A DNA stretch of 64,000 nucleotides from Pontibacillus sp. HMF3514. GTDB lineage: Bacteria; Bacillota; Bacilli; Bacillales; BH030062. Position 1 is the first letter of the stretch; every line of letters starts with the position of its first letter. The stretch covers positions 3,596,001 to 3,660,000 of the forward strand of contig NZ_CP047393.1 in the NCBI RefSeq assembly GCF_009858175.1. Reading direction: 5' to 3'. The translations under genes were made by a program, and so were the position numbers. This document shows, one piece after another, positions 1-64,000 of the stretch. The notes beneath the pieces were generated by a model that was not told the DNA's origin, made no database searches, and saw only the letters and a list, made by a program, of their open reading frames with translations.

Positions 1-1
1 A

Positions 2-670
2 AACACGGTTATTTCCCGATACAATATTGATGTCTTAGAAGAAATGGCATCATTAATTGAACAGTTAGATTGTGTGCTTTGGAGTGTCTTTTTCCTTGTT
101 CCTACTGGAAGAGGGCAAAGCAAAGATATGATCTCACCAGTCGAGCACGAAAAAGTTTTTCGCTGGCTTAATGATTTAAGCAACCGAGTATCATTTGATA
201 TCAAAACCACTGCTGCCCAGCACTATAGACGTGTGGTGATCTCAGATAAAATGCGTAAAAACAAAGACAAGAATAAAGAAATTATGTACTCCAATGCTTT
301 GCATGAGGGTAAAACAGGACAATTTGATGGTCTTGGACGGGCACCACATGGTGTGAATGACGGGAATGGCTTTGTGTTTATCTCTCATATTGGGGATGTC
401 TATCCAAGTGGCCTTCTACCCATTAAGGCAGGAAATGTCCGAGAAACACCTTTACCAGATATATATCGAAATTCCTCCATTTTTAGAGAATTACGAAACC
501 CTGACTTATATAAAGGGAAATGTGGTCAATGTGAATTCCGCTTTGTATGCGGAGGGTCTCGATCTCGGGCATACGCTTTAACAGGGGATTATTTAGAGAG
601 TGAACCTGCATGTATTTACATTCCACAAAGTATGAGAGAAAAGAAAGCCACATCTAAATCAAATCTATAG
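2..670 (+). CDS. Radical SAM/SPASM domain protein, C-terminal part (5' end outside window)
   Basis: The frame is open from base 2, so the start and the radical SAM CX3CX2C core lie upstream of the window. The visible 220 or so residues end in a SPASM-type cysteine cluster: CGQC, then C-G-G, then a last Cys near ACIYIP. Such clusters bind auxiliary Fe-S centres. The stretch GDVYPSG followed by a DIYRNS-like segment is typical of NirJ-like/TIGR04053-type radical SAM proteins. That placement is from memory and not certain. It ends 15 bases before the Crp/Fnr regulator gene and is probably cotranscribed with it. Its neighbours deal with NO and low oxygen, so a haem- or cofactor-related role is plausible, but the substrate cannot be told from this fragment. 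Confidence 0.8.
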   Translation, partial: NTVISRYNIDVLEEMASLIEQLDCVLWSVFFLVPTGRGQSKDMISPVEHEKVFRWLNDLSNRVSFDIKTTAAQHYRRVVISDKMRKNKDKNKEIMYSNALHEGKTGQFDGLGRAPHGVNDGNGFVFISHIGDVYPSGLLPIKAGNVRETPLPDIYRNSSIFRELRNPDLYKGKCGQCEFRFVCGGSRSRAYALTGDYLESEPACIYIPQSMREKKATSKSNL

Positions 671-685
671 AGAGGTGTACACAGA

Positions 686-1378
686 ATGAATCGTAATGAG
701 ATCAAGGATCATTTCCGAACTGTGCCCTTATTTAAAGAACTATCAGAATCAGAACTAGACCCTTTTATTGAAATCTCCTCATGCAGAATTTACAACCCTA
801 GATCCATTGTGTTTATGCAAGGGGATAAACTGGATCGAGTATTTTTCATACATTCCGGTACTGTGAAGATTTACAAGATGGATCAATCTGGAAAGGAACA
901 AATTGTGTCTGTTCTACAGTCCGGTGAAATGTTTCCTCACGCAGGATTCTTTAGGGGAGGTGACTTTCCAGCCAATGCTGAGATCGTGGAAAAAGCTCAG
1001 TTAATTGTGACACCCATCAAAGAATTTGAAAATATTCTCATTCTATATCCGGAGCTTTGTATCAAGTTATTTCGAGTACTTGGAGAAAAGATTATTGATT
1101 TACACGATCGCCTGGAAGAAAAAATCCTGAATAATACGTACGAGCAAGTCATAAAGCTATTAATTCGCCTCTCTAAAACCAATGGACGTCAATCAGGGGA
1201 TCATTTTATCCTCACGACCCATTTCACGAACCGAGAACTTGCCAAAATGATTGGTACAACAAGAGAAACCGTTAGTCGAACATTAAATCAATTAAAGAAA
1301 CAAAACCTATTAAAAATAGATGAAAAAGGGTATTACATCATCCACCCCGCTACATTAGAAAGGGATCTTATCGTCTAA
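686..1378 (+). CDS. Crp/Fnr family transcription regulator, probably DNR/NnrR-like
   Basis: This 230-residue protein has an N-terminal cyclic-nucleotide-type effector fold (about residues 15-130), a long dimerisation helix and a C-terminal winged helix. The recognition helix reads TTRETVSRTLNQL, carrying the E-xx-SR pattern of FNR-type proteins that read TGTGA half-sites. Only two cysteines are present, at about residues 33 and 125, with no cluster of cysteines at either end. It is therefore not an oxygen-sensing Fe-S FNR of the E. coli or B. subtilis kind. Haem- or NO-responding DNR/NnrR proteins are the closest functional analogy. A ribosome site (gaggtg) precedes the ATG. It sits between its two likely targets, ric and the haem-copper operon, both with matching boxes. 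Effector identity is inference. Confidence 0.88.
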   Translation: MNRNEIKDHFRTVPLFKELSESELDPFIEISSCRIYNPRSIVFMQGDKLDRVFFIHSGTVKIYKMDQSGKEQIVSVLQSGEMFPHAGFFRGGDFPANAEIVEKAQLIVTPIKEFENILILYPELCIKLFRVLGEKIIDLHDRLEEKILNNTYEQVIKLLIRLSKTNGRQSGDHFILTTHFTNRELAKMIGTTRETVSRTLNQLKKQNLLKIDEKGYYIIHPATLERDLIV

Positions 1379-1421
1379 TTCTCATGATGTTCACAGAATG
1401 TTAGAAAATCCTACCACGAAT

Positions 1422-1464
1422 TGTGACTCATATCACAAGAACGTAAACGTTTCATTGGTATGCT
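1422..1464 (+). promoter_or_regulatory. FNR/CRP-type box and promoter of ric
   Basis: A perfect TGTGA-CTCATA-TCACA palindrome lies at 1422-1437. Twenty-one bases later comes a weak -10, TATGCT (1459-1464). A start near 1471 puts the box centre at about -41.5, the class II activation position. There is no good -35, as expected of an activator-dependent promoter. The box in front of the haem-copper operon has the same spacing. Confidence 0.8.
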
Positions 1465-1506
1465 TTTTCTAGAAACACATTCACAAACCATTATGGAGGG
1501 ATTATC

Positions 1507-2208
1507 ATGCAACAAACCTTTAGCGAAACGTCCATCATCCGAGATATTGTCACTCAATTCCCACGAGCAAGTGATTTATTTAAGTCTTATCGAATTGATT
1601 TCTGTTGTGGAGGTAACCGCCCGCTTGTTGAAGCCATTCAGGAAAGAGGCTTATCTTCTGAAGAAGTAGTGGAACAATTAAACACACTCTATCAAGATAC
1701 GAAGGCATTACAAGAAAAAAACATTGATTGGAATTCATCCTCTTCACAAGAGTTAATTAATCACATCGTTAACAAACATCATAAATATTTGAATGAAGAA
1801 CTACCACAGCTAAGTCCCTATGTCACTAAAGTCTTCCGTGTGCACGGACAATCCCAGCCACACTTAGGCACTATCCATAAACTATTTAATGAACTCAAGA
1901 TAGAGCTTGAGCAACACCTTATAAAAGAAGAATTTGAAGACTTCCCTTTACTTCTGGAGTACGAACAAATTCCAAGCATTGAAAATCAAGAGAAATTAAT
2001 GAAAGTGGTGGAAAGCTTAGAGGAAGAACATCAGCATGCTGGAAACCTTCTAAAGGAAATGCGTCAAGTTACGAATGACTTTACACCTCCCCATGATGCA
2101 TGTGGCACGTATCGTCTCGTCTATCAAAGACTAGAAGCACTAGAACAAGATCTATTCGAGCACATTCACTTAGAAAATAATATTTTATTTCCAAGAGCCA
2201 TTTCCTAA
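1507..2208 (+). CDS. ric: Iron-sulfur cluster repair di-iron protein Ric (ScdA/YtfE)
   Basis: This 233-residue protein repairs Fe-S clusters damaged by nitric oxide or oxidants. The N-terminal DUF542/ScdA-N domain carries the CCGG motif (FCCGGNRPL, near residue 36). A hemerythrin-like four-helix domain follows, with His and Glu ligands in IVNKHHKYLNEEL, ELEQHLIKEE, EEEHQHAG and LFEHIHLENNILFP, which would hold the di-iron site. Length is normal for the family. GGAGGG sits 6 bases before the ATG. Expression is probably activated by the neighbouring Crp/Fnr protein through the box at 1422. A strong hairpin terminator follows. Confidence 0.95.
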   Translation: MQQTFSETSIIRDIVTQFPRASDLFKSYRIDFCCGGNRPLVEAIQERGLSSEEVVEQLNTLYQDTKALQEKNIDWNSSSSQELINHIVNKHHKYLNEELPQLSPYVTKVFRVHGQSQPHLGTIHKLFNELKIELEQHLIKEEFEDFPLLLEYEQIPSIENQEKLMKVVESLEEEHQHAGNLLKEMRQVTNDFTPPHDACGTYRLVYQRLEALEQDLFEHIHLENNILFPRAIS

Positions 2209-2232
2209 ACGAAATTGATTAACAAAATAAAG

Positions 2233-2265
2233 AAACTCTAGCGACAAGCCTTGTTGCTAGAGTTT
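2233..2265. terminator. Terminator after ric, possibly bidirectional
   Basis: A 15-bp stem (AAACTCTAGC arm at 2233, one G-T mismatch) with a GCC loop is followed by TTTTC on the plus strand. The opposing haem-copper operon ends at 2331, and the same stem could end it, though with a poorer T-run. Confidence 0.8.
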
Positions 2266-2330
2266 TCTATTCCTTTCATAAGAGAGTGAAAAGATATAAA
2301 TTCTTGTTTCAAAGTCATCCACACTACACC

Positions 2331-2888
2331 TCATTCGTATTTAGAGGGATCCGTAAAGGTCGTGTATAACAAATAAATTGCAAGACATACACCCATAGCT
2401 GCAGATCCCCAGCCAAGTGTGATTTGATCGATGAGCAAGTAGTTGTTGCACAATTGTTGAGTGGCATTCAGATATAGCCACCCCAAGCCTAAAAACAATA
2501 TTGTGAACAAGATGAAGACAGATTTTTTTAATGTAACTTTAAGTCTCTTCCAACTGTCATAGAGAGGCACTCCCGCTAATAAAAATAAGCTCATAAACTT
2601 AAATACTTCTACACTTGGATACGTTAAAGCATCATCCATAGTCCGCGGAATACTCCAATAGACTGCGATTATGACAAATAACGTAATTCCAGGTACTCCA
2701 TTACCATTCCATTTTTCCCAAAAGTGAGGGAACTGAATTTGAAAGTAACGACCAAATAAGGCCCCAGCAATGACCAACAACGGCATTTGCATGTGCATAT
2801 GAACGATCATAATTGATTCTAATAATGTCACCACAGGAGGAAGTGATAAAATGATGAAAAGTAAGAGGCCGATTAATGATTGTTTCAT
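2331..2888 (-). CDS. Multi-pass membrane protein, distant CtaG-like candidate
   Basis: This 185-residue protein has about five or six hydrophobic segments and a His/Met-rich motif, IMIVHMHMQMP (about residues 27-37). The motif resembles the metal-ligand helix of caa3-type CtaG copper assembly proteins. The start overlaps the sco stop by 4 bases (ATGA-type coupling), and a strong AAGGGGGAGG ribosome site lies inside sco. It is the last gene of the haem-copper operon. Position and motif suggest a role in CuA or CuB assembly. The family assignment is tentative because the sequence is short for CtaG. Confidence 0.6.
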   Translation of the reverse strand: MKQSLIGLLLFIILSLPPVVTLLESIMIVHMHMQMPLLVIAGALFGRYFQIQFPHFWEKWNGNGVPGITLFVIIAVYWSIPRTMDDALTYPSVEVFKFMSLFLLAGVPLYDSWKRLKVTLKKSVFILFTILFLGLGWLYLNATQQLCNNYLLIDQITLGWGSAAMGVCLAIYLLYTTFTDPSKYE

Positions 2889-3523
2889 TTCTTTCCTCCC
2901 CCTTGTTCAAGCAGTGCAACAATTGTATCCGCTGCTTCTTCAACTTTCGTATAATCCATGACTTCCGTAAGAGCCCCTTTTCGATTCACTAAATAAAAGG
3001 CAGAATTATGCGCGAAATTCCCATTATTATCAGGAATCACAATAACACCAAACACATCTAATAACGATTCCAATTCAACTGAATCCGGAACCCTTACCAT
3101 CCTCCACGTATCTCCATCCACCTTGAAATATTTTTGATAGGAATGTAACGTAGCGGGATCATCCCGACTTGTGTCAAAACTAACACTTAAAAATACAATA
3201 TCTTCTCCTAAGTATGTCTTCGGGATACGATCATAGACACGTTCCATATTTCTTTCTAGCTGAGGACAAACTGTTGAACAAGCTGTGTAAAAAAACGTCA
3301 TCAACACATATTTCCCTTTAAATTTAGAGGAGAGGTATGATTGCCCTTCACTATCCTCTAATGTTATTTCCGGAAGCTGTGGTTTTTCCTCCATTAATTG
3401 ATTCACTCTAGCTTCTTCTGCAGTAAATACGCGAAACCCATCTGTTCCTAGATAGAACAATATACCTCCAAATAGTAATACAAGTAGCAGAGCCACTCCT
3501 TGATGTCTATTATTCACCACCAC
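2885..3523 (-). CDS. SCO1/SenC family copper chaperone
   Basis: A membrane-anchored thioredoxin-fold protein with one N-terminal transmembrane helix (VALLLVLLFGGILFYLG). The copper motif is TACSTVCP (C-x3-C, near residues 82 and 86), with a distal His in NFAHNSAF. Sco proteins load or reduce the CuA site of subunit II, which this operon encodes. A run of GTG codons makes the start uncertain. The AGAAGG ribosome site is best placed for the GTG at 3523; in-frame GTGs at 3532 and 3529 lie inside or too near it. It is separated from the catalytic subunit by a hairpin and overlaps the following gene. Confidence 0.92.
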   Translation of the reverse strand: MVVNNRHQGVALLLVLLFGGILFYLGTDGFRVFTAEEARVNQLMEEKPQLPEITLEDSEGQSYLSSKFKGKYVLMTFFYTACSTVCPQLERNMERVYDRIPKTYLGEDIVFLSVSFDTSRDDPATLHSYQKYFKVDGDTWRMVRVPDSVELESLLDVFGVIVIPDNNGNFAHNSAFYLVNRKGALTEVMDYTKVEEAADTIVALLEQGGGKK

Positions 3524-3542
3524 GACCACCACCTTCTAATGT

Positions 3543-3580
3543 TAAAAAAATAGAGAGATAGTCTATGAAAAGACTACCTC
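3543..3580 (-). terminator. Intra-operon terminator between subunit I and sco
   Basis: Arms GAGGTAGTCT/AGACTATCTC (10 bp, one mismatch) are followed on the minus strand by a T-rich tract (TATTTTTTT). Partial termination here would lower sco and the last gene relative to the enzyme subunits. Confidence 0.65.
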
Positions 3581-3591
3581 TTTATGTTTCA

Positions 3592-5271
3592 TCACCACGT
3601 TTTAATAGGTGGTGATCCTGGGGGAGCGTTGATTGTGAAGTCCACAATTGGAATCACATATCCCATGGCAATCAGTAATAGCATAATCACAATCCAATTT
3701 CCCCAACGTTCTGTCCAATATGGAGTATAGGTATCATGTTCTTCCCTTTCAGCGATCGGAAATTCTGTTTCCCCTTTCGGAGCACGGAACATGAGATGGA
3801 AAACAGCATACACTTGAAGCAGTACACCTACAATTAATAGAACCCCACCGATTGCAATCAAGATCATGAATGGGTCCCACCCCAATGCAGTAGCACTTTC
3901 TCCATAAGTGGTATAAGACGTTCTGCGCGGTGCACCAAGTAACCCAACATAGTGCATAGCCCCTGCCATAAACAGCATTCCAGCTGTCCAAATGATAGTC
4001 TGAATGACTCCTAATCGATTGATCTTAGGAGTTAATGTACGATTAGAAATATAAGGAATTAACCAATAACTAATCCCGAAGAATGTTAAGATAACCGAAG
4101 TTCCTACCGTTATGTGAAAATGGCCTACAATCCACATCGTGTTATGCACGACTTGGTTCAATTGGTTCGTTGATTGAACAATCCCACCAGCGCCGCCAAC
4201 TATGAAGGCAATCATGGCTATCATAGGGGCCAAGAACCGAACATCACCCCAAGGTAGTTTTTTGTACCAACCTAATAAACCTTTTCCCCCTTTCTTCCTA
4301 CCTGTCCGCTCAAATACAGAGAACATTGCAAATGCCGTCATTAATGATGGGAATGCAATTGAAAGACTCATAAAGACATGTAAGAATTTCACTTCTTGTG
4401 AGATGCCGGGATCAACGATTTGATGATGAAAACCACCCGGTATATTCATAACAACAAGCAGAATAACCACAATACGAGTTAATGTATCACTAAAACGGCG
4501 ACCTCCTATAACTTTCGGAACAATTACATACCATGCAGAGACTGCTGTCAGATACCAGATGTTAACCAATGTATGTCCAAATGCCCAAAACAGGGTCCGA
4601 CTTAACATCACATTAATCGTTTCTACCCATCCGAAAGCCCAAGGAATAATCATGAAAACCTCTATGGCTACAGGAATACTCCCAAAAAACAAGAGAACAA
4701 ACACACCTGTTGCAAAGAATGAAAAAATCGGTAAACTTTGTCCGCGATTGTACTTTCTCCAATGAGCAACATTGATAAATGCCCCAAACGCACACATCCA
4801 CACCCCTACAATAATAAGCACTAATCCAATGTAGAAATAAGGTGATGCAGCCATTGGAGGATAGAACGTATATAAAACAGACGCTTGATTCATCAGAATT
4901 GGAATAACGGCAAACACAAAACCAACAATCTTCAAACTAAACCCAATCCACGCCATCTTTCTTACTTTTGGAAGAAGACCTCCTAATGTGTGAGACAGAC
5001 CGGCATAAAAATAACCGATCGTAAAAAAGGCCGTTAACACAAGAACTAGTAACACTCCGTGTGCCGTTAAAATCTGATAATAATTTAACCATGAAGGGAG
5101 TTCTAACATCCCTGCACGATTAAGTCCTTGTAATAACCCTAATACCCCCCCAAGCAGTAATGCTACAAACGCTACAAATAGATATGATTTCGATATTCTA
5201 GCATCCTCACGCTGAAGTCCCATGTACCGATTTACTTTTTGTATATAGGATTCATTAAGAGCTGTTTCCAT
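3592..5271 (-). CDS. B-family (ba3-like) haem-copper catalytic subunit I, probable bNOR/CuA-type nitric oxide reductase
   Basis: This 559-residue protein has about 13 transmembrane segments. Low-spin haem ligand H71 (TAHGV), CuB ligands H233 and H282/H283 (GFHHQ), and the haem pair H384/H386 (VGHFHITVG) are all present. It aligns with the Thermus ba3 subunit along its length (RTLFW, VPSLMTAF-like, GGAGGIV). The oxidase signature HPxVY, however, reads HTLVN here. Asn237 replaces the Tyr that crosslinks to His233, and the K-channel Tyr244 equivalent is Val. Loss of this Tyr is known for NO reductases of the superfamily, including the Bacillus CuA-NOR/bNOR group. These are usually annotated as ba3 oxidase subunit I. 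Context (Ric, Crp/Fnr box) favours NO reduction. A B-family O2 reductase remains possible until tested. Confidence 0.93.
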   Translation of the reverse strand: METALNESYIQKVNRYMGLQREDARISKSYLFVAFVALLLGGVLGLLQGLNRAGMLELPSWLNYYQILTAHGVLLVLVLTAFFTIGYFYAGLSHTLGGLLPKVRKMAWIGFSLKIVGFVFAVIPILMNQASVLYTFYPPMAASPYFYIGLVLIIVGVWMCAFGAFINVAHWRKYNRGQSLPIFSFFATGVFVLLFFGSIPVAIEVFMIIPWAFGWVETINVMLSRTLFWAFGHTLVNIWYLTAVSAWYVIVPKVIGGRRFSDTLTRIVVILLVVMNIPGGFHHQIVDPGISQEVKFLHVFMSLSIAFPSLMTAFAMFSVFERTGRKKGGKGLLGWYKKLPWGDVRFLAPMIAMIAFIVGGAGGIVQSTNQLNQVVHNTMWIVGHFHITVGTSVILTFFGISYWLIPYISNRTLTPKINRLGVIQTIIWTAGMLFMAGAMHYVGLLGAPRRTSYTTYGESATALGWDPFMILIAIGGVLLIVGVLLQVYAVFHLMFRAPKGETEFPIAEREEHDTYTPYWTERWGNWIVIMLLLIAMGYVIPIVDFTINAPPGSPPIKTW

Positions 5272-5284
5272 TGTTACCCCCCCT

Positions 5285-5746
5285 TTATTTCACATAAATC
5301 CTTGTACTCATCAATTGGTGACCTGCCCCACAATACTCATTACATAAAACCAAATATTCACCAGGACGATCAAATTTCTGAGTGATTTTTTGAATATGAC
5401 CAGGCATAACCATAGCATTAATATTTGTACCAGCTACCTGAAAACCATGCGTTACGTCTTTTGAAGTTAAAATAAAATGAACTGTTGCACCTGCAGGAAT
5501 TTCTATATCACTTGGGTTAAAACTAAATATTTGCATAGTCATAACAACTTCATATTCATTTTCTCCAATTTTTTTAATCCCTGGTTGATCGAATGGTGCT
5601 GTTTCATCTACCCTCTGTGGATCGATTGTCTCACCGTGACTAGGTGGACCCATTTCCAAAGCAAAGGTTTGATATCCTGTAGCAAGCATGAAAGCCATTA
5701 ACATACCAAAACTTAGTGCAAGCCATATAATTTCAGATCTACTCAT
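5285..5746 (-). CDS. Subunit II with CuA centre (ba3-type, CbaB-like)
   Basis: A short 153-residue CuA subunit with one N-terminal transmembrane helix and a cupredoxin domain. The full CuA ligand set is visible: H100 (THGFQV), C135, E137, C139 and H143 in CNEYCGAGH, and M146. It passes electrons from a c-type cytochrome or quinol to subunit I. The short length is typical of B-family enzymes. A strong AAAGGGGGGG ribosome site precedes the ATG. It lies 13 bases upstream of subunit I and directly downstream of the tiny subunit IIa gene. Confidence 0.95.
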   Translation of the reverse strand: MSRSEIIWLALSFGMLMAFMLATGYQTFALEMGPPSHGETIDPQRVDETAPFDQPGIKKIGENEYEVVMTMQIFSFNPSDIEIPAGATVHFILTSKDVTHGFQVAGTNINAMVMPGHIQKITQKFDRPGEYLVLCNEYCGAGHQLMSTRIYVK

Positions 5747-5761
5747 GTTCTATCCCCCCCT

Positions 5762-5911
5762 TTAAAGTCGAATCATATAAAGTCCGTATAAAATGAAATA
5801 CGTAATTAAAATTACTGCGGCCAAAACGCCAAGCGAAAAGTACGTTCCTTTCGATGATGTATTAGATTCTTGGTCCAATTCTTTACTGTGATCCAACCCT
5901 GAATCTGCCAT
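5762..5911 (-). CDS. Small subunit IIa-like membrane protein of the haem-copper enzyme
   Basis: A 49-residue protein with a polar N-terminus (MADSGLDHSKELDQE) and one transmembrane helix (LGVLAAVILITYFILYGLYM). This is the size and shape of subunit IIa in Thermus ba3, which supplies the helix missing from the short subunit II. A good ribosome site (AAAGGGGATG) is present. It is the first gene of the operon, 30 or so bases below the -10 of the FNR-box promoter. Confidence 0.8.
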   Translation of the reverse strand: MADSGLDHSKELDQESNTSSKGTYFSLGVLAAVILITYFILYGLYMIRL

Positions 5912-5943
5912 TGTGATCATCCCCTTTATATAAGTTTGTCTTC

Positions 5944-5986
5944 AGCTTAATTGATAACGTTTTTCAATGATGTGAAGTAAATCACA
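5944..5986 (-). promoter_or_regulatory. FNR/CRP-type box and promoter of the haem-copper operon
   Basis: On the minus strand TGTGA-TTTACT-TCACA (5986-5971) is followed after exactly 21 bases by TAAGCT (5949-5944), a weak -10. The layout matches the ric promoter base for base in spacing, which points to one activator, most likely the regulator at 686-1378. Confidence 0.8.
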
Positions 5987-6116
5987 GGGGAAAAATACAA
6001 AGTCCTTCAAACATGCGCTCTCTTTAGAGGGGAAGAGTGTTTTGACAATTTAGTGAACATAAAAAATAGAGCTGCGCAATCAGCTCCCCCCAGAGGGCTT
6101 TCACCTTCAAAGAAAA

Positions 6117-6144
6117 ATCCGCATGTTCTAAAGAACATGCGGAT
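6117..6144 (-). terminator. Terminator of the YhcN/YlaJ lipoprotein gene
   Basis: A perfect 13-bp stem (ATCCGCATGTTCT arm) is followed on the minus strand by TTTTT. Confidence 0.85.
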
Positions 6145-6152
6145 GGTCTAGG

Positions 6153-6581
6153 TTATTGACTTACATAAACTCGGATTTTATAGCGTGGTAGTGCGCCTTC
6201 GATTTTTCTTCTTAATTTGTTCGTTAAAGCAATACGTTCGTCACTTCCGCTTATAGCGGTTGCTTTCACGCGTACGTGCGCTGTGCTTCCGTTAAAGTTA
6301 ACACGGCGAACTTCAACATTTGGAACTTCTTCGACTGCTTCAAAGATTTTTCGCTTGTCTTGCTTAAGCCCCCACGTTTCGCCTACTTGGTTCATTTGCA
6401 TTGGACTTTCGTTTTGCAGATTATAGCCATTTTTCGTTGGGTTGTGATCTTTCAACGTGTCCGTATTTTTGTTATTCAAGGATTGAACGTCACGAACTTC
6501 TTGTGTTCCTTGAGGATTTGTTGCACAAGCTCCTAGTATAAGTGCCATCATTATGGTCATGCTTACCATTATAAATCGCAT
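6153..6581 (-). CDS. YhcN/YlaJ family sporulation lipoprotein
   Basis: This 142-residue protein has a signal peptide ending in a lipobox (ILGAC), so Cys18 or so would be lipidated after export. The rest has the YhcN/YlaJ pattern: an Asn-rich linker, then a small alpha/beta domain (VRVNFNGSTAHVRVKA-like, ALPRYKIRVYVSQ end). Family members are forespore-made lipoproteins of the inner spore membrane. The start at 6581 is chosen because AAAGGAGGA lies directly before it; an upstream in-frame start has no ribosome site. It is monocistronic, with its own terminator. Confidence 0.85.
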   Translation of the reverse strand: MRFIMVSMTIMMALILGACATNPQGTQEVRDVQSLNNKNTDTLKDHNPTKNGYNLQNESPMQMNQVGETWGLKQDKRKIFEAVEEVPNVEVRRVNFNGSTAHVRVKATAISGSDERIALTNKLRRKIEGALPRYKIRVYVSQ

Positions 6582-6662
6582 TGTGGGTCCTCCTTTTACC
6601 TGATTTGGTATTAGCTTGCCCACATGCATCTGTACTACCAGTGGCACTTTTTGGATAAGAAA

Positions 6663-6687
6663 AAACCTCGCTGCGAGAGCGAGGTTT
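6663..6687 (-). terminator. Terminator of tdk
   Basis: A 10-bp stem (AAACCTCGCT/AGCGAGGTTT) overlaps the tdk stop codon and is followed on the minus strand by TTTTTTC. Confidence 0.85.
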
Positions 6688-7297
6688 ACTGAGATTGTTT
6701 TGCTTTTAAGATGTGCCTGGGTCTGTTTGGTACTTCATGATGATGACGGCATCTTGGCTCGTATGATTCTGATGCTCCCACTAGGATTACAGGGTCATCA
6801 TAGGAAGCTGGTTTGCCATCAATCAAACGTTGTGTGCGACTTGCTGGGGATCCGCAAACTGGACAAATCGCGCTTAACTTTGTAACAGATTCCGCTAATG
6901 CCATTAAGTGTGGTACACAAGCGAAGGGTTTCCCGCGGAAGTCCAAATCAAGTCCAGCCACAATAACACGATGTCCACGTTCAGCTAAGGTTTGTGCTAC
7001 CTCAACAACATTTTCATCAAAAAATTGTACTTCATCAATTCCGATGATATCGACATTTTCATCAATGTAGTCAAACATATCCTCAGAGTGTTCGATCGGA
7101 CGAGCTAAAATCGACGTTCCATTGTGAGAGACAATGGATTCTTCAGAATAACGATTATCGATGATTGGCTTAAATACGCGTACGGAAAGGTTTCCGTATG
7201 TAGCACGTCGTACTCTGCGAATCAGTTCTTCTGATTTTCCTGAGAACATGCTACCACAGATCACTTCGAGCCAACCGCTTTGTTTCATTACATGCAC
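6686..7297 (-). CDS. tdk: Thymidine kinase
   Basis: Phosphorylates thymidine to dTMP in nucleotide salvage. The 203-residue product is of the TK1-like class: P-loop GSMFSGKS near residue 15, DEVQFFD, the lasso-loop Zn site [11 protein letters not shown] with CRHHH near the end, and the substrate-site segment [11 protein letters not shown]. The start is taken as GTG at 7297, eight bases after GAAGGGAGAG. The ATG three codons later (MKQSGW, the usual family beginning) is the alternative. It lies downstream of rpmE and rho as in B. subtilis, separated by a terminator. Confidence 0.96.
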
Positions 7298-7482
7298 AAG
7301 CGGGTCTCTCCCTTCTACTTTCGTGACTTTTCTCAAAGGTTGTACATTTATCATTTACTAAAACATTATAAACATTAATATTGCATAAAACTGGTTAATG
7401 TCACCAGCCTTTTATTCATCATATGAGAGAACGGGTCGTTTGACAAGCCTCTACATCATGAATTTAGACTCCTTAACGTATA

Positions 7483-7521
7483 AAAAAACAGGCAAAAGGA
7501 TAGACAATTTGCCTGTTTTTT
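7483..7521. terminator. Terminator downstream of rpmE, bidirectional
   Basis: A 14-bp stem (AAAAAACAGGCAAA and its complement) has A/T tracts on both sides, so it can end transcription in either direction. It lies between rpmE and tdk. Confidence 0.8.
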
Positions 7522-7540
7522 AATTTCAAGTAAGAAAAAC

Positions 7541-7786
7541 TTACTTAATGTTGTATTTTTTCTTAAAGCGATCTACACGGCCACCAGCTTTGTCAGCTTT
7601 CTGCTTACCTGTGTAGAATGGATGTGAAGCTGAACTAATTTCAACACGGATTAATGGGTACGTGTTACCGTCTTCCCACTCGATAGTCTCCTCAGAGCTA
7701 AGTGTAGAACCCGTTAGAAATTTGAAATCAGAACTAGTGTCTAGGAATACTACCTTACGATAATTCGGGTGAAGTCCTTCCTTCAT
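7541..7786 (-). CDS. rpmE2: Ribosomal protein bL31, type B (zinc-independent)
   Basis: An 81-residue type B L31 starting [14 protein letters not shown] and ending [12 protein letters not shown]. It has no cysteines, so it lacks the CxxC zinc ribbon of the type A protein. In B. subtilis the zinc-binding type A form lies at this tdk-rho position and the Cys-free form is elsewhere under Zur control. No Zur-like palindrome is visible in the 150-base leader here. A small hairpin (7850-7867, GGCTGA/TCAGCC) lies in the leader and could take part in autoregulation, but this is a guess. Confidence 0.96.
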
Positions 7787-7942
7787 GCTTTTCCACTCCT
7801 TATTGCCCTGAACCCTTGGGGAACAGAGTTATTTTAAGAGTCGGTATATGGCTGACTTCTATCAGCCTCTATCGAAACTCACATAGAAAGATTATAACAA
7901 GGTCACTTTAAAGTTGCAACCTATCATTTTATTTTAAAATGG

Positions 7943-9232
7943 CTACGAGCGGCGAGAATGCGACTTCCCTTTCATTTCTTCATCCATAATTTGAAAAAAT
8001 TCATCATTATTTTTAGAAGATTTTAAGCGACGCAGGAATCGATCAACAAAGTCATGCTGGTCTCCCATTGTTTTGCGGATCGCCCAAATCTTCTCGACGT
8101 GATCTTTTGGAAGGAGTAGTTCTTCTTTTCGTGTACCGGAACGCATAATATCGATAGCTGGGAAAATACGTCGTTCAGCAAGATTACGATCAAGATGTAA
8201 TTCCATGTTCCCTGTACCTTTGAACTCTTCATAAATCACATCATCCATACGAGAGCCTGTATCGACTAGCGCTGTAGCAAGAATCGTTAGGCTTCCACCT
8301 TCTTCAATGTTACGTGCCGCACCGAAGAAACGTTTTGGACGGTGGAATGCAGCTGGATCAATACCACCAGAAAGCGTACGGCCACTTGGTGGAATAACTA
8401 AGTTATACGCACGAGCAAGACGCGTGATACTATCCATTAAGATAATAACGTCTTTTTTGTGCTCTACTAGACGCATTGCACGTTCTAAAACAAGTTCAGA
8501 TACTTTAATATGGTTTTCTGGTACCTCATCAAATGTTGAGCTTACAACATCAACACCATCTTGCACAGATCGCTCGATATCTGTTACTTCCTCTGGACGC
8601 TCATCCACAAGTAAGATAATCAACTTCGAGTCTGGATGGTTTTTAGAAATGCTGTTTGCAATTTGCTTAAGTAACATGGTTTTACCAGCTTTTGGCGGTG
8701 CTACAACTAAACCACGTTGTCCAAAACCAACTGGCGTCATAAGATCAATGATACGCGTTGATAGCTTTTTACTTTCTGTTTCAAGCCCCATTTGAACATC
8801 TGGGTATAATGGCGTTAGAGCTGGGAAGTGTACACGTTCTTTAGCCGTTTCAGGGTTTTCACCATTAACTGCATCAACATGTAAAAGACCATAGTAACGT
8901 TCATTTTCTTTTGGAGGACGTACCTTACCGGATACTTTATCTCCGTTTCTTAAATCAAAACGGCGAATTTGAGAAGCAGAAATGTAGATATCTTCAGCAC
9001 TTGGCGAATAGTTGATTGGACGTAAGAATCCGAATCCTTCAGAAGGGATAATTTCCAGAATACCATCCATGAAAAGAAATCCATCTTTTTCAGCTTGTGC
9101 TTTTAAAATAGCAAAAATAAGTTCACGTTTTGTCAGCTTCGCATAATAAGAAACTCTATATTCTTTGGCGAGCGAGTATAGCTCTTTTAAATTTAATGTC
9201 TCTAAATGCGAAATAGATAATGAAGCAGACAC
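7943..9232 (-). CDS. rho: Transcription termination factor Rho
   Basis: A hexameric RNA-dependent ATPase that ends untranslated transcripts. The 429-residue product shows an N-terminal Rho-N helical domain, an S1-like RNA-binding domain (GFGFLR, DIYISASQIRRFDLR), Walker A (PPKAGKTML), Walker B (VIILMDS) and the Q/R loops (GGIDPAAFHRPKRFFGAARN). GTG at 9232, with a GGTG-rich ribosome site just upstream, gives a length close to B. subtilis Rho (427). An ATG 11 codons upstream has no ribosome site. The leader carries a long-loop hairpin that may act in autoregulation. Confidence 0.97.
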   Translation of the reverse strand: MSASLSISHLETLNLKELYSLAKEYRVSYYAKLTKRELIFAILKAQAEKDGFLFMDGILEIIPSEGFGFLRPINYSPSAEDIYISASQIRRFDLRNGDKVSGKVRPPKENERYYGLLHVDAVNGENPETAKERVHFPALTPLYPDVQMGLETESKKLSTRIIDLMTPVGFGQRGLVVAPPKAGKTMLLKQIANSISKNHPDSKLIILLVDERPEEVTDIERSVQDGVDVVSSTFDEVPENHIKVSELVLERAMRLVEHKKDVIILMDSITRLARAYNLVIPPSGRTLSGGIDPAAFHRPKRFFGAARNIEEGGSLTILATALVDTGSRMDDVIYEEFKGTGNMELHLDRNLAERRIFPAIDIMRSGTRKEELLLPKDHVEKIWAIRKTMGDQHDFVDRFLRRLKSSKNNDEFFQIMDEEMKGKSHSRRS

Positions 9233-9368
9233 AATATCACCACACCTGTATTTTATTTTATTCATTACTGGAAAACGAAGATCCTTAATTGCGATTGAAC
9301 ATAGCTCGTTTCAATCGTCTGATCAGTGGGTCTTCAATATTCGTTTGAAAGAAAAAGAAAAATTGAAA

Positions 9369-9425
9369 TAGCTTCTGTTTTCAGGGACAAAAAATACTCA
9401 TTTGAAGGAAAATTTTTAGAAGCTA
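9369..9425 (-). promoter_or_regulatory. Possible attenuator hairpin in the rho leader
   Basis: Arms TAGCTTCT/AGAAGCTA enclose 41 bases and are followed on the minus strand by a T-rich tract (TTTCAATTTTTC). A promoter-like TTGAAT-N18-TAAAAT lies upstream on the same strand (around 9490-9520). rho leaders are known to be autoregulated in B. subtilis; the match here is structural only. Nothing else recognisable is present in the 350-base rho-glpX gap except the glpX terminator. Confidence 0.35.
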
Positions 9426-9545
9426 GAATGGAAGTTTGCCAACGGGGCTTAAAAACTATTAATACATTTAATTAACATCTATCATTTTAACCTTTTTCTA
9501 TACCTTTATTCAACTAATTTTTATTTTTGGAACTTCTATTTAGAA

Positions 9546-9576
9546 AGGTGCCCACCCGCTAAGGGTAGAGGCACCT
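9546..9576 (-). terminator. Probable terminator of glpX
   Basis: The stem AGGTGCC/GGCACCT has an inner ACCC/GGGT pair. The following minus-strand T-run is weak (TTTCTA), so some readthrough into rho is likely. Confidence 0.55.
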
Positions 9577-9586
9577 CCTTGAGTAG

Positions 9587-10552
9587 TTACTTTATAACAA
9601 GATTCGGTTTCTTTTTAAGAGAGTGGTTTCCGTCAATGAAGCGAACAGTTCCTGATTTCGCACGCATAACCACGGTTTGAGTTGTGGCTTTCATGCCTTT
9701 AAACTGAACACCTTTTAGTAGTTCACCATCCGTTACACCTGTAGCTGTAAAGATGGCATCGTCTCCCCCACAGAAATCATCCATGTATAGAACACGATCG
9801 ATGTCATCAATCCCCATCTTTTCACAACGAGCTCTCTGTTCATCATTTTCAGGTAGCAGTTTACCTTGAATTTCACCGCCTAAACATTTCAATGCTGTTG
9901 CAGCTAAAACGCCTTCAGGCGCTCCACCACTACCAAATAAAATGTCTACACCTGTATGATCGAAAGCTGTATTGATGGCAGCAGCTACATCACCGTCAGA
10001 AATGAGCTTAATACGAGCACCAGCCTCACGAATTTCATCAATAATACCTTGATGACGTTTACGGTTTAAAACAATAGCTACAACATCTTCAACATCTTTA
10101 TTCTTAGCAGCTGCAACCGCCTTCAAATTTTCTGTTACAGATGCATTAATATCAACTTTTCCAACAGCTTCAGGACCAACTGCAATTTTATCCATATACA
10201 TATCAGGTGCATGAAGTAACTTACTGTGATCTGCCACAGCTAAAACGGATAAAGCATTCCAAGTACCTTGAGCTACGATGTTCGTTCCTTCTAAAGGATC
10301 CACTGCAACGTCCACGCGTGGACCATAACCGTTACCTAGTGTTTCTCCAATATAAAGCATAGGAGCCTCGTCCATTTCACCTTCTCCGATTACAACTCGC
10401 CCTTTCATAGGGATTGTATCAAAAACGTCACGCATGGCACTTGTTGCTGCGTCATCCGCTTCGTCCTTCTTCCCTCTTCCCATCCAGCGAGCTGATGCTA
10501 ATGCGGCTGCTTCTGTTACACGAACTAACTCCATTGTTAAACTTCTTTCCAT
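9587..10552 (-). CDS. glpX: Fructose-1,6-bisphosphatase, class II (GlpX/YwjI)
   Basis: Hydrolyses fructose-1,6-bisphosphate in gluconeogenesis. The 321-residue product carries the class II metal-site motifs [12 protein letters not shown] and DPLEGTN, plus SGGAPEG near the C-terminal part. ATG at 10552 is chosen for its AGGGGAGG ribosome site; an upstream in-frame start lacks one and would add an unrelated basic extension. It sits between murA and rho, matching ywjI in B. subtilis. A family I repeat separates it from murA. Confidence 0.95.
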
Positions 10553-10683
10553 CGCTTGCTTCCTCCCCTTGTGCTTCTCTGTTTTGTGTCTTACTTCCCC
10601 TTTCAATAAACGAAACATTCTCTATATGTAGCAGAGTTCGGCTAGTCTCCAGAAGAAACTTACCAGCCGAACTCTTTTATTAT

Positions 10684-10831
10684 TGTCCAGCTTCAGCGCC
10701 CAGCAACGAATGGACTTCCCTCGCCTCCGTACTATAAGTCAACATGGAATCGCTACGCTCTTCGTGTTTCCTTTATCGTACTACGGGCTCAGTCCAGTCC
10801 CTTCGTTGCTAAACGGGCGCTTACGCTTTTC
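10684..10831. repeat. Family I palindromic repeat, copy 1 (short form)
   Basis: The outer arms are AGCGCCCAGCAACGAA and its near complement TTCGTTGCTAAACGGGCGCT, followed by TACGCTTTTCT. This copy lacks the 126-bp internal module of copies 3 and 5: CGTGTTTCCTTTA joins directly to TCGTACTACGGGC. It abuts the murA stop codon. Confidence 0.85.
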
Positions 10832-12118
10832 TTATGAGTTTTGAAATTGCTCAACTTCTTCTTCAGTCATCTGTTCACGCCATACGTTTGCTCCCAGATT
10901 ATTGAGCTTTTCTGTTAGGTTTTCATAACCACGATCGATGTGATCAAGGCCTGTAATTTCAGTAACTCCGTTAGCCATTAAGCCAGCTACAATAAGAGCT
11001 GCTCCTGCACGTAAATCACTTGCTTTTACTTTTGCTCCTTCTAACGAAACAGGGCCATTCACAATGGCTGAGCTTCCCTCTACTTTTATATCCGCATTCA
11101 TACGGCGGAGCTCATCAATGTGTTTGAAACGTGCTTGATAGATCGTATCTGTCACAACTCCAGTACCAGAGGCTTGGGTTAACAACGATGTAAACGGTTG
11201 TTGTAAGTCTGTCGGAAAACCTGGATACACAAGCGTTTTAATATCCACACTTGAGATTGGTTTATCCCGTTTTACAATCATTTGATCATCGCTAGTCTGA
11301 ACTGATACGCCCATTTCCCTTAACTTAGCAATTAGAGATTCTAAATGTTGAGGAATTACGTTATCGATCAAAACCTCTTCACCCATTGCAGCAGCCATAA
11401 TCGTGTAGGTTCCAGCTTCAATCCGATCAGGAATAATGGTGTGCTTACAACCATTTAATTTATCGACTCCTTCAATACGGATGACATCTGTTCCAGCACC
11501 TTTAATTTTAGCTCCCATACTTGCAAGAAGCGTTGCTACATCAATGATTTCAGGTTCTTTTGCCGCATTTTCAATAACGGTTGTTCCTTTAGCTTTTACA
11601 GCAGCAAGCATAATGTTAATTGTCGCTCCTACACTGACTACATCCAAATAAATGCGTGCACCGCGAAGCTCCTCTGCACGTAAATAAATCGCGCCTTGTT
11701 CATTCGTTACCTCTGCTCCTAAAGCTTCAAATCCCTTAATATGCTGGTCAATTGGACGAGGTCCTAAATGACATCCACCTGGAAGGCCAATGACAGCCTT
11801 TTTGAAACGACCTAGCATCGCCCCCATGAAGTAATAGGAAGCACGTAGTTTCTTCACTTTCCCATTTGGTAATGGCATTGAGATCATACGAGATGGATCA
11901 ATATAGATGTCTTCACCTTGTTTCGATACTTGGCCACCTATTTCTTCTAGCAAATGACTTAGAGTGCCTACATCAGATATGTTGGGTAACCCTTCAATCG
12001 TCACTGGGGATTCAGCTAAAATTGCCGCTGGAAGCAATGCCACTGCACTATTTTTCGCTCCACTAACGCGTACCTCTCCCCTTAAAGAGTTGCCACCTTC
12101 AACAAGCAGTTTTTCCAT
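10832..12118 (-). CDS. murAB: UDP-N-acetylglucosamine 1-carboxyvinyltransferase (MurA2/MurZ)
   Basis: First committed step of peptidoglycan synthesis: transfers enolpyruvate from PEP to UDP-GlcNAc. The 428-residue product has the two-domain EPT fold. The catalytic Cys is in [14 protein letters not shown] (near residue 116), the fosfomycin target. Other signatures are [13 protein letters not shown] at the N-terminus and FPTDLQQP near residue 305. Bacilli have two paralogues. The position next to tal/fbaA and glpX identifies this as the murAB (murZ) copy. Ribosome site GAAGGGAG. Confidence 0.95.
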
Positions 12119-12273
12119 GATGAACTCCCTTCTTCCCTAGGCAAACTTTCAGAAAAGAACGATGTTCACTTTTGTGAATGCAACGTCTTTTCATGTAAGG
12201 TAATCCTATAATTCAAATCTGGAAGGTTGAAAAATTTGATAACCTTATTTTACACAATTTTTCCATGTTCATA

Positions 12274-12915
12274 CTAACTTTGTTTTTTCCAATCTGCAAG
12301 GAATTTTTCAATCCCCGCATCTGTTAGTGGATGCTTCACTAACTGTTTTAACACTTTTAATGGAATCGTAGCAATATGCGCACCGTTTAGTGCAGCTTCT
12401 GTTACGTGAATAGGGTGGCGAACAGAAGCTGCAATGATTTCTGTTTCCAGTCCATGAATATCGAAAATGTCAGAGATTTGTTTAATTAATTCCATTCCAT
12501 CTTGGCCGATATCATCAAGACGACCCAAGAATGGAGATACATACGTAGCTCCTGCTCGCGCCGCTAATAACGCCTGGTTAGCAGAGAAAATAAGTGTAAC
12601 GTTTGTCTTAACCCCTTTTTCGCTTAGCTTTTTAACAGCTTTTAAACCTTCTAGTGTCATAGGAACTTTAATGGTAATATTAGGTGCAATTGCAACAAGA
12701 TCCTTTGCCTCTTCTAACATTCCCTCAACATCCTCAGCAATTACCTCAGCACTTACGGAACCATCTACTTCTTTCGTAATTTCATTCAAACGATCGTGAA
12801 AAGATACACCCTCTTTAGCAACAAGAGATGGGTTGGTTGTGACTCCAGATAAAACGCCTAAAGCATTTGCTTCTCGGATTTCGTCAATATTTGCTGTATC
12901 AATAAAAAATTTCAT
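12274..12915 (-). CDS. tal: Transaldolase, small (FSA/TalC-like, YwjH)
   Basis: A 213-residue TIM-barrel enzyme of the short transaldolase/fructose-6-phosphate aldolase group, acting in the pentose phosphate pathway. The Schiff-base Lys lies in NITIKVPMT (near residue 83), with [11 protein letters not shown] at the start. ATG at 12915 has GGGAGGAAATC before it; an in-frame start 28 codons upstream has no ribosome site. In B. subtilis the same gene, ywjH, lies between murAB and fbaA. Confidence 0.94.
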
Positions 12916-13062
12916 AGTTGATTTCCTCCCATGTGTTATCATTAGTCGTCTAGATTCATTACCCGAATTTAAGAAAGTGCACGCTTCATTTTTATGCACA
13001 CCTCTACTTTATCCCATATAAAAAGCTTTTTTAAATAGTCTAATATGACTCGGCCTTTCAAA

Positions 13063-13076
13063 CTAAAACGCTTTCA
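13063..13076 (-). promoter_or_regulatory. cre-like site upstream of tal
   Basis: TGAAAGCGTTTTAG on the minus strand matches the CcpA consensus TGWAANCGNTNWCA except at the last two bases. It lies about 150 bases upstream of tal, just after the fbaA terminator. Weak evidence. Confidence 0.3.
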
Positions 13077-13084
13077 GGACCCTA

Positions 13085-13113
13085 AAAGAGAAACCGCCGA
13101 GTAATACGGCGGC
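13085..13113 (-). terminator. Terminator of fbaA
   Basis: The minus-strand GCCGCCG/CGGCGGT stem is followed by TTCTCTTTT. It lies beyond the family I repeat that trails fbaA. Confidence 0.75.
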
Positions 13114-13123
13114 TTCGATCTAT

Positions 13124-13212
13124 TGTCCAGCTTCAGCACCCAACGACTCGTGCACTTAAGCCCACATGGTGTGGGGCAGTCCATAAGTTGCTGAATGGGT
13201 GCTTAAGCTTTT
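13124..13212. repeat. Family I palindromic repeat, copy 2 (divergent short form)
   Basis: TGTCCAGCTTCAGCACCCAAC pairs with GTTGCTGAATGGGTGCTTAAGC. Inside is the small hairpin CCCAC-ATGGT-GTGGG, also found in copy 3 and in one family II element. It trails fbaA. Confidence 0.75.
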
Positions 13213-13218
13213 AGAAGT

Positions 13219-14082
13219 TTATGCTTGGTTAGAAGAACCAAATTCGCGCATTTTACCGATAACCGTTTGCTTGATCGCGTCACGACCAGGTCCAAGGTAT
13301 TTACGAGGATCAAATAGTTCTGGCTTTTCAGCTAGCGTGTCACGAAAAGCTTGTGTTTGCGCAACTTGGTTTTCAGTGTTTACGTTAATTTTTGCAGTTC
13401 CGAAACGGATTGCTTTCTTGATATCTTCTGTTGGGATACCAGTACCACCGTGTAGTACAAGTGGCTTATCTACAAGACCCATGATTTCTTCCATGCGGTC
13501 GAAACCTAAGTTTGGTTCACCTTTGTAGTGACCGTGTACAGAACCTAGAGCTGGTGCAAATACGTCAACGTTTGTTTGGTCAACAAGTTGTTTACACTCA
13601 GATGGGATTGCGTAAGCTGCTTCAGCATCGTCAACAATGATGTCATCTTCTTGACCACCAACACGGCCAAGTTCTGCTTCAACAGATACACCATGAATAT
13701 GAGCAAGCTCTACAACTTTTTTCGTTAGAGCAATGTTCTCTTCAAGTGGATCGTGAGAAGCGTCGATCATAACAGAAGTGAAACCAGCATGGATCGCTTC
13801 AGCACACTTTTCGAAGCTAGAACCATGGTCTAAGTGAATTGCTACAGGAACAGTTGTACCATAAGAATCCATAAGTGCTTTAACCATAGATACTACTACG
13901 TTAAATCCACCCATGTAACGGGCTGCACCTTCAGATACACCTAAGATTACAGGAGACTGCTCTTCTTCAGCAGCTTGTAGGATAGCTTGAGCGTACTCAA
14001 GGTTGTTTAAGTTAAATTGGCCAACACCATAACGGTTTTCTTTAGCCGTTTCTAACATTTCTTTCATCGATACTAGTGGCAT
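13219..14082 (-). CDS. fbaA: Fructose-1,6-bisphosphate aldolase, class II
   Basis: A zinc-dependent glycolytic/gluconeogenic aldolase of 287 residues. Zn ligands lie in HLDHGSS (near residue 82-85), [13 protein letters not shown] and LHGGTG. The final Asn/Asp-rich stretch [11 protein letters not shown] binds the phosphate. GGAGGATC lies before the ATG. It lies directly downstream of spo0F as in B. subtilis, but 200 bases away and with its own likely promoter. Confidence 0.97.
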
Positions 14083-14280
14083 GGACTAGATCCTCCTTTA
14101 TATTCTCACAGAACTTGTCAACCTATAGCTTGTTCACTTTTTGCTGGCAAGATTCTGTTATGTAGTTTTTCTCTCAACATTATTAGAATACCAACTACAT
14201 TTAAGCGGCGCAACAGTCCATCCACAAGATAACGTTTTCATCTTTAAAAAAGATATTTTCGCAATTATATGACGTTTTAA

Positions 14281-14640
14281 TTATTTCAAAAGATTAACAA
14301 TAATATCTTTCATCTCTTGAATATTAAATGGTTTAGCAACAACTTCTAGCACACTTTCATGCTGATGTGCATCTTTCAATTCATCTTCTGCTAAACCACT
14401 CATTAGTACGGATGCAATATGAATATTTTCCTTTTCAAGATCTTCAATAACTTCTATTCCATCTTTAACGGGCAGCTTATAGTCCAATAGCATTAGGTCC
14501 GGATGTTTTTCCCTGACTACTGAAAGAGCTTCTTCACCTGTAACAGCTTGAAGCACATTAAACCCCTCACTCTTAATTACTTCCTCGAGTAGCATACGAA
14601 TTCCAGGTTGGTCATCTACTACCAATACCGTTTTAGCCAT
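14281..14640 (-). CDS. spo0F: Spo0F-type sporulation phosphorelay response regulator (divergent)
   Basis: A 119-residue single receiver domain that passes phosphate from sensor kinases to Spo0B. D9, D10, D53 (LLDYKLP), S81 and K103 (AKPFNI) form the active site. The kinase/Spo0B contact segment DDQPGIRMLLEEV is Spo0F-like, and the pyrG-side location is the conserved one. The beta4-alpha4 region, SGLAEDELKDAHQHES, differs strongly from the usual TAYGELDM pattern, and the Thr at the switch position is Ser. A sigma-H-like promoter lies upstream. Confidence 0.88.
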   Translation of the reverse strand: MAKTVLVVDDQPGIRMLLEEVIKSEGFNVLQAVTGEEALSVVREKHPDLMLLDYKLPVKDGIEVIEDLEKENIHIASVLMSGLAEDELKDAHQHESVLEVVAKPFNIQEMKDIIVNLLK

Positions 14641-14697
14641 TACTCCATCACGTCCTAACTGTATAAAGTTTTTTGTGCGTATAAATGTCTATCTGTT

Positions 14698-14727
14698 TAG
14701 TTCGTTTTACATATGGTATTCTCCTGC
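14698..14727 (-). promoter_or_regulatory. Sigma-H-like promoter of spo0F
   Basis: Minus-strand GCAGGAGAA, 12 bases, then AACGAACTA matches RNAGGAWWW-N11/12-RNNGAATWW with one mismatch in each half. The start would lie about 50 bases before the ATG. spo0F is sigma-H-driven in B. subtilis. Confidence 0.5.
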
Positions 14728-14834
14728 ATCTAATGTGCAAAATCGTTCCCTTCTATAATTCGGCCGTATTATGCTATCCTTACTAATAGACGAACGAGAA
14801 GATAAAACGTTTCAAATATAAGGAGATATTTCTC

Positions 14835-15350
14835 ATGTTAAAAATGCTTGCCACACAATTAACAGGTACATTTCAACGCATAAATGAAAAAGAAACACTC
14901 CATATTGAAGATGCTGCAAGAGCTTTAGCTCAAGCTATTGTGGGTGAAGGACACATTTATGTCTGGGGAACAGGTGAAATGAAATCACTGATCCATGAAG
15001 TAGAGGAAGGTCCAGAAACCTTACCTAAACAGCATGTGTATAATGAAGACATTTCATTATCCTCTATTGACCGTGTCATTATTGCATCACGATTTGCAAA
15101 TGATGAAGAAGCACTAGCTCTAGTCAATACGGTTCAAAAACAAGGTGCACAGGTTATTCAAATCTCAGCCTTAACGAAAGAAGAAAACCCATTGCAGGAA
15201 GTCGCTGATTTTCACATTGATACGAAAACAGCAGGCCCGTTGCTCCCTTTTGATATGGATCGAATAGGCTTTCCATCCGTAATCGCTATGTTTTATGTGT
15301 ACATGGCTATTTACGTAACAACAAAAGAAATCATCGATGAATATGAATAA
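14835..15350 (+). CDS. ywjG: DUF2529 family protein (YwjG)
   Basis: A 171-residue cytoplasmic protein transcribed against spo0F and convergent with pyrG, exactly as ywjG in B. subtilis. The fold looks SIS-like: EGHIYVWGTGEMKSL, then RVIIASRFANDEEALAL and VQKQGAQVIQISAL, strands alternating with helices as in sugar-isomerase domains. No catalytic residues can be named and the function is unknown. AAGGAGAT precedes the ATG. Confidence 0.88.
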   Translation: MLKMLATQLTGTFQRINEKETLHIEDAARALAQAIVGEGHIYVWGTGEMKSLIHEVEEGPETLPKQHVYNEDISLSSIDRVIIASRFANDEEALALVNTVQKQGAQVIQISALTKEENPLQEVADFHIDTKTAGPLLPFDMDRIGFPSVIAMFYVYMAIYVTTKEIIDEYE

Positions 15351-15382
15351 AAGGGTTGTGGCTTTTGCCACAACCCTTTTTT
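15349..15382. terminator. Bidirectional terminator between ywjG and pyrG
   Basis: A 13-bp or longer stem (AAAGGGTTGTGGC and its complement) has A-run and T-run flanks. It serves both convergent genes. Confidence 0.9.
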
Positions 15383-15391
15383 AGTAGCTGT

Positions 15392-16999
<1,608 letters not shown>

Positions 17000-17151
17000 T
17001 TATCCCTCTTCCTTTTCGTTTTTCTTAAGGACATTTCAGATGACCATGCATCTCATCCTATTTATTGTATGAATTCCATTATTCAAGCAAATAAGCCTAT
17101 TTTCTTTAGGGTTCGCATCTTTAAAAAATTTATTTTCATTATAAATAAGAA

Positions 17152-17182
17152 AAGCGCTCCCGTTAAATGAACGGGAGCGCTT
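17152..17182 (-). terminator. pyrG leader attenuator (also ends rpoE transcripts)
   Basis: A 13-bp perfect stem (AAGCGCTCCCGTT/AACGGGAGCGCTT) with a 5-base loop is followed by TTTTCTT on the minus strand. The 5' arm contains CTCCC, able to pair with extra G residues added at the transcript start when CTP is low. Confidence 0.85.
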
Positions 17183-17205
17183 GGAATGTCGAATCTTATT
17201 TTAAA

Positions 17206-17247
17206 GAGCCCAAATCATATAATACTGATATCATCTAACAAAGTCAA
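17206..17247 (-). promoter_or_regulatory. pyrG promoter with GGGCTC start
   Basis: TTGACT (17247-17242), a 17-base spacer, TATTAT (17224-17219), seven bases, then GGGCTC (17211-17206). B. subtilis pyrG starts with the same GGGCUC. RNA polymerase stutters on the G residues when CTP is scarce, and the poly-G 5' end disrupts the terminator. All required parts are visible here. Confidence 0.85.
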
Positions 17248-17252
17248 GACGA

Positions 17253-17819
17253 TTATAGGTTGTCGTCTTCTTCCTCTTCCTCATCGTCTTCTTCATCACT
17301 AATTTCGTTAAGACTTTCATCATTTGCTTCTGTTTCAGAATAGTCATCATCATCTTCAGAAAGATCAAAGTCTTCATCTAAGCCACTATTTTCTTCGCCA
17401 TCTTCGTCTAGATCAAGTTCTTCATCATCAAGGTCAAGGTCGTCTTCAATTTCTTCTTCTTCAATATCAGACTCTTCTTCCTCTTCCTTCTTCTTCTTCT
17501 TGCTCTTGGCTGGTGCTTTTTTCTTTTTCTTCTTTACAGGTGCTTGGATTTCTTCTTCTGCTTGCTCAACTGGGTACCAGCGTTTTAATCCCCACATATT
17601 TGATCCAATCGTTAAGAAACGTCCATCAACATTTAGATCTGTGAACAATTGCGCAATCCATTTTTTCTTTTGCTCTTTTGTGAAGCCTTTAATGCTTGCT
17701 ACTTTATCAAAAAGTTCATTGAAATCTAGCGCTTGTTTTTCGTCTGTAAGCACTTCATGGGCGATTTCAATCATTGACATTTCAGCAATCTCATCGTGGC
17801 TATAGTTTTTAAAGCTCAC
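17253..17819 (-). CDS. rpoE: RNA polymerase delta subunit
   Basis: This 188-residue Gram-positive RNAP subunit speeds polymerase recycling and sharpens initiation. The N-terminal winged-helix-like HARE domain (about 1-95, including DGRFLTIGSNMWGLKRWYP) is followed by a Lys-rich patch (two runs of 5-6 Lys) and a long Asp/Glu tail of about 75 residues. The lysine patch before the acid tail is known in B. subtilis delta. GTG at 17819 is chosen: AAAGGGAG lies 8 bases upstream, while the in-frame GTG three codons earlier touches the ribosome site. Confidence 0.95.
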   Translation of the reverse strand: MSFKNYSHDEIAEMSMIEIAHEVLTDEKQALDFNELFDKVASIKGFTKEQKKKWIAQLFTDLNVDGRFLTIGSNMWGLKRWYPVEQAEEEIQAPVKKKKKKAPAKSKKKKKEEEEESDIEEEEIEDDLDLDDEELDLDEDGEENSGLDEDFDLSEDDDDYSETEANDESLNEISDEEDDEEEEEDDNL

Positions 17820-18010
17820 GGCCAGCACTCCCTTTATATCAAAAATTCTTTATCATAACTAATAAGTATAAATTCTATGAGGCGTTGTTTCAACCATATC
17901 ATACATTATAAACAAATGAGTATTGTTTATGCTAGGAGTAAGGCAAGAAAATTTGATTTATCTCTAGTTTTCTTACATTTTAACTATCTTAAGAACTCCA
18001 TATTGGAGGA

Positions 18011-18177
18011 GTCCGTTGCTGGGAAAAGAGTAAGGGGTTCATTGAAACGGTGATACTCCTGTGGAAGACCGCCCGAGCTTCCTCATCCGCTACGCTCCTT
18101 GCGGGATCTCGGCCGCCCTTTCTACCACTGGAGTTCACCGTTTCCTTCACCCCTTGCAATTGTGGATGTTAACGGAC
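18011..18177. repeat. Family II palindromic repeat, type A
   Basis: GTCCGTT...AACGGAC ends enclose long complementary arms (AAGGGGTTCATTGAAACGG against CCGTTTCCTTCACCCCTT) and a CCTCATCCGCTACGCTCC core. A close inverted copy is at 35987-36153. It lies in the 800-base rpoE-icmF gap. Confidence 0.85.
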
Positions 18178-18282
18178 CCTATTTGTGAAGTAGATCTCTA
18201 ATGAGTCTTGTAATCATTATTAGTTATCCTAGCAAACCTTTTAAAATCTAATTTAAATATCAAGTTAGAAAACTTTAACATG

Positions 18283-18505
18283 GCTGTGGAACGGGTTGAC
18301 TCCTCCGGTGGAAAGGGCGAGCGAGATCACGCAGGAACGTAGTGACGAGGAAGCTGTAAAATAAACAAGGAAGTTCGACTAAGAGCGCTACATCCTGTAG
18401 CAACATCGAACGACCCCACGTCGTGTGAGGCCGGGGAAAGCAATCCATTCCACAGCCCACCGAACTGCATAAACATAACGAAACCATCCCGCACCAGCTT
18501 ATTCA
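18283..18505. repeat. Family II palindromic repeat, type B, with inserted hairpin module
   Basis: Arms GGCTGTGGAACGGGTTGACT and TCCATTCCACAGCC are present, with a CGCAGGAACGTAGTGACGAGGA core. Its right flank continues to CGCACCAGCTTATTC. An 80-bp insert after the core holds a 39-bp hairpin (18373-18411) and CCCCACGTCGTGTG, both also found in family I copy 3. The inverted relative at 35641-35855 lacks this insert. Confidence 0.8.
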
Positions 18506-18577
18506 AAGTTACTTCCACTGAACATATAAACTTAACGAATATATCAAGAATATTCATTAACAAAGCCTGCATATCAA

Positions 18578-18615
18578 AAACACATGTGATTTCTAATGCG
18601 AAACCACATGTGTTT
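18578..18615 (-). terminator. Terminator of icmF
   Basis: An 11-bp stem AAACACATGTG/CACATGTGTTT is followed by TTTTTTG on the minus strand. Confidence 0.85.
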
Positions 18616-18620
18616 CTACT

Positions 18621-21600
18621 TTACATATTTCTACGGTACTGGCCACCAACTTCATATAATGCATTGGTAATTTGGCCTAGGCTGGCTACTTTAACGGTTT
18701 CCATTAACTCTTCGAATACGTTGCCACCGTTTTTCGCTACTTCTTTTAAGCGCTGCAATCCTTCTTCAGTTTTGTCAGCGTGTTTTTGTTGGAAGTTGCG
18801 AAGTTCTGTGATTTGGTGCATTTTTTCTTCTTTAGATGCACGGGCAAGTTCCATGGAGTTGATATCGTCTTCTGATTGAGGGTTTGGATTTAGGTACGTG
18901 TTCACTCCAACAATCGGAAGTTCTCCACTGTGTTTTTTGCCTTCATAGTATAAGGATTCTTCCTGGATCTTACCGCGCTGGTATTGACGTTCCATAGCAC
19001 CTAATACGCCGCCACGGTCATTGATACGTTCAAACTCTTGTAATACCGCTTCTTCTACTAGATCCGTTAATTCTTCAACCACGAAAGATCCTTGTATAGA
19101 GTTTTCATTTTTCGTTAATCCGAACTCTTTGTTAATAATCATTTGGATCGCCATCGCACGACGTACAGATTCTTCTGTTGGCGTTGTGATCGCTTCATCA
19201 TAAGAGTTTGTGTGTAAGGAGTTACAGTTATCCTGAATCGCAATTAGCGCCTGAAGTGTTGTACGAATGTCGTTAAAGTTAATTTCTTGAGCGTGTAAAG
19301 AACGTCCAGACGTTTGAATGTGATACTTCAGTTTCTGACTGCGTTCATTCGCACCGTACTTATCACGCATAATGATCGCCCAAATTCTACGTGCTACACG
19401 TCCCATTACGGTGTATTCTGGATCCAATCCGTTCGAGAAGAAGAAGGAAAGGTTTGGTGCAAACTTATTGATATCCATACCACGGCTTAAATAGTACTCG
19501 ACATACGTAAGACCATTTGCAAGTGTGAATGCAAGCTGTGTAATCGGATTCGCACCCGCTTCAGCAATGTGATAACCAGAAATAGAAACCGAATAGTAGT
19601 TTCGGACTTCATGGTCGATAAAGTATTGTTGAATATCTCCCATCATACGAAGTGCAAATTCAGTAGAGAAGATACAAGTGTTTTGACCTTGGTCTTCTTT
19701 CAAAATATCTGCCTGAACTGTACCACGTACAACAGAAATCGTTTCTTCTTTAATTTGCTGATGCTCTTCAGGACTCGGCTCACGACCCTCACGCTCCTTA
19801 AAGCGCTCAAGCTGCTGATCGATTGCTGTGTTAAAGAACATCGCTAGAATAATTGGAGCAGGTCCATTAATCGTCATCGATACGGATGTTGTTGGATTAC
19901 ATAGATCAAACCCTGCGTAAAGCTTTTTCATGTCATCTAATGTACAGATGGATACGCCACTTTCTCCAACTTTTCCGTAAATGTCAGGACGCTCATCTGG
20001 ATCTTCCCCATATAATGTAACCGAGTCAAACGCTGTACTTAGACGTTTAGCAGGCTCCCCTTCTGAAAGGTAGTGGAAGCGACGATTTGTACGCTCTGGT
20101 GTTCCTTCTCCAGCAAACTGACGTGTTGGATCTTCCCCTTTACGCTTGAACGGGAATACTCCTGCAGTGAATGGGAAGGCACCTGGCACGTTTTCTTTCA
20201 TTAACCAAAGAAGTCTATCGCCCCAGTCTTTATAGTGAGGTAATGCGACCTTAGGAATCTTCAAACCAGATAACGTTTCCGTGTTTAGGTCCATCGTTAT
20301 TTCTTTATCACGGATCTTGAACGTCATTTGATCCTGAGCGTAACGTTCTTTGGTATCATCCCAATTTTCAAGTGCTTTCTTTGCTTCTGGTTCAAGCTTT
20401 TTTTCATATGTCTTCGCTAGCTCATCAACCGCTTGGTGTGCCTCTTGATTTTCTAATAAGTCCGCACTTCCTCTGAGTTGGAACCATTTACGTGCTAGTT
20501 CACTTTGCTCATGCGCTTTATCATGATAATTACGCACTGTTTGAACGATATCACGTAAATACTGACGACGATCTGGTGGGATAATTAGATCTTGCTTCTC
20601 AACATCTGTCACACGTTCAAATGGCGTAGACTCATCCCAAGAATAGGCTTCATTCAGCTTATCAATTAAAGCTGCGAATAATGTGTTCGTCCCTGGATCG
20701 TTAAACTGACTTGCAATCGTACCGAAAACAGGGAACGTGCTATGGTCTTCATGGAACTTCATATGACTGCGCTCAAACTGTTTTCGTACTTGGCGTAGTG
20801 CATCTGCTGATCCTTTTTGTTCAAACTTATTAATGACGATAAAGTCAGCAAAATCAATCATATCGATCTTTTCAAGCTGTGTCGGTGCTCCGAATTCTGC
20901 TGTCATGACATACATGGACAAGTCTGTCACGTCTGTAATGGCAGCATCACCCTGCCCAATTCCGCTTGTCTCTACAATAATGAAATCAAAACCTGAAGCT
21001 TTAACGACATCTATCGCTTCTTGAATGGATTTGGATAGCTCACTACGAGAATCACGTGTGGCAAGTGAACGCATATATACGCGATAGGAGAAAATAGCAT
21101 TCATACGAATACGGTCCCCTAATAGAGCACCACCCGTTTTCTTCTTCGTTGGATCTACGGATAGAATGGCAATCTTCTTATCCGGTACTTCATTCAAAAA
21201 TCTACGAATTAATTCATCTGTTAAAGAGCTTTTACCTGCTCCACCTGTCCCTGTAATTCCAAGCACAGGAATGGTTTTATTTTGTTGCTCGAGAACTTGC
21301 TCAACAGCTGCTGCTGCATTCAGTTCTTCTTTTGACGTGTTCTCGACACAGGAGATAAAGCGAGCAATAGCTTGAGGTTCTCCTTCTTTTAACTTCTTCA
21401 AGTCTTCATCTAAATTGATCGGTGTTTGAAAATCACACTCTTCAAGCATACGGTTAATCATCCCTTGAAGACCCCAATTGCGTCCGTCTTCAGGAGAGAA
21501 AATACGAGAGACACCGTAATCATGAAGTTCTTTAATTTCCCGTGGAATAATAACGCCTCCACCGCCGCCATATACACGGATGTGGTCAGCACCTTTTTCC

Positions 21601-21863
21601 TTCAAAAGATCTACCATGTATTTAAAGTACTCAACATGTCCGCCCTGATAAGACGAGATTGCGATGCCTTGTGCATCTTCATGGACAGCTGCATTTACAA
21701 CTTCTTCAACTGAACGGTTATGACCTAAATGAATAACCTCTGCTCCACTCGCCTGTAAAATACGACGCATAATGTTAATCGACGCATCGTGACCATCAAA
21801 CAAACTCGAAGCTGTAACAAAACGTACAGCATGCTTCGGTTTATACATTTCAGGTTGTTCCAT
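18621..21863 (-). CDS. icmF: Fused isobutyryl-CoA mutase IcmF
   Basis: A B12-dependent enzyme interconverting isobutyryl-CoA and n-butyryl-CoA (some forms also isovaleryl/pivalyl-CoA). The 1080-residue product shows three parts. First is the cobalamin-binding domain ([12 protein letters not shown], about 1-140). Second is a MeaI-type G-protein chaperone (P-loop [13 protein letters not shown] near 204, [22 protein letters not shown]). Third is the mutase TIM barrel ([20 protein letters not shown] near 560, to the end). Full length with no gaps seen. It is last in the acyl-CoA operon, after tetR; GAGGAGG before ATG. Isobutyryl-CoA would come from valine breakdown, and the butyryl-CoA made feeds the upstream dehydrogenases. 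Confidence 0.96.
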
Positions 21864-21892
21864 ACGAGTTCCTCCTCTTTCCTCACTTAAAG

Positions 21893-22513
21893 TTATGCTT
21901 CTTTCGTAACTTGCAAACCTTCAAACAAAAAGTGCATTTGGCGTTCTGTGTACTCTTCTAACGTAAATTGTTTTTGAAGCATCCAACGTCGAAATCCCCA
22001 CATTTGTCCTTGAACAAAGATGTTATTCGCAATAAGTTGGATGTCTTCCTTTGACATCGATGTTGGTAGGCTATTTTCAATGACTTGCTCCAGCATTTGA
22101 AGCATGTTCATTTCTTTTTTTAAAACGTAATCTTGAGCATCTTTGGAGAGAGACTTTACCTCTTGATACATTACGACAACTTCATCCTGCATATCGTCCA
22201 TTAACTGAAAATAAGATTGGATTGCATTCTTCAAGCTAGGCATTCCTTTTTCATTTGTATCAATCGCTTGCTCCATGCCATCTCTAACTCGTTCATAAAT
22301 AAAATCACAAACGAGAAATAGGACGTCTTCTTTGGTTCGAATATATTCATAGAGCGTACCTATACTAAAACCAGAAGCCTTGGCAATTTCACGTGTTGTC
22401 GTTTTATGAAAGCCTTTTTGCTTAAATAAAGCCACGGCTCCTTTGATCATCTGGTCGCGACGTTTCACGATCAACCTTTCATCCTTAATCGATGAAGGTA
22501 CCTTTTTCATCAT
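21893..22513 (-). CDS. TetR family transcription regulator
   Basis: A 206-residue repressor-type protein. The N-terminal helix-turn-helix [23 protein letters not shown] lies at about residues 35-58; the C-terminal ligand domain fits FadR/AcrR-like regulators that bind acyl-CoAs. ATG at 22513 follows GGGAGGGGG, 7 bases after the meaB stop. The longer in-frame start inside meaB lacks support. Cotranscribed with meaB and icmF. A palindromic operator TGAATGCTCATTCA inside the fadF promoter is its most likely target. Ligand unknown. Confidence 0.88.
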
Positions 22514-22520
22514 CAACGTC

Positions 22521-23459
22521 TCATCCCCCTCCCTGCTTCCATTCCGCAAGCCATGCTTTGGCTAGTTGATAAGGGTCAGCATTTGCGTCATCTAATCTTT
22601 TTTGCTTTTCGGAATCCTTTTCGATGGTTTGGTAGATATCCTGCCAGAGTTCTTCTCGCATTAAGTCATAGACTTCATATTGAAGTTGTTGCTTCCGCTG
22701 TTTATGCCCTTGTTCTGTTTCATATAAGTATTGATTATGACGATTCAGTTCACCCCACAATGATTCGATTCCTTTGTTTTCTGTAGAAACCGTCTCTACG
22801 ATTGGTGGTTGCCACCCTCGCGCTCCTGAAATCATCATGAATTCTTCTAATTGTGTTTTAAGCTTTCTTACACCTGGTAAGTCAGCTTTGTTAATGATAA
22901 AAAGATCAGCGATTTCCATGATGCCTGCTTTGAAAATTTGTAGAACATCACCGCTATTAGGCGTTAACACAACGGAAGTCGTATCTACGACTTTCATAAT
23001 ATCGAGTTCAGATTGCCCGACTCCTACTGTTTCAACTAATATGACATCAAAGCCATAGGCATCGCAGATTCGAATCGTGTCTTTGGTTGCTCGAGACAAA
23101 CCACCAAGTGATCCTCTTGTAGCCATACTACGAATATAGATACCAGGATCTGTAAAGTGGTCATTCATTCGAACCCGATCACCTAATAACGCTCCACCAC
23201 TGAACGGACTTGTCGGGTCAACAGCAATGACAGCAACGGTTAACCCTTTTGACCTGAGGTGTGTGAGAAGACGATTGACTAGTGAACTCTTCCCAGCCCC
23301 GGGCGATCCCGTAATTCCGATATAATGGGCTTGCTTTTTAATTGAAAAGAGATCACTTAATAGATCAAGCTTTTCTGGATCATCGTTTTCAACTAGTGTG
23401 ATCGCTCGTGCCATGGCTCGTAAGTCTTTGTTTGCGATCCGTTCAGCCAGCTTATGCAT
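22521..23459 (-). CDS. meaB: MeaB/ArgK-type P-loop GTPase (acyl-CoA mutase chaperone)
   Basis: A 312-residue G3E GTPase that gates B12 loading and protects acyl-CoA mutases. P-loop GSPGAGKSSL (near 50), [27 protein letters not shown] and NKADLPG are all clear. IcmF carries its own fused G-domain, so a separate MeaB suggests that a methylmalonyl-CoA mutase is encoded elsewhere in the genome, or that both chaperones act on IcmF. It lies 14 bases after the acyl-CoA dehydrogenase gene. Confidence 0.94.
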   Translation of the reverse strand: MHKLAERIANKDLRAMARAITLVENDDPEKLDLLSDLFSIKKQAHYIGITGSPGAGKSSLVNRLLTHLRSKGLTVAVIAVDPTSPFSGGALLGDRVRMNDHFTDPGIYIRSMATRGSLGGLSRATKDTIRICDAYGFDVILVETVGVGQSELDIMKVVDTTSVVLTPNSGDVLQIFKAGIMEIADLFIINKADLPGVRKLKTQLEEFMMISGARGWQPPIVETVSTENKGIESLWGELNRHNQYLYETEQGHKQRKQQLQYEVYDLMREELWQDIYQTIEKDSEKQKRLDDANADPYQLAKAWLAEWKQGGG

Positions 23460-23473
23460 GGAGTTCGTCCTTT

Positions 23474-24616
23474 CTATTCCTTCGTAAGCATACGTCCGAT
23501 TACTAGACGCTGAATTTCCTGTGTACCTTCATAGATTTGAGTGATTTTCGCATCACGCATGTATCGCTCAACTGGGTAGTCTTTTGTATAACCATAGCCT
23601 CCGAATACTTGAACCGCTTCTGTCGTAATACGCATTGCCGCATCACCAGCGTATAGTTTTGACATAGCAGAAGCTTTTCCATAAGGCTTTCCTTCAGACT
23701 CTAACCATGCTGCCTGGTAAGTTAAGAGACGAGACGCTTCAATTTCAGTTGCCATGTCCGCAAGCTTGAAGGAGATCCCCTGGTTTTGCGCAATTGGTTT
23801 TCCGAACTGCTCACGCTCTTTTGCGTAATCAACTGATGCATCAAGAGCACCTTGTGCAATACCAAGTGCCTGAGCTGCAATTCCGTTACGTCCACCGTCT
23901 AGTGTAGACATCGCGATCTTGAACCCTTCTCCTTCTTTTCCTAGCATGTTTTCTTTCGGAATCTTACAGTCTTCAAAAATAAGCTCCGTTGTTGGGGATG
24001 AGCGAATGCCTAGCTTTTTCTCTTTCTTCCCGAACGTGAAGCCAGGGGTTCCTTTTTCAACGATAAATGCGCTTATTCCTCTATGTTTGGCATCTGCATC
24101 CGTCTTGGCAAACACAACATACAGATCGCCTACACCGCCGTTTGTGATCCATACTTTGCTTCCGTTAAGTACATAAGAGTCGCCTTCTTCTTTCGCCATT
24201 GTACGCATAGATGATACGTCAGAGCCTGCTCCTGGTTCAGAAAGGGCGAATGCACCTAGTTTTTCACCTGAAGCTAACTGAGCTAAGAAGGTTTTCTTTT
24301 GCTCTTCGTTACCGTATTTGAAAATCGGCCAACTACATAATGAGATATGTGCAGAAAGGGTTACCCCTGTAGAAGCACAAACGCGAGATAACTCCTCAAC
24401 AGCAATGACATAGCTTACGTAGTCAGAGCCTATGCCGCCATACTCTTCTGGCCATGGAATACCTGTTAGACCTAGCTCAGCCATCTTGTCAAAAATCTCA
24501 CGGTCAAATCGTTCTTCTTCATCACGCTCTGCTGCTGTTGGTTCGACTTCGTTTTTTGCAAAGTCGCGGACCATTTTACGTAGCATTTCTTGTTCTTCAG
24601 TTAGTTGAAAATTCAT
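23474..24616 (-). CDS. Acyl-CoA dehydrogenase (second copy)
   Basis: An FAD enzyme of 380 residues that makes the alpha-beta double bond in short or branched acyl-CoAs and passes electrons to ETF. Motifs [13 protein letters not shown] (near 125), the catalytic Glu in [16 protein letters not shown], and [18 protein letters not shown] are typical of the Bcd/AcdA/MmgC group. The protein is closely related to the next upstream gene over its whole length, a tandem duplication. TAAGGAGG ribosome site. Exact chain-length preference cannot be read. Confidence 0.94.
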
Positions 24617-24628
24617 GTATCTTCCTCC

Positions 24629-25771
24629 TTAACCTTTTAACAGGTGTTTCGCTATTACAACGTGTTGGATTTCATTCGTACCTTCGTAAATCTCACAAAC
24701 CTTTGCATCACGGAAGAAGCGTTCTACTGGATAATCCTCAGTAAAGCCGTAGCCTCCATAAACCTGAATTGCTTCAGTCGATGCTTTAACAGCTGTTTTG
24801 GATGCGAACATTTTCGCCATGGATGCTTCCTTACCACACGAAATGCCTTGCCCTCTTAGTGAGGCAGCATTGTAGGTTAATAGTTTAGAAGCTTCGACCT
24901 CTGTTGCCATATCAGCAAGCTTGAAGGAGATCCCTTGGTGTTGCGCGATGGGCTTACCAAACTGCTCGCGTTCTTTCGCATAATCTACTGCGTGTTCAAG
25001 GGATGCTTCTGCGATACCAAGTGATTGAGCCGCAATTCCGATTCGCCCAACATCTAAGTTAGCCATCGCAATTTTGAACCCTTCCCCTTCTTCTCCAAGT
25101 AATTGAGAAGAAGGGATTTTACACTGGTCAAAATTAAGCTGAACCGTACTGGAGCCATTCATCCCCATTTTCTTTTCCTTTTTACCAATTTCAAATCCTG
25201 GTGTGTCTCGTTCAACGATGAATGCGGACAAACCTTTTGATCCGGCATCTTTGTCAGTACGAGCAAACACGATAAACGTATCTGCAGCACCACCGTTTGT
25301 GATGAATACTTTAGAACCATTTAAAATATAATGGTCGCCCTCTTTGTGAGCTCTTGTTTTCAAACTACCGGCATCAGATCCTGCCGCAGGTTCTGTTAAA
25401 GCAAAAGCTCCAATGTATTCACCTGATGCTAGTTTCGGAATATATTTTTGCTTCTGCTCTTCATTACCAAAATATAAAATTGGGTTCGTCCCCACTGAGG
25501 TATGCACAGACAATATAACGCCTACAGATGCACTCACCTTGGAAAGCTCATGAATGGCGATGATGTAGGATGTGAAGTCCATACCAGCTCCACCGTACTC
25601 CTCAGGAATTGGAATCCCCATTAGGCCAAGCTCGCCCATCTTTTTGACAAGATGAGTTGGGAATTCATCTTCACGATCCATTTTCTCAACCGCAGGAGCG
25701 ACTTCATTCTGGGCAAAATCGCGGACCATTTTCCTCATCATGTTCTGTTCTTCAGTAAAGGTAAGATTCAT
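24629..25771 (-). CDS. Acyl-CoA dehydrogenase (first copy)
   Basis: A 380-residue FAD acyl-CoA dehydrogenase. Shows AFALTEPAAGSDAGS, the Glu base in EIYEGTNEIQHVVIAK and the QNEVAPAVEKMDRE N-terminus usual for butyryl-CoA dehydrogenases. It is a paralogue of the following gene, 12 bases away. Having two suggests separate straight-chain and branched-chain substrates, fitting the IcmF context; this is inference. Electrons would go through ETF to the FadF membrane protein encoded upstream. Confidence 0.94.
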   Translation of the reverse strand: MNLTFTEEQNMMRKMVRDFAQNEVAPAVEKMDREDEFPTHLVKKMGELGLMGIPIPEEYGGAGMDFTSYIIAIHELSKVSASVGVILSVHTSVGTNPILYFGNEEQKQKYIPKLASGEYIGAFALTEPAAGSDAGSLKTRAHKEGDHYILNGSKVFITNGGAADTFIVFARTDKDAGSKGLSAFIVERDTPGFEIGKKEKKMGMNGSSTVQLNFDQCKIPSSQLLGEEGEGFKIAMANLDVGRIGIAAQSLGIAEASLEHAVDYAKEREQFGKPIAQHQGISFKLADMATEVEASKLLTYNAASLRGQGISCGKEASMAKMFASKTAVKASTEAIQVYGGYGFTEDYPVERFFRDAKVCEIYEGTNEIQHVVIAKHLLKG

Positions 25772-25789
25772 GCTAGTTCCTCCGTTCTA

Positions 25790-26644
25790 TTAACCTTCGT
25801 ACTTGTAAAAGCCACGGCCTGATTTTTTACCGAGCCATCCTGCTTTTACGTATTGGCGAAGTAATGGGCACGGGCGATACTTACTGTCTCCAAATCCATC
25901 ATGGAGCACTTCCATAATGTATAGGCACGTATCCAATCCGATAAAGTCCGCCAGTGTTAATGGACCCATAGGATGGTTCATACCAAGCTTCATTACTTCA
26001 TCTACCGCTTCTGGCTCTGCAACACCTTCATATACCGTGTAGATCGCTTCGTTGATCATCGGCATTAATACACGGTTTGAAACGAACCCTGGGAAGTCGT
26101 TTACTTCAACAGGATTTTTACCAAGTTGCTTCGTCATGTCTTCAATCGCTTTGTATGTTTCATCACTCGTTTGAAGTCCTCGAATAATTTCAACAAGTTT
26201 CATAACTGGTACTGGGTTCATAAAGTGCATACCAATAACTTGGTCCGCACGCTCCGTTACAGCTGCAATTTCTGTAATCGGTAAAGAGGATGTGTTAGAT
26301 GCCAGGATCGCATGCTTTGGTGCATGCTGATCTAGCTCACTGAACACTTTTGTTTTAACGTCCATGTTTTCTACAACCGCTTCAATGACTATGTCACAAT
26401 CGTTACTATCTTGCAGGGAAGTTGTCGTGGATAGGCGGTTTCTTGTATCGGTTTGGTCTTGCTCTGACATACGCCCTTTTTCCACTGCACGTGCCAAACG
26501 TTTTTCAATCCCTTGTATCCCTTTATCTAACGCATCTTGTGAAAGGTCATTTAGTTTTACTTGGAAACCAGATTGAGCGCACACTTGAGCAATGCCCGCT
26601 CCCATTTGTCCTGCTCCAATGACCATAATGTTTTGAATACTCAT
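25790..26644 (-). CDS. mmgB: 3-hydroxybutyryl-CoA dehydrogenase
   Basis: An NAD(P)-dependent enzyme of 284 residues that oxidises 3-hydroxyacyl-CoA. Rossmann motif [15 protein letters not shown] at the start; [10 protein letters not shown] and GMHFMNPVP (catalytic His) in the middle; [14 protein letters not shown] near the C-terminal domain. ATG at 26644 lies 11 bases after GGGGAGG; an in-frame start 8 codons upstream would lie in the ribosome site. A 336-bp repeat separates it from the thiolase gene, and no clear promoter is seen, so it probably depends on readthrough. Confidence 0.95.
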
Positions 26645-26694
26645 ATGTGTAATGTCCTCCCCGTTCATAAGTTCTTTGTCGTCTGGGTGCTAGG

Positions 26695-27030
26695 TGTCTA
26701 GCTCCAGCGCCCAGCAACGAATGGACTTGGGCCCACACGACGTGGGTCAGATCGACGTTGTCACAGGACGTGACGAACTTAGTCGATCATTCTTTCTCCG
26801 TACGATAAGTCAACATCGATTCACCAAGGTTCATCGTGTTTCCTTTACACGTTTGAGACATGAAATTTTAACAAGGAAGAAAATCGACGTAGTTAAAATT
26901 TCTAGGTAAAAGTACCACGGCAACTAAGCTTCTGTCTGCGCCTGTTGGCTTGCCAATCAGCAAGTTTAGTTAATCGTACTACGGGCTCAGTCCAGTCCCT
27001 TCGTTGCTAAACGGGCGCTTCCGCTTTTCT
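26695..27030. repeat. Family I palindromic repeat, copy 3 (long modular form)
   Basis: Outer arms GCGCCCAGCAACGAATGGACT and AGTCCCTTCGTTGCTAAACG. Inside are CCCAC-ACGAC-GTGGG (26732-26746), a 39-bp hairpin GATCGA...TCGATC (26750-26788) and a 126-bp module (26848-26973) also present in copy 5. It sits inside the acyl-CoA operon between thl and hbd. Confidence 0.85.
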
Positions 27031-28218
27031 TTATTGTTTCGGAACCTCGATCATGACCGCGTCACCTTGGCCTCCACCACTACAGATTGCTGCGATTCCA
27101 ATACCGCCTCCGCGACGTTTCAACTCATACATTAATGTCAAAATGATGCGTGAACCACTTGCTCCGATTGGGTGTCCAAGTGCAACAGCTCCACCATTTA
27201 CATTGACTTTTTCAGGATCAAGACCTGCAATTTTTCCACTTGCAAGTGATACTGCAGCAAACGCTTCGTTCACTTCAAAAAGATCTACTTCTTCAAGCGA
27301 TTTACCAGTCTTCTTCAATAATGAGTTAATCACGAGACCTGGCGTTTGAGGGAAATCTTTTGCCTCAACGGCTACTTCGTCATGAGCTAGAATTGTAGCC
27401 ATTGGTGTGTATCCATTCTGGCTAGCATATTCATCTGACATAAGAAGCATCGCGCCTGCTCCATCATTTACCCCTGGTGCGTTACCAGCTGTAATCGTGC
27501 CTTCTGGATCAAAAACGGGTTTCAATTTAGCTAGTCTTTCAACTGTTGTATCTTTTCGTGGTGCTTCATCCTGGTTAACTACGATTGGATCACCTTTACG
27601 CTGCGGAACCTCTACATCAACGATTTCTTCAGCTAACTTTCCTTCTTCCATTGCTTTTACGGCACGTTGATGACTGCGGTATGCCCATTCATCCTGCTCT
27701 TCACGTGTTAATTCATATTCTTGAGCTGTTAGGTTTCCGTAATTCCCCATGTGTACGCCTTCAAAAGAACAAGTAAGACCATCATGAACCATCATGTCTT
27801 TGACTTTTTGATCGCCCATACGATATCCCCAACGAGCTTTTGGCATGAAATATGGTGCGTTGCTCATGCTTTCCATACCACCAGCTACAATGACGTTTTC
27901 TTCTCCAAGGCGAATGAATTGATCGGCTAGCGTGACGCTTCGCATACCAGATGCACACACTTTGTTAATCGTTTCGGTTTTTACTTCCCATGGTAAGTCT
28001 GCATAACGAGAAGCCTGACGAGATGGCAGCTGTCCTTGACCACCTTGTAAAACACTCCCCATGATGACTTCTCCTACATCAGCAGGATTAAAGTTCGCGC
28101 GTTCTAAAACGCCCTTAATCGCAATGCCACCTAATTGAGATGCTGTTAATGTACTAATGCTTCCTCCGAATTTTCCGAATGGTGTTCTAGCTCCTGATAC
28201 GATTACCGTTTTAGTCAT
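27031..28218 (-). CDS. Acetyl-CoA C-acetyltransferase (thiolase)
   Basis: A 395-residue thiolase that cleaves acetoacetyl-CoA/3-ketoacyl-CoA or condenses acetyl-CoA. The nucleophile Cys lies in NKVCASGMRS (near 88), His in ALGHPIGASGSR (near 350) and the second Cys in AICSGGGQGDA (near 380). The short length and sequence fit the biosynthetic/MmgA type. Strong AGAGGAGG ribosome site. A perfect cre box lies between promoter and start, and an operator-like palindrome lies in the putative promoter. Confidence 0.95.
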   Translation of the reverse strand: MTKTVIVSGARTPFGKFGGSISTLTASQLGGIAIKGVLERANFNPADVGEVIMGSVLQGGQGQLPSRQASRYADLPWEVKTETINKVCASGMRSVTLADQFIRLGEENVIVAGGMESMSNAPYFMPKARWGYRMGDQKVKDMMVHDGLTCSFEGVHMGNYGNLTAQEYELTREEQDEWAYRSHQRAVKAMEEGKLAEEIVDVEVPQRKGDPIVVNQDEAPRKDTTVERLAKLKPVFDPEGTITAGNAPGVNDGAGAMLLMSDEYASQNGYTPMATILAHDEVAVEAKDFPQTPGLVINSLLKKTGKSLEEVDLFEVNEAFAAVSLASGKIAGLDPEKVNVNGGAVALGHPIGASGSRIILTLMYELKRRGGGIGIAAICSGGGQGDAVMIEVPKQ

Positions 28219-28237
28219 TGTGATTCCTCCTCTTTTT

Positions 28238-28251
28238 TGTTAACGCTTTCA
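28238..28251 (-). promoter_or_regulatory. CcpA (cre) site before the thiolase gene
   Basis: TGAAAGCGTTAACA on the minus strand fits TGWAANCGNTNWCA at every position. It lies 20 bases above the start codon, below the likely promoter, a roadblock position for carbon catabolite repression. Confidence 0.8.
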
Positions 28252-28274
28252 AAATTACGCAAATAAAAAGTGAC

Positions 28275-28288
28275 TGAACGCTCGCTCG
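28275..28288 (-). promoter_or_regulatory. Candidate TetR operator in the thiolase promoter
   Basis: Minus-strand CGAGCGAGCGTTCA resembles the perfect fadF operator, read in its other orientation (TGAATGAGCATTCA), with four differences, all transitions. It sits in a possible promoter: TTGTCG, 17-18 bases, TTTTAT. Weak as a sequence match, better by position. Confidence 0.35.
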
Positions 28289-28384
28289 ACAAAGTGTCAT
28301 TAGGAAAGCCACGACCTCCTTTTTCCAAGGAAGCCGAAGCTCATTACTCTTACTCTATTAATCTTCTATAATACGTATTCGACA

Positions 28385-30517
28385 TTAAGCCGATTGTTCC
28401 TCTTTTTCGTCACCAAAAATCGACAACGCTAGAACTTCAGCAACGTCCATAGATTGAACGTCATCTTCTACTTCTTTCGCTTTCGTTCCATCACTGATCA
28501 TCGTTAGACAGAACGGGCAACCTGTAGAGATCATGGATGGTTCTGTTTTCAACGCTTGCTCTGTACGAGCTACGTTAATGCGTGTTCCAGTTTTCTCTTC
28601 CGTCCACATTAGACCGCCGCCGGCACCACAGCACATACCGTTTTCACGACTACGTTCCATTTCCACAACCTCAAGACCCGGGATACGTTTCATAATCTCA
28701 CGAGGTGGTTCGTAAACCTCGTTGTAACGACCTAGGTAGCAAGAGTCATGATACGTAATTCTTTCGTTAACAGCGTGTTCCGGCTTCAAGCGACCTTGTT
28801 CTACAAGCTCATGCAATAGTTCTGTATGGTGATATACTTCAGCTTCAAAACCGAAGTCCGGATACTCATTCTTAAATACGTTATAAGCGTGAGGATCAAT
28901 TGTAACGATCTTTTTGATTTCGTTCTTTTCAAATTCTTTAATGTTCTTCTCAGCAAGTTCCTGGAATAAGAACTCATTTCCCATACGGCGAGCTGTATCG
29001 CCTGAGTTACGCTCTTTGTTACCAAGAATCGCAAACTTCACGCCAGCTTCATTAAGCAGTTTTGCGAATGCCATCGCAATTTTTTGAGAGCGATTATCGT
29101 AAGACCCCATTGAACTTACCCAGAACAGGTATTCAAACTCTTCGCCTTCTTTTTGCAGTTCTTTTACCGTTGGAACTTTAACTTGCTCATTTGAATCCTT
29201 CCAGTCTTCACGTTCTTTCTTAGAAAGTCCCCAAGGGTTACCCTGGCGCTCAATGTTCATCATGGCACGTTGCGCATCCGGATCCATTTTACCTTCCGTT
29301 AGAACAAGATAACGGCGTAAGTCTACAATCTTATCAACGTGTTCATTCATAACTGGACACTGATCTTCACAGTTACGACACGTTGTACAAGCCCAGATTT
29401 CTTCTTCTGTAATAACATCGCCAATAAGGCTTGATGTTTCAATATTTTCAAGACTTGCTGCTTGCTCTTGCTGCCCTTGAGAAGCTTTTGCCATTTGTGC
29501 TAGCTGATTTCCGTTCGTATTTGAAAAAGCATAAGACGGAACCCAAGGCGTGTTACCCGTAACCGCTGCTCCTTTTTCAGTCAGATGATCACGTAATTTA
29601 ATGATTAAATCCATTGGAGACAGCATCTTCCCTGTTCCGGTTGCTGGACATGCATTCGTACAACGTCCACACTCGACACAGGCATATAAATCAATCATCT
29701 GTAAATAAGAAAAGTCTTCAATCTTACCAGCACCGAAAGAAACTTCCTCTGCCTCTTCCTCATCAACATCAAAGTCGATTTTCGAAAGTTTTCCTACCCG
29801 TTTATCTTGGTTCATAAAGACGTTTACTGGTGCAGCAAGCAAGTGTGCGTGCTTGGATTGCGGCACGTACACGAGGAACGTTAGTAAAATCAGAAGGTGA
29901 ACCCACCAAGAGAAGAAAAATACAGCAACTGCCGCTGTTTCTCCAATCCAGCCAAATGCTAACGCTATAAGCGATGCCACTGGCTCTGTCCATGTTGCAG
30001 ATTCGTTATGCCATATAAGCTCCATTCCATTTCCTAAAAGAACAGAGACCATTAATGTTCCGATAAAAATAAGTACAAGTCCCGCTTTTAAGCCTCGCTT
30101 CAAGCGTACAAGCTTTTCAATGTAACGACGGTAAAAGGCCCAAACCACTGCCACCACAATTGTAAGTGTTACAAGTTCCTGAAAGAATACAAACCCAGGA
30201 TATAGTGGACCTAACGGCAAGTGTGCGCCAGGTGATAATCCCTTAATGATAAAATCGATTGCGCCAAATTGTACTAAAATAAATCCGTAAAACATCATGA
30301 CGTGAATAGCGCCTGATTTCTTGTCCTTTAATAACTTTTTCTGTCCAAACACATAGACCCCAATATCCTTCACACGCTCTTTTAATTGCATATCAAAGTC
30401 AATCTTTTTCCCCATTTTAATGTAGGAAATGCGCGTGCGAACAACCTGAACAAATAGAAATAATCCGTATATTGTTACTGCCAAAAACAATATCCAGTTC
30501 AGCATAAGTAGATCCAT
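28385..30517 (-). CDS. fadF: FadF-type membrane Fe-S oxidoreductase (ETF:quinone route)
   Basis: A 710-residue protein thought to pass electrons from ETF, reduced in beta-oxidation, to menaquinone. The N-terminal half is an integral membrane domain of about six helices related to nitrate reductase gamma (to residue 225). Then come two ferredoxin clusters, CVECGRCTNACP (near 282) and CTTCRNCEDQCP (near 380). Two CCG domains follow (HDSCYLGRYN; NGMCCGAGGG and GCPFC). Length and order match B. subtilis FadF/YwjF. It is the first gene of the acyl-CoA cluster, with a well-formed regulated promoter. Confidence 0.93.
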   Translation of the reverse strand: MDLLMLNWILFLAVTIYGLFLFVQVVRTRISYIKMGKKIDFDMQLKERVKDIGVYVFGQKKLLKDKKSGAIHVMMFYGFILVQFGAIDFIIKGLSPGAHLPLGPLYPGFVFFQELVTLTIVVAVVWAFYRRYIEKLVRLKRGLKAGLVLIFIGTLMVSVLLGNGMELIWHNESATWTEPVASLIALAFGWIGETAAVAVFFFSWWVHLLILLTFLVYVPQSKHAHLLAAPVNVFMNQDKRVGKLSKIDFDVDEEEAEEVSFGAGKIEDFSYLQMIDLYACVECGRCTNACPATGTGKMLSPMDLIIKLRDHLTEKGAAVTGNTPWVPSYAFSNTNGNQLAQMAKASQGQQEQAASLENIETSSLIGDVITEEEIWACTTCRNCEDQCPVMNEHVDKIVDLRRYLVLTEGKMDPDAQRAMMNIERQGNPWGLSKKEREDWKDSNEQVKVPTVKELQKEGEEFEYLFWVSSMGSYDNRSQKIAMAFAKLLNEAGVKFAILGNKERNSGDTARRMGNEFLFQELAEKNIKEFEKNEIKKIVTIDPHAYNVFKNEYPDFGFEAEVYHHTELLHELVEQGRLKPEHAVNERITYHDSCYLGRYNEVYEPPREIMKRIPGLEVVEMERSRENGMCCGAGGGLMWTEEKTGTRINVARTEQALKTEPSMISTGCPFCLTMISDGTKAKEVEDDVQSMDVAEVLALSIFGDEKEEQSA

Positions 30518-30557
30518 TTATGTGCCCCCCTTTTATAGTCTAAGTGAACCTACAACA

Positions 30558-30571
30558 GTAAAACGCTTTCA
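30558..30571 (-). promoter_or_regulatory. cre-like site downstream of the fadF promoter
   Basis: TGAAAGCGTTTTAC on the minus strand fits the cre consensus at 12 of 14 positions. It lies about 40 bases below the predicted start, so it could block elongation when CcpA is active. Confidence 0.5.
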
Positions 30572-30615
30572 AAAAATCGTTACGCAAACAAAAATATTCT
30601 GAATTCTATACCTTT

Positions 30616-30644
30616 ATATTAATAATGAATGAGCATTCAGTCAA
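30616..30644 (-). promoter_or_regulatory. fadF promoter with palindromic operator in the spacer
   Basis: TTGACT (30644-30639), a 17-base spacer, TAATAT (30621-30616). The spacer contains TGAATGCTCATTCA (30639-30626), a perfect 6-2-6 palindrome related to Bacillus FadR boxes, which are longer. A TetR protein bound here would exclude RNA polymerase. Confidence 0.8.
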
Positions 30645-30753
30645 CTACTTTCCTACTTTTAATTTCATGTTCATTTTTTTATAAAAGAGGGAAAGCTAGA
30701 AAAGACTATACATATCAAGGCTTATCTAGGTTGTTGGAAAGGGGTCACATTTT

Positions 30754-31947
30754 ATGATGATCGTCCTAATTATTATTTGTGCACTTATTTTATTCATCGC
30801 TTTCATCTTAATTGATTTTAAGTTAGGGAAGCGAAATCACTTAAAACATTTACGCTTTCTTGATTTCACTAGAACAAGTGGAGACTATCAACTTTATACG
30901 GCTGGAGATCCTCTGTTTAGAGATATGTTTGAAGACATTCGATATGCTAAACAGGAAATCAATATGATCTTTTTCATTGTAAAGACTGATCCCATTAGCC
31001 AGGAGCTCATGAGCTTATTGAAGCAAAAAGCTGAGGAAGGTGTTAAGGTTCGTTTTATGCTTGACCGTATTGGTGGATTTCGTATCACCCCCAAGATTAT
31101 TAAAGATTTGGAGCAATCGGGTGTTGAATTTTCATTTTGCGCAAAACCGAAATTCCCTTACTTATTTTATAGAACTCAACGTCGAAACCATCGTAAAATC
31201 ACGGTGGTTGATGGAGATACCGGCTATGTCGGTGGATTTAACGTTGGGAAAGAATATCTTGGGAAAGACGCAGAGCTTGGCAATTGGCGTGATTATCACC
31301 TCCGCCTAACCGGTCCTGTTGTTCACGATCTATTAACTACCTTTTTTGATGATTGGTATTTAGCTACAAAGCAGACCACCTCTCCTAAGTTACCCACCAA
31401 TACAACTGGGGATAAGGATATTGAAATCGCAGCCACTGACGGCGGACAGTTAGAGGATGTTTTTCTAACTCTAATCGATGAGGCAGAAGAAGAAATCTTT
31501 ATCGGAACACCTTACTTCATTCCGAGTGAGCGACTGTTCCAAGCACTATTGAGAGCACTGAAACGGGGTGTAGATATCAAAGTCATTGCACCTATGAAAG
31601 CTGACCACTTACTCGTAAAAGAAGCTGGCATCCCTTACATGGATCGTCTTACGAGGGCTGGAGGAGAAGTGTATCTCTTTGATATGGGGTTTTATCACGC
31701 CAAAGTTATTATAGTGGATAAACAGCTTTGTGATATCGGAACTGCTAACTTTGATCGTCGTAGTCTGTTTCTAAATAAGGAAGTAAACACACTTATTTTT
31801 AATTCACGTTTTGTTGTTGATTTGCGATTGGCCTTTTTGAGAGATGTTCAAGATAGCGAAAGATTTAATGATCATGCAGACAAGCACTTTAACTTTGGAA
31901 CAAAAATACGAACAGGAATCGCCTACTTTTTCCGTCCGCTCTTATAG
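30754..31947 (+). CDS. clsB: Cardiolipin synthase (phospholipase D family, YwjE-like)
   Basis: This 397-residue membrane enzyme joins phosphatidylglycerol units. One N-terminal transmembrane helix (MMIVLIIICALILFIAFILI), then two HKD motifs: HRKITVVDGDTGYVGG (near 146) and HAKVIIVDKQLCDIGTANFD (near 311). The single anchor rather than two fits the ClsB/YwjE type. In B. subtilis ywjE also lies between fadF and uvsE. GAAAGGGG before ATG. Confidence 0.92.
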   Translation: MMIVLIIICALILFIAFILIDFKLGKRNHLKHLRFLDFTRTSGDYQLYTAGDPLFRDMFEDIRYAKQEINMIFFIVKTDPISQELMSLLKQKAEEGVKVRFMLDRIGGFRITPKIIKDLEQSGVEFSFCAKPKFPYLFYRTQRRNHRKITVVDGDTGYVGGFNVGKEYLGKDAELGNWRDYHLRLTGPVVHDLLTTFFDDWYLATKQTTSPKLPTNTTGDKDIEIAATDGGQLEDVFLTLIDEAEEEIFIGTPYFIPSERLFQALLRALKRGVDIKVIAPMKADHLLVKEAGIPYMDRLTRAGGEVYLFDMGFYHAKVIIVDKQLCDIGTANFDRRSLFLNKEVNTLIFNSRFVVDLRLAFLRDVQDSERFNDHADKHFNFGTKIRTGIAYFFRPLL

Positions 31948-31961
31948 AAAGGATGTCTCTG

Positions 31962-32915
31962 ATGAGGATACGGTTTGGATACGTTTCTCACGCTTTAACT
32001 CTGTGGGAAGCCCGGCCAGCTAAAACGCTAACATTTAAAAGATACTCGAATATGACGAAGCAGGAACGAGTGGACAAGTTACATGAAGTTACTCGGGCGA
32101 ACTTATACAATACGAAGCGAGCATTATTTCTAAATCGAGCAGCAGAGATTCCTTTGTATCGTTTCTCCTCCTCCATCGTTCCACTTGCTACTCACCCTGA
32201 GGTGTATTGGGATTTTGTGACTCCTTTTCACGAGGAGTGGCAAGAGCTTGGTGAAATTGTTCGAGATGCTAGATTGAGGACTAGTTTTCATCCTGGCCAG
32301 TTTACTCTTTTCACTAGTGACAAGGAGCATGTGATCGAGAATTCAGTTCGAGATATGGAATTTCATTATCGCATGCTTGAAGCAATGGGATTAGAAAAGG
32401 AAGGTTATATCAATATTCATATTGGTGGAGCTTATGGTGATAAGAGTCTGGCACTTGAGCGGTTTAAGAAAAATATTCAGCGAATGCCTGATGAAGTTAT
32501 AGGACAGATGACAATAGAAAATGATGACAAAACATATACAGGGGAGGAAACGTTAGAGATTGCAGAACATGCTGATATCCCGGTCATGTTTGATTATCAT
32601 CATGAAATGGCGAATTTGAGTTCTGTTTCTTATGAAGGGCTGTTAGAACGCTTTTTTGCAACTTGGAATCGTACAGGTTGGCCGCCTAAAGTTCATATCT
32701 CTTCTCCCAAAAGTGAAAAACAATATCGCAGTCATGCTGATTTTGTAGATTTGGAATTTGCTTTGCCATTTTTGAAGGCTTGTCGTGAGGTGACAGACGA
32801 GCTTGATGTGATGATCGAAGCTAAGGAGAAGGATCGCGCGCTGATGAAGTTCATGGATGAGTTAGCAGCAGTACGTGGGGTGAAGCGTTTAGCTGGTGGG
32901 GTTGTGGAGTTTTAG
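31962..32915 (+). CDS. uvsE: UV damage endonuclease UvsE
   Basis: A 317-residue TIM-barrel metal enzyme that nicks DNA 5' of UV photoproducts. Metal ligands are spread over SFHPGQFT, NIHIGGAYGDK, ENDDKTYT, MFDYHHE, KVHISSPK and MIEAKEKD, the UVDE pattern. ATG at 31962 has AAAGGA eight bases upstream; the ATG at 31953 touches it. It lies 14 bases after cls and is probably cotranscribed. B. subtilis YwjD is the counterpart, active in spores. Confidence 0.94.
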   Translation: MRIRFGYVSHALTLWEARPAKTLTFKRYSNMTKQERVDKLHEVTRANLYNTKRALFLNRAAEIPLYRFSSSIVPLATHPEVYWDFVTPFHEEWQELGEIVRDARLRTSFHPGQFTLFTSDKEHVIENSVRDMEFHYRMLEAMGLEKEGYINIHIGGAYGDKSLALERFKKNIQRMPDEVIGQMTIENDDKTYTGEETLEIAEHADIPVMFDYHHEMANLSSVSYEGLLERFFATWNRTGWPPKVHISSPKSEKQYRSHADFVDLEFALPFLKACREVTDELDVMIEAKEKDRALMKFMDELAAVRGVKRLAGGVVEF

Positions 32916-32925
32916 GGTTATGCCA

Positions 32926-32972
32926 TAAAAAAACACATGCTTCTCTATATAGAAACTGCATGTGTTTTTTTT
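32926..32972 (+). terminator. Terminator of uvsE
   Basis: AAACACATGC/GCATGTGTTT stem with A- and T-tracts. It probably also ends the opposing XapX gene. Confidence 0.85.
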
Positions 32973-32979
32973 ATTTTTA

Positions 32980-33159
32980 TTAGCTAAACCAAGATTCAAT
33001 CATCGGCTGAAGCATTTCATACGCTTTAAAGCCACCGTAAATTCCAAATATCCCCACAACACCTGCAAGTGCTGGTGGTGCTGGGATTGGTAATTTAAAT
33101 AGAGCGAAAACAAATCCTACGAAAAATCCTGTTACCAGGGATAGCAATACTAGTTTCAT
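32980..33159 (-). CDS. XapX domain small membrane protein
   Basis: A 59-residue protein. The first 40 residues form the XapX pattern: LVTGFFVGFVFALFKLPIPA, then PPALAGVVGIFGIYGG, two short hydrophobic helices with a Pro-rich turn. The function of XapX is unknown. AAAGGAG lies 8 bases before the ATG. Convergent with uvsE. Confidence 0.85.
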   Translation of the reverse strand: MKLVLLSLVTGFFVGFVFALFKLPIPAPPALAGVVGIFGIYGGFKAYEMLQPMIESWFS

Positions 33160-33253
33160 GTTCTTAACTCCTTTTGTCTCAAATTCTTTCTCTTATGTTG
33201 CTCAATATTTTCATGAATCATTAAAAATGTGTCCATTTTCATAATAAGAGGAA

Positions 33254-33280
33254 AAAGAGCACGACCGTGTCGCGCTCTTT
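33254..33280 (-). terminator. Terminator of argS
   Basis: AAAGAGCACGAC/GTCGCGCTCTTT stem followed on the minus strand by TTTTTCC. It lies beyond a family I repeat remnant. Confidence 0.8.
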
Positions 33281-33298
33281 TATAGATTTAGGAAATAA

Positions 33299-33382
33299 TA
33301 AAATTTGTGACTTGTGTATAACATTTTAATGGGAGCGGGGCCACATCCAGCGCTCAGAAACGAAGGGGCTTGCGCTTTTGTT
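33299..33382. repeat. Family I repeat, copy 4 (deleted form with flank)
   Basis: Keeps the left flank GACTTGTGTATAAC...GAGCGGGGCC seen in copy 5, then CCAGCGCTCAGAAACGAAGG and GGGCTTGCGCTTTTG. The whole interior is missing. It abuts the argS stop, as other copies abut gene ends. Confidence 0.7.
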
Positions 33383-33383
33383 C

Positions 33384-35054
33384 CTACATACGTTCAGGTG
33401 CTGATACACCGATAAGTTTTAGTGCATTTTCTAGCGTCTGACGAACTGCTTCCATTAGAGCCATTCTTGCCTTTGTGCGTTCTGGCGCCTCTAGGTCTAG
33501 AACTTTTTCGGCATTGTAGAAGCTATGCAGATCAGAAGCTAAGTCAAATACGTACTGTGTTACACGGTGTGGTGTACGTTTCTGTGCTGCATCGGCTACA
33601 ACCGATGGGAAGTCTCCAAGGCGTTTAAGAAGTGTTTCTTCTTTTTCTGCCGTTAAAAGTGAAGCATCGAAGTCTCCCGTTGTCTCGATGCCTTTTTCCT
33701 GAGCTTGGCGCAGCATGCTGCAAATACGTGCGTGCGCATACTGAACATAATAGACTGGGTTATCGTTCGATTCAGACTTAGCAAGGTCCATATCAAAATC
33801 TAAGTGTGAATCGCTAGAACGCATAACGAAGAAGTAACGCATTGCGTCAATTCCTACTTCGTCCATTAATTCACGCAAGGTAACAGCTTTCCCTGTACGT
33901 TTACTCATTTTCACTTTTTCACCGTTTTGGAACAGGTTTACCATTTGGATAATTTCAACTTCAAGCGTATCCGCATCGTTACCTAGAGCTTGGATCGCTG
34001 CTTTCATTCGAGGAATGTAGCCATGGTGGTCTGCTCCCCAAATGTTAATCAGTGTTTCATATCCACGCTCAAGTTTATTTTGGTGATAAGCGATATCTGG
34101 TGTTAGATACGTGTAGCTTCCGTCATTTTTAATTAGAACGCGGTCTTTATCATCACCAAAATCAGTAGTACGGAACCACGTTGCTCCGTCTTGTTCGTAA
34201 ACAAAGCCTTTTTCATTTAGCGTTTTAAGTGTCTCTTCAATTTTGCCTTGTTTGTAAAGGGATGTTTCGGAGAACCAGTGATCAAACGGAACTCTGTATT
34301 GAGCAAGGTCTTCTTCGATCTTTTTCAATTCATATTTCAATCCGTATTCACGGAAGAAATCAAGGCGTTCTTCTTGAGGCTTGTTTTTCCACTCATCGCC
34401 ATATTCTTCAGCTAGCTTTTTACCAAGTTCGATGATGTCACTACCGCGGTAACTCTCTTCTGGCATCTCGATATCTTCACCTAAAGCTTGTAGGTAGCGA
34501 GCTTCAACAGAGATTGCTAGGCTGTTGATCTGGTTACCAGCATCATTGATGTAGTATTCTCTTGCTACATTATAGCCGGCTTTATCAAGGATGTTACAAA
34601 GAGAGTCTCCTACAGATGCACCACGAGCGTGGCCAAGGTGAAGGTCACCAGTTGGGTTTGCGGAAACAAACTCGACTTGAATCTTATGGCCTTTTCCGAC
34701 TTGACTTGCACCATAGCTTTCACCAGCTTTTAAGATCGTTGGGACAAGATTAGTAAGATACTGGTTGTCCATGAAAAAGTTAATAAAACCTGGTCCTGCA
34801 ATTTCAACTTGCTTGATGGATGCTTTGGATTGGTCAAAATGTTCAACGATATCCTCTGCGATTTGGCGAGGTGCTTTACGTGCAACACGTGCTAGCTGCA
34901 TGGCCATGTTTGTCGCATAGTCACCATGATTTTTATCTTTGGGCTGTTCTAACACAACGGTTGGTAGCTCACTCTCTGTTGCTAGTTCTGCTTTTAAAAC
35001 CGCTTGAACAATTTCATCTTTAAGCGTTTGTTCCATTTGCTCAACGATATTCAT
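33384..35054 (-). CDS. argS: Arginyl-tRNA synthetase
   Basis: A class I synthetase of 556 residues. HIGH-like motif [11 protein letters not shown] (near 131), KMSKS-like KMSKRTGKA (near 378), an N-terminal Add-1 domain and a C-terminal DALR anticodon domain are all visible. Overlaps the DUF1934 gene by 4 bases, so translation is coupled. AGAGGAGG before ATG. No T-box leader was recognised upstream. Confidence 0.98.
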
Positions 35055-35488
35055 GTTTGGTCCTCCTCTTTATACTGCAGCGAAAGAAGGTGACGCTGCT
35101 TTTGCTCTCCATTCATCACTAGATCATAATCGATCTGCAAACTGCCATTTGCGCTTTCATCAGAATCTTGGTGCTGAATGGTGTGTGTTGTGGTTTCCAT
35201 ATGAAAATTCCCGTACGGGTGATGGTAGACGTTTTCTGTGACTTGTTTATTGCGAAAGACCTGGTTCATACGCACCGGACCTGTTCGTCGTACAATCACT
35301 TTGTCTTCTTGTATTGTAACGAGATTATCGATTTGTTCTTCTTCGTGTGTTTCTGTGAAACGAAGGATACATGCATTGCCTTTTTGAATATAATCGCCAG
35401 GCTCTTCTACAACGATCTGATCCTTCTGTTCTTGATCTTGAATCTCTGTGACAAGACGCACTTGAACGGGTGTACGCTCTTCAGACAA
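35051..35488 (-). CDS. ywiB: DUF1934 family protein (YwiB)
   Basis: A 145-residue cytoplasmic protein with many alternating polar/hydrophobic strands, fitting the calycin-like beta-barrel of DUF1934. TTG start with GAGGTG 8 bases before. Partner of argS in bacilli (ywiB-argS). Function unknown; a small-molecule-binding role is only a guess from the fold. Confidence 0.88.
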
Positions 35489-35640
35489 GATTAGATCACC
35501 TCTTTATCATTATCGTTCCCAAACGTTCATCTTAACTTTACCATTATAAGAATTCCAATCAAAAAACTCAATAGCAGTATTAGGAAAAGCTTAGCCAAGT
35601 GGAGAGAAAGTAAAACTTTATATGTTGTTATTCAGTTATA

Positions 35641-35855
35641 TGTCAGTTATGTTGAATAAGCTGGTGCGGAGTGGTTCCGTTGCTTTTGTGGAGATCGGCG
35701 GGCTGGGAAACGGGCTGCTTTCCCCGGACGAACGATCGAGCCTCCTCATCCGCTACGCTCCTTGCGGGGTCTCGCTCGCCCGTTATTCCGGAGGAGTCAG
35801 CCCGTTTCCCAGCCCACCTTAGCCGAATGGTGACTAACGGAACCGCAGCTATCGT
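35641..35855. repeat. Family II palindromic repeat, type B (no insert)
   Basis: Ends GGTTCCGTT (35673)/AACGGAACC (35836). Arms GGCTGGGAAACGGGCTG and CAGCCCGTTTCCCAGCC are perfectly complementary over 17 bp, with the CCTCATCCGCTACGCTCC core. An inverted relative, with an insert, is at 18283. Together with the next element it fills the 770-base gap upstream of ywiB. Confidence 0.85.
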
Positions 35856-35986
35856 AAGGTTTTCTGATTTAAAATCTGTGGTTAAATCAAATATTCCTTA
35901 AAGTGATCTAAAGCCTTATATGTAGAGGGGTTTAGTATCTAAAATAAAATCACCTTAAGCATGATATTTAATGATCTCATCCTTTG

Positions 35987-36153
35987 GTCCGTTCACCTCC
36001 ATAACAGCAAGGGGTGAAGGAAACGGCGAACTCCAGTGGTAGAAAGGGCGGCCGAGACCCCGCAGAGAACGGAGTGAACGAGGAGGCTCGGACGGTCTTC
36101 CACAGGAGTATCGCCGTTTCAATGAACCCCTTACTCTCACGAAAGCAACGGAC
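35987..36153. repeat. Family II palindromic repeat, type A (inverted copy)
   Basis: Reverse-complement relative of the element at 18011, nearly the same length, with GTCCGTT...AACGGAC ends. Arms AAGGGGTGAAGGAAACGG and CCGTTTCAATGAACCCCTT. Confidence 0.85.
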
Positions 36154-36227
36154 TTCTCTTGCTTTATCTCGAATCCAAGTCTTCAATATATGCGGGCTAA
36201 TATAGAACACCATTACAACAAAAGAAA

Positions 36228-36254
36228 AAAGCCCAGGTCAAGACCCCTGACTTT
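36228..36254 (-). terminator. Terminator of the last AimR-like gene
   Basis: Minus-strand AAAGTCAGGGGTC pairs, with a bulge, with GACCTGGGCTTT, followed by TTTTCTTTTG. Confidence 0.65.
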
Positions 36255-36260
36255 TGCTTG

Positions 36261-37310
36261 TTAATGATTTTGATCTTCTTTTAATTTCCGCAACTCGATT
36301 AATGGTAGCTTGGCAAAGAAGAAATGACCTTCTTTGATAAAGTCATTGTAAACCTTGTTCAATAGCTCCACATCGCCTAAGGCTTTTCCCAAGTAGTACT
36401 GTTGGAACTTTGAAGGGTTTTCAATTTTACTCAGAACGGAAACTGCTTCATCAATATCTCCCTTTGCGATAGATAGATGAGCATTCTCCACTGGATCGCT
36501 TGTTTGGATTCCTTCATAGATTCCGTTCACAGCTGATATAAATGGAATATTTTGTTCACGAATGGAATGGCTAAATCGATAGTTGTATCGGTCTGAAATC
36601 GCTATCGCTTCATGACAGTGATACATTGCTTGGTCATAATCTTCTAACATATAAGTTAAAGCAAGAACGACATGGATCCCACATACTTTGAAAGAGTTAT
36701 TCGAATTTGTCACTAAACGAAAGCCACATCGTCGACTTAAGATTAATTCATTTCGATAAAAATGATAATAAAACCAAAAATCATCTAGTCTTTCTTGAAA
36801 ATACATCCCCATTAAAGGATCCTCAATAGAATTGACCTGATCCATCAATCTCGTAAAGTAACTAGCACCTTTCCCCGTTTCCCTTAAGTCATAATAGCTA
36901 TATATCGTAAGGAGTGTTTTATATACTTCTACTTCTTTACTTTCAGGTTTCATTCTTTCCATTTTTTTAAGAATAGTATATGGATCAACGTTCTCTCTTT
37001 TTCGATTTATCATTATCTCAAAAATATCTGCCCACTGACGATTTTCTAGCACCTCAGAATTTCGATTATGCTTAATCATTTCATTTACATCTTCAAAAAA
37101 AGAGCTGGAATATAAAAACTCAAGACTCTTACGTTGATTTTCTTCTGAAGTAGATGAGAGACAAAAATCTTTCACAAGATGCAATACCTGATTCAACTCG
37201 TATTTGGTTGTTAACGTTTTATAAACCATATAAAGAGGTGTTTCATTCCCATTATTTCGAAAGGGTTCAAAAATGGCATCAACATCAAAGGATTGTTCTT
37301 TATCGCTCAT
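36261..37310 (-). CDS. AimR-like TPR protein, paralogue 4
   Basis: A 349-residue all-helical protein. Conserved blocks shared with its three neighbours: FRNNGNETPLYMVYK near the start, KDFCLSSTSEENQRKSLEFL, MYFQERLDDF, NELILSRRCGFRL, IAKGDIDEAVSVL and QYYLGKALGD...LPLIELRKL at the end. The tail matches AimR-family peptide receptors of SPbeta-like phages, as I recall them. No N-terminal helix-turn-helix precedes the first block. ATG at 37310 has GGAGGGG 6 bases upstream. Unlike the other three it has its own promoter. The most diverged of the set. Family assignment is by pattern and not proven. Confidence 0.7.
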   Translation of the reverse strand: MSDKEQSFDVDAIFEPFRNNGNETPLYMVYKTLTTKYELNQVLHLVKDFCLSSTSEENQRKSLEFLYSSSFFEDVNEMIKHNRNSEVLENRQWADIFEIMINRKRENVDPYTILKKMERMKPESKEVEVYKTLLTIYSYYDLRETGKGASYFTRLMDQVNSIEDPLMGMYFQERLDDFWFYYHFYRNELILSRRCGFRLVTNSNNSFKVCGIHVVLALTYMLEDYDQAMYHCHEAIAISDRYNYRFSHSIREQNIPFISAVNGIYEGIQTSDPVENAHLSIAKGDIDEAVSVLSKIENPSKFQQYYLGKALGDVELLNKVYNDFIKEGHFFFAKLPLIELRKLKEDQNH

Positions 37311-37335
37311 TTTCAACCCCTCCTTTAAATAGAAT

Positions 37336-37363
37336 ATTTTATCACTATAACTACTATTGTAAA
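37336..37363 (-). promoter_or_regulatory. Promoter of AimR-like paralogue 4
   Basis: TTTACA (37363-37358), a 16-base spacer, TAAAAT (37341-37336); A/T-rich upstream. It lies just below the terminator of paralogue 3. Confidence 0.55.
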
Positions 37364-37418
37364 TGAAAGTTGTGAAAATTGTTATTATGAAATATTATCC
37401 ATTTATTCGAAATAATAA

Positions 37419-37459
37419 AAACCTTTCTAAAGGGGGCAATCATTCCTCCAGAAAGGTTT
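37419..37459 (-). terminator. Terminator of AimR-like paralogue 3
   Basis: AAACCTTTCT/AGAAAGGTTT with an inner G-rich/C-rich pair, then TTTTATTATT on the minus strand. Confidence 0.75.
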
Positions 37460-37460
37460 G

Positions 37461-38537
37461 TTATATGGAAATATCACGCTGGTACTCATCTCCATTTGTG
37501 TTTTCTCTTAACTTTTGAATCTCGGTTAATGGGAGTTTAGCTCCAAAATAATCACCTTGTTGTATGAACCGATTATAAGCGTTCATCAGCCGCGTTTTAT
37601 CTTTTAGAGCCTTCCCCAAATAATATTCTTGATAATGACTTAGGTTTTCGATATTCTCTAAAACTTCTAAGGCTTCGTCTATATTCCCTTTTGCTATATT
37701 AAGGTGAGCTTGTTCCACAGGGTTCGTTGTTGAAATCCCTTCATACTTTCCATTTACAGCTGCTATAAAAGGTATATTGTTATTAACTATCCCTTCCTCA
37801 AGTAAGGTATAGCCCATTTCCTTTGCGATCCTCAATGCTTCATCAATATGATACATGGCCTGTTCGTAGCTTTCAAAAAGGTAAGTAAGTGCTATATTCC
37901 GGTGAACAAGACAATTTTTATAATTATTATGAGGTTTCTTCAAAAGACGGAAGCCATACATACGGCAAAGGATTAACTCATTACATTGAAAATGGTAAAA
38001 GAAGTTAAAGTCTTCCATTCTCTCTTGAAAGAACATCAACATGAGAGGATCCTCAACTTGTTCAATCAGGTCATTTATCGAATCTAAAAAGTTCGCTAGT
38101 TTCCCGCTTTGTCGTAGCTCATGATAGCAATAGATTGTAACGAATTGTTTGTATAACTCGACATATGAACTAACTGGATTCATATTTTTTATTTGATTCA
38201 AGATCTGATAGTGATCAACATTCTTTCTTCTTCTTGTTATCAAAATATCAAATAACTCAGCCCACTGACGATTTTCCATTCGTTCTGACTTCTTGTTTAT
38301 TTCAATCATTTCGTCTAGTTCTTGAAAAAAGCTTCTCATATACAAAAACTCTAGACTTTTTCGTTGGTTTTCTAACGAAGTAGATGTTAAGCAGAAGCCT
38401 TTCACTAGATGCAAAGCTGTATCCGGATCGTATTGAGCTGTAAAAGCTTTATACACGATATAAAGAGATGACTCCTCCTCATTTAATCTAAAGGGCTTGA
38501 AAGCTTCATGTTGATTCTCTATCTTATTATCGCACAT
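37461..38537 (-). CDS. AimR-like TPR protein, paralogue 3
   Basis: 358 residues, same blocks as its neighbours: FRLNEEESSLYIVYK, VKGFCLTSTSLENQRKSLEF, FFQERMEDFNFFYHF, NELILCRMYGFRL, HLNIAKGNIDEALEVLENI, YYLGKALKD and AKLPLTEIQKL. Predicted helical TPR-type repeats run through the chain. Only about 15 residues precede the first block. GGAGGG before ATG. TTGGATGAAAGAG (38580-38568) lies 31 bases upstream, shared with paralogues 1 and 2. No small exported-peptide gene follows: only a hairpin and the promoter of paralogue 4 lie in the 150-base gap. Confidence 0.7.
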   Translation of the reverse strand: MCDNKIENQHEAFKPFRLNEEESSLYIVYKAFTAQYDPDTALHLVKGFCLTSTSLENQRKSLEFLYMRSFFQELDEMIEINKKSERMENRQWAELFDILITRRRKNVDHYQILNQIKNMNPVSSYVELYKQFVTIYCYHELRQSGKLANFLDSINDLIEQVEDPLMLMFFQERMEDFNFFYHFQCNELILCRMYGFRLLKKPHNNYKNCLVHRNIALTYLFESYEQAMYHIDEALRIAKEMGYTLLEEGIVNNNIPFIAAVNGKYEGISTTNPVEQAHLNIAKGNIDEALEVLENIENLSHYQEYYLGKALKDKTRLMNAYNRFIQQGDYFGAKLPLTEIQKLRENTNGDEYQRDISI

Positions 38538-38589
38538 GTTTCAGCCCTCCTTGTTCATAGATATACTCTCTTTCATCCAACGTAGCTTT

Positions 38590-39672
38590 TTATGCTAAGC
38601 GGTGTTCTTCCATAATTTCAATATCTAATTTACGAATACGTTTTATCTCGTGAATAGGAAACTGTGCTGCAAAATGGTTACCACTACGCGTAAAACGGTG
38701 GTACGCGCTCAATAAACGATCCATATCATTCAAAGCTTTACCTAAATAGTACTCTTGGAAAGGGCTTGGCTGCTCAATTTCCTCTAAAACTTTTACAGCA
38801 TCATCTATATTGCCTTTAGCAATATCTAAGTGTGCTTTCTCTATAGGATCTGAAGTTGTAATTCCTTCATATACGCCGTTCACTGCTGCAATAAAAGGAA
38901 AATTTTTATCCGTTATAACGTGACTTAATCGAGTGTAGCCATTTTGCTCAGCTATTTGTAAAGCTTCGTTCGAATGATAAAGCGCTTGTTCATAACTTTC
39001 AAGTGTATATGTTAATGCCAGCTTTTGATGGGCAACGCAATGTTTAAATGTATTATGCGTTCTATTTAAAAGACGGTATCCATATCTTCTACACAAAATG
39101 AGCTCATTACGAAGGAGGTGGTAAAACATTAAAAAATCTTCTAACCTTTCATGAAAATACATGGCCATTAAAGGGTCCGCTATCGTATTCGTAAGCTCAT
39201 GTAAGGTATCAAAATAACTACCTACTGTACCATTTTTCCTTAGACTATTATAGCTATAGACAGTAAGAAACACCTTAAGTAACTCGACTTCTTGACTCAA
39301 TGGTTTGATCTTATCTAGGCCAGATAAAATTTTATATGGATCTATCTTCTCGCCAGTCTTTCTTCTTTCAAGCATTATGTCATAGATATAAGCCCATTGA
39401 CGGTTTTCCTCATTTTCCGAATTCCTGTTCACCTTAATTAATTCTTCCAATTCATCGAAAAATGAACTCATATAAAGAAGCTCAAGTCCTCTTCGTTGAT
39501 TTTCAACGGATATAGAAGTTAAACAAAAGTCTCTTAACAGCGCTAGTGCTTGATTCGAATCATATCTTGCCATTAAAGCTTTATATACAATATGAAGAGA
39601 TGTTTCATTCCCGTTTTGCCGGAAGGGCTTAAAAATGGTTTGTTTCTCTTGTATTGGATTGTGGTCCTCCAT
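38590..39672 (-). CDS. AimR-like TPR protein, paralogue 2
   Basis: 360 residues, the closest relative of paralogue 1 (recent tandem duplication). Blocks: FRQNGNETSLHIVYKALMAR, RDFCLTSISVENQRRGLELL, MYFHERLEDFLMFYH, NELILCRRYGYRLL, HLDIAKGNIDDAVKVLEEI, YYLGKALNDMDRLLSAYHRF and QFPIHEIKRIRKL. AGGAGGGG before ATG; the 53-base gap to paralogue 1 carries TTGGATGAAAGAG (39713-39701) and no terminator, so the two are cotranscribed. AimR proteins switch phage lysis/lysogeny on peptide binding; here there is no phage context. Confidence 0.72.
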   Translation of the reverse strand: MEDHNPIQEKQTIFKPFRQNGNETSLHIVYKALMARYDSNQALALLRDFCLTSISVENQRRGLELLYMSSFFDELEELIKVNRNSENEENRQWAYIYDIMLERRKTGEKIDPYKILSGLDKIKPLSQEVELLKVFLTVYSYNSLRKNGTVGSYFDTLHELTNTIADPLMAMYFHERLEDFLMFYHLLRNELILCRRYGYRLLNRTHNTFKHCVAHQKLALTYTLESYEQALYHSNEALQIAEQNGYTRLSHVITDKNFPFIAAVNGVYEGITTSDPIEKAHLDIAKGNIDDAVKVLEEIEQPSPFQEYYLGKALNDMDRLLSAYHRFTRSGNHFAAQFPIHEIKRIRKLDIEIMEEHRLA

Positions 39673-39725
39673 TTGCTTCCCCTCCTAATCGCAGGATGTT
39701 CTCTTTCATCCAATGTGGTTTCCTT

Positions 39726-40808
39726 TTATGCTAAACGGTCTTCCTCAATGTGCTCTGTATCTAGTTTGCGGATTCGTTTGATCTCCTTGATAGGGAACTG
39801 TGCTGCAAAATAATAACCCGCTCGAGTAAATCTGTGATACGAACTTAATAAACGGTCTATATCATTTAAGGCTTTCCCAAGATAATACTCATGGAAAGGA
39901 CTTGGTTGTTCGATACTTTCTAAGTAGGCTACAGCTTCATCTATATTCCCTCTAGCAATATTTAAATGAGCTTGTTCTACAGGGTCGGAAGTCGTAACCC
40001 CTTCATATCTTCCGTTAACAGCTGAAATGAAAGGAATATTATCTTTTTTGACAGTTTCAATGATCAAGGTGTAACCATATTGTTCTGCTATCCGCAAAGC
40101 TTCATTTGCATGATAGATTGCTTGCTCGTAACTTTCTAAAGCATAAGTTAATGCAAGACTTTTATGAACGACACTATGTTTAAACGTATTGTTTGTGTTA
40201 TTTAAGAGACGATAGCCATACCTTCTACTTAAGATTAATTCATTGCGCATAAAATGATAAAACATTAAAAACTCTTCTAATCTTTCTTGAAAATACATGG
40301 CCATTAAAGGATCTGCTATTTTATTATTTAACTCATGCAGTGTATCTAAATAACTTCCAACTTTGCCATACTGCTTTAAATCAAGGTAACTATACAACGT
40401 CATAAATAACTTAAGTAACTCGACATCTTGACTGAATGGTTCTATCTTATCTAATGTAGCTAATATTTTAAATGGGTCTGTTCTCTCCCCACTCTTCCTT
40501 CTCTCAATAATCATCTCATACATTTGAGCCCATTGATGGTTTTCCTTGTTCTCTGATTCTCTATTTATCTGTATCATCTGTTCTACTTCATTAAAAAAGG
40601 AGCTCATATATAAAAGCTCAAGTCCCCTTCTTTGGTTTTTAGATGATATAGAAGTTAAACAAAAGTCTTTTAAAAGCACTAAAGCTTGATCCGAATCATA
40701 CCTTGCCATCAAAGCTTTATATACAATATAAAGAGACGTTTCATTTCCATTACTTCGAAAGGGTTCGAAGATGGCCTTTTGATCATGTATTTGCTTGTCG
40801 TTCTCCAT
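39726..40808 (-). CDS. AimR-like TPR protein, paralogue 1
   Basis: 360 residues, first gene of the set. FRSNGNETSLYIVYKALMAR near residue 16, KDFCLTSISSKNQRRGLELL, MYFQERLEEFLMFYHF, NELILSRRYGYRLLN, AIYHANEALRIAEQYGY (a TPR-like helix pair), HLNIARGNIDEAVAYL and YYLGKALND to QFPIKEIKRIRKL. GAGGAGGGG before ATG; TTGGATGAAAGAG at 40853-40841. About 350-360 residues against roughly 380 for phage AimR, the difference being at the N-terminus where the DNA-binding helices sit. It may act by protein or peptide contact, as Rap proteins do. Inference only. Confidence 0.72.
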   Translation of the reverse strand: MENDKQIHDQKAIFEPFRSNGNETSLYIVYKALMARYDSDQALVLLKDFCLTSISSKNQRRGLELLYMSSFFNEVEQMIQINRESENKENHQWAQMYEMIIERRKSGERTDPFKILATLDKIEPFSQDVELLKLFMTLYSYLDLKQYGKVGSYLDTLHELNNKIADPLMAMYFQERLEEFLMFYHFMRNELILSRRYGYRLLNNTNNTFKHSVVHKSLALTYALESYEQAIYHANEALRIAEQYGYTLIIETVKKDNIPFISAVNGRYEGVTTSDPVEQAHLNIARGNIDEAVAYLESIEQPSPFHEYYLGKALNDIDRLLSSYHRFTRAGYYFAAQFPIKEIKRIRKLDTEHIEEDRLA

Positions 40809-41039
40809 TCTTCTTCCCCTCCTCGTTCATAGAATGTACGCTCTTTCATCCAAGGCTATCGATTTAATCTATATTTTATACTTTACTACTTCGAAACATT
40901 AATAGCTAAAATTTTACACTTATTTACGTATAAGCAATATGACACAGTTTAATCGTTTTCACAAGTAGTAGACGCACTTTCCTTAAAGTAAGAAATTTCT
41001 GATATCTAAGTATGCATAATTACATTTATGTATATATAA

Positions 41040-41087
41040 AAAGAGCCTATCCTGAAGGAGATTCTGTATCTTCAGGATAGGCTCTTT
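41040..41087. terminator. Terminator of speB, symmetrical
   Basis: An 18-bp perfect stem (AAAGAGCCTATCCTGAAG arm) with A and T tracts on both sides. Confidence 0.9.
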
Positions 41088-41088
41088 T

Positions 41089-41961
41089 TTATTTTACCCA
41101 ACCTAGTAAGATCTCACGAATGCATTTACTTGCTGCAATTTGAGTTTTTTCAGTTGGGTCATATGCTGGTGCTACCTCAACAAGATCAGCACCAATAACG
41201 TTTATATCTGAGTTAGCTATTTCATGAATGGAGGCTAACAGTTCCTTTGATGATATGCCTCCTGCTTCTGCTGTCCCTGTACCTGGTGCATATGCTGGGT
41301 CTAGGACATCAATATCAATCGTGACATAAACATTTCGACCAGCTAACTTTGGCAGTACTTCTTTCAATGGTTCGAGGACCTCATACTTCGCCATGTACAT
41401 GCCACTTGATTGTGCATAGTGAAACTCTTCACGCATTCCTGAACGGATACCAAATGAATATACATTTTCAGGCCCGATTAACTCACAAATTTTACGAACA
41501 GGGGTGGAATGAGAAAGTACTTCTCCTTCATATTCCTCTCGTAAATCAGCATGAGCATCAATATGGATAAAAGCCATATCTTCATATTTTTCATGAACGG
41601 CTTGAACAACTGGCCATGTCACTAAATGCTCACCACCAAGTCCAAGCGGGAATTTATTTTGAGCCATAATTTTTCGTACGTAATCTCGGATCATCTCAAT
41701 GCTTCTTGCTGCATTTCCAAAAGGTAAAAGCATATCTCCAGCATCAAAATAAGAAACTTCTTCTAAATGCTTATCCAAATATGGACTATACTCCTCTAAA
41801 CCAATGGAAGCTTCTCGAATTCGGTTAGGACCAAAACGAGATCCAGGTCGAAAACTGACTGTCCAATCCATTGGCATCCCATACATAATAACATCGGACT
41901 CTTCAGCTGTTGGACGACTCATAATAAACACTTTTCCTGAGTAGGCTTCATCAAATCTCAT
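41089..41961 (-). CDS. speB: Agmatinase
   Basis: Hydrolyses agmatine to putrescine and urea in polyamine synthesis. 290-residue ureohydrolase; binuclear Mn ligands in GGEHLVT, HIDAHADLR and TIDIDVLDPAYAPGTGT. Ends in EILLGWVK. Lies 12 bases after speE; same pair in B. subtilis (ywhG-ywhF). Confidence 0.96.
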   Translation of the reverse strand: MRFDEAYSGKVFIMSRPTAEESDVIMYGMPMDWTVSFRPGSRFGPNRIREASIGLEEYSPYLDKHLEEVSYFDAGDMLLPFGNAARSIEMIRDYVRKIMAQNKFPLGLGGEHLVTWPVVQAVHEKYEDMAFIHIDAHADLREEYEGEVLSHSTPVRKICELIGPENVYSFGIRSGMREEFHYAQSSGMYMAKYEVLEPLKEVLPKLAGRNVYVTIDIDVLDPAYAPGTGTAEAGGISSKELLASIHEIANSDINVIGADLVEVAPAYDPTEKTQIAASKCIREILLGWVK

Positions 41962-41973
41962 CTGTTCCCACTC

Positions 41974-42801
41974 CTATTCTGTTAGATCTTTTACAAACTT
42001 CGGTAACACAAAAGATGCCTTATGCAATTCTTTTGTATAGTATTTCGTTTCGATCTCGTGAAAGCGACTTTCAGGAACTTCTAACGGATCTTGTGTTTTA
42101 CTTCCCATCGTGAATGTCCATAGACCACTTGGGTAAGTCGGAATGTTCGCCGTGTATAAGCGCGTTATTGGGAAGATCTCTTTCACGTCCTGATACACTT
42201 GTTGAATAAGGTCTGCTTTAAACCATGGATTATCAGTTTGAGCTACCAAAATCCCGTCTTCTTTTAATGCATTCGAGATTCCAGCATAAAATCCTTTTGT
42301 AAATAAATTTACAGCTGGTCCTACTGGCTCTGTGGAATCAACCATAATCACGTCATATGCCGCTTCACTCTGAGCGATGTGCATAAATCCGTCATCCACC
42401 TTCACTTCAACACGTGCATCCTCTAAATCACCAGCGATCTCAGGAAGGAACTTCTTTGAATACTCAATCACTTTACCGTCAATTTCAACAAGTGTAGCCT
42501 GTTTAACTTCAGGGTGTTTTAACACCTCGCGAATAACGCCACCATCACCACCACCAACGACTAAAACATGCTCTGGGTTTGGATGTGTAAATAACGGAAC
42601 ATGAGCCATCATTTCGTGATAAACAAATTCATCTTTCTGCGTGGTCATGACCATGCCATCTAGTGTCAGCATGTTCCCCCATTCTTCTGTTTCTAACATA
42701 TCAAGCTGTTGAAAATCCGTTTTTTCAGTATGGTGCGTACGTTTAATCTTCGCAGTAATGCCGAAGTTATCTGTTTGTTTTTCTGTGAACCAAAGCCCCA
42801 T
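41974..42801 (-). CDS. speE: Spermidine synthase
   Basis: Transfers aminopropyl from decarboxylated S-adenosylmethionine to putrescine. 275 residues; [19 protein letters not shown] (cofactor loop, near 80), [16 protein letters not shown], and [14 protein letters not shown] with the catalytic Asp. First gene of the speE-speB operon; GGAAGGGG ribosome site. Confidence 0.96.
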
Positions 42802-43035
42802 TCAAAAAACCCCTTCCGTTCCTTTGTTTTCTTAACTATCATCCTACATCGTTATTTTCAAATCAAACAATCAAATTATAGAGAAACCAGAAAAAAAATC
42901 AAGTGTTTTTCCACCTATTTATCTCTCGGAGTTTAAAACCTCTTATTATTACCCATACTTAAGGATAAATACGGAGAAAAATTTAAGAGCGGAGCTGGAC
43001 GGCTATACGTACGTCGGGCATAGGGGAGATCAAAT

Positions 43036-45099
43036 ATGGAGCAAAATCTACCGCGTCGCAATTTTAAAAAAATATTTTGGAAATGGTTTGGCCTACCAAC
43101 AGTTACGCTCATGGGACTGTTGGTCTTAAGTATTTCTTCCCTTCTTTTATATTGCTACATCCTTGGAGCTCCTTCCCTACAACATCAAGAAAATACGGTG
43201 TTCTATAGTAAATCTCAAGAGGTCATGGCTGTAGAGCATGGATTGGAAAATCGTTATTGGATCTCACTCGACGAAATGACTCCCGAATTTATTCAAGCTA
43301 CGTTGCAAACGGAAGATCGCCGTTTCTATAAGCATTTTGGCTTTGATATGAAACGAATTGTTGCTGCTGCCCTTCACGATATAAGAGCGATGTCTAAGGT
43401 TCAAGGTGCAAGCACAATTACTCAACAGTATGCTCGAAATCTATACTTATCGCATGAAAAAACTTGGGCACGTAAAGTGAAAGAAGCCATATATGCGCTA
43501 CGTCTTGAAATGTTTTATGATAAAGAGAAAATTTTAGAGGGCTATCTTAACACCATTTATTATGGTCATGGTGCGTATGGCATTGAGGCAGCAAGTCGGT
43601 ATTACTTCCATAAAAACGCAGATGAATTAACTTTATCTGAAGCTGCTTTATTGGCTGCAGTGCCGAAAGGTCCTTCCTATTACTCGCCATATTTACATTT
43701 CGATAATGCCAAGCGTCGTCAGGAGCTTATTCTTTCCAACATGCACAAAGGAAGCAAGATTTCAGATCAAGAGCTTTTAGAGGCTAAACAAGAACCTATC
43801 AAACTTGCTTCAAATCCATCAAGGTCAAAGAAAGATATAGCTCCTTATTTTCAGGATCTCGTTATGAAAGAAGCTATGAAAAAGATTAATATGGATGCGG
43901 AACAAATTAAATCAGGTGGTCTCCATATTTACACGACATTGGATATCTCTAAACAACAAAAGCTAGAACGTACCATTCGTGAGACCATGGATGGTGCTTC
44001 GGACATGCAAATTGGAGCCATGAGTATGAATCCGAAAACAGGCGCAGTTTTATCAATGGTTGGAGGGAGAGATTATGAGGAAAGTCCATTCAACCGTGCT
44101 GTTCAAGCGAAACGCATGCCAGGATCCACTTTTAAACCATTTTTGTATTATGCAGCCCTTGAAAGTGGGTACACACCTGCAACAACTCTTATGAGCCGCC
44201 CGACGTATTTTGAACTTGAAGACGGATCGGTTTATGAGCCGAGTAACTATAATGGTTACTACGCATACGAACCCATCACACTCGCTCAAGCTATTGCTTT
44301 ATCAGATAATGTGTATGCTGTTAAGACGAATGTTTTCCTAGGGGAAGAAACATTAGTGGAGACTGCAAAACGCATGGGGATTGAAAGCTCGTTACCTGCA
44401 GTCCCCTCTCTTGCTTTAGGTACTGCTTCAGTGTCAGTTAAAGAAATGGTTAGTGCCTATAGTATGATTGCTAACGGAGGGAAAGAAGTAGAATCCTATA
44501 CAGTAGAAAAGATCACAGACGCACATGGGCATGTGTTATATGAAAAAGAACATAATAAGAAGAAACAAGTGATTGATCCATCTCTCGCTTTTGTTCTAAC
44601 CCATTTGATGACAGGAATGTTTGATGAATCATTAAATGATTATATGCGTGTAACAGGATCTAGCATTGCTAGTGATCTAACAAGAACGTACGCCGGCAAA
44701 TCTGGGACAACTCGTACGGATAGTTGGATGATCGGATACAGTCCTAAAGTAACAACCGGAATCTGGACAGGGTATGATCAAAATAAACCGATTGAAAAGA
44801 TGAAAGAGCATCAATACGCTAAAGATATATGGGCGGAGTATATGGAAGGCGTACATGGGAAGCAGGCTTTTGAAGCGTTCAAACCTTCCGATGGTGTTGT
44901 AGGCGTATATATCGATCCAAATAGTGGTCACCTTGCTACACCATACTGTCCTAATCAACGACTCGCCTATTTTGTAGAAGGGACAGAACCTGAACAATAT
45001 TGCGATGTACACATCCCTGATGGTACTGAAGGTTATGAGAATGTGGAAAAGAAAGATAAGAAAAAATCTATGAGTGATATATTGGATTGGCTGTTTTAA
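43036..45099 (+). CDS. pbpG: Class A penicillin-binding protein (PbpG/YwhE-like)
   Basis: A bifunctional cell-wall synthase of 687 residues: N-terminal membrane helix (about 20-45), then a GT51 glycosyltransferase (QTEDRRFYKHFGFD, QGASTITQQYARNLYL, EGYLNTIYYGHGAYGIEAA). The transpeptidase follows with STFK (Ser near 364), SDN in LSDNVYAVK and KSGTT near 555. Position between speE and ywhD matches pbpG, a forespore-expressed PBP in B. subtilis. The sigma factor here is not clear from the sequence. A Lys-rich tail precedes the stop. Confidence 0.95.
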   Translation: MEQNLPRRNFKKIFWKWFGLPTVTLMGLLVLSISSLLLYCYILGAPSLQHQENTVFYSKSQEVMAVEHGLENRYWISLDEMTPEFIQATLQTEDRRFYKHFGFDMKRIVAAALHDIRAMSKVQGASTITQQYARNLYLSHEKTWARKVKEAIYALRLEMFYDKEKILEGYLNTIYYGHGAYGIEAASRYYFHKNADELTLSEAALLAAVPKGPSYYSPYLHFDNAKRRQELILSNMHKGSKISDQELLEAKQEPIKLASNPSRSKKDIAPYFQDLVMKEAMKKINMDAEQIKSGGLHIYTTLDISKQQKLERTIRETMDGASDMQIGAMSMNPKTGAVLSMVGGRDYEESPFNRAVQAKRMPGSTFKPFLYYAALESGYTPATTLMSRPTYFELEDGSVYEPSNYNGYYAYEPITLAQAIALSDNVYAVKTNVFLGEETLVETAKRMGIESSLPAVPSLALGTASVSVKEMVSAYSMIANGGKEVESYTVEKITDAHGHVLYEKEHNKKKQVIDPSLAFVLTHLMTGMFDESLNDYMRVTGSSIASDLTRTYAGKSGTTRTDSWMIGYSPKVTTGIWTGYDQNKPIEKMKEHQYAKDIWAEYMEGVHGKQAFEAFKPSDGVVGVYIDPNSGHLATPYCPNQRLAYFVEGTEPEQYCDVHIPDGTEGYENVEKKDKKKSMSDILDWLF

Positions 45100-45158
45100 G
45101 TGTGAAGCTCGTTGTTCAAGCGTCGCACATATTATCTCTACAAACCCCTATCAAATAG

Positions 45159-45189
45159 AAAAAGGTCGGCTGTGTGGGCCGACCTTTTT
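45159..45189 (+). terminator. Terminator of pbpG
   Basis: AAAAAGGTCGGC/GCCGACCTTTTT stem followed by TTTTTC on the plus strand. Confidence 0.9.
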
Positions 45190-45310
45190 CTGTGTCCTAG
45201 TAAACATGCGTGTGTGAGACCCATGTGTATCATATTTTACAAACTCCGAATCAAAACCTCAAGATATTCCTACATGATTTATCCATCATTCACAAAACAT
45301 TCACAAATTA

Positions 45311-45856
45311 TTAGTCGTGATTCGCTAGGGCTTCCTTCAATTCATTAGAGGAATTGTCCCACATTTCTTTACTGTGCTCTTGCAAGAAGTTCTTCAATAT
45401 TTTTTTCGACTCGTCATCCATGTGATCCACAATAATTTTCCCTTTAAGTGATTTATCCATATTGTTTACATGCTCAGGGAGTGATTTATAACCGCGACGT
45501 ATCTCATGGTCAATCACCATTTCACACCCTGTTACTCCAGTATAAAAAGCACCTTCTGGTTTGTGGTCAACTGTAACCCAAACAATCCAGAACAATTTAC
45601 CGTTAGGAGCATTTTCACGGTCTGGCTTAAACTTAATACGCTTTTCAAGTTTACTTCTTGCATGCAAGGCACCCATATCTACGTATGCTTCACCTTCATT
45701 TGGATCCACCATAACAGGGGATACGTTTTCTAAAGAGATAGCTCCGACACCATAGCCACCATGACCATCGGTAGAATCATCTTTCAGGATGGTAAATTGA
45801 TTCTTCTTTTTATCTGATTTTTCATTTTCGTTTGAGAACTGATCAAAAGATTTCAT
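45311..45856 (-). CDS. ywhD: YwhD family protein
   Basis: 181 residues, soluble. Begins MKSFDQFSNENEKSDKKKN; central strands include GGYGVGAISLENVSPVMVD, and the C-terminal part is helical and acidic. ATG at 45856 follows AAGGAGG; the longer frame has no ribosome site. Conserved in bacilli next to pbpG; function unknown. Confidence 0.88.
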   Translation of the reverse strand: MKSFDQFSNENEKSDKKKNQFTILKDDSTDGHGGYGVGAISLENVSPVMVDPNEGEAYVDMGALHARSKLEKRIKFKPDRENAPNGKLFWIVWVTVDHKPEGAFYTGVTGCEMVIDHEIRRGYKSLPEHVNNMDKSLKGKIIVDHMDDESKKILKNFLQEHSKEMWDNSSNELKEALANHD

Positions 45857-45954
45857 AAGTATGTTCCTCCTTATATAGTAGGACGATGTTTTACTCATTC
45901 TAACACATCTGCCTTGCTCAATTCATATAGTAAGGACTTCCATGAATGTGGAAT

Positions 45955-45989
45955 AAAAAACATGTGATTTTCTTTATCACATGTTTTTT
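45955..45989 (-). terminator. Terminator of the fused permease gene
   Basis: AAAAAACATGTGAT/ATCACATGTTTTTT perfect stem, 7-base loop, T-run on the minus strand. Confidence 0.85.
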
Positions 45990-46020
45990 ATATGATTATA
46001 TTTTTCGAGAAAAAGCATCA

Positions 46021-48048
46021 TCACAAATGTTGCGACGTATTACCGCCATGGACAAATGTAAAAGCTTCTTGCTTTGAAGATTGCTTTTGTTCAGGTTTTT
46101 CACGTTTTTTACGTCTGAACTTTTTCATATTTGGAATACCAACGCCAATACGGTACTGTTGGACTTCCTTCATCCCTTGTAGCATAATTTGCATCGCAAT
46201 AATACTCAATACAAATGCTATAAATACAGGGTAAACAATCCACCATTTTGTCGTCATCATTTCATTCTTCATGCCACTCACCAAACCTGACCACTCATAA
46301 GTGGCGGAAGTTGGCGGGGTTTTGATAGGACCATAGAATACCTGTGTGCCCCCAAAGTATAACTTAAACAAACCAAGATGGACAAAAATCAAAAGTACTT
46401 GGATAAACTGTTGACCAAATAGAACGCCTAATCTAGGAGCCATGTGGGGCATGATGTGCGTTTTGACAATGTGCAACCAATCCCCTCCCATTGTCCGGGC
46501 ACTAATCATGTACTCCTTTTGGAACAACATCTTCACTTCATTCCCCACTAATACTGCAATAAGAGGGACAACTAAAACAGTTAGCAACACAATTTGATAG
46601 GCTATTCGTTCAACTTCTGAGTACCCCCAGCCATTTGGTCCTTTCCACAAAACAGGATATAGAAGTAGGTATGCAATTACAGTTAAAGGTATAAAGTGCA
46701 TACTGTCGACTACTTTATCGATGAAACGTTTGAATTTTCCCTTAATCAAGAAAGCATATGGAATAGCAATAACAGCTCCTATTACAATCCTGAGCAATGC
46801 AATAATTGTGGCAAATATAATTGTGTACTTAGCACCAACTAGAATTTGATCAAAAATGCTGAAACCAAGGCGATCTGAACCAAAAGGTTGTTCTTCTGAA
46901 GGTGGATGCGGAGGCCCACCTTTTAATGTCCCATCCTCATTATAGGTGTAACGCAATTGTGACACAGTGTCTTCCACAACATATGATTGATAAAAACTCA
47001 TTAAGACCAAACCTAATAGGAACAAGAATCCGATTAAGAACTTCATATTTTTAAAATAAGGTATTAAAGAATTAGCAGTACCCTTTCCCCATTTGTGAAT
47101 TTCAAGCTTCGAATGAACTAGTGGATGAAGAGCATATTCAAGAGCAGAAATCATCCCCTTAACCTTTTCTTTCATACCGCCTTTTCTCTTCTTCACAACC
47201 CCCGCACCTTCAATCCTTTGGTTTGTGAACATCTCTGCAATAGAGAAGATAAAGAAAAACGGGGTAAACACATAAAATAACGCCATTGCAATAACCATCG
47301 GTCGAAAACCTGCGTAAATGTAATACATGATTCCTTGTATATTAAAGATCCACTCAACCACAAACAAAGAGGATAACGCTGCCCAAATGATAATTTTAGA
47401 ATGGAATAAAGCGTTAGGCGCCATGTTACGGATAATATGCTTGAATATGACTCCAGAAAATTTGACACCCTTACTTTTAGCAAACTCTACATATTGCTCC
47501 CGTTTTTCCTCTTCAAAATACATCAGTACGATTTTATAAAATGAAACTGTTGGAAGAACGGCAAGTACAAACATCGGTAATGCAACGATTTTTTCATCAA
47601 AAGTGGTGAACTCCATCACCAATATGCCAGTCTGCTTATAGATATACACAATCAGCAGCTGAATCATAAAGGCAAACATTAAATCAGGAATTGCTTCAAA
47701 GATGTTCATAATTCTTTGAATAAATGCTACAACTAGCTTAGGTAAATATAGCGTGATGATCGCCAATACAAATGCAATAAAGAACCCGATGATAATAGCA
47801 CCTAATAAAATTTTCATGGAATACATGTACGGATCCCAAAGGAATGTAATAATGTTCTCCCTATAGCTTTCAAGCTGATATATCCATGTTTCAGCCTTAA
47901 ATAAATTTTCTATGAAAAGCATAAGCTCCTGAAAAAGAGGAACTATTTCCAACATACCTCCCCTTCCCATAGATGATGGCGCAACACTAACTAACATAAT
48001 CCCTATTAAACCTAGTATGTAGTAAATGAATAACTTGACCACTCTCAT
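46021..48048 (-). CDS. Fused double ABC transporter permease (Opp/Dpp-like)
   Basis: 675 residues containing two complete BPD-type permease domains in one chain. The first (about 1-310) has the EAA-like loop FAKSKGVKFSGVIFKHIIRN near 205. The second (about 350-640) has SARTMGGDWLHIVKTHIMPH, and the DRLGFSIFDQILVGAKYT segment typical of DppC. The usual arrangement is two separate DppB/DppC proteins. No ATPase or binding-protein gene adjoins it, so partners must be elsewhere. ATG at 48048 has AGGGGGAG 7 bases upstream. Own terminator; substrate unknown. A His/Lys/Gln-rich tail ends the protein. Confidence 0.88.
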   Translation of the reverse strand: MRVVKLFIYYILGLIGIMLVSVAPSSMGRGGMLEIVPLFQELMLFIENLFKAETWIYQLESYRENIITFLWDPYMYSMKILLGAIIIGFFIAFVLAIITLYLPKLVVAFIQRIMNIFEAIPDLMFAFMIQLLIVYIYKQTGILVMEFTTFDEKIVALPMFVLAVLPTVSFYKIVLMYFEEEKREQYVEFAKSKGVKFSGVIFKHIIRNMAPNALFHSKIIIWAALSSLFVVEWIFNIQGIMYYIYAGFRPMVIAMALFYVFTPFFFIFSIAEMFTNQRIEGAGVVKKRKGGMKEKVKGMISALEYALHPLVHSKLEIHKWGKGTANSLIPYFKNMKFLIGFLFLLGLVLMSFYQSYVVEDTVSQLRYTYNEDGTLKGGPPHPPSEEQPFGSDRLGFSIFDQILVGAKYTIIFATIIALLRIVIGAVIAIPYAFLIKGKFKRFIDKVVDSMHFIPLTVIAYLLLYPVLWKGPNGWGYSEVERIAYQIVLLTVLVVPLIAVLVGNEVKMLFQKEYMISARTMGGDWLHIVKTHIMPHMAPRLGVLFGQQFIQVLLIFVHLGLFKLYFGGTQVFYGPIKTPPTSATYEWSGLVSGMKNEMMTTKWWIVYPVFIAFVLSIIAMQIMLQGMKEVQQYRIGVGIPNMKKFRRKKREKPEQKQSSKQEAFTFVHGGNTSQHL

Positions 48049-48164
48049 GTTTGCTCCCCCTAAATCTCTATCAGGATATAAATACAAGTAGTCTATTAGA
48101 CGAATGAGATTGCAAAAAGGTTCAAATTAAATTGGATTTTTTAGGAAAAAACACAAAAAAATAA

Positions 48165-48196
48165 GGTTGCTAAACTAGTACTTAGTCTTAGCAACC
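48165..48196 (-). terminator. Terminator of ywgA
   Basis: GGTTGCTAA/TTAGCAACC stem followed on the minus strand by TTATTTTTTT. Confidence 0.85.
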
Positions 48197-48210
48197 CTTC
48201 CATAACCCAA

Positions 48211-48705
48211 TTAGTGTTTTATTTTCTCTATAAACTCCGAAGCTTCTTTTATTTCTTCATCCGTATAATTTAAGCTACTTTTTACGGTCTTCACTTTTTC
48301 TAGCATTTCCTCTTTCGGAAACGTATCAAAATACATCATAGTCGATACAAGTTCTAGAAAACGAGAACTATACCCATTCATTTGTTCAATAAGCTCTTTC
48401 ATAGGAGGCAACTCTAAATTGTAATGCTCTAGAAACTCTTCTCCATCACCTGTAAGTTCATAACGGTATTGATGATAGCCACTCTTTTTCTCCCAAGTTT
48501 CCTGTAAAAAACCTAAATTACACAACTCTTCAACTCTAAGCGTCAGTTCTTCTGAATAAGGTCCATAGAAATGAAATTGATAGCGTTCTTCAAAAGGATA
48601 TCCACATTTTTTAAGGATATATATCATCTTTTGAAGCTTTTTACGTCCAATAACCTCTTCACATTCTGAAAAGAACGTTACCAACTTGGCATGATCCGTC
48701 AACAA
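48211..48705 (-). CDS. ywgA: YwgA family protein
   Basis: 164 residues, mostly helical, with a winged-helix-like N-terminal part (RKKLQKMIYILKKCGYPF, then FHFYGPYSEEL). The pattern recalls Panacea/SocA-type domains, though YwgA is a separate family. TTG start; two TTGs in a row make it uncertain by one codon. It follows ywfO by 13 bases, as in B. subtilis. Function unknown. Confidence 0.85.
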   Translation of the reverse strand: MLTDHAKLVTFFSECEEVIGRKKLQKMIYILKKCGYPFEERYQFHFYGPYSEELTLRVEELCNLGFLQETWEKKSGYHQYRYELTGDGEEFLEHYNLELPPMKELIEQMNGYSSRFLELVSTMMYFDTFPKEEMLEKVKTVKSSLNYTDEEIKEASEFIEKIKH

Positions 48706-48718
48706 AACCCTTCATCTC

Positions 48719-50014
48719 CTATCCGTACAAAATTTCCAAAATGCGCTTCTTTGTCTTACTTCGGTTCGATAACCCTTCCACTAAATCACGTGGAAAATAT
48801 AATTTATGATCTGTTCGCTTTTTCCCTGATATCGCTTCGACAATATCCGATTGTCTTGAGAGCTCTTTTAACTCTCCATTTGGCATTAACAAATGAATGG
48901 GTAAACGTTCTCCATCTTCTCCTGGTCGATAAAAGTCATAAGGTAAGTCCGACGAGGAGTCTACTACAAGATAATAATCAGGATCAATACCTGCTTTTTG
49001 GAAAAGTTGATGAAGTTCCATCCACTCGCTCATTTGTTGGTTTGGATTAAATTCTACATACTTAAATAAATGACGATCCACAAACCGATTACATAAATCT
49101 CTTAAGATCGGATCCTCTTCCTCTTTCCATATTTGAAAATAATACATGGTAATTGATTCATCTAACTTCAAATAATCATCTAAGTCGACTTCACCTGAGA
49201 AGAAAGAACGAAAGTGAACAGGCTCTAGTGAAAAGGTATAATTGCTTTCATAAAGCTCTTTTGCTCTATGTAAAATCTTCGTCAAAATCACTTCTGCACT
49301 GCGAGTCACAGGATGAAAATAAACTTGCCAATACATTTGATAGCGACTCATGATGTAATCTTCTACGGCATGCATACCACTTTCTTTTACGACCACTTGA
49401 TCTTCCATAGGCCGCATGACTCGAAGAATACGCTCCATATCAAAATGACCATAACTAACACCTGTGAAATAAGCATCGCGCTGCAGGTAATCCATTCGGT
49501 CTGCATCAATTTGGCTTGAAATCAAACTTACGACTAGCTTATTCTCATACGTTTTGTTAATCACATCCGCAACCTTTTGCGGAAAGCCTTTATCAACTCG
49601 ACTCAGAACATGATTTACACTTGTATTCCCTAAAATGATTTTTCGGGTAAAATCTTCATGATCTAACTTAAAGACTTTCTCAAATGAATGCGAGAATGGA
49701 CCATGTCCTAAATCATGTAATAAAGCTGCACTTAAGCATAAAAGACGCTCTTCATCATCCCAATGTGGCCGATCCTTGAAATTCTCAATAATACGTCGAA
49801 CAATTTCATATACACCTAAGGAATGATTAAAACGACTATGTTCTGCTCCGTGAAAGGTTAAATAAGAAGTCCCTAGCTGTTTGACACGCCTTAAACGCTG
49901 GAATTCTGGTGTACCTATTAAGTCCCAAATCACCCGATCCCGAACATGGATGTACCTGTGAACAGGATCTTTGAATACCTTCTCTTCATTTAACTTTTCG
50001 TCTTTATAAGCCAT
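48719..50014 (-). CDS. ywfO: HD-domain phosphohydrolase YwfO
   Basis: A 431-residue metal-dependent phosphohydrolase, dNTPase-like. HD motifs: HSRFNHSLGVYEIVRRI (near 65), LLHDLGHGPFSHSFE (near 104) and SQIDADRMDYLQRD. Ends in IHLLMPNG-type regulatory-looking segments. ATG at 50014 has AGGAAGGG; an in-frame TTG 9 codons upstream is less likely. YwfO orthologues are reported as dNTP triphosphohydrolases. Operon with ywgA. Confidence 0.9.
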   Translation of the reverse strand: MAYKDEKLNEEKVFKDPVHRYIHVRDRVIWDLIGTPEFQRLRRVKQLGTSYLTFHGAEHSRFNHSLGVYEIVRRIIENFKDRPHWDDEERLLCLSAALLHDLGHGPFSHSFEKVFKLDHEDFTRKIILGNTSVNHVLSRVDKGFPQKVADVINKTYENKLVVSLISSQIDADRMDYLQRDAYFTGVSYGHFDMERILRVMRPMEDQVVVKESGMHAVEDYIMSRYQMYWQVYFHPVTRSAEVILTKILHRAKELYESNYTFSLEPVHFRSFFSGEVDLDDYLKLDESITMYYFQIWKEEEDPILRDLCNRFVDRHLFKYVEFNPNQQMSEWMELHQLFQKAGIDPDYYLVVDSSSDLPYDFYRPGEDGERLPIHLLMPNGELKELSRQSDIVEAISGKKRTDHKLYFPRDLVEGLSNRSKTKKRILEILYG

Positions 50015-50394
50015 ATCTACTGCCCTTCCTAATCCGACCAATATTTGTTCTATTATATACTAATTTTTCCACAGAACAAAACAAAAATGACATTCCTTTT
50101 GCAAAAAATGACACTGTGGTTTCCTACAATCTTACCGTTCATACCGTTTTCTAGCTTCTCTATTATTGATTAAGAAGAATGCTATAATCTTTTCCCTATT
50201 TTAATCTAAAATTAATCTTAAAAAAACACCTTGACATTTTGTATAGGCAGCTTGATATTTTGAATGACTAGGGTTTAGCAGAAATAAAAAATTTATAGAT
50301 TAAACCTGTATAGATTTCATTTAATGGAAAGGTGCATAAGGGGCTATTTCTGATATAATTACGTTTGTAGTAATGATGATAAAGGAGAACGCTC
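50015..50394. other. Divergent ywfO/lipL intergenic region
   Basis: A/T-rich spacer with no convincing ORF. It holds the ywfO promoter on one strand and, towards lipL, TTGACA (50232 area) and an extended -10 (50351). AAAAATGACA occurs twice near 50090-50115. No repeat element is present. Confidence 0.6.
50351..50359 (+). promoter_or_regulatory. Extended -10 promoter of lipL
   Basis: TGATATAAT, an extended -10 (TG-N-TATAAT), lies 36 bases before the lipL start. No matching -35 is seen. Confidence 0.5.
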
Positions 50395-51225
50395 ATGCAA
50401 GACTTACATGATTTACTTCAACCTAATACTTATAGATTTATCGACCAGAGTGAATTAGGACCGACCTTTTCTGCAATGCAGTCCTTCGCAACAGATGACG
50501 CCTTATCGATGTCGGTTGGACAAGGTTCATCACCTACTGTCGCACGTTTGTGGGTTCATCATAAAACTGTTGTTTTAGGAATTCCTGATGCTAAGCTTCC
50601 CCATATAGATGAGGGGTTACAGTACCTTTATGACCAAGGATATAAAGCTATTGTACGTAACTCAGGTGGTTTAGCTGTCGTTCTGGATCAGGGAGTTTTG
50701 AATTTATCTTTTGTTTTTCCTGATTCAAAGGAAGTGGATATCCATGAAGGGTACGACGCAATGGTGCAATTTATCCAACGCTTATTTCAGGAGGAAGGTT
50801 ACCCCATTGAGGCGTTCGAAATTACTGGATCGTATTGTCCTGGAACATATGATCTGAGTATAAATGGGAAGAAATTTGCGGGTATTTCACAGCGACGTGT
50901 GAAGAATGGATCTGCTGTTCAAATCTATTTATGTGTTGAAGGTAGTGGATCTGAACGAGCGGCTCTTATTGAACAGTTTTATGAAAGAGCGATTCAAGGT
51001 GAAGAGACGCGGTTCACTTATCCTGTAATAAAACCTGAAACCATGGCTTCGCTTTCTGAGTTATTTCAAAAAGAACTTACTGTCCAAGATGTGCGAAATC
51101 GCATTTTGTTTTTATTAAATAAATTAAGCAATCGAATTATTACTGATCCTCTGAATGATGAGGAGATGGAATGGTTTGAAAAACGTTTTGACCAAATGAT
51201 TCAGCGGAATGAAAAAGCACTTTAG
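50395..51225 (+). CDS. lipL: Octanoyl-[GcvH]:protein N-octanoyltransferase LipL
   Basis: Moves octanoyl from GcvH to E2 subunits in lipoate assembly. 276-residue BPL/LplA fold. Catalytic Cys in GSYCPGTYDLSI (near 149), NSGGLAVVLDQGVLNLS as the lipoate-pocket segment, and KKFAGISQRRVKNGSAVQIYL with the Lys. The C-terminal region (about 220-276) is helical. AAAGGAG before ATG. Next to pta as in B. subtilis ywfL. Confidence 0.93.
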   Translation: MQDLHDLLQPNTYRFIDQSELGPTFSAMQSFATDDALSMSVGQGSSPTVARLWVHHKTVVLGIPDAKLPHIDEGLQYLYDQGYKAIVRNSGGLAVVLDQGVLNLSFVFPDSKEVDIHEGYDAMVQFIQRLFQEEGYPIEAFEITGSYCPGTYDLSINGKKFAGISQRRVKNGSAVQIYLCVEGSGSERAALIEQFYERAIQGEETRFTYPVIKPETMASLSELFQKELTVQDVRNRILFLLNKLSNRIITDPLNDEEMEWFEKRFDQMIQRNEKAL

Positions 51226-51251
51226 AAACTTTAGAATGCATATTGAAAAGA

Positions 51252-51267
51252 GCTTGGGTACCCAAGC
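51252..51267. repeat. 16-bp perfect palindrome at the start of the tandem array
   Basis: GCTTGGGTACCCAAGC reads the same on both strands. Its right half forms part of the first 21-bp unit. Confidence 0.8.
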
Positions 51268-51616
51268 GATTCCGTCGCTTACCCGAGCGATTCCGTCGCT
51301 TACCCGAGCGATTCCGTCGCCTACCCAAGCGATTCCGTCGCCTACCCGAGCGATTCCGTCGCTTACCCGAGCGATTCCGTCGCCTACCCGAGCGATTCCG
51401 TCGCCTACCCGAGCGATTCCGTCGCCTACCCAAGCGATTCCGTCGCCTACCCGAGCGATTCCGTCGCCTACCCGAGCGATTCCGTCGCTTACCCGAGCGA
51501 TTCCGTCGCTTACCCGAGCGATTCCGTCGCCTACCCGAGCGATTCCGTCACCTACCTGAGCGATTCCGTCGCCTACCCGAGCGATTCCGTCGCCTACCCG
51601 AGGGATTACTGTCCCT
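51260..51616. repeat. 21-bp tandem repeat array (about 16 full units plus a decayed 17th)
   Basis: The unit ACCCGAGCGATTCCGTCGCYT repeats without gaps. Variation is almost only C/T at one site and G/A at another. Each unit holds GCGA-TTCCG-TCGC, a tiny hairpin. Because 21 is divisible by 3, most frames on both strands stay open (e.g. RAIPSPT or RVGDGIA repeats), but no ribosome site or start fits. It lies between lipL and a family II fragment. Confidence 0.95.
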
Positions 51617-51628
51617 TCCCAAGAGAAC

Positions 51629-51695
51629 ACAGCCCGCCGAACTGCATAAACATAACAGAACCACCTCGCACCAGTTTATTCAAGATAACTGCCAT
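51629..51695. repeat. Partial family II type B repeat (right end only)
   Basis: ACAGCCCGCCGAACTGCATA through CACCAGTTTATTCAAGATAAC matches the end of the 18283-18505 element closely. Its left half is missing and the 21-bp array takes that place. Confidence 0.8.
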
Positions 51696-51728
51696 TTAAC
51701 GGAATAACCACACCACATCGTACGAAAA

Positions 51729-51763
51729 AAAGCACATGTGATCTCTACAATCACATGTGCTTT
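51729..51763 (-). terminator. Terminator of pta
   Basis: AAAGCACATGTGAT/ATCACATGTGCTTT perfect 14-bp stem, then TTTTTTCG on the minus strand. Confidence 0.9.
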
Positions 51764-51801
51764 AAAATAAGCCATTAACTATTGCTCAGATTTGTTCTAC
51801 C

Positions 51802-52773
51802 TTACAAAGACTGCGCTGCAGTGATTAAGGAAAGTTTGTAAACATCATCTGCGCTGCAACCACGGGATAGGTCGTTGACTGGTGCGTTAAGTCCTTGTAG
51901 AACTGGACCTACTGCATCAAAACCACCTAGGCGTTGAGCAATTTTATAGCCAATGTTTCCCGCTTCAAGGCTTGGGAATACAAATACGTTTGCATCGCCC
52001 TGAATTAGAGAATTAGGAGCTTTTTTCTCAGCAACAGATGGGACAAATGCTGCATCGAATTGGAACTCACCATCAACCGTAAGTTCTGGATTCTGTTCTT
52101 TTGCAATATTTACTGCTTCTGTCACTTTTTCTGTTTCTGGCGAGTGAGCAGAACCTTTCGTTGAGAAGCTTAGCATAGCAACTCTTGGGTCGATATCGAA
52201 AAGCTTCGCTGTTTCTGCACTAGCACCTGCAATTTCAGCAAGGTCTTGACTGTCAGGAGAAATGTTAATCGCACAATCTGCAAAAGCGTATTTCTCGTCA
52301 TCACGCACCATGATAAAAATGCCTGATGTTTTCTTAATGCCAGGCTTTGTTTTAATGATTTGTAGCGCTGGACGTACAGTATCTGCTGTAGAATGCGCAG
52401 CGCCGCTTACAAGACCATCAGCTTTGCCCATATACACAAGCATTGTACCGAAGTAGTTTTCATCTAGTAAGATCTCACGCGCTTTTTCTTCAGTTACTTT
52501 ACCTTTACGACGTTCAACAAAGCTTTGGACCATCGCATCAAAATCTTCATAATTCGCCGGATCTACAATGTCACTTTTTTCAATATTCAAGCTTAATTCA
52601 GATGCTTTCTGTTTCACTTCATCTTTATTCCCGACTAGTACAGGTGTAACAATTCCCTCTTCACCTAATTTACTTGCCGCTTCTAAAATACGATCATCTT
52701 TCCCTTCTGGAAGCACGACATGCTTATCGGAACCAGATAATTTATCTCTTAAAGAATCGAATAGATTACTCAT
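51802..52773 (-). CDS. pta: Phosphate acetyltransferase
   Basis: Interconverts acetyl-CoA and acetyl-phosphate in overflow metabolism. 323 residues, short PTA class: GMLVYMGKADGLVSGAAHST-like segment near 130 (MGKADGLVSGAAHSTADTVR), SFSTKGSAHSPE near 200, and FPSLEAGNIGYKIAQRLGG near 268. GGAGGG before ATG. Divergent from hemQ. A weak cre-like AGGAAACGCTTAAA lies upstream but has three mismatches. Confidence 0.97.
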   Translation of the reverse strand: MSNLFDSLRDKLSGSDKHVVLPEGKDDRILEAASKLGEEGIVTPVLVGNKDEVKQKASELSLNIEKSDIVDPANYEDFDAMVQSFVERRKGKVTEEKAREILLDENYFGTMLVYMGKADGLVSGAAHSTADTVRPALQIIKTKPGIKKTSGIFIMVRDDEKYAFADCAINISPDSQDLAEIAGASAETAKLFDIDPRVAMLSFSTKGSAHSPETEKVTEAVNIAKEQNPELTVDGEFQFDAAFVPSVAEKKAPNSLIQGDANVFVFPSLEAGNIGYKIAQRLGGFDAVGPVLQGLNAPVNDLSRGCSADDVYKLSLITAAQSL

Positions 52774-53008
52774 ATTATAGATCCCTCCATCACTAATCTG
52801 TTATATATGATAAATCTTTTTGTGTTCAAACGAAAGTGATGGCAATGGAAAGTGGAAAATGTTTTTATTTTCAAACGATTCATTACCATTCTATATGTTC
52901 ATCTTGACGTACCTTCACTCTCACTTTTAAGCGTTTCCTAATTCCGTAAAAGTTATGTTATAGTTAAAGCGAATGAGTGATTATTTTGACGTAAAGGAGC
53001 GACGAAAT

Positions 53009-53752
53009 ATGCCAGAAGCAGTAGAAACGTTAGATGGCTGGTATTGCCTCCACGACTTACGCTCAATTAACTGGACAGCTTGGAAAAAAGCGACAAGTGA
53101 TGAACGTGAGTCAGCCATCTATGAATTTAACCAACTTTTAGAAAAGTGGAATCAAACTGAGAAAAATAAAGAAGGTAGCCATGCCTTATATACAATCGTC
53201 GGTCAGAAAGCCGATCTGATTATGATGATTTTACGTCCAACGATGGATGAACTAAATGAAATTGAAACGGAGTTCAATAAAACAAAGCTTGCTGAATTTA
53301 CAGTTCCTACTTACTCTTATGTATCTGTTGTGGAGCTCTCCACTTATATGGCAAGAGGAAAAGATCCCGAGACAGATCCAGAACTTCAAGCTCGCTTGAA
53401 ACCCATCCTGCCAAAATGGGAATACATTTGCTTCTATCCAATGGACAAGCGTCGTGAAGGAAACGACAATTGGTACATGCTCCCTATGGAAGAACGCGGG
53501 AAACTTATGTATTCTCACGGCATGATCGGTCGTAAGTATGCTGGGAAGGTTCGTCAGATTATCACAGGATCTGTTGGCTTTGATGATTGGGAATGGGGCG
53601 TAACTCTATTCGCTCACGACGTACTTCAATTCAAAAAGCTTGTATATGAAATGCGTTTTGATGAAGTAAGTGCACGTTATGGCGAATTCGGATCTTTCTA
53701 TGTTGGTAATCGACTTAAAGAAGAAGAAATTCCTCAATTTCTTCATGTATAG
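53009..53752 (+). CDS. hemQ: Coproheme decarboxylase HemQ
   Basis: Last step of the coproporphyrin-dependent haem pathway of Gram-positives: turns coproheme into haem b. 247 residues, chlorite-dismutase-like fold. Catalytic Tyr in CFYPMDKRR (near 145), proximal His in [14 protein letters not shown] (near 171), and LDGWYCLHD near the start. ATG at 53009 follows AAAGGAG; an upstream in-frame start 12 codons earlier has no ribosome site. Ends in FLHV as usual. Haem made here would supply the haem-copper enzyme at 3.6-5.3 kb. Confidence 0.96.
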
Positions 53753-53763
53753 TATTTTAAAGT

Positions 53764-53799
53764 AAGGTGCTTGAACTTCATGTTCAAGCACCTTTTTTA
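53764..53799 (+). terminator. Terminator of hemQ
   Basis: AAGGTGCTTGAAC/GTTCAAGCACCTT stem followed by TTTTTTAC. Confidence 0.9.
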
Positions 53800-53883
53800 C
53801 TCCCCATTTCTCTTCTATTCTCTAATATTTTTTCATATCTCCATAACTCTCCACATATACATTTTTCTAAGAGGATTGTGAGT

Positions 53884-53973
53884 ATGACCCTAAAAGGAAC
53901 ACTCCTTTTTTTAGGTCATATGCTGAATGTTGGGAAGAAAAACTTCTCAGAACAAGTTCACAATGTTTTTTAA
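53884..53973 (+). CDS. Candidate 29-residue small protein
   Basis: Reads MTLKGTLLFLGHMLNVGKKN and ends SEQVHNVF. AAGAGGA lies 8 bases before the ATG, a good ribosome site. The start codon is inside a hairpin (53883-53920: TATGACC arm against GGTCATA). Amphipathic, not clearly a signal or membrane peptide. No family recognised; could be chance. It lies in the 300-base hemQ-gerQ gap, which otherwise holds a second weak hairpin near 53976-54004. Confidence 0.4.
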   Translation: MTLKGTLLFLGHMLNVGKKNFSEQVHNVF

Positions 53974-54109
53974 AGCCTGAGAGGATATTGTCGTGCTTTC
54001 TCAGTAAGACAATACAACGAAGGGTGGTTTAAGTCAGATTGGTTCTGCAATCTACTACAATCCGAATATCCAAAGGGCTTTTTAACTATGGAAAGGAGTG
54101 TATGACAGC

Positions 54110-54625
54110 ATGAGTAATTCAAAACAAGGGGGATCGTACGGGTACGGTCAAGGAGGTTATCCAATGTACCCTCAGCAAGGTCAAGGAACAGGTCAACCAA
54201 TGATGTATCCTTACCAAATGGGACAACAGATGCCTCAACAGCAGATGCCACAGCAACAAGGTGGTCAGCAAAGCGGTTTACAAGTACCTCCCATGCAAAG
54301 CGCACAAAGTCCGGGGTACACAGACTTCCCTGGCATGTTGCCTGAAGAAGAATCATACATTGAAAACATTTTACGCCTGAATAAAGGCAAACAAGCGACC
54401 ATTTATATGACATTTGAAAACAATGATGAATGGAACGCCAAAGTTTTCAAAGGTATCATTGAAGCTGCCGGTCGTGACCACATCATTATCAGCGATCCTG
54501 ACACAGGAATGCGCTACTTGTTATTAATGGTTTACCTTGATTACATTACATTCCCAGAAGAGATCAATTACGCTTATCCATACGGAGGCAACACAACGAA
54601 TATAACGAATGGTAACCAGCGTTAG
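54110..54625 (+). CDS. gerQ: Spore coat protein GerQ
   Basis: A coat protein needed for CwlJ location in spores and cross-linked by transglutaminase. 171 residues: an N-terminal Gln/Gly/Tyr/Pro-rich half (QQMPQQQMPQQQGGQQ), then the conserved GerQ domain (ESYIENILRLNKGKQATIYM to YLDYITFPEEINY). ATG at 54110 lies 11 bases from AAAGGAG; the GTG four codons earlier touches it. Probably sigma-E driven as in B. subtilis. Confidence 0.94.
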   Translation: MSNSKQGGSYGYGQGGYPMYPQQGQGTGQPMMYPYQMGQQMPQQQMPQQQGGQQSGLQVPPMQSAQSPGYTDFPGMLPEEESYIENILRLNKGKQATIYMTFENNDEWNAKVFKGIIEAAGRDHIIISDPDTGMRYLLLMVYLDYITFPEEINYAYPYGGNTTNITNGNQR

Positions 54626-54658
54626 AAACGTTGACCAAACCTACTTTGCAATAAAAAA

Positions 54659-54722
54659 GGTACCGTGCCCCGCCTGTTCTTGTTGATCAAACTTCAACAA
54701 CATATAGGCTGAACACGGTACC
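54659..54722 (-). terminator. Long hairpin, terminator for the minus strand
   Basis: Outer stem GGTACCGTG/CACGGTACC, then GCCT/AGGC, then TTGTTGA/TCAACAA: a 64-base nested structure. On the minus strand GGTACC runs into TTTTTTAT. On the plus strand no T-run follows. It would end ywdK transcripts that pass antisense through the small gene at 54748. Confidence 0.65.
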
Positions 54723-54747
54723 ATTAACATATAAAGGAGTTAAGCTT

Positions 54748-54996
54748 ATGCAGCATCCCTCTTTAAAGTTCGTAAAACTACAATTTATCATGATGGGACT
54801 GGCTCTTTTTTGTGGAATCATAGGCTTAGTAAATGATGGATTTTCATTTTTTATTTTACTTATGTTTTACACCTTGTCTTTAAGCTTCCTGTTTGAAGGA
54901 TTAGCTCATCTCACCAGACAAGATATGGGTGTGTTTTTACAACAAATGATCCGCGCCATCATCATTATTTTATTTTCGACAATCTTATATTTCTAG
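54748..54996 (+). CDS. Small membrane protein, 82 residues
   Basis: Two or three hydrophobic helices: FIMMGLALFCGIIGLV, FILLMFYTLSLSFLF and IRAIIIILFSTILYF, with short charged loops (RQDMG). AAAGGAG lies 8 bases before the ATG, so it is likely real. Stop overlaps the convergent DUF423 gene by 4 bases. Family not recognised; function unknown. Confidence 0.72.
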   Translation: MQHPSLKFVKLQFIMMGLALFCGIIGLVNDGFSFFILLMFYTLSLSFLFEGLAHLTRQDMGVFLQQMIRAIIIILFSTILYF

Positions 54997-55361
54997 AGAA
55001 ACTTCATCACTGCATAACCAAGGATTACCCAACCAATTAAAAAGGACACGCCTCCTAATGGAGTAATCATGGCAAAGGTTTTAATTCCTGAGATACTATA
55101 AATATACAGACTACCTGAAAACAGTAAAATACCCACAAAGAAGAACCAACCAGATGTTGCAATATTACCACCAGTCATTCTTCCCATTAATACCCCAACA
55201 ATTAAAAGGGCCATCGTATGGAACATTTGATAATTCACTGCCTTCTCCCATGTTGCCAAGGCCTTTTCGGATATCTTTCCTTCTAGTCCATGAGCTCCAA
55301 ATGCTCCTAAAGCTACTGCTAGAAAACCATTAATAATACCAAGTAGTAAAAACAATTTCAT
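54993..55361 (-). CDS. ywdK: DUF423 family membrane protein (YwdK)
   Basis: 122 residues, four transmembrane helices. The signature GAFGAHGLEGKISEKALATW lies near 20-39, with YQMFHTMAL next. Function unknown; widely conserved. GGGGAGGAG before ATG. Lies 27 bases after ywdI on the same strand. Confidence 0.93.
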   Translation of the reverse strand: MKLFLLLGIINGFLAVALGAFGAHGLEGKISEKALATWEKAVNYQMFHTMALLIVGVLMGRMTGGNIATSGWFFFVGILLFSGSLYIYSISGIKTFAMITPLGGVSFLIGWVILGYAVMKFL

Positions 55362-55388
55362 CTTTATTCTCCTCCCCTAACTATGCAA

Positions 55389-55691
55389 TTAAAAGTCGAA
55401 CAAGGACTCCCCATTTGCTTCTTCATGATCGATTTCTTGTTTTGGCTTAGGAGCTGGTGTAGGTGTCTCTGCCCCCTGTGGTTGAGAAGTCGATGCAAAT
55501 GATGATTGATTGGTCACAACGCTAGATTGCATCATTTTTGGTGTAACCGAATCATCATCTAATATTAAATCTCCTAACAACTTCACCGCTCGAACATGTT
55601 CTTTCACTTTATCGGGTTGTTCTTGCTGAAGATTTGCCTCTTGTATTTCTTTCATCATTTTTTTTAATATTTGATCATATGAAACCGACAT
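55389..55691 (-). CDS. ywdI: YwdI family protein (DUF5327)
   Basis: A 100-residue soluble protein. The first half is helical and charged (YDQILKKMMKEIQEA), and the second is a Pro/Thr/Gln-rich disordered linker ending NGESLFDF. AAGGAGG before ATG. B. subtilis ywdI is in the same place. Function unknown. Confidence 0.82.
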   Translation of the reverse strand: MSVSYDQILKKMMKEIQEANLQQEQPDKVKEHVRAVKLLGDLILDDDSVTPKMMQSSVVTNQSSFASTSQPQGAETPTPAPKPKQEIDHEEANGESLFDF

Positions 55692-55920
55692 TATGATCCT
55701 CCTTCAATCTCTTACCTAATTGGAACTTTCTCTTTCCGTTAAAAAGTATATCATGAATGCCCCCTCCAACAACATTTCACATTTATTATCATTACTGGAA
55801 AATAAGTCTTTTTATGTAGGTAATTTATACTATTTTAAGAAAAAACCAAAGGATTTAATAAAATTTTGTCGAAAAAAGATTAGGTCAAACCACGATATTA
55901 ACAAGCTGGAGGACTAGATC

Positions 55921-56850
55921 TTGAAACGACTCTTAAAATACCTTACAGGCTCATGGACGTTTATGGTGATGTCTAACGCACAAAAACGTGTTTTCTCCAT
56001 TAAAATCCCAAGAGCTATCGGATATCTATTCACTTTATTCATACTATCACTCGGGACAGCGTTATTTTTTACATATCAGCAAGCAAATTCCCTTGAAACA
56101 AACAGTCAAACTTTATCCAATCAATTAATGGATAAACAAGAGGAACTGAAAACCCTACAATCAAAATACCAAACGCTCTTATCAAATGCGAACCAGACAA
56201 AGCAAAAAATCGATAAGCTGGTAACCCTACAGCAAGAAATGAATCAATTAGTATCTAATGACAATCAATTACATAAGGGTAAGGGCGGAGATAACTTAAA
56301 CATACAGCAACTTAATTATTCTTCAGATGAACAATCAAAGAAAAGCGAAAAGGTTGAGGATCTTCAAACCATTCAACAAAGTATCCCTACACTTGTAAAT
56401 GAATATAAAGAGACTGTTACAGAATTAAAAAGCGTACAAAAAGAATTAGCTAGATTACCTTCTATCTGGCCAACAAGTGCACGAGAAATTACTTCAAAGT
56501 TCGGCGGCAGAAGTGACCCCTTTACGAAATCTATTTCTCATCATAAAGGCCTCGATATTGCCGGTCCTTACCGCACAGAGATTTACGCCACGGCAGATGG
56601 TCTCGTAAAAGAAGCAGGACGGAACGGAGGATATGGAAACTTTATTTCTATTAAGCACTCCTCGGAATATACCACCCAATATGCACACTTGGATGAAATT
56701 TTTGTAGAGCCAGGTGAGAAGGTAAAAAAAGGAGATAAGATTGGAGCCATGGGCACGACCGGAAGAAGTACAGGCGTCCACCTCCATTATGAAATTTTGA
56801 TAAACGGTAAACATGTAAACCCTTTACCCTATGTCCTTGTAGGGCAATAA
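55921..56850 (+). CDS. M23 family metallopeptidase, membrane-anchored
   Basis: 309 residues: short cytoplasmic N-terminus, one transmembrane helix (about 35-52), a coiled coil (about 55-185), then an M23/LytM domain. Zn ligands: HHKGLDIAG (near 205), HLHYE near the end. Cuts peptidoglycan cross-links, or acts as a scaffold if inactive. TTG start with GGAGG 8 bases upstream. It lies 27 bases before a bactofilin gene, a pairing seen in many bacteria where the two shape the cell wall. Confidence 0.92.
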   Translation: MKRLLKYLTGSWTFMVMSNAQKRVFSIKIPRAIGYLFTLFILSLGTALFFTYQQANSLETNSQTLSNQLMDKQEELKTLQSKYQTLLSNANQTKQKIDKLVTLQQEMNQLVSNDNQLHKGKGGDNLNIQQLNYSSDEQSKKSEKVEDLQTIQQSIPTLVNEYKETVTELKSVQKELARLPSIWPTSAREITSKFGGRSDPFTKSISHHKGLDIAGPYRTEIYATADGLVKEAGRNGGYGNFISIKHSSEYTTQYAHLDEIFVEPGEKVKKGDKIGAMGTTGRSTGVHLHYEILINGKHVNPLPYVLVGQ

Positions 56851-56877
56851 AATATTTAAAAAGTAGGTGCACCTTAG

Positions 56878-57285
56878 ATGTTAAACAAAAAGAAACCTCA
56901 AGTAGATTCTGTTGATACAATCATTGGAGCAGACACCGTTTTTGAAGGTAAAATTACCTCGAAGACAAGCTTACGCGTTGAAGGAACCTTGGATGGTGAA
57001 GTACACCTAGAGGGTGATCTCACTGTAGGTACAGACGGAAGAGTCACTCATGATGTACAAGCTCGTAATGTTACATTAGCCGGTCATCTTAGCGGCAACC
57101 TCACCGTTTCAGAAAAATTACACATCCTTTCCTCAGGTCATTTTGAAGGCAAAGCTCGAATAGGAGCACTCATCATCGAGGATGGCGCTGTATTTGATGG
57201 GGAAAGCCAGATGAATAAAGAGAAAACACAACAGAATCAGTCTGATGAAACAAAAGAAGCTCAACCCAAAAAACAAAAAGCTTAA
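56878..57285 (+). CDS. Bactofilin (polymer-forming cytoskeletal protein)
   Basis: 135 residues. Central right-handed beta-helix from DTIIGADTVFEGKI to about residue 105, built of short strands with regular Gly turns (VEGTLDGEVHLEGDLTVG). Polar, Gln/Lys-rich tail. Polymerises without nucleotide. The partner M23 peptidase lies directly upstream. The N-terminal KKKP patch may bind membrane. Confidence 0.93.
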   Translation: MLNKKKPQVDSVDTIIGADTVFEGKITSKTSLRVEGTLDGEVHLEGDLTVGTDGRVTHDVQARNVTLAGHLSGNLTVSEKLHILSSGHFEGKARIGALIIEDGAVFDGESQMNKEKTQQNQSDETKEAQPKKQKA

Positions 57286-57304
57286 TCCTTAAGGATTAAG
57301 CTTT
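57277..57304 (+). terminator. Terminator of the bactofilin gene
   Basis: AAAGCTTAATCCTT/AAGGATTAAGCTTT perfect 14-bp palindrome followed by TTTT; overlaps the last codons. Confidence 0.9.
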
Positions 57305-57323
57305 TTTACTTTGTAAGAAATTA

Positions 57324-57650
57324 TAAAGTTTATGGCTTGTGTATAACTCATTAATCAGAGCGGGGCCTAGTCCAGCTCCAGCGCCCAGCAACGAAGGGAC
57401 TTCCCTCGCCTCCGTACAATAAGTCAACATCGATTCGTTCCACTCACCGTGTTTCCTTTACACGTTTGTGACATGAAATTTTAACAAAGAAGATACTCGA
57501 TGCAGTTGAAATTTCTAGGTGAAAGTACCACGGCAACTAAGCTTCTGCCTATACCTGACGGCTTGCCAGTCAGCAAGTTTTGTTAATCGTACTACGGGCT
57601 CAGTCCAGTCCCTTCGTTGCTAAATGGGCGCGCTTACGCTTTTGCGCCGT
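57324..57650. repeat. Family I palindromic repeat, copy 5 (long form)
   Basis: Left flank GGCTTGTGTATAACTC...GAGCGGGGCC, then GCGCCCAGCAACGAAGGGACT, and on the right AGTCCCTTCGTTGCTAAATG. The internal 126-bp module (57461-57586) is the same length as in copy 3. It abuts the stop of the GNAT gene. Confidence 0.85.
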
Positions 57651-58097
57651 TCACTTTTCTTTTCTGAGTTTCACAAGCCAAATGCCCTCTTCTGTTTCTG
57701 CATAGGCCACGGCTTCAAAACCATGTTTTTCATATAATCGTACAGCTGGGATATTATCCTTACCAGTCATAATTTCAAGAGGATACATGGCTCGTTCTTC
57801 AAAATATTTAAGCATTGATGTGCCAATCCCTTTCCTTAAATGATCTGGATCCACACCTAAACGCGTAATGAGATAACCCTCACCTAATTCTTCATATGAA
57901 GCAAACCCGTATACCTTCTCCTCAGAAACGTATCCAATAAAGTGCTCCTCGCTGTTTTTAAGCTCTACATCCCCATCATTGAAAGGAGGTAGAGAAGTAA
58001 CCCCTAGTATATCCGCTTCCAATTGATAGCTACGTTGTTGAAGGTTGCCTATCAATTGAGCTACAGCAGGGTCATGATGATTTAATAATTTAATCAT
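57651..58097 (-). CDS. GNAT family N-acetyltransferase
   Basis: 148 residues. Acetyl-CoA loop in LGVDPDHLRKGIGTSMLKYF (near 88-107), then the C-terminal NIPAVRLYEKHGFEAVAYAE pattern of RimI-like GNATs. Substrate unknown. ATG begins at the base after the stop of the transporter gene, so the two are coupled. Confidence 0.9.
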   Translation of the reverse strand: MIKLLNHHDPAVAQLIGNLQQRSYQLEADILGVTSLPPFNDGDVELKNSEEHFIGYVSEEKVYGFASYEELGEGYLITRLGVDPDHLRKGIGTSMLKYFEERAMYPLEIMTGKDNIPAVRLYEKHGFEAVAYAETEEGIWLVKLRKEK

Positions 58098-59435
58098 TTA
58101 GCCTATAATCCCTATCGACTGTAGGAAAATTAAAACGATAAAGATCGGCGCAAGAAACTTCACAACACTTAGCCATACGTATCGTAAGCCAAGATTCGTC
58201 ATATCACTTGCACTAAACGCCTCTTTGCTAGACCATTGCCAACCAACAAATAACGCGATCGTTAATCCACCTAATGGTAATAAGATGTTTGATGCTACAT
58301 AATCCATTGAATCTAAGATACCAAGTTCTCCAATAGGTGTAACACCTGACCAAACACCAAAGCCAAGGGATACAACTACACCAAGGATATACATGATTAC
58401 ACCAATAAAAATACTAGAAAAGCGTCTGGACCATTTAAACCTTCTCATAAAGTATGCTACTGGGACTTCTAATATTGAAATAGCTGATGACAATGCTGCA
58501 ATGGATAGTAAGAAGAAGAATAGCAACCCTACTATAGATCCAAATGGCATCTGTGCAAAGATCCCAGGTAATGTGATAAACACAAGCGGCGGACCTGAGC
58601 TTGCACTAATGTCAAATGCATAAACTGCCGGAAAGATCACAACACCTGCAACAATAGCAAATACAGTATCCATTAAGCCTATACCTACAGTTGCTGATGG
58701 GAGAGATTCACTTTTCGGCAAATAACTTCCATACGTCATCATCGCGCCCATACCTAAACTAAGGGAAAAGAACGCCTGTCCAAGGGCTGCTAAAATAACA
58801 CCACTATCAATTTTAGCCCAATTCGGTTGGAACAGAAAACGAAGTCCTTCTCCGGCTCCTTCTAAGGTCACACTATAAGCCGCCAACAATACTAATAAAA
58901 CAGCTAATGTAGGCATGAAAACCTTACTTGACTTTTCAATCCCTTTTTTAATTCCTGTTAAAACAACCAATATGGTTAGTACCATAAACAATCCATGCCA
59001 AAATAGCGGCGTAGTCGGATTTGATATCAGCCCTTCAAACGTTGCTCCATAACCTGCATCTGGTATCGTCCAAAATGATCCATTTATATAATTCCAAAAG
59101 TAGTATAACGACCAGCCTGCTACAACGCTATAAAACCCTAAAATCAAAAACGCACTAGCAATCCCCATAAAACCTGCTAAGTACCAAGGTTTATTCGGTG
59201 CTAACTCTTTATAAGAGCCAACAACGTCACTTTGAGCTTGCCTTCCAATACTAAATTCAGCTAGAAGGACAGGGATTCCAATTAATAACACAAAACCAAG
59301 GTATAGGATCAAAAACGCTCCTCCACCATTTTCACCAGCTACATATGAAAAGCGCCATATATTTCCTAAACCGACAGCCGATCCCATGGCTGCTAGCATA
59401 AATCCAAGTTTTGATGCCCATTTTTCTCTTGCCAT
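58098..59435 (-). CDS. Sodium-dependent transporter, NSS/SNF family
   Basis: 445 residues, 11-12 transmembrane helices of the LeuT fold. N-terminal Na+ site segment KLGFMLAAMGSAVGLGNIWR is the family hallmark, followed by FSYVAGENGGGAFLILY. Takes up amino acids or similar solutes with Na+. Closest in layout to Bacillus YhdH/YocR. GAAGGGAG before ATG. A sodium-driven importer suits a saline habitat. Confidence 0.94.
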   Translation of the reverse strand: MAREKWASKLGFMLAAMGSAVGLGNIWRFSYVAGENGGGAFLILYLGFVLLIGIPVLLAEFSIGRQAQSDVVGSYKELAPNKPWYLAGFMGIASAFLILGFYSVVAGWSLYYFWNYINGSFWTIPDAGYGATFEGLISNPTTPLFWHGLFMVLTILVVLTGIKKGIEKSSKVFMPTLAVLLVLLAAYSVTLEGAGEGLRFLFQPNWAKIDSGVILAALGQAFFSLSLGMGAMMTYGSYLPKSESLPSATVGIGLMDTVFAIVAGVVIFPAVYAFDISASSGPPLVFITLPGIFAQMPFGSIVGLLFFFLLSIAALSSAISILEVPVAYFMRRFKWSRRFSSIFIGVIMYILGVVVSLGFGVWSGVTPIGELGILDSMDYVASNILLPLGGLTIALFVGWQWSSKEAFSASDMTNLGLRYVWLSVVKFLAPIFIVLIFLQSIGIIG

Positions 59436-59586
59436 TCTTGTTGTCTCCCTTCAATATTTGGTTTAGAAATAATGATTTACTATATCATAGATCACCATTA
59501 ATGACGATATATTTTCTGAAATTTCAATTTGTTTACAGTTCTTTTGGCAGCATTTTGGAGCTAAAACTTAGTGTTTGTAAAATAGA

Positions 59587-59620
59587 AAAGATCATTACAC
59601 GAAATTGTATAATGATCTTT
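59587..59620 (-). terminator. Terminator of the small Cys protein gene
   Basis: AAAGATCATTACAC and TATAATGATCTTT arms overlap the stop codon; TTTTC follows on the minus strand. Confidence 0.8.
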
Positions 59621-59834
59621 AAAGTTTAACATCAAATGATGATATCGATTGTTTTTTAGGCGGCTTAGAAGGCTTATTGGATTCAAAAGCCAAACAAGGA
59701 GACCCAGAAGACTTGAGAACCAAAGCGGAAGGAAGCTCTTTTGTTTTAAATCCATACACTTTACAGCCTCTTGGAAATTGAGGGTTCCAGGTTGTATAGA
59801 AGTGTTTGCATTGAAAACAGTTGATTTTCTTCAA
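59619..59834 (-). CDS. Small four-cysteine protein
   Basis: 71 residues. CFQCKHFYTTWNPQFPRGC, then a Cys in SGSPCLAF: a C-x2-C...C...C pattern that could hold Zn or an Fe-S centre. Similar short proteins in bacilli are often misnamed uracil-DNA glycosylase because of a domain fusion. TTG start at 59834 with GAGGGAGG 8 bases before; an in-frame TTG six codons earlier overlaps that site. Function unknown. Confidence 0.75.
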   Translation of the reverse strand: MKKINCFQCKHFYTTWNPQFPRGCKVYGFKTKELPSALVLKSSGSPCLAFESNKPSKPPKKQSISSFDVKL

Positions 59835-59932
59835 ATTCTTAACCTCCCTCAAATAAAATTCATAACGATCTAAACAATCAGAATATGGTAAAATAAGTGT
59901 GGTTGATCAATGGAATTAAGTGGGTGACATTT

Positions 59933-60691
59933 ATGGAACGATGGTTCGGAAAAACAACCTACCAACCGTTTGAAGCATTTTCAACAAGCCATATAACGGT
60001 TCTGGTCTTTTTTGGTATCGGATTCCTTTACCTTATATTAAATTATAAAAGACTTCAAAAACAATCCACTCTCTACCAAATCACAAGGTGGATATTATTT
60101 AGTATATTATTGATCTCAGAAATCACCTATCAAGCGTGGGCTATTACCAATAATGTCTGGAGCTTTAGTGAACACATCCCATTACATTTATGCGGTATAG
60201 CTTCTATTATAGCTATGTTTGCCCTTTGGAGCAGAAATGAAAAACTGATTAAAATCAATTTTTTCATAGGCATTATCCCAGCATTTTTAGCCCTTATTAC
60301 ACCCGAGCTCATCAATGACTACCCTCATTATCGCTTTTGGAAGTTTTTCATGCATCACATGTCGATCACCTGGGCGAGTTTGTTTCTCGTTCTAACATCA
60401 TCTGCTGTCATCAAATTCCGAACACTCTTAAAAACGTTCGGCATTTTAAACTTGTACGCAGTAGTCGTTTTCTTTATTAATAAACAAATAGGATCGAACT
60501 ACTTGTATTTATCACACACTCCTACGGCAAGCACTCCATTAGATTTATTAGGAGATGGGGGTTGGTATTATGTTCATTTAGAAATGTTAACTTTCGGTGT
60601 CTTTTTGATTTTGTGGATTATTTATAAAGGGGTCTCATATACTTTTAATAACGTAAACCTTTATAACAAGGAGAGCTCTCTAAATTCTTAA
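59933..60691 (+). CDS. ywaF: YwaF/TIGR02206 family membrane protein
   Basis: 252 residues, about seven transmembrane helices. Signatures: HIPLHLCGIASIIAMFALW near 85 and the FMHHMSITWASLFLVL helix near 138, then GDGGWYYVHLEMLT. Function unknown. ATG at 59933 has GGGTGA five bases upstream; an earlier in-frame start 12 codons away is unsupported. Confidence 0.85.
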   Translation: MERWFGKTTYQPFEAFSTSHITVLVFFGIGFLYLILNYKRLQKQSTLYQITRWILFSILLISEITYQAWAITNNVWSFSEHIPLHLCGIASIIAMFALWSRNEKLIKINFFIGIIPAFLALITPELINDYPHYRFWKFFMHHMSITWASLFLVLTSSAVIKFRTLLKTFGILNLYAVVVFFINKQIGSNYLYLSHTPTASTPLDLLGDGGWYYVHLEMLTFGVFLILWIIYKGVSYTFNNVNLYNKESSLNS

Positions 60692-60712
60692 TGTTAACTT
60701 TCCTTACATAAT

Positions 60713-60745
60713 AAAATCCGAGCATTCTTCAATGCCCGGATTTTT
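60713..60745. terminator. Terminator between ywaF and amtB, bidirectional
   Basis: AAAATCCGAGCATT/AATGCCCGGATTTT stem (one mismatch) between convergent genes. Confidence 0.85.
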
Positions 60746-60752
60746 CAATTCA

Positions 60753-62027
60753 TTAGCTAGTTTTCCTATGTTTTTGAGATTGTCCTCCAAACACTTCAGG
60801 GTAACCATAACTACCATGCTCACTGAGATCTAAGCCCTGTAGTTCTTCACCTTTACTTACACGCATTCCACCTAATCCTTTATGGATCACGTATAAGAAG
60901 ATGTAAGAAACAACAAAAGCATACGCCCCACTAGCTGTAACCCCTAATAATTGCACTCCTAGTTGAGTGAAGCCTCCACCATAGAACAAGCCTGGTAAAC
61001 CACCGTTCATTGCAGCTAACTCCGGAGTTGCGAAAAAGCCTGTGGATAGAGTCCCCCATATCCCTGCAACACCATGGACAGATAGTGCATAAATAGGATC
61101 GTCAATTTTTCTCTTTTCGAAAAACTCCATACTATAATGCACGATTACACCTGCGATTCCTCCAATTAAAACAGCTGCCCAAGGTGCCACAAAAGCACAA
61201 GAAGCAGTAATGGCAACAAGCCCCGCCAATGCACCATTCAATATTGTTGATACGCGAGCTTTCCCAGTTACCACAACCGTAACGAACATGGCCGCTACTG
61301 CGCCAGCCGCTGCTGCTAAGTTTGTATTTAACGCCACATATCCGAAGAATGCTCCATCAACTGAAACAGTACTTCCTGCATTAAAACCAAACCAACCTAC
61401 CCATAACAATAAAACTGCAAGAGATGTATAAACCTGATTATGCCCTTCAATTTCATTTACACTGCCATCTTGATTGTATTTGCCGATACGGGGCTTCAAA
61501 ATCATCGTCGCCGCAAGAGCAGCCATCGCTCCTGTTAAGTGGACCACAGTAGACCCAGCAAAGTCTTGCTTTCCGTGATCTGACAACCATCCGCCGCCCC
61601 ATATCCAATGAGCTACGACCGGATAAATGAAGACCGAAAACAGAATGGCAAACCACACATACGAAGAAAGTTTAGCTCTTTCCGCAAAACCTCCGAATGC
61701 AATAGTAATCGCAATTCCAGCGAAAGCAAGCTGGAATAAAAAGAACACAGATTCAGCTAAATCTGAACTGGGATCGATTCCACCACTATAGAAAAACTTC
61801 GATAACCCTACAAAAGCATTCCCTTCACCAAATATCATTCCATAACCTACAGCCCAGAACATTAGTGATGCAATCCCAAATGTTAATATTGTTTTTGCCG
61901 CAATATGTCCTGCATTCTTCATTCTTGTTGATCCTGCTTCTAACAGGATAAATCCGCCTACCATCAAGATCACCAATACCGTCGCAAGCATCGTCCAAAC
62001 ACTATTCATTAATCCAATTTCACTCAT
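60753..62027 (-). CDS. amtB: Ammonium transporter (Amt family)
   Basis: 424 residues, 11 transmembrane helices. Channel His in VVHLTGAMAAL (near 168) and VHGVAGIWGTLSTGFF (near 315). The Phe gate segment AFAGIAITIAFGG and the FGFNAGSTVSVDG stretch are clear. ATG at 62027 follows GAGGAGAT. No glnK gene adjoins it on either side within the window, unlike nrgA-nrgB in B. subtilis. A GlnR/TnrA-like box lies just below the promoter. Confidence 0.95.
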   Translation of the reverse strand: MSEIGLMNSVWTMLATVLVILMVGGFILLEAGSTRMKNAGHIAAKTILTFGIASLMFWAVGYGMIFGEGNAFVGLSKFFYSGGIDPSSDLAESVFFLFQLAFAGIAITIAFGGFAERAKLSSYVWFAILFSVFIYPVVAHWIWGGGWLSDHGKQDFAGSTVVHLTGAMAALAATMILKPRIGKYNQDGSVNEIEGHNQVYTSLAVLLLWVGWFGFNAGSTVSVDGAFFGYVALNTNLAAAAGAVAAMFVTVVVTGKARVSTILNGALAGLVAITASCAFVAPWAAVLIGGIAGVIVHYSMEFFEKRKIDDPIYALSVHGVAGIWGTLSTGFFATPELAAMNGGLPGLFYGGGFTQLGVQLLGVTASGAYAFVVSYIFLYVIHKGLGGMRVSKGEELQGLDLSEHGSYGYPEVFGGQSQKHRKTS

Positions 62028-62050
62028 AAAAATCATCTCCTCACAATTAA

Positions 62051-62067
62051 TGTTATGTTTCCTCACA
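62051..62067 (-). promoter_or_regulatory. GlnR/TnrA-like box before amtB
   Basis: TGTGAGGAAACATAACA on the minus strand fits TGTNA-N7-TNACA exactly at both ends, with two mismatches in the A/T core. It lies about 10-25 bases below the predicted start, a position that suits repression by GlnR better than activation by TnrA. Confidence 0.6.
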
Positions 62068-62082
62068 TAATGTATGAGTATT

Positions 62083-62110
62083 ATTTTACAAGTTATCTGA
62101 AAATTGTCAA
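62083..62110 (-). promoter_or_regulatory. Promoter of amtB
   Basis: TTGACA (62110-62105), 16 bases, TAAAAT (62088-62083). Confidence 0.65.
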
Positions 62111-62116
62111 TAAAAA

Positions 62117-62143
62117 ATGCTCACTCTTTTTTTGAGTGAGCAT
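62117..62143 (-). terminator. Terminator of the CoA-disulfide reductase gene
   Basis: ATGCTCACTC/GAGTGAGCAT stem, 7-base loop, TTTTTTA on the minus strand. It lies immediately upstream of the amtB promoter. Confidence 0.9.
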
Positions 62144-62153
62144 CAAAATTTAT

Positions 62154-63488
62154 CTATTTCGCTTTTTTAGCTGCTTGTTGCAAAGGATCCCATACACTGT
62201 TATATGGTGGAGCATAAGAGAGGTCTAGATCAAGTAGATCGTTCATTTCCATGGAATGATATAAAGCGGTAGAGAGCACATCAATCCGTTTGTCTACCCC
62301 TTCTCTGCCGATAATTTGGCCACCTAAAATACGATTAGTTTTCGCATGATACAAGATTTTCAACGTCATTTTACCTTCTTTTGAGTAATAACCCGCCGCA
62401 TGTGTAGAATTGATCTTCACCGATTTATGAGGAATTTTTAAGGAATCCGCTTCTTTTTCTGACAAACCCGTTCTCCCTAAAGTAAGGTCAAAAAATTTAA
62501 TAATGGATGTTCCAACAATACCTTTAAAAGTTGTAGGAATATCAACCATATTCATGCCAGCGATTGCCCCTTGCTTATTTGCATGTGTTCCTAGTGGAAT
62601 AAAATCTTCTTTTTGCTTGATTCGATGAAACTGTGTAGCACAATCTCCTGCTGCATAAATATCTTTTATATTTGTTTCCATATAGGCATTAACGTTAATG
62701 GCTCCTTTGAGAGTGGTGTACACCCCTGTACCTTCAAGGAATTTGGTATTAGGTGTAACGCCTACCGCTACAAGCACTAAGTCAGCTTCATGTTCACTAT
62801 GGTCAGTCACCACACATGACACTTTACCTTCTTCTCCTTTAAATCCTTCTACCGACTCACCAAAGGCGATTGAAACGTTTTGTTTATAAGCTTCTTCATG
62901 AATGAGGTCTGCCATATCTTCATCAAAAATCTTTGCAAGCTGTTCACCACGTTCAATCATTTTAACTTCCTTGCCAACAGCAGCAAAGCTTTCAGCCATC
63001 TCAAGCCCTATATATCCTCCGCCTATAATCGATACTTTTTGAACATCTTTTTGCATATAGTCTAGAATTTCATGCACGTCAGGGATCGTTTTCAAACTGA
63101 AAATCCCATCAAGCTCTAATCCTTCCCATGGGGGACAAACAGGACTTGCCCCTGAAGCTACAAGCAAACGATCATAACTTTCTTCAAAAGTTCCTCCTGA
63201 TCGTAAATCCTTACCTTTGACAACTTTTTTATTACAATCCACTTCAGTCACTTCATGTAATGTATTCGTTTTAATCCCGTACTTTTCTTGAAACGTTTCC
63301 GGAGTTCTGGCAATTAAATCATCTGAAGATTCAACATCTCCACTGACAACGTAAGGTAACCCACATTGACCATAGGAGTACGTCTCTCCTTTTTCAAATG
63401 TAACGATTTCATTTCCTTCACTGTTTCGAACAATCTGCATAGCTGCACTCATGCCAGCCGCATCTCCTCCAATAATGACATATTTCAA
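62154..63488 (-). CDS. cdr: CoA-disulfide reductase-like flavoprotein
   Basis: 444-residue FAD/NAD(P)H oxidoreductase of the Cdr/NADH oxidase group. FAD loop KYVIIGGDAAGMSAAMQ at the start, single redox Cys in YGQCGLPYV (near 43), NAD loop VSIIGGGYIGLEMAE (near 155), second FAD site IYAAGDCA (near 280). The C-terminal dimer domain is present; there is no rhodanese extension. Reduces CoA disulfide or related low-mass disulfides. TTG at 63488 with GAGAGGTG six bases upstream fits the usual protein beginning; the in-frame GTG at 63497 lies inside the ribosome site. Confidence 0.9.
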   Translation of the reverse strand: MKYVIIGGDAAGMSAAMQIVRNSEGNEIVTFEKGETYSYGQCGLPYVVSGDVESSDDLIARTPETFQEKYGIKTNTLHEVTEVDCNKKVVKGKDLRSGGTFEESYDRLLVASGASPVCPPWEGLELDGIFSLKTIPDVHEILDYMQKDVQKVSIIGGGYIGLEMAESFAAVGKEVKMIERGEQLAKIFDEDMADLIHEEAYKQNVSIAFGESVEGFKGEEGKVSCVVTDHSEHEADLVLVAVGVTPNTKFLEGTGVYTTLKGAINVNAYMETNIKDIYAAGDCATQFHRIKQKEDFIPLGTHANKQGAIAGMNMVDIPTTFKGIVGTSIIKFFDLTLGRTGLSEKEADSLKIPHKSVKINSTHAAGYYSKEGKMTLKILYHAKTNRILGGQIIGREGVDKRIDVLSTALYHSMEMNDLLDLDLSYAPPYNSVWDPLQQAAKKAK

Positions 63489-63597
63489 AGTGATCACCTC
63501 TCTATGTATGTTGGTCTTAATGGATATTCCCGTTTTTTCTATAATTTATGTGTTGACCCCTTCATCCTATTTCAATTTAAGTTCTTTTAATAAAAAG

Positions 63598-63630
63598 TCC
63601 CCGGTTTTAAAGGTATTCCAAAACCGAGGA
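63598..63630 (-). terminator. Terminator of the NhaC-like gene
   Basis: TCCCCGGTTTT/AAAACCGAGGA stem, followed by TTTTTATT on the minus strand. Confidence 0.8.
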
Positions 63631-63654
63631 TTTTAGGGGGAAGTATTCTACCCA

Positions 63655-64000
63655 TCAAAAAAAGAAAGGTAATACAAAGTAAAGGGCAGATGCTACACCA
63701 GCAGCGATTAGAGCTGGCTTTAATTTAAATTTTGCATATTTAACCGGATTTAAATTGAGGATGCCTGCAGTTGTATTCGTATTATCACTTAGGGGAGATG
63801 AAAAAGCTCCAAACGTCCCACTCGCAAACACAGCTCCAATTACAATAGGTAACGAACTCCCGGAAACACTTGCTATCGAAATTCCAACAGGCATTAAGAT
63901 CCCCCATGTTCCCCATGATGACCCAATGAAATAGGACAATCCACAACCAATTAAAAAGACAAGGACAGCTACAAATGATGCAGGTATCCATTTCAAGGAA
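63655..64000 (-). CDS. Na+/H+ antiporter, NhaC-type, C-terminal part (5' end outside window)
   Basis: The frame stays open to the window edge; the visible 115 residues are the C-terminal end. GSSWGTWGILMPVGISIAS and FGAFSSPLSDNTNTTAG are the NhaC-family half-helix motifs that line the ion path. Three transmembrane segments are seen. Exchanges Na+ (or organic ions, in some relatives) for H+. Identity of the exact subfamily needs the missing part. Confidence 0.85.
   Translation of the reverse strand, partial: SLKWIPASFVAVLVFLIGCGLSYFIGSSWGTWGILMPVGISIASVSGSSLPIVIGAVFASGTFGAFSSPLSDNTNTTAGILNLNPVKYAKFKLKPALIAAGVASALYFVLPFFF

Follow-up and report, generated by a model that had tools for sequence, protein, structure and literature searches.

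Among described NO reductases, the closest systems are the qCuANOR type I clusters of Bacillus azotoformans and B. bataviensis (here Neobacillus bataviensis), in which the genes follow the order cbaC-cbaB-cbaA-senC-cbaD (PMC3475470). The cbaA1 gene of N. bataviensis was published as a CuA-type NO reductase, and both qCuANOR types are reported from this organism (PMC3475470). The CuANOR of B. azotoformans carries Asn at the position of the cross-linking Tyr (PMC3475470; PMC8756737, Table A4) and is electrogenic (PMC5826923). The same Table A4 lists Asn for sNOR as well, together with Gln for eNOR, Asp for gNOR and Glu for cNOR and qNOR; hence, Asn alone does not name the family. Moreover, ba3 oxidases themselves slowly reduce NO (PMC8780969), and thus Asn at residue 237 is no proof of a substrate switch. 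Enzymes of the CuANOR kind, now called bNOR, were counted in 123 of the 433 NOR- or NOS-bearing Bacillota genomes, and KEGG labels them coxA (PMC11388526), in agreement with the view of the first-pass annotation that they are routinely annotated as cytochrome oxidase.

The locus compared here lies in the window, a 64-kb stretch of the Pontibacillus sp. HMF3514 genome, and comprises the following features:

686..1378, plus strand: Crp/FNR-family regulator (Pfam cNMP_binding and HTH_Crp_2)
1422..1437: Crp/FNR-type box TGTGACTCATATCACA, ahead of ric
1507..2208, plus strand: ric/scdA, iron-sulphur cluster repair di-iron protein (TIGR03652, 279.6 bits, cut-off 204.7)
2331..2888, minus strand: cbaD, multi-span membrane protein of the putative bNOR cluster (place in cluster)
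2885..3532, minus strand: senC, SCO1/SenC-type protein (Pfam SCO1-SenC, E 1.8e-17)
3592..5271, minus strand: cbaA, putative bNOR catalytic subunit I, 559 aa (COX1 Pfam match, ba3 alignment, tree)
5285..5746, minus strand: cbaB, CuA subunit II, 153 aa, with a single N-terminal hydrophobic helix
5762..5911, minus strand: cbaC, small single-helix peptide, 49 aa (place, size)
5971..5986: Crp/FNR-type box TGTGAAGTAAATCACA, upstream of the oxidase-like operon and 224 nt from the start of cbaB

The first-pass annotation had taken 3592-5271 for subunit I of a probable CuA-type NO reductase; these coordinates are correct, and the 559-aa open frame runs on the minus strand. The published order cbaC-cbaB-cbaA-senC-cbaD is present in the window. 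The cbaC gene was assigned from place, size and single helix, its place and size being like those of cbaC1 (PMC3475470), and an in-frame ATG at 5920 would give 52 aa. The cbaD gene was assigned from place and size; its product had no Pfam or NCBIfam match and shows 4 membrane spans by crude hydropathy. Gene order, Asn for Tyr and a one-helix CuA subunit are shared with the clusters of B. azotoformans (BAZO_06394-06409) and N. bataviensis (BABA_00215-00230) (PMC3475470). However, the published N. bataviensis cluster has an adjacent ctaB (PMC3475470), which was not recognised among the window ORFs read. Unlike the published bNOR clusters, that of the window adjoins ric, a Crp-type regulator and a NasC-type island, and unlike in the published bNOR systems, no NirK, NosZ or NarG scored over cut-off in the genome.

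The cbaA protein matches Pfam COX1 (E 5e-82), and no NCBIfam model scored above cut-off. Its best phmmer match among solved structures was Thermus thermophilus ba3 (2qpd_A, E 1.1e-96), at about 33% identity. Helix VI of the protein is RTLFWAFGHTLVNIWYLTAVSAWY, in which HTLVN aligns without gaps with HPIVY of ba3. Native Thermus numbering, which is the 2qpd index minus 6 as derived from the 1ehk row, is the same as that of the window protein for the residues compared between 233 and 386. The gap-free alignment confirms what had been claimed for this helix, namely HTLVN in place of HPxVY: the residues at the Tyr237 and K-channel Tyr244 positions of oxygen reductases are Asn237 and Val244, whereas Tyr248, Ser309 and Thr312 are retained. 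Further differences from ba3 are Pro234 to Thr, Phe238 to Ile, Leu240 to Tyr, Pro242 to Thr and Val279 to Gly. The six histidines of a B-family haem-copper subunit I (H71, H233, H282, H283, H384 and H386) are all present, again as claimed, and are invariant in 185 of 185 aligned B-type rows. An AlphaFold2 model built from an 83-row alignment reached a mean pLDDT of 87.9 and a pTM of 0.90, and its first 20 Foldseek matches were all T. thermophilus ba3 chains (TM by query 0.86-0.89), followed at match 21 by the haem-copper terminal oxidase dimer 7deg. The predicted fold, the six histidines, the CuA ligands and Tyr248, Ser309 and Thr312 are those of ba3 (2qpd, 3s8f).

In the cbaB protein, residues H100, C135, E137, C139, H143 and M146, which we take to be the CuA ligands, are invariant in 81 of 81 rows with the window included, and the earlier claim that subunit II keeps every ligand stands. 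cNOR and qNOR are not known to have CuA, whereas CuA ligands and Asn237 are present together here. Glu5 of the same protein, likewise invariant in all 81 rows, occupies the place of Thermus subunit II residue 15, presumably the K-path entrance, when the alignment is extended by two residues (query 7 to 1ehk_B 17). The N-terminus agrees at 14 of 20 residues with that printed for the purified B. azotoformans subunit II (PMC3475470); the other B-type CuA subunit of the genome matched the printed sequence at no more than 7 positions over 14 ungapped offsets.

Matches to cbaA at E 1e-40 or better were found in 127 of 299 genomes of the class. Residue 237 was read in 90 of the class-set matches listed, and was Asn in 12 (the window's own and 11 relatives at 57-78% identity) and Tyr in 78 (at most 55%). 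A scan of named genomes gave 232 relatives, of which the best 80 were 71-97% identical, nearest being Pontibacillus marinus (97%), with Asn237 in all 80. The scan patterns, TLFW[AS]FGH and N[IV][PT]GGFHH, do not contain residue 237, and choosing the best 80 of 232 with them biases the scan set towards this clade. The relatives read at 57-97% identity, from many genera, thus have Asn237 in 91 of 91 cases. Its presence in 80 of 80 scan and 11 of 11 class-set relatives read at identities of 57% and above shows that this residue did not arise from a sequencing error. The 185-row alignment holds 92 Asn237 rows, at least 3 of which duplicate another row, 93 Tyr237 rows and no other residue at this position. 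As these groups are defined by residue 237 itself, independent support comes from the tree and from the identity gap (at least 57% versus at most 55%).

For the tree, 78 of the 185 rows were used, 33 with Asn and 45 with Tyr; column 237 was masked, the method was a quick one with SH-aLRT and without bootstrap, and the root was set at the midpoint. All Asn237 rows came together in a single branch with an SH-aLRT of 100, surrounded by Tyr237 enzymes that for the most part belong to the same class, and one change at residue 237 accounts for the sample. N. bataviensis LMG 21833 (L041) belongs to this branch, from which Tyr237 rows are absent. The best match in that genome (G299:C2:45070-46749, 77% identity) is at the published place of cbaA1, contig02_46749_45067 (PMC3475470), and the window protein therefore groups with a published member. 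B. azotoformans is absent from the tree, and the link to its enzyme runs via N. bataviensis and the printed N-terminus, not via subunit I itself. Grouping inside a clade of proven O2 reductases had been named beforehand as an outcome against the NO reductase reading: the branch does sit among Tyr237 B-type enzymes, but it is separate from them and holds the published CuANOR.

The cluster is mostly kept across the 80 scan loci, in which tblastn found cbaB in 80, senC in 77, cbaD in 77 and cbaC in 65. Three loci have neither senC nor cbaD: L098 ends just past cbaA, whereas L043 and L055 do not. The deepest Asn237 row (L018:1501-3126, 57% identity) has Met240; neither a good box nor a match to senC or cbaD was seen in its locus, and it is possibly an early form of bNOR. 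Two records stand apart by their titles, Arthrobacter beigongshangensis (L040) and Pseudomonas sp. ISL-84 (L069), with proteins 79% and 78% identical to that of the window. The former groups with Sporosarcina and Filibacter in the tree. These may be mislabelled or contaminated assemblies, or cases of recent transfer.

Besides Asn237, several residues mark the clade. Its 92 rows have Thr234 in 92, Ile238 in 91, Tyr240 in 90, Thr242 in 88 and Ser245, Asn276 and Gly279 in 92 each. In the 93 Tyr237 rows, residue 234 is Pro (79) or Ala (14), 238 is Phe (93), 240 is Leu (93), 242 is Pro (91), 245 is mostly Met or Ile, 276 is Ser (92) and 279 is Val (89) or Ile (4). The constancy of 276 and 279 arises partly by selection, because both lie in the second scan pattern. 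Residue 244 is Tyr in all 93 Tyr237 rows, and in the Asn237 clade it is Val (70), Ile (12), Leu (5) or Thr (5).

Tyr240 occurs in no Tyr237 row, and the two exceptions in the Asn237 clade have Met (L018) and Phe (L080). On an ideal helix VI, it is one turn below Asn237, offset from that residue by 60 degrees and 4.5 A towards the side that carries residues 233 and 244; its distance from His233 along the axis is about 10.5 A. A tyrosine supplied to the active site from another helix had been proposed as evidence against an NO reductase; none was found near the site in the 185 rows, where the only clade-specific Tyr close by is Tyr240, on helix VI itself. No clade-specific Tyr was seen on helix VII in these rows. 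Tyr30, Tyr87, Tyr89 and Tyr488 are also commoner in Asn237 rows, but they lie on other helices, Tyr87 and Tyr89 being on helix II, 16-18 residues past H71. We therefore judge Tyr240 to be the sole clade-specific Tyr near the active site, as far as aligned sequences can indicate. As a cross-link partner it was rejected, and it was retained as a proton-path candidate. On ideal helix geometry, Tyr240 could stand in for the lost hydroxyls. It is a tentative idea, and one we rather doubt, that the bNOR tyrosine has been moved and not lost, with the hydroxyl of Tyr240 replacing Tyr237 and Tyr244 as the last proton donor to haem-CuB. If so, the enzyme would be an electrogenic NO reductase with a K-channel of new layout, and Tyr240 would bear on why CuANOR is electrogenic whereas cNOR is not.

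The locus is placed with bNOR (CuANOR, qCuANOR type I), as the first-pass annotation had proposed, by its position in the tree, its residue signature, its gene order and the agreement with the N-terminal sequence of subunit II purified from B. azotoformans. We give a probability of about 0.88 to this reading, that is, to an NO reductase descended from a ba3-type oxygen reductase. The interpretation is supported and its kind is already known, because Asn is listed as the CuANOR residue (PMC8756737); the locus adds a member to an already described group and the group itself is not new. Our literature search found no paper combining Pontibacillus and nitric oxide reductase. Much of the K-path is as in ba3, and so are the fold, the CuA site and the histidines; the enzyme may instead be a B-family oxygen reductase minus the cross-linking Tyr, which still reduces mainly O2, maybe with high affinity or NO tolerance, and in which Tyr240 has taken the redox role of Tyr237. 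The presence of Tyr240 in 90 of 92 Asn237 rows, against Leu in all 93 Tyr237 rows, fits such a replacement. Counted against it are the two Asn237 rows that do without Tyr240, the separation of about 10.5 A between residue 240 and His233 along an ideal helix, the place of the published N. bataviensis CuANOR within the branch, and a gene order shared with the NO reductase purified from B. azotoformans (PMC3475470). Accordingly, we regard a retained O2 reductase as improbable.

Since Asn is listed at this position for sNOR (qCuANOR type II) too (PMC8756737, Table A4), membership of that or another B-related NOR family was weighed as well. The type II subunit I of B. azotoformans is encoded by 1482 bp (about 494 aa), versus 559 aa here, and type II subunit II has two N-terminal helices (PMC3475470), versus one here. 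A search of N. bataviensis at E 1e-8 returned only the type I enzyme and a Tyr237 enzyme. Asn is also at odds with the Gln of eNOR, the Asp of gNOR and the Glu of cNOR and qNOR (PMC8756737, Table A4). On residue, size or subunits, all five families were rejected, sNOR being set apart by its published description, and we consider another NOR family very improbable. The loss of two key tyrosines could also be read as the mark of a decaying or inactive oxidase copy. This is scarcely credible for a full-length frame that is 97% identical to that of P. marinus, shares Asn237 with 91 of 91 relatives and lies in a mostly kept operon.

The first-pass annotation had further drawn support from an FNR-type box common to the operon and ric. 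Both boxes are real and exact: TGTGA-N6-TCACA occurs 2 times in the 64 kb, with an expected mean of 0.11 and at least 2 sites in 2 of 100 shuffles. When two mismatches are allowed, 38 sites are seen versus 34.6 expected in the window, which is chance level, and so only exact sites carry weight. In the 500 bases before cbaB of the 80 scan loci, the exact box is present in 15 loci versus 0.0 expected from resampled sequence, and a box with at most one mismatch is present in 64 of the 80 versus 1.32 expected, mostly 208-272 bases from cbaB. It is absent within one mismatch from the other 16 loci, N. bataviensis among them, and present in 9 of the 11 further Asn237 loci of the class set. Although conserved in most bNOR operons, the box is not exclusive to them, because 10 of 28 Tyr237-type operons, a control without shuffles of its own, have one with at most one mismatch (2 exact), 271-405 bases away. 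Moreover, ric is near bNOR in only 4 of 80 scan loci, a further point against the bNOR reading. No title reporting a box ahead of bNOR was found in the literature search. The regulator at 686..1378 is one candidate ligand of the boxes.

Boxes are also frequent upstream of the window, in a stretch of 16 kb (L187) that overlaps the first 2 kb of the window with its own last 2 kb and includes the following:

L187:1-6178: nitrate island comprising two NarK-type transporters, an ORF resembling moaA (by eye) and, at L187:1351-2082, a Crp/FNR regulator with the C-terminal sequence CDHCPVDICVID
L187:7265-11679: NasC-like molybdoenzyme operon, upstream of the window by about 2.3 to 6.7 kb

The island also holds a 150-aa ORF like a lone cNMP domain (by eye). 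Nine boxes with at most one mismatch were counted in L187 versus 0.58 expected, eight of them intergenic and one inside the Crp-type gene of the window. The eight stand ahead of moaA and the Crp/FNR protein with a Cys-rich tail, the short cNMP-like ORF, the two NarK-type transporters, a 190-aa ORF, the NasC-like operon (two boxes), a radical SAM gene and ric. The NasC-like molybdoenzyme itself has 718 aa and scores 912 bits versus a cut-off of 1100. Its operon, beside the NarK transporters, also encodes a ferredoxin-type 4Fe-4S protein, a Rieske protein with a weak Tat-like signal and a membrane protein with weak, below-cut-off resemblance to both QmoC and NarI, and is possibly a quinol-linked nitrate reductase of unusual make. 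Matches to this membrane protein occur in 31 of 298 genomes of the class; at the three loci with a reported stop that were read (L230, L234, L235), the stop is the gene's own end. The window ORF at 44-670 is only the 3' part of the radical SAM gene (TIGR04053, L187:13537-14670, 522 bits versus cut-off 395), which starts about 0.46 kb before the window.

Elsewhere in the genome, narG, nirK, nosZ and nirB gave no match over cut-off. The best NirK match is partial (E 3.4e-18), and two proteins behind nirK matches were rejected as NirK, being CopA/laccase-like multicopper oxidases. A cytochrome d1-like match of 24.2 bits, or 38.7 with its neighbours (cut-off 25.5), was not accepted as nirS, and no convincing nirS was found in the genome. 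The curated TIGR cut-off for NirK was passed by none of the 28 bNOR genomes tested (28 of the 80 of the scan set), and taken alone it is a poor test because Bacillota NirK scores below it. A full-length NirK-like match (E below 1e-50) was present in 13 of these 28, two with an in-frame stop, and absent from the other 15, P. marinus included, as well as from the genome studied here. Hence, a source of NO is not evident, which counts against the bNOR reading. A flavohaemoglobin over cut-off could also handle NO, and was likewise counted against it.

The same genome has three further COX1 proteins scoring like A-type oxidases and a separate Tyr237 B-type oxidase (L004:941-3117) with a CuA subunit, the latter oxidase being counted in favour of the bNOR reading. 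This B-type oxidase and a Geobacillus stearothermophilus one (L177) have the same kind of subunits I and II as the window, with subunit I 51-53% identical and the motif HPLVYFWLLPAY; no senC or cbaD match was found in about 1.2 kb downstream at the L004 locus. L177 is on a plasmid (CP008935.1), where the ba3-type subunit I stretch coincides with no annotated feature and the match covers 81% of the query. At a sixth COX1 match (L006, 24.9 bits, with a stop), the locus contains no oxidase-like ORF of 80 aa or more.

The observed residues, gene order, tree, boxes and predicted fold suggest a scheme with NO as the presumed substrate. Electrons would come from menaquinol or cytochrome c, and pass from CuA (CbaB) via the low-spin haem (H71/H386) to the haem (H384)-CuB (H233/H282/H283) site, where 2 NO + 2 e- + 2 H+ -> N2O + H2O would proceed. 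The His-Tyr cofactor may have been given up because there is no O-O bond to break, and the pocket may gain room for a second NO from the replacement of Tyr by Asn237, together with that of Val by Gly279 and of Phe by Ile238 nearby. Protons would probably be cytoplasmic and follow a rebuilt K-like path through Glu5 of subunit II, Tyr248, Ser309 and Thr312, without Tyr244. Through such a path the enzyme would be electrogenic, as is that of B. azotoformans (PMC5826923). CbaC may be an accessory helix and CbaD an assembly or accessory protein, and the SCO1/SenC-type protein probably delivers copper to CuA. A Crp/FNR-type regulator may switch on the operon jointly with ric and the nitrate island.

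For the organism, the sequence-based reading is that, when O2 is low, bNOR most likely serves to remove NO or to respire it; our guess is that this NO has an outside source or derives from nitrite that the nitrate island produces. As KEGG calls bNOR genes cytochrome oxidase, the N2O-forming ability of such bacteria is missed. The marks Thr234, Asn237, Ile238, Tyr240, Thr242, Ser245, Asn276 and Gly279 could serve as a simple bNOR filter, and the conserved Crp/FNR-type box offers a testable regulon.
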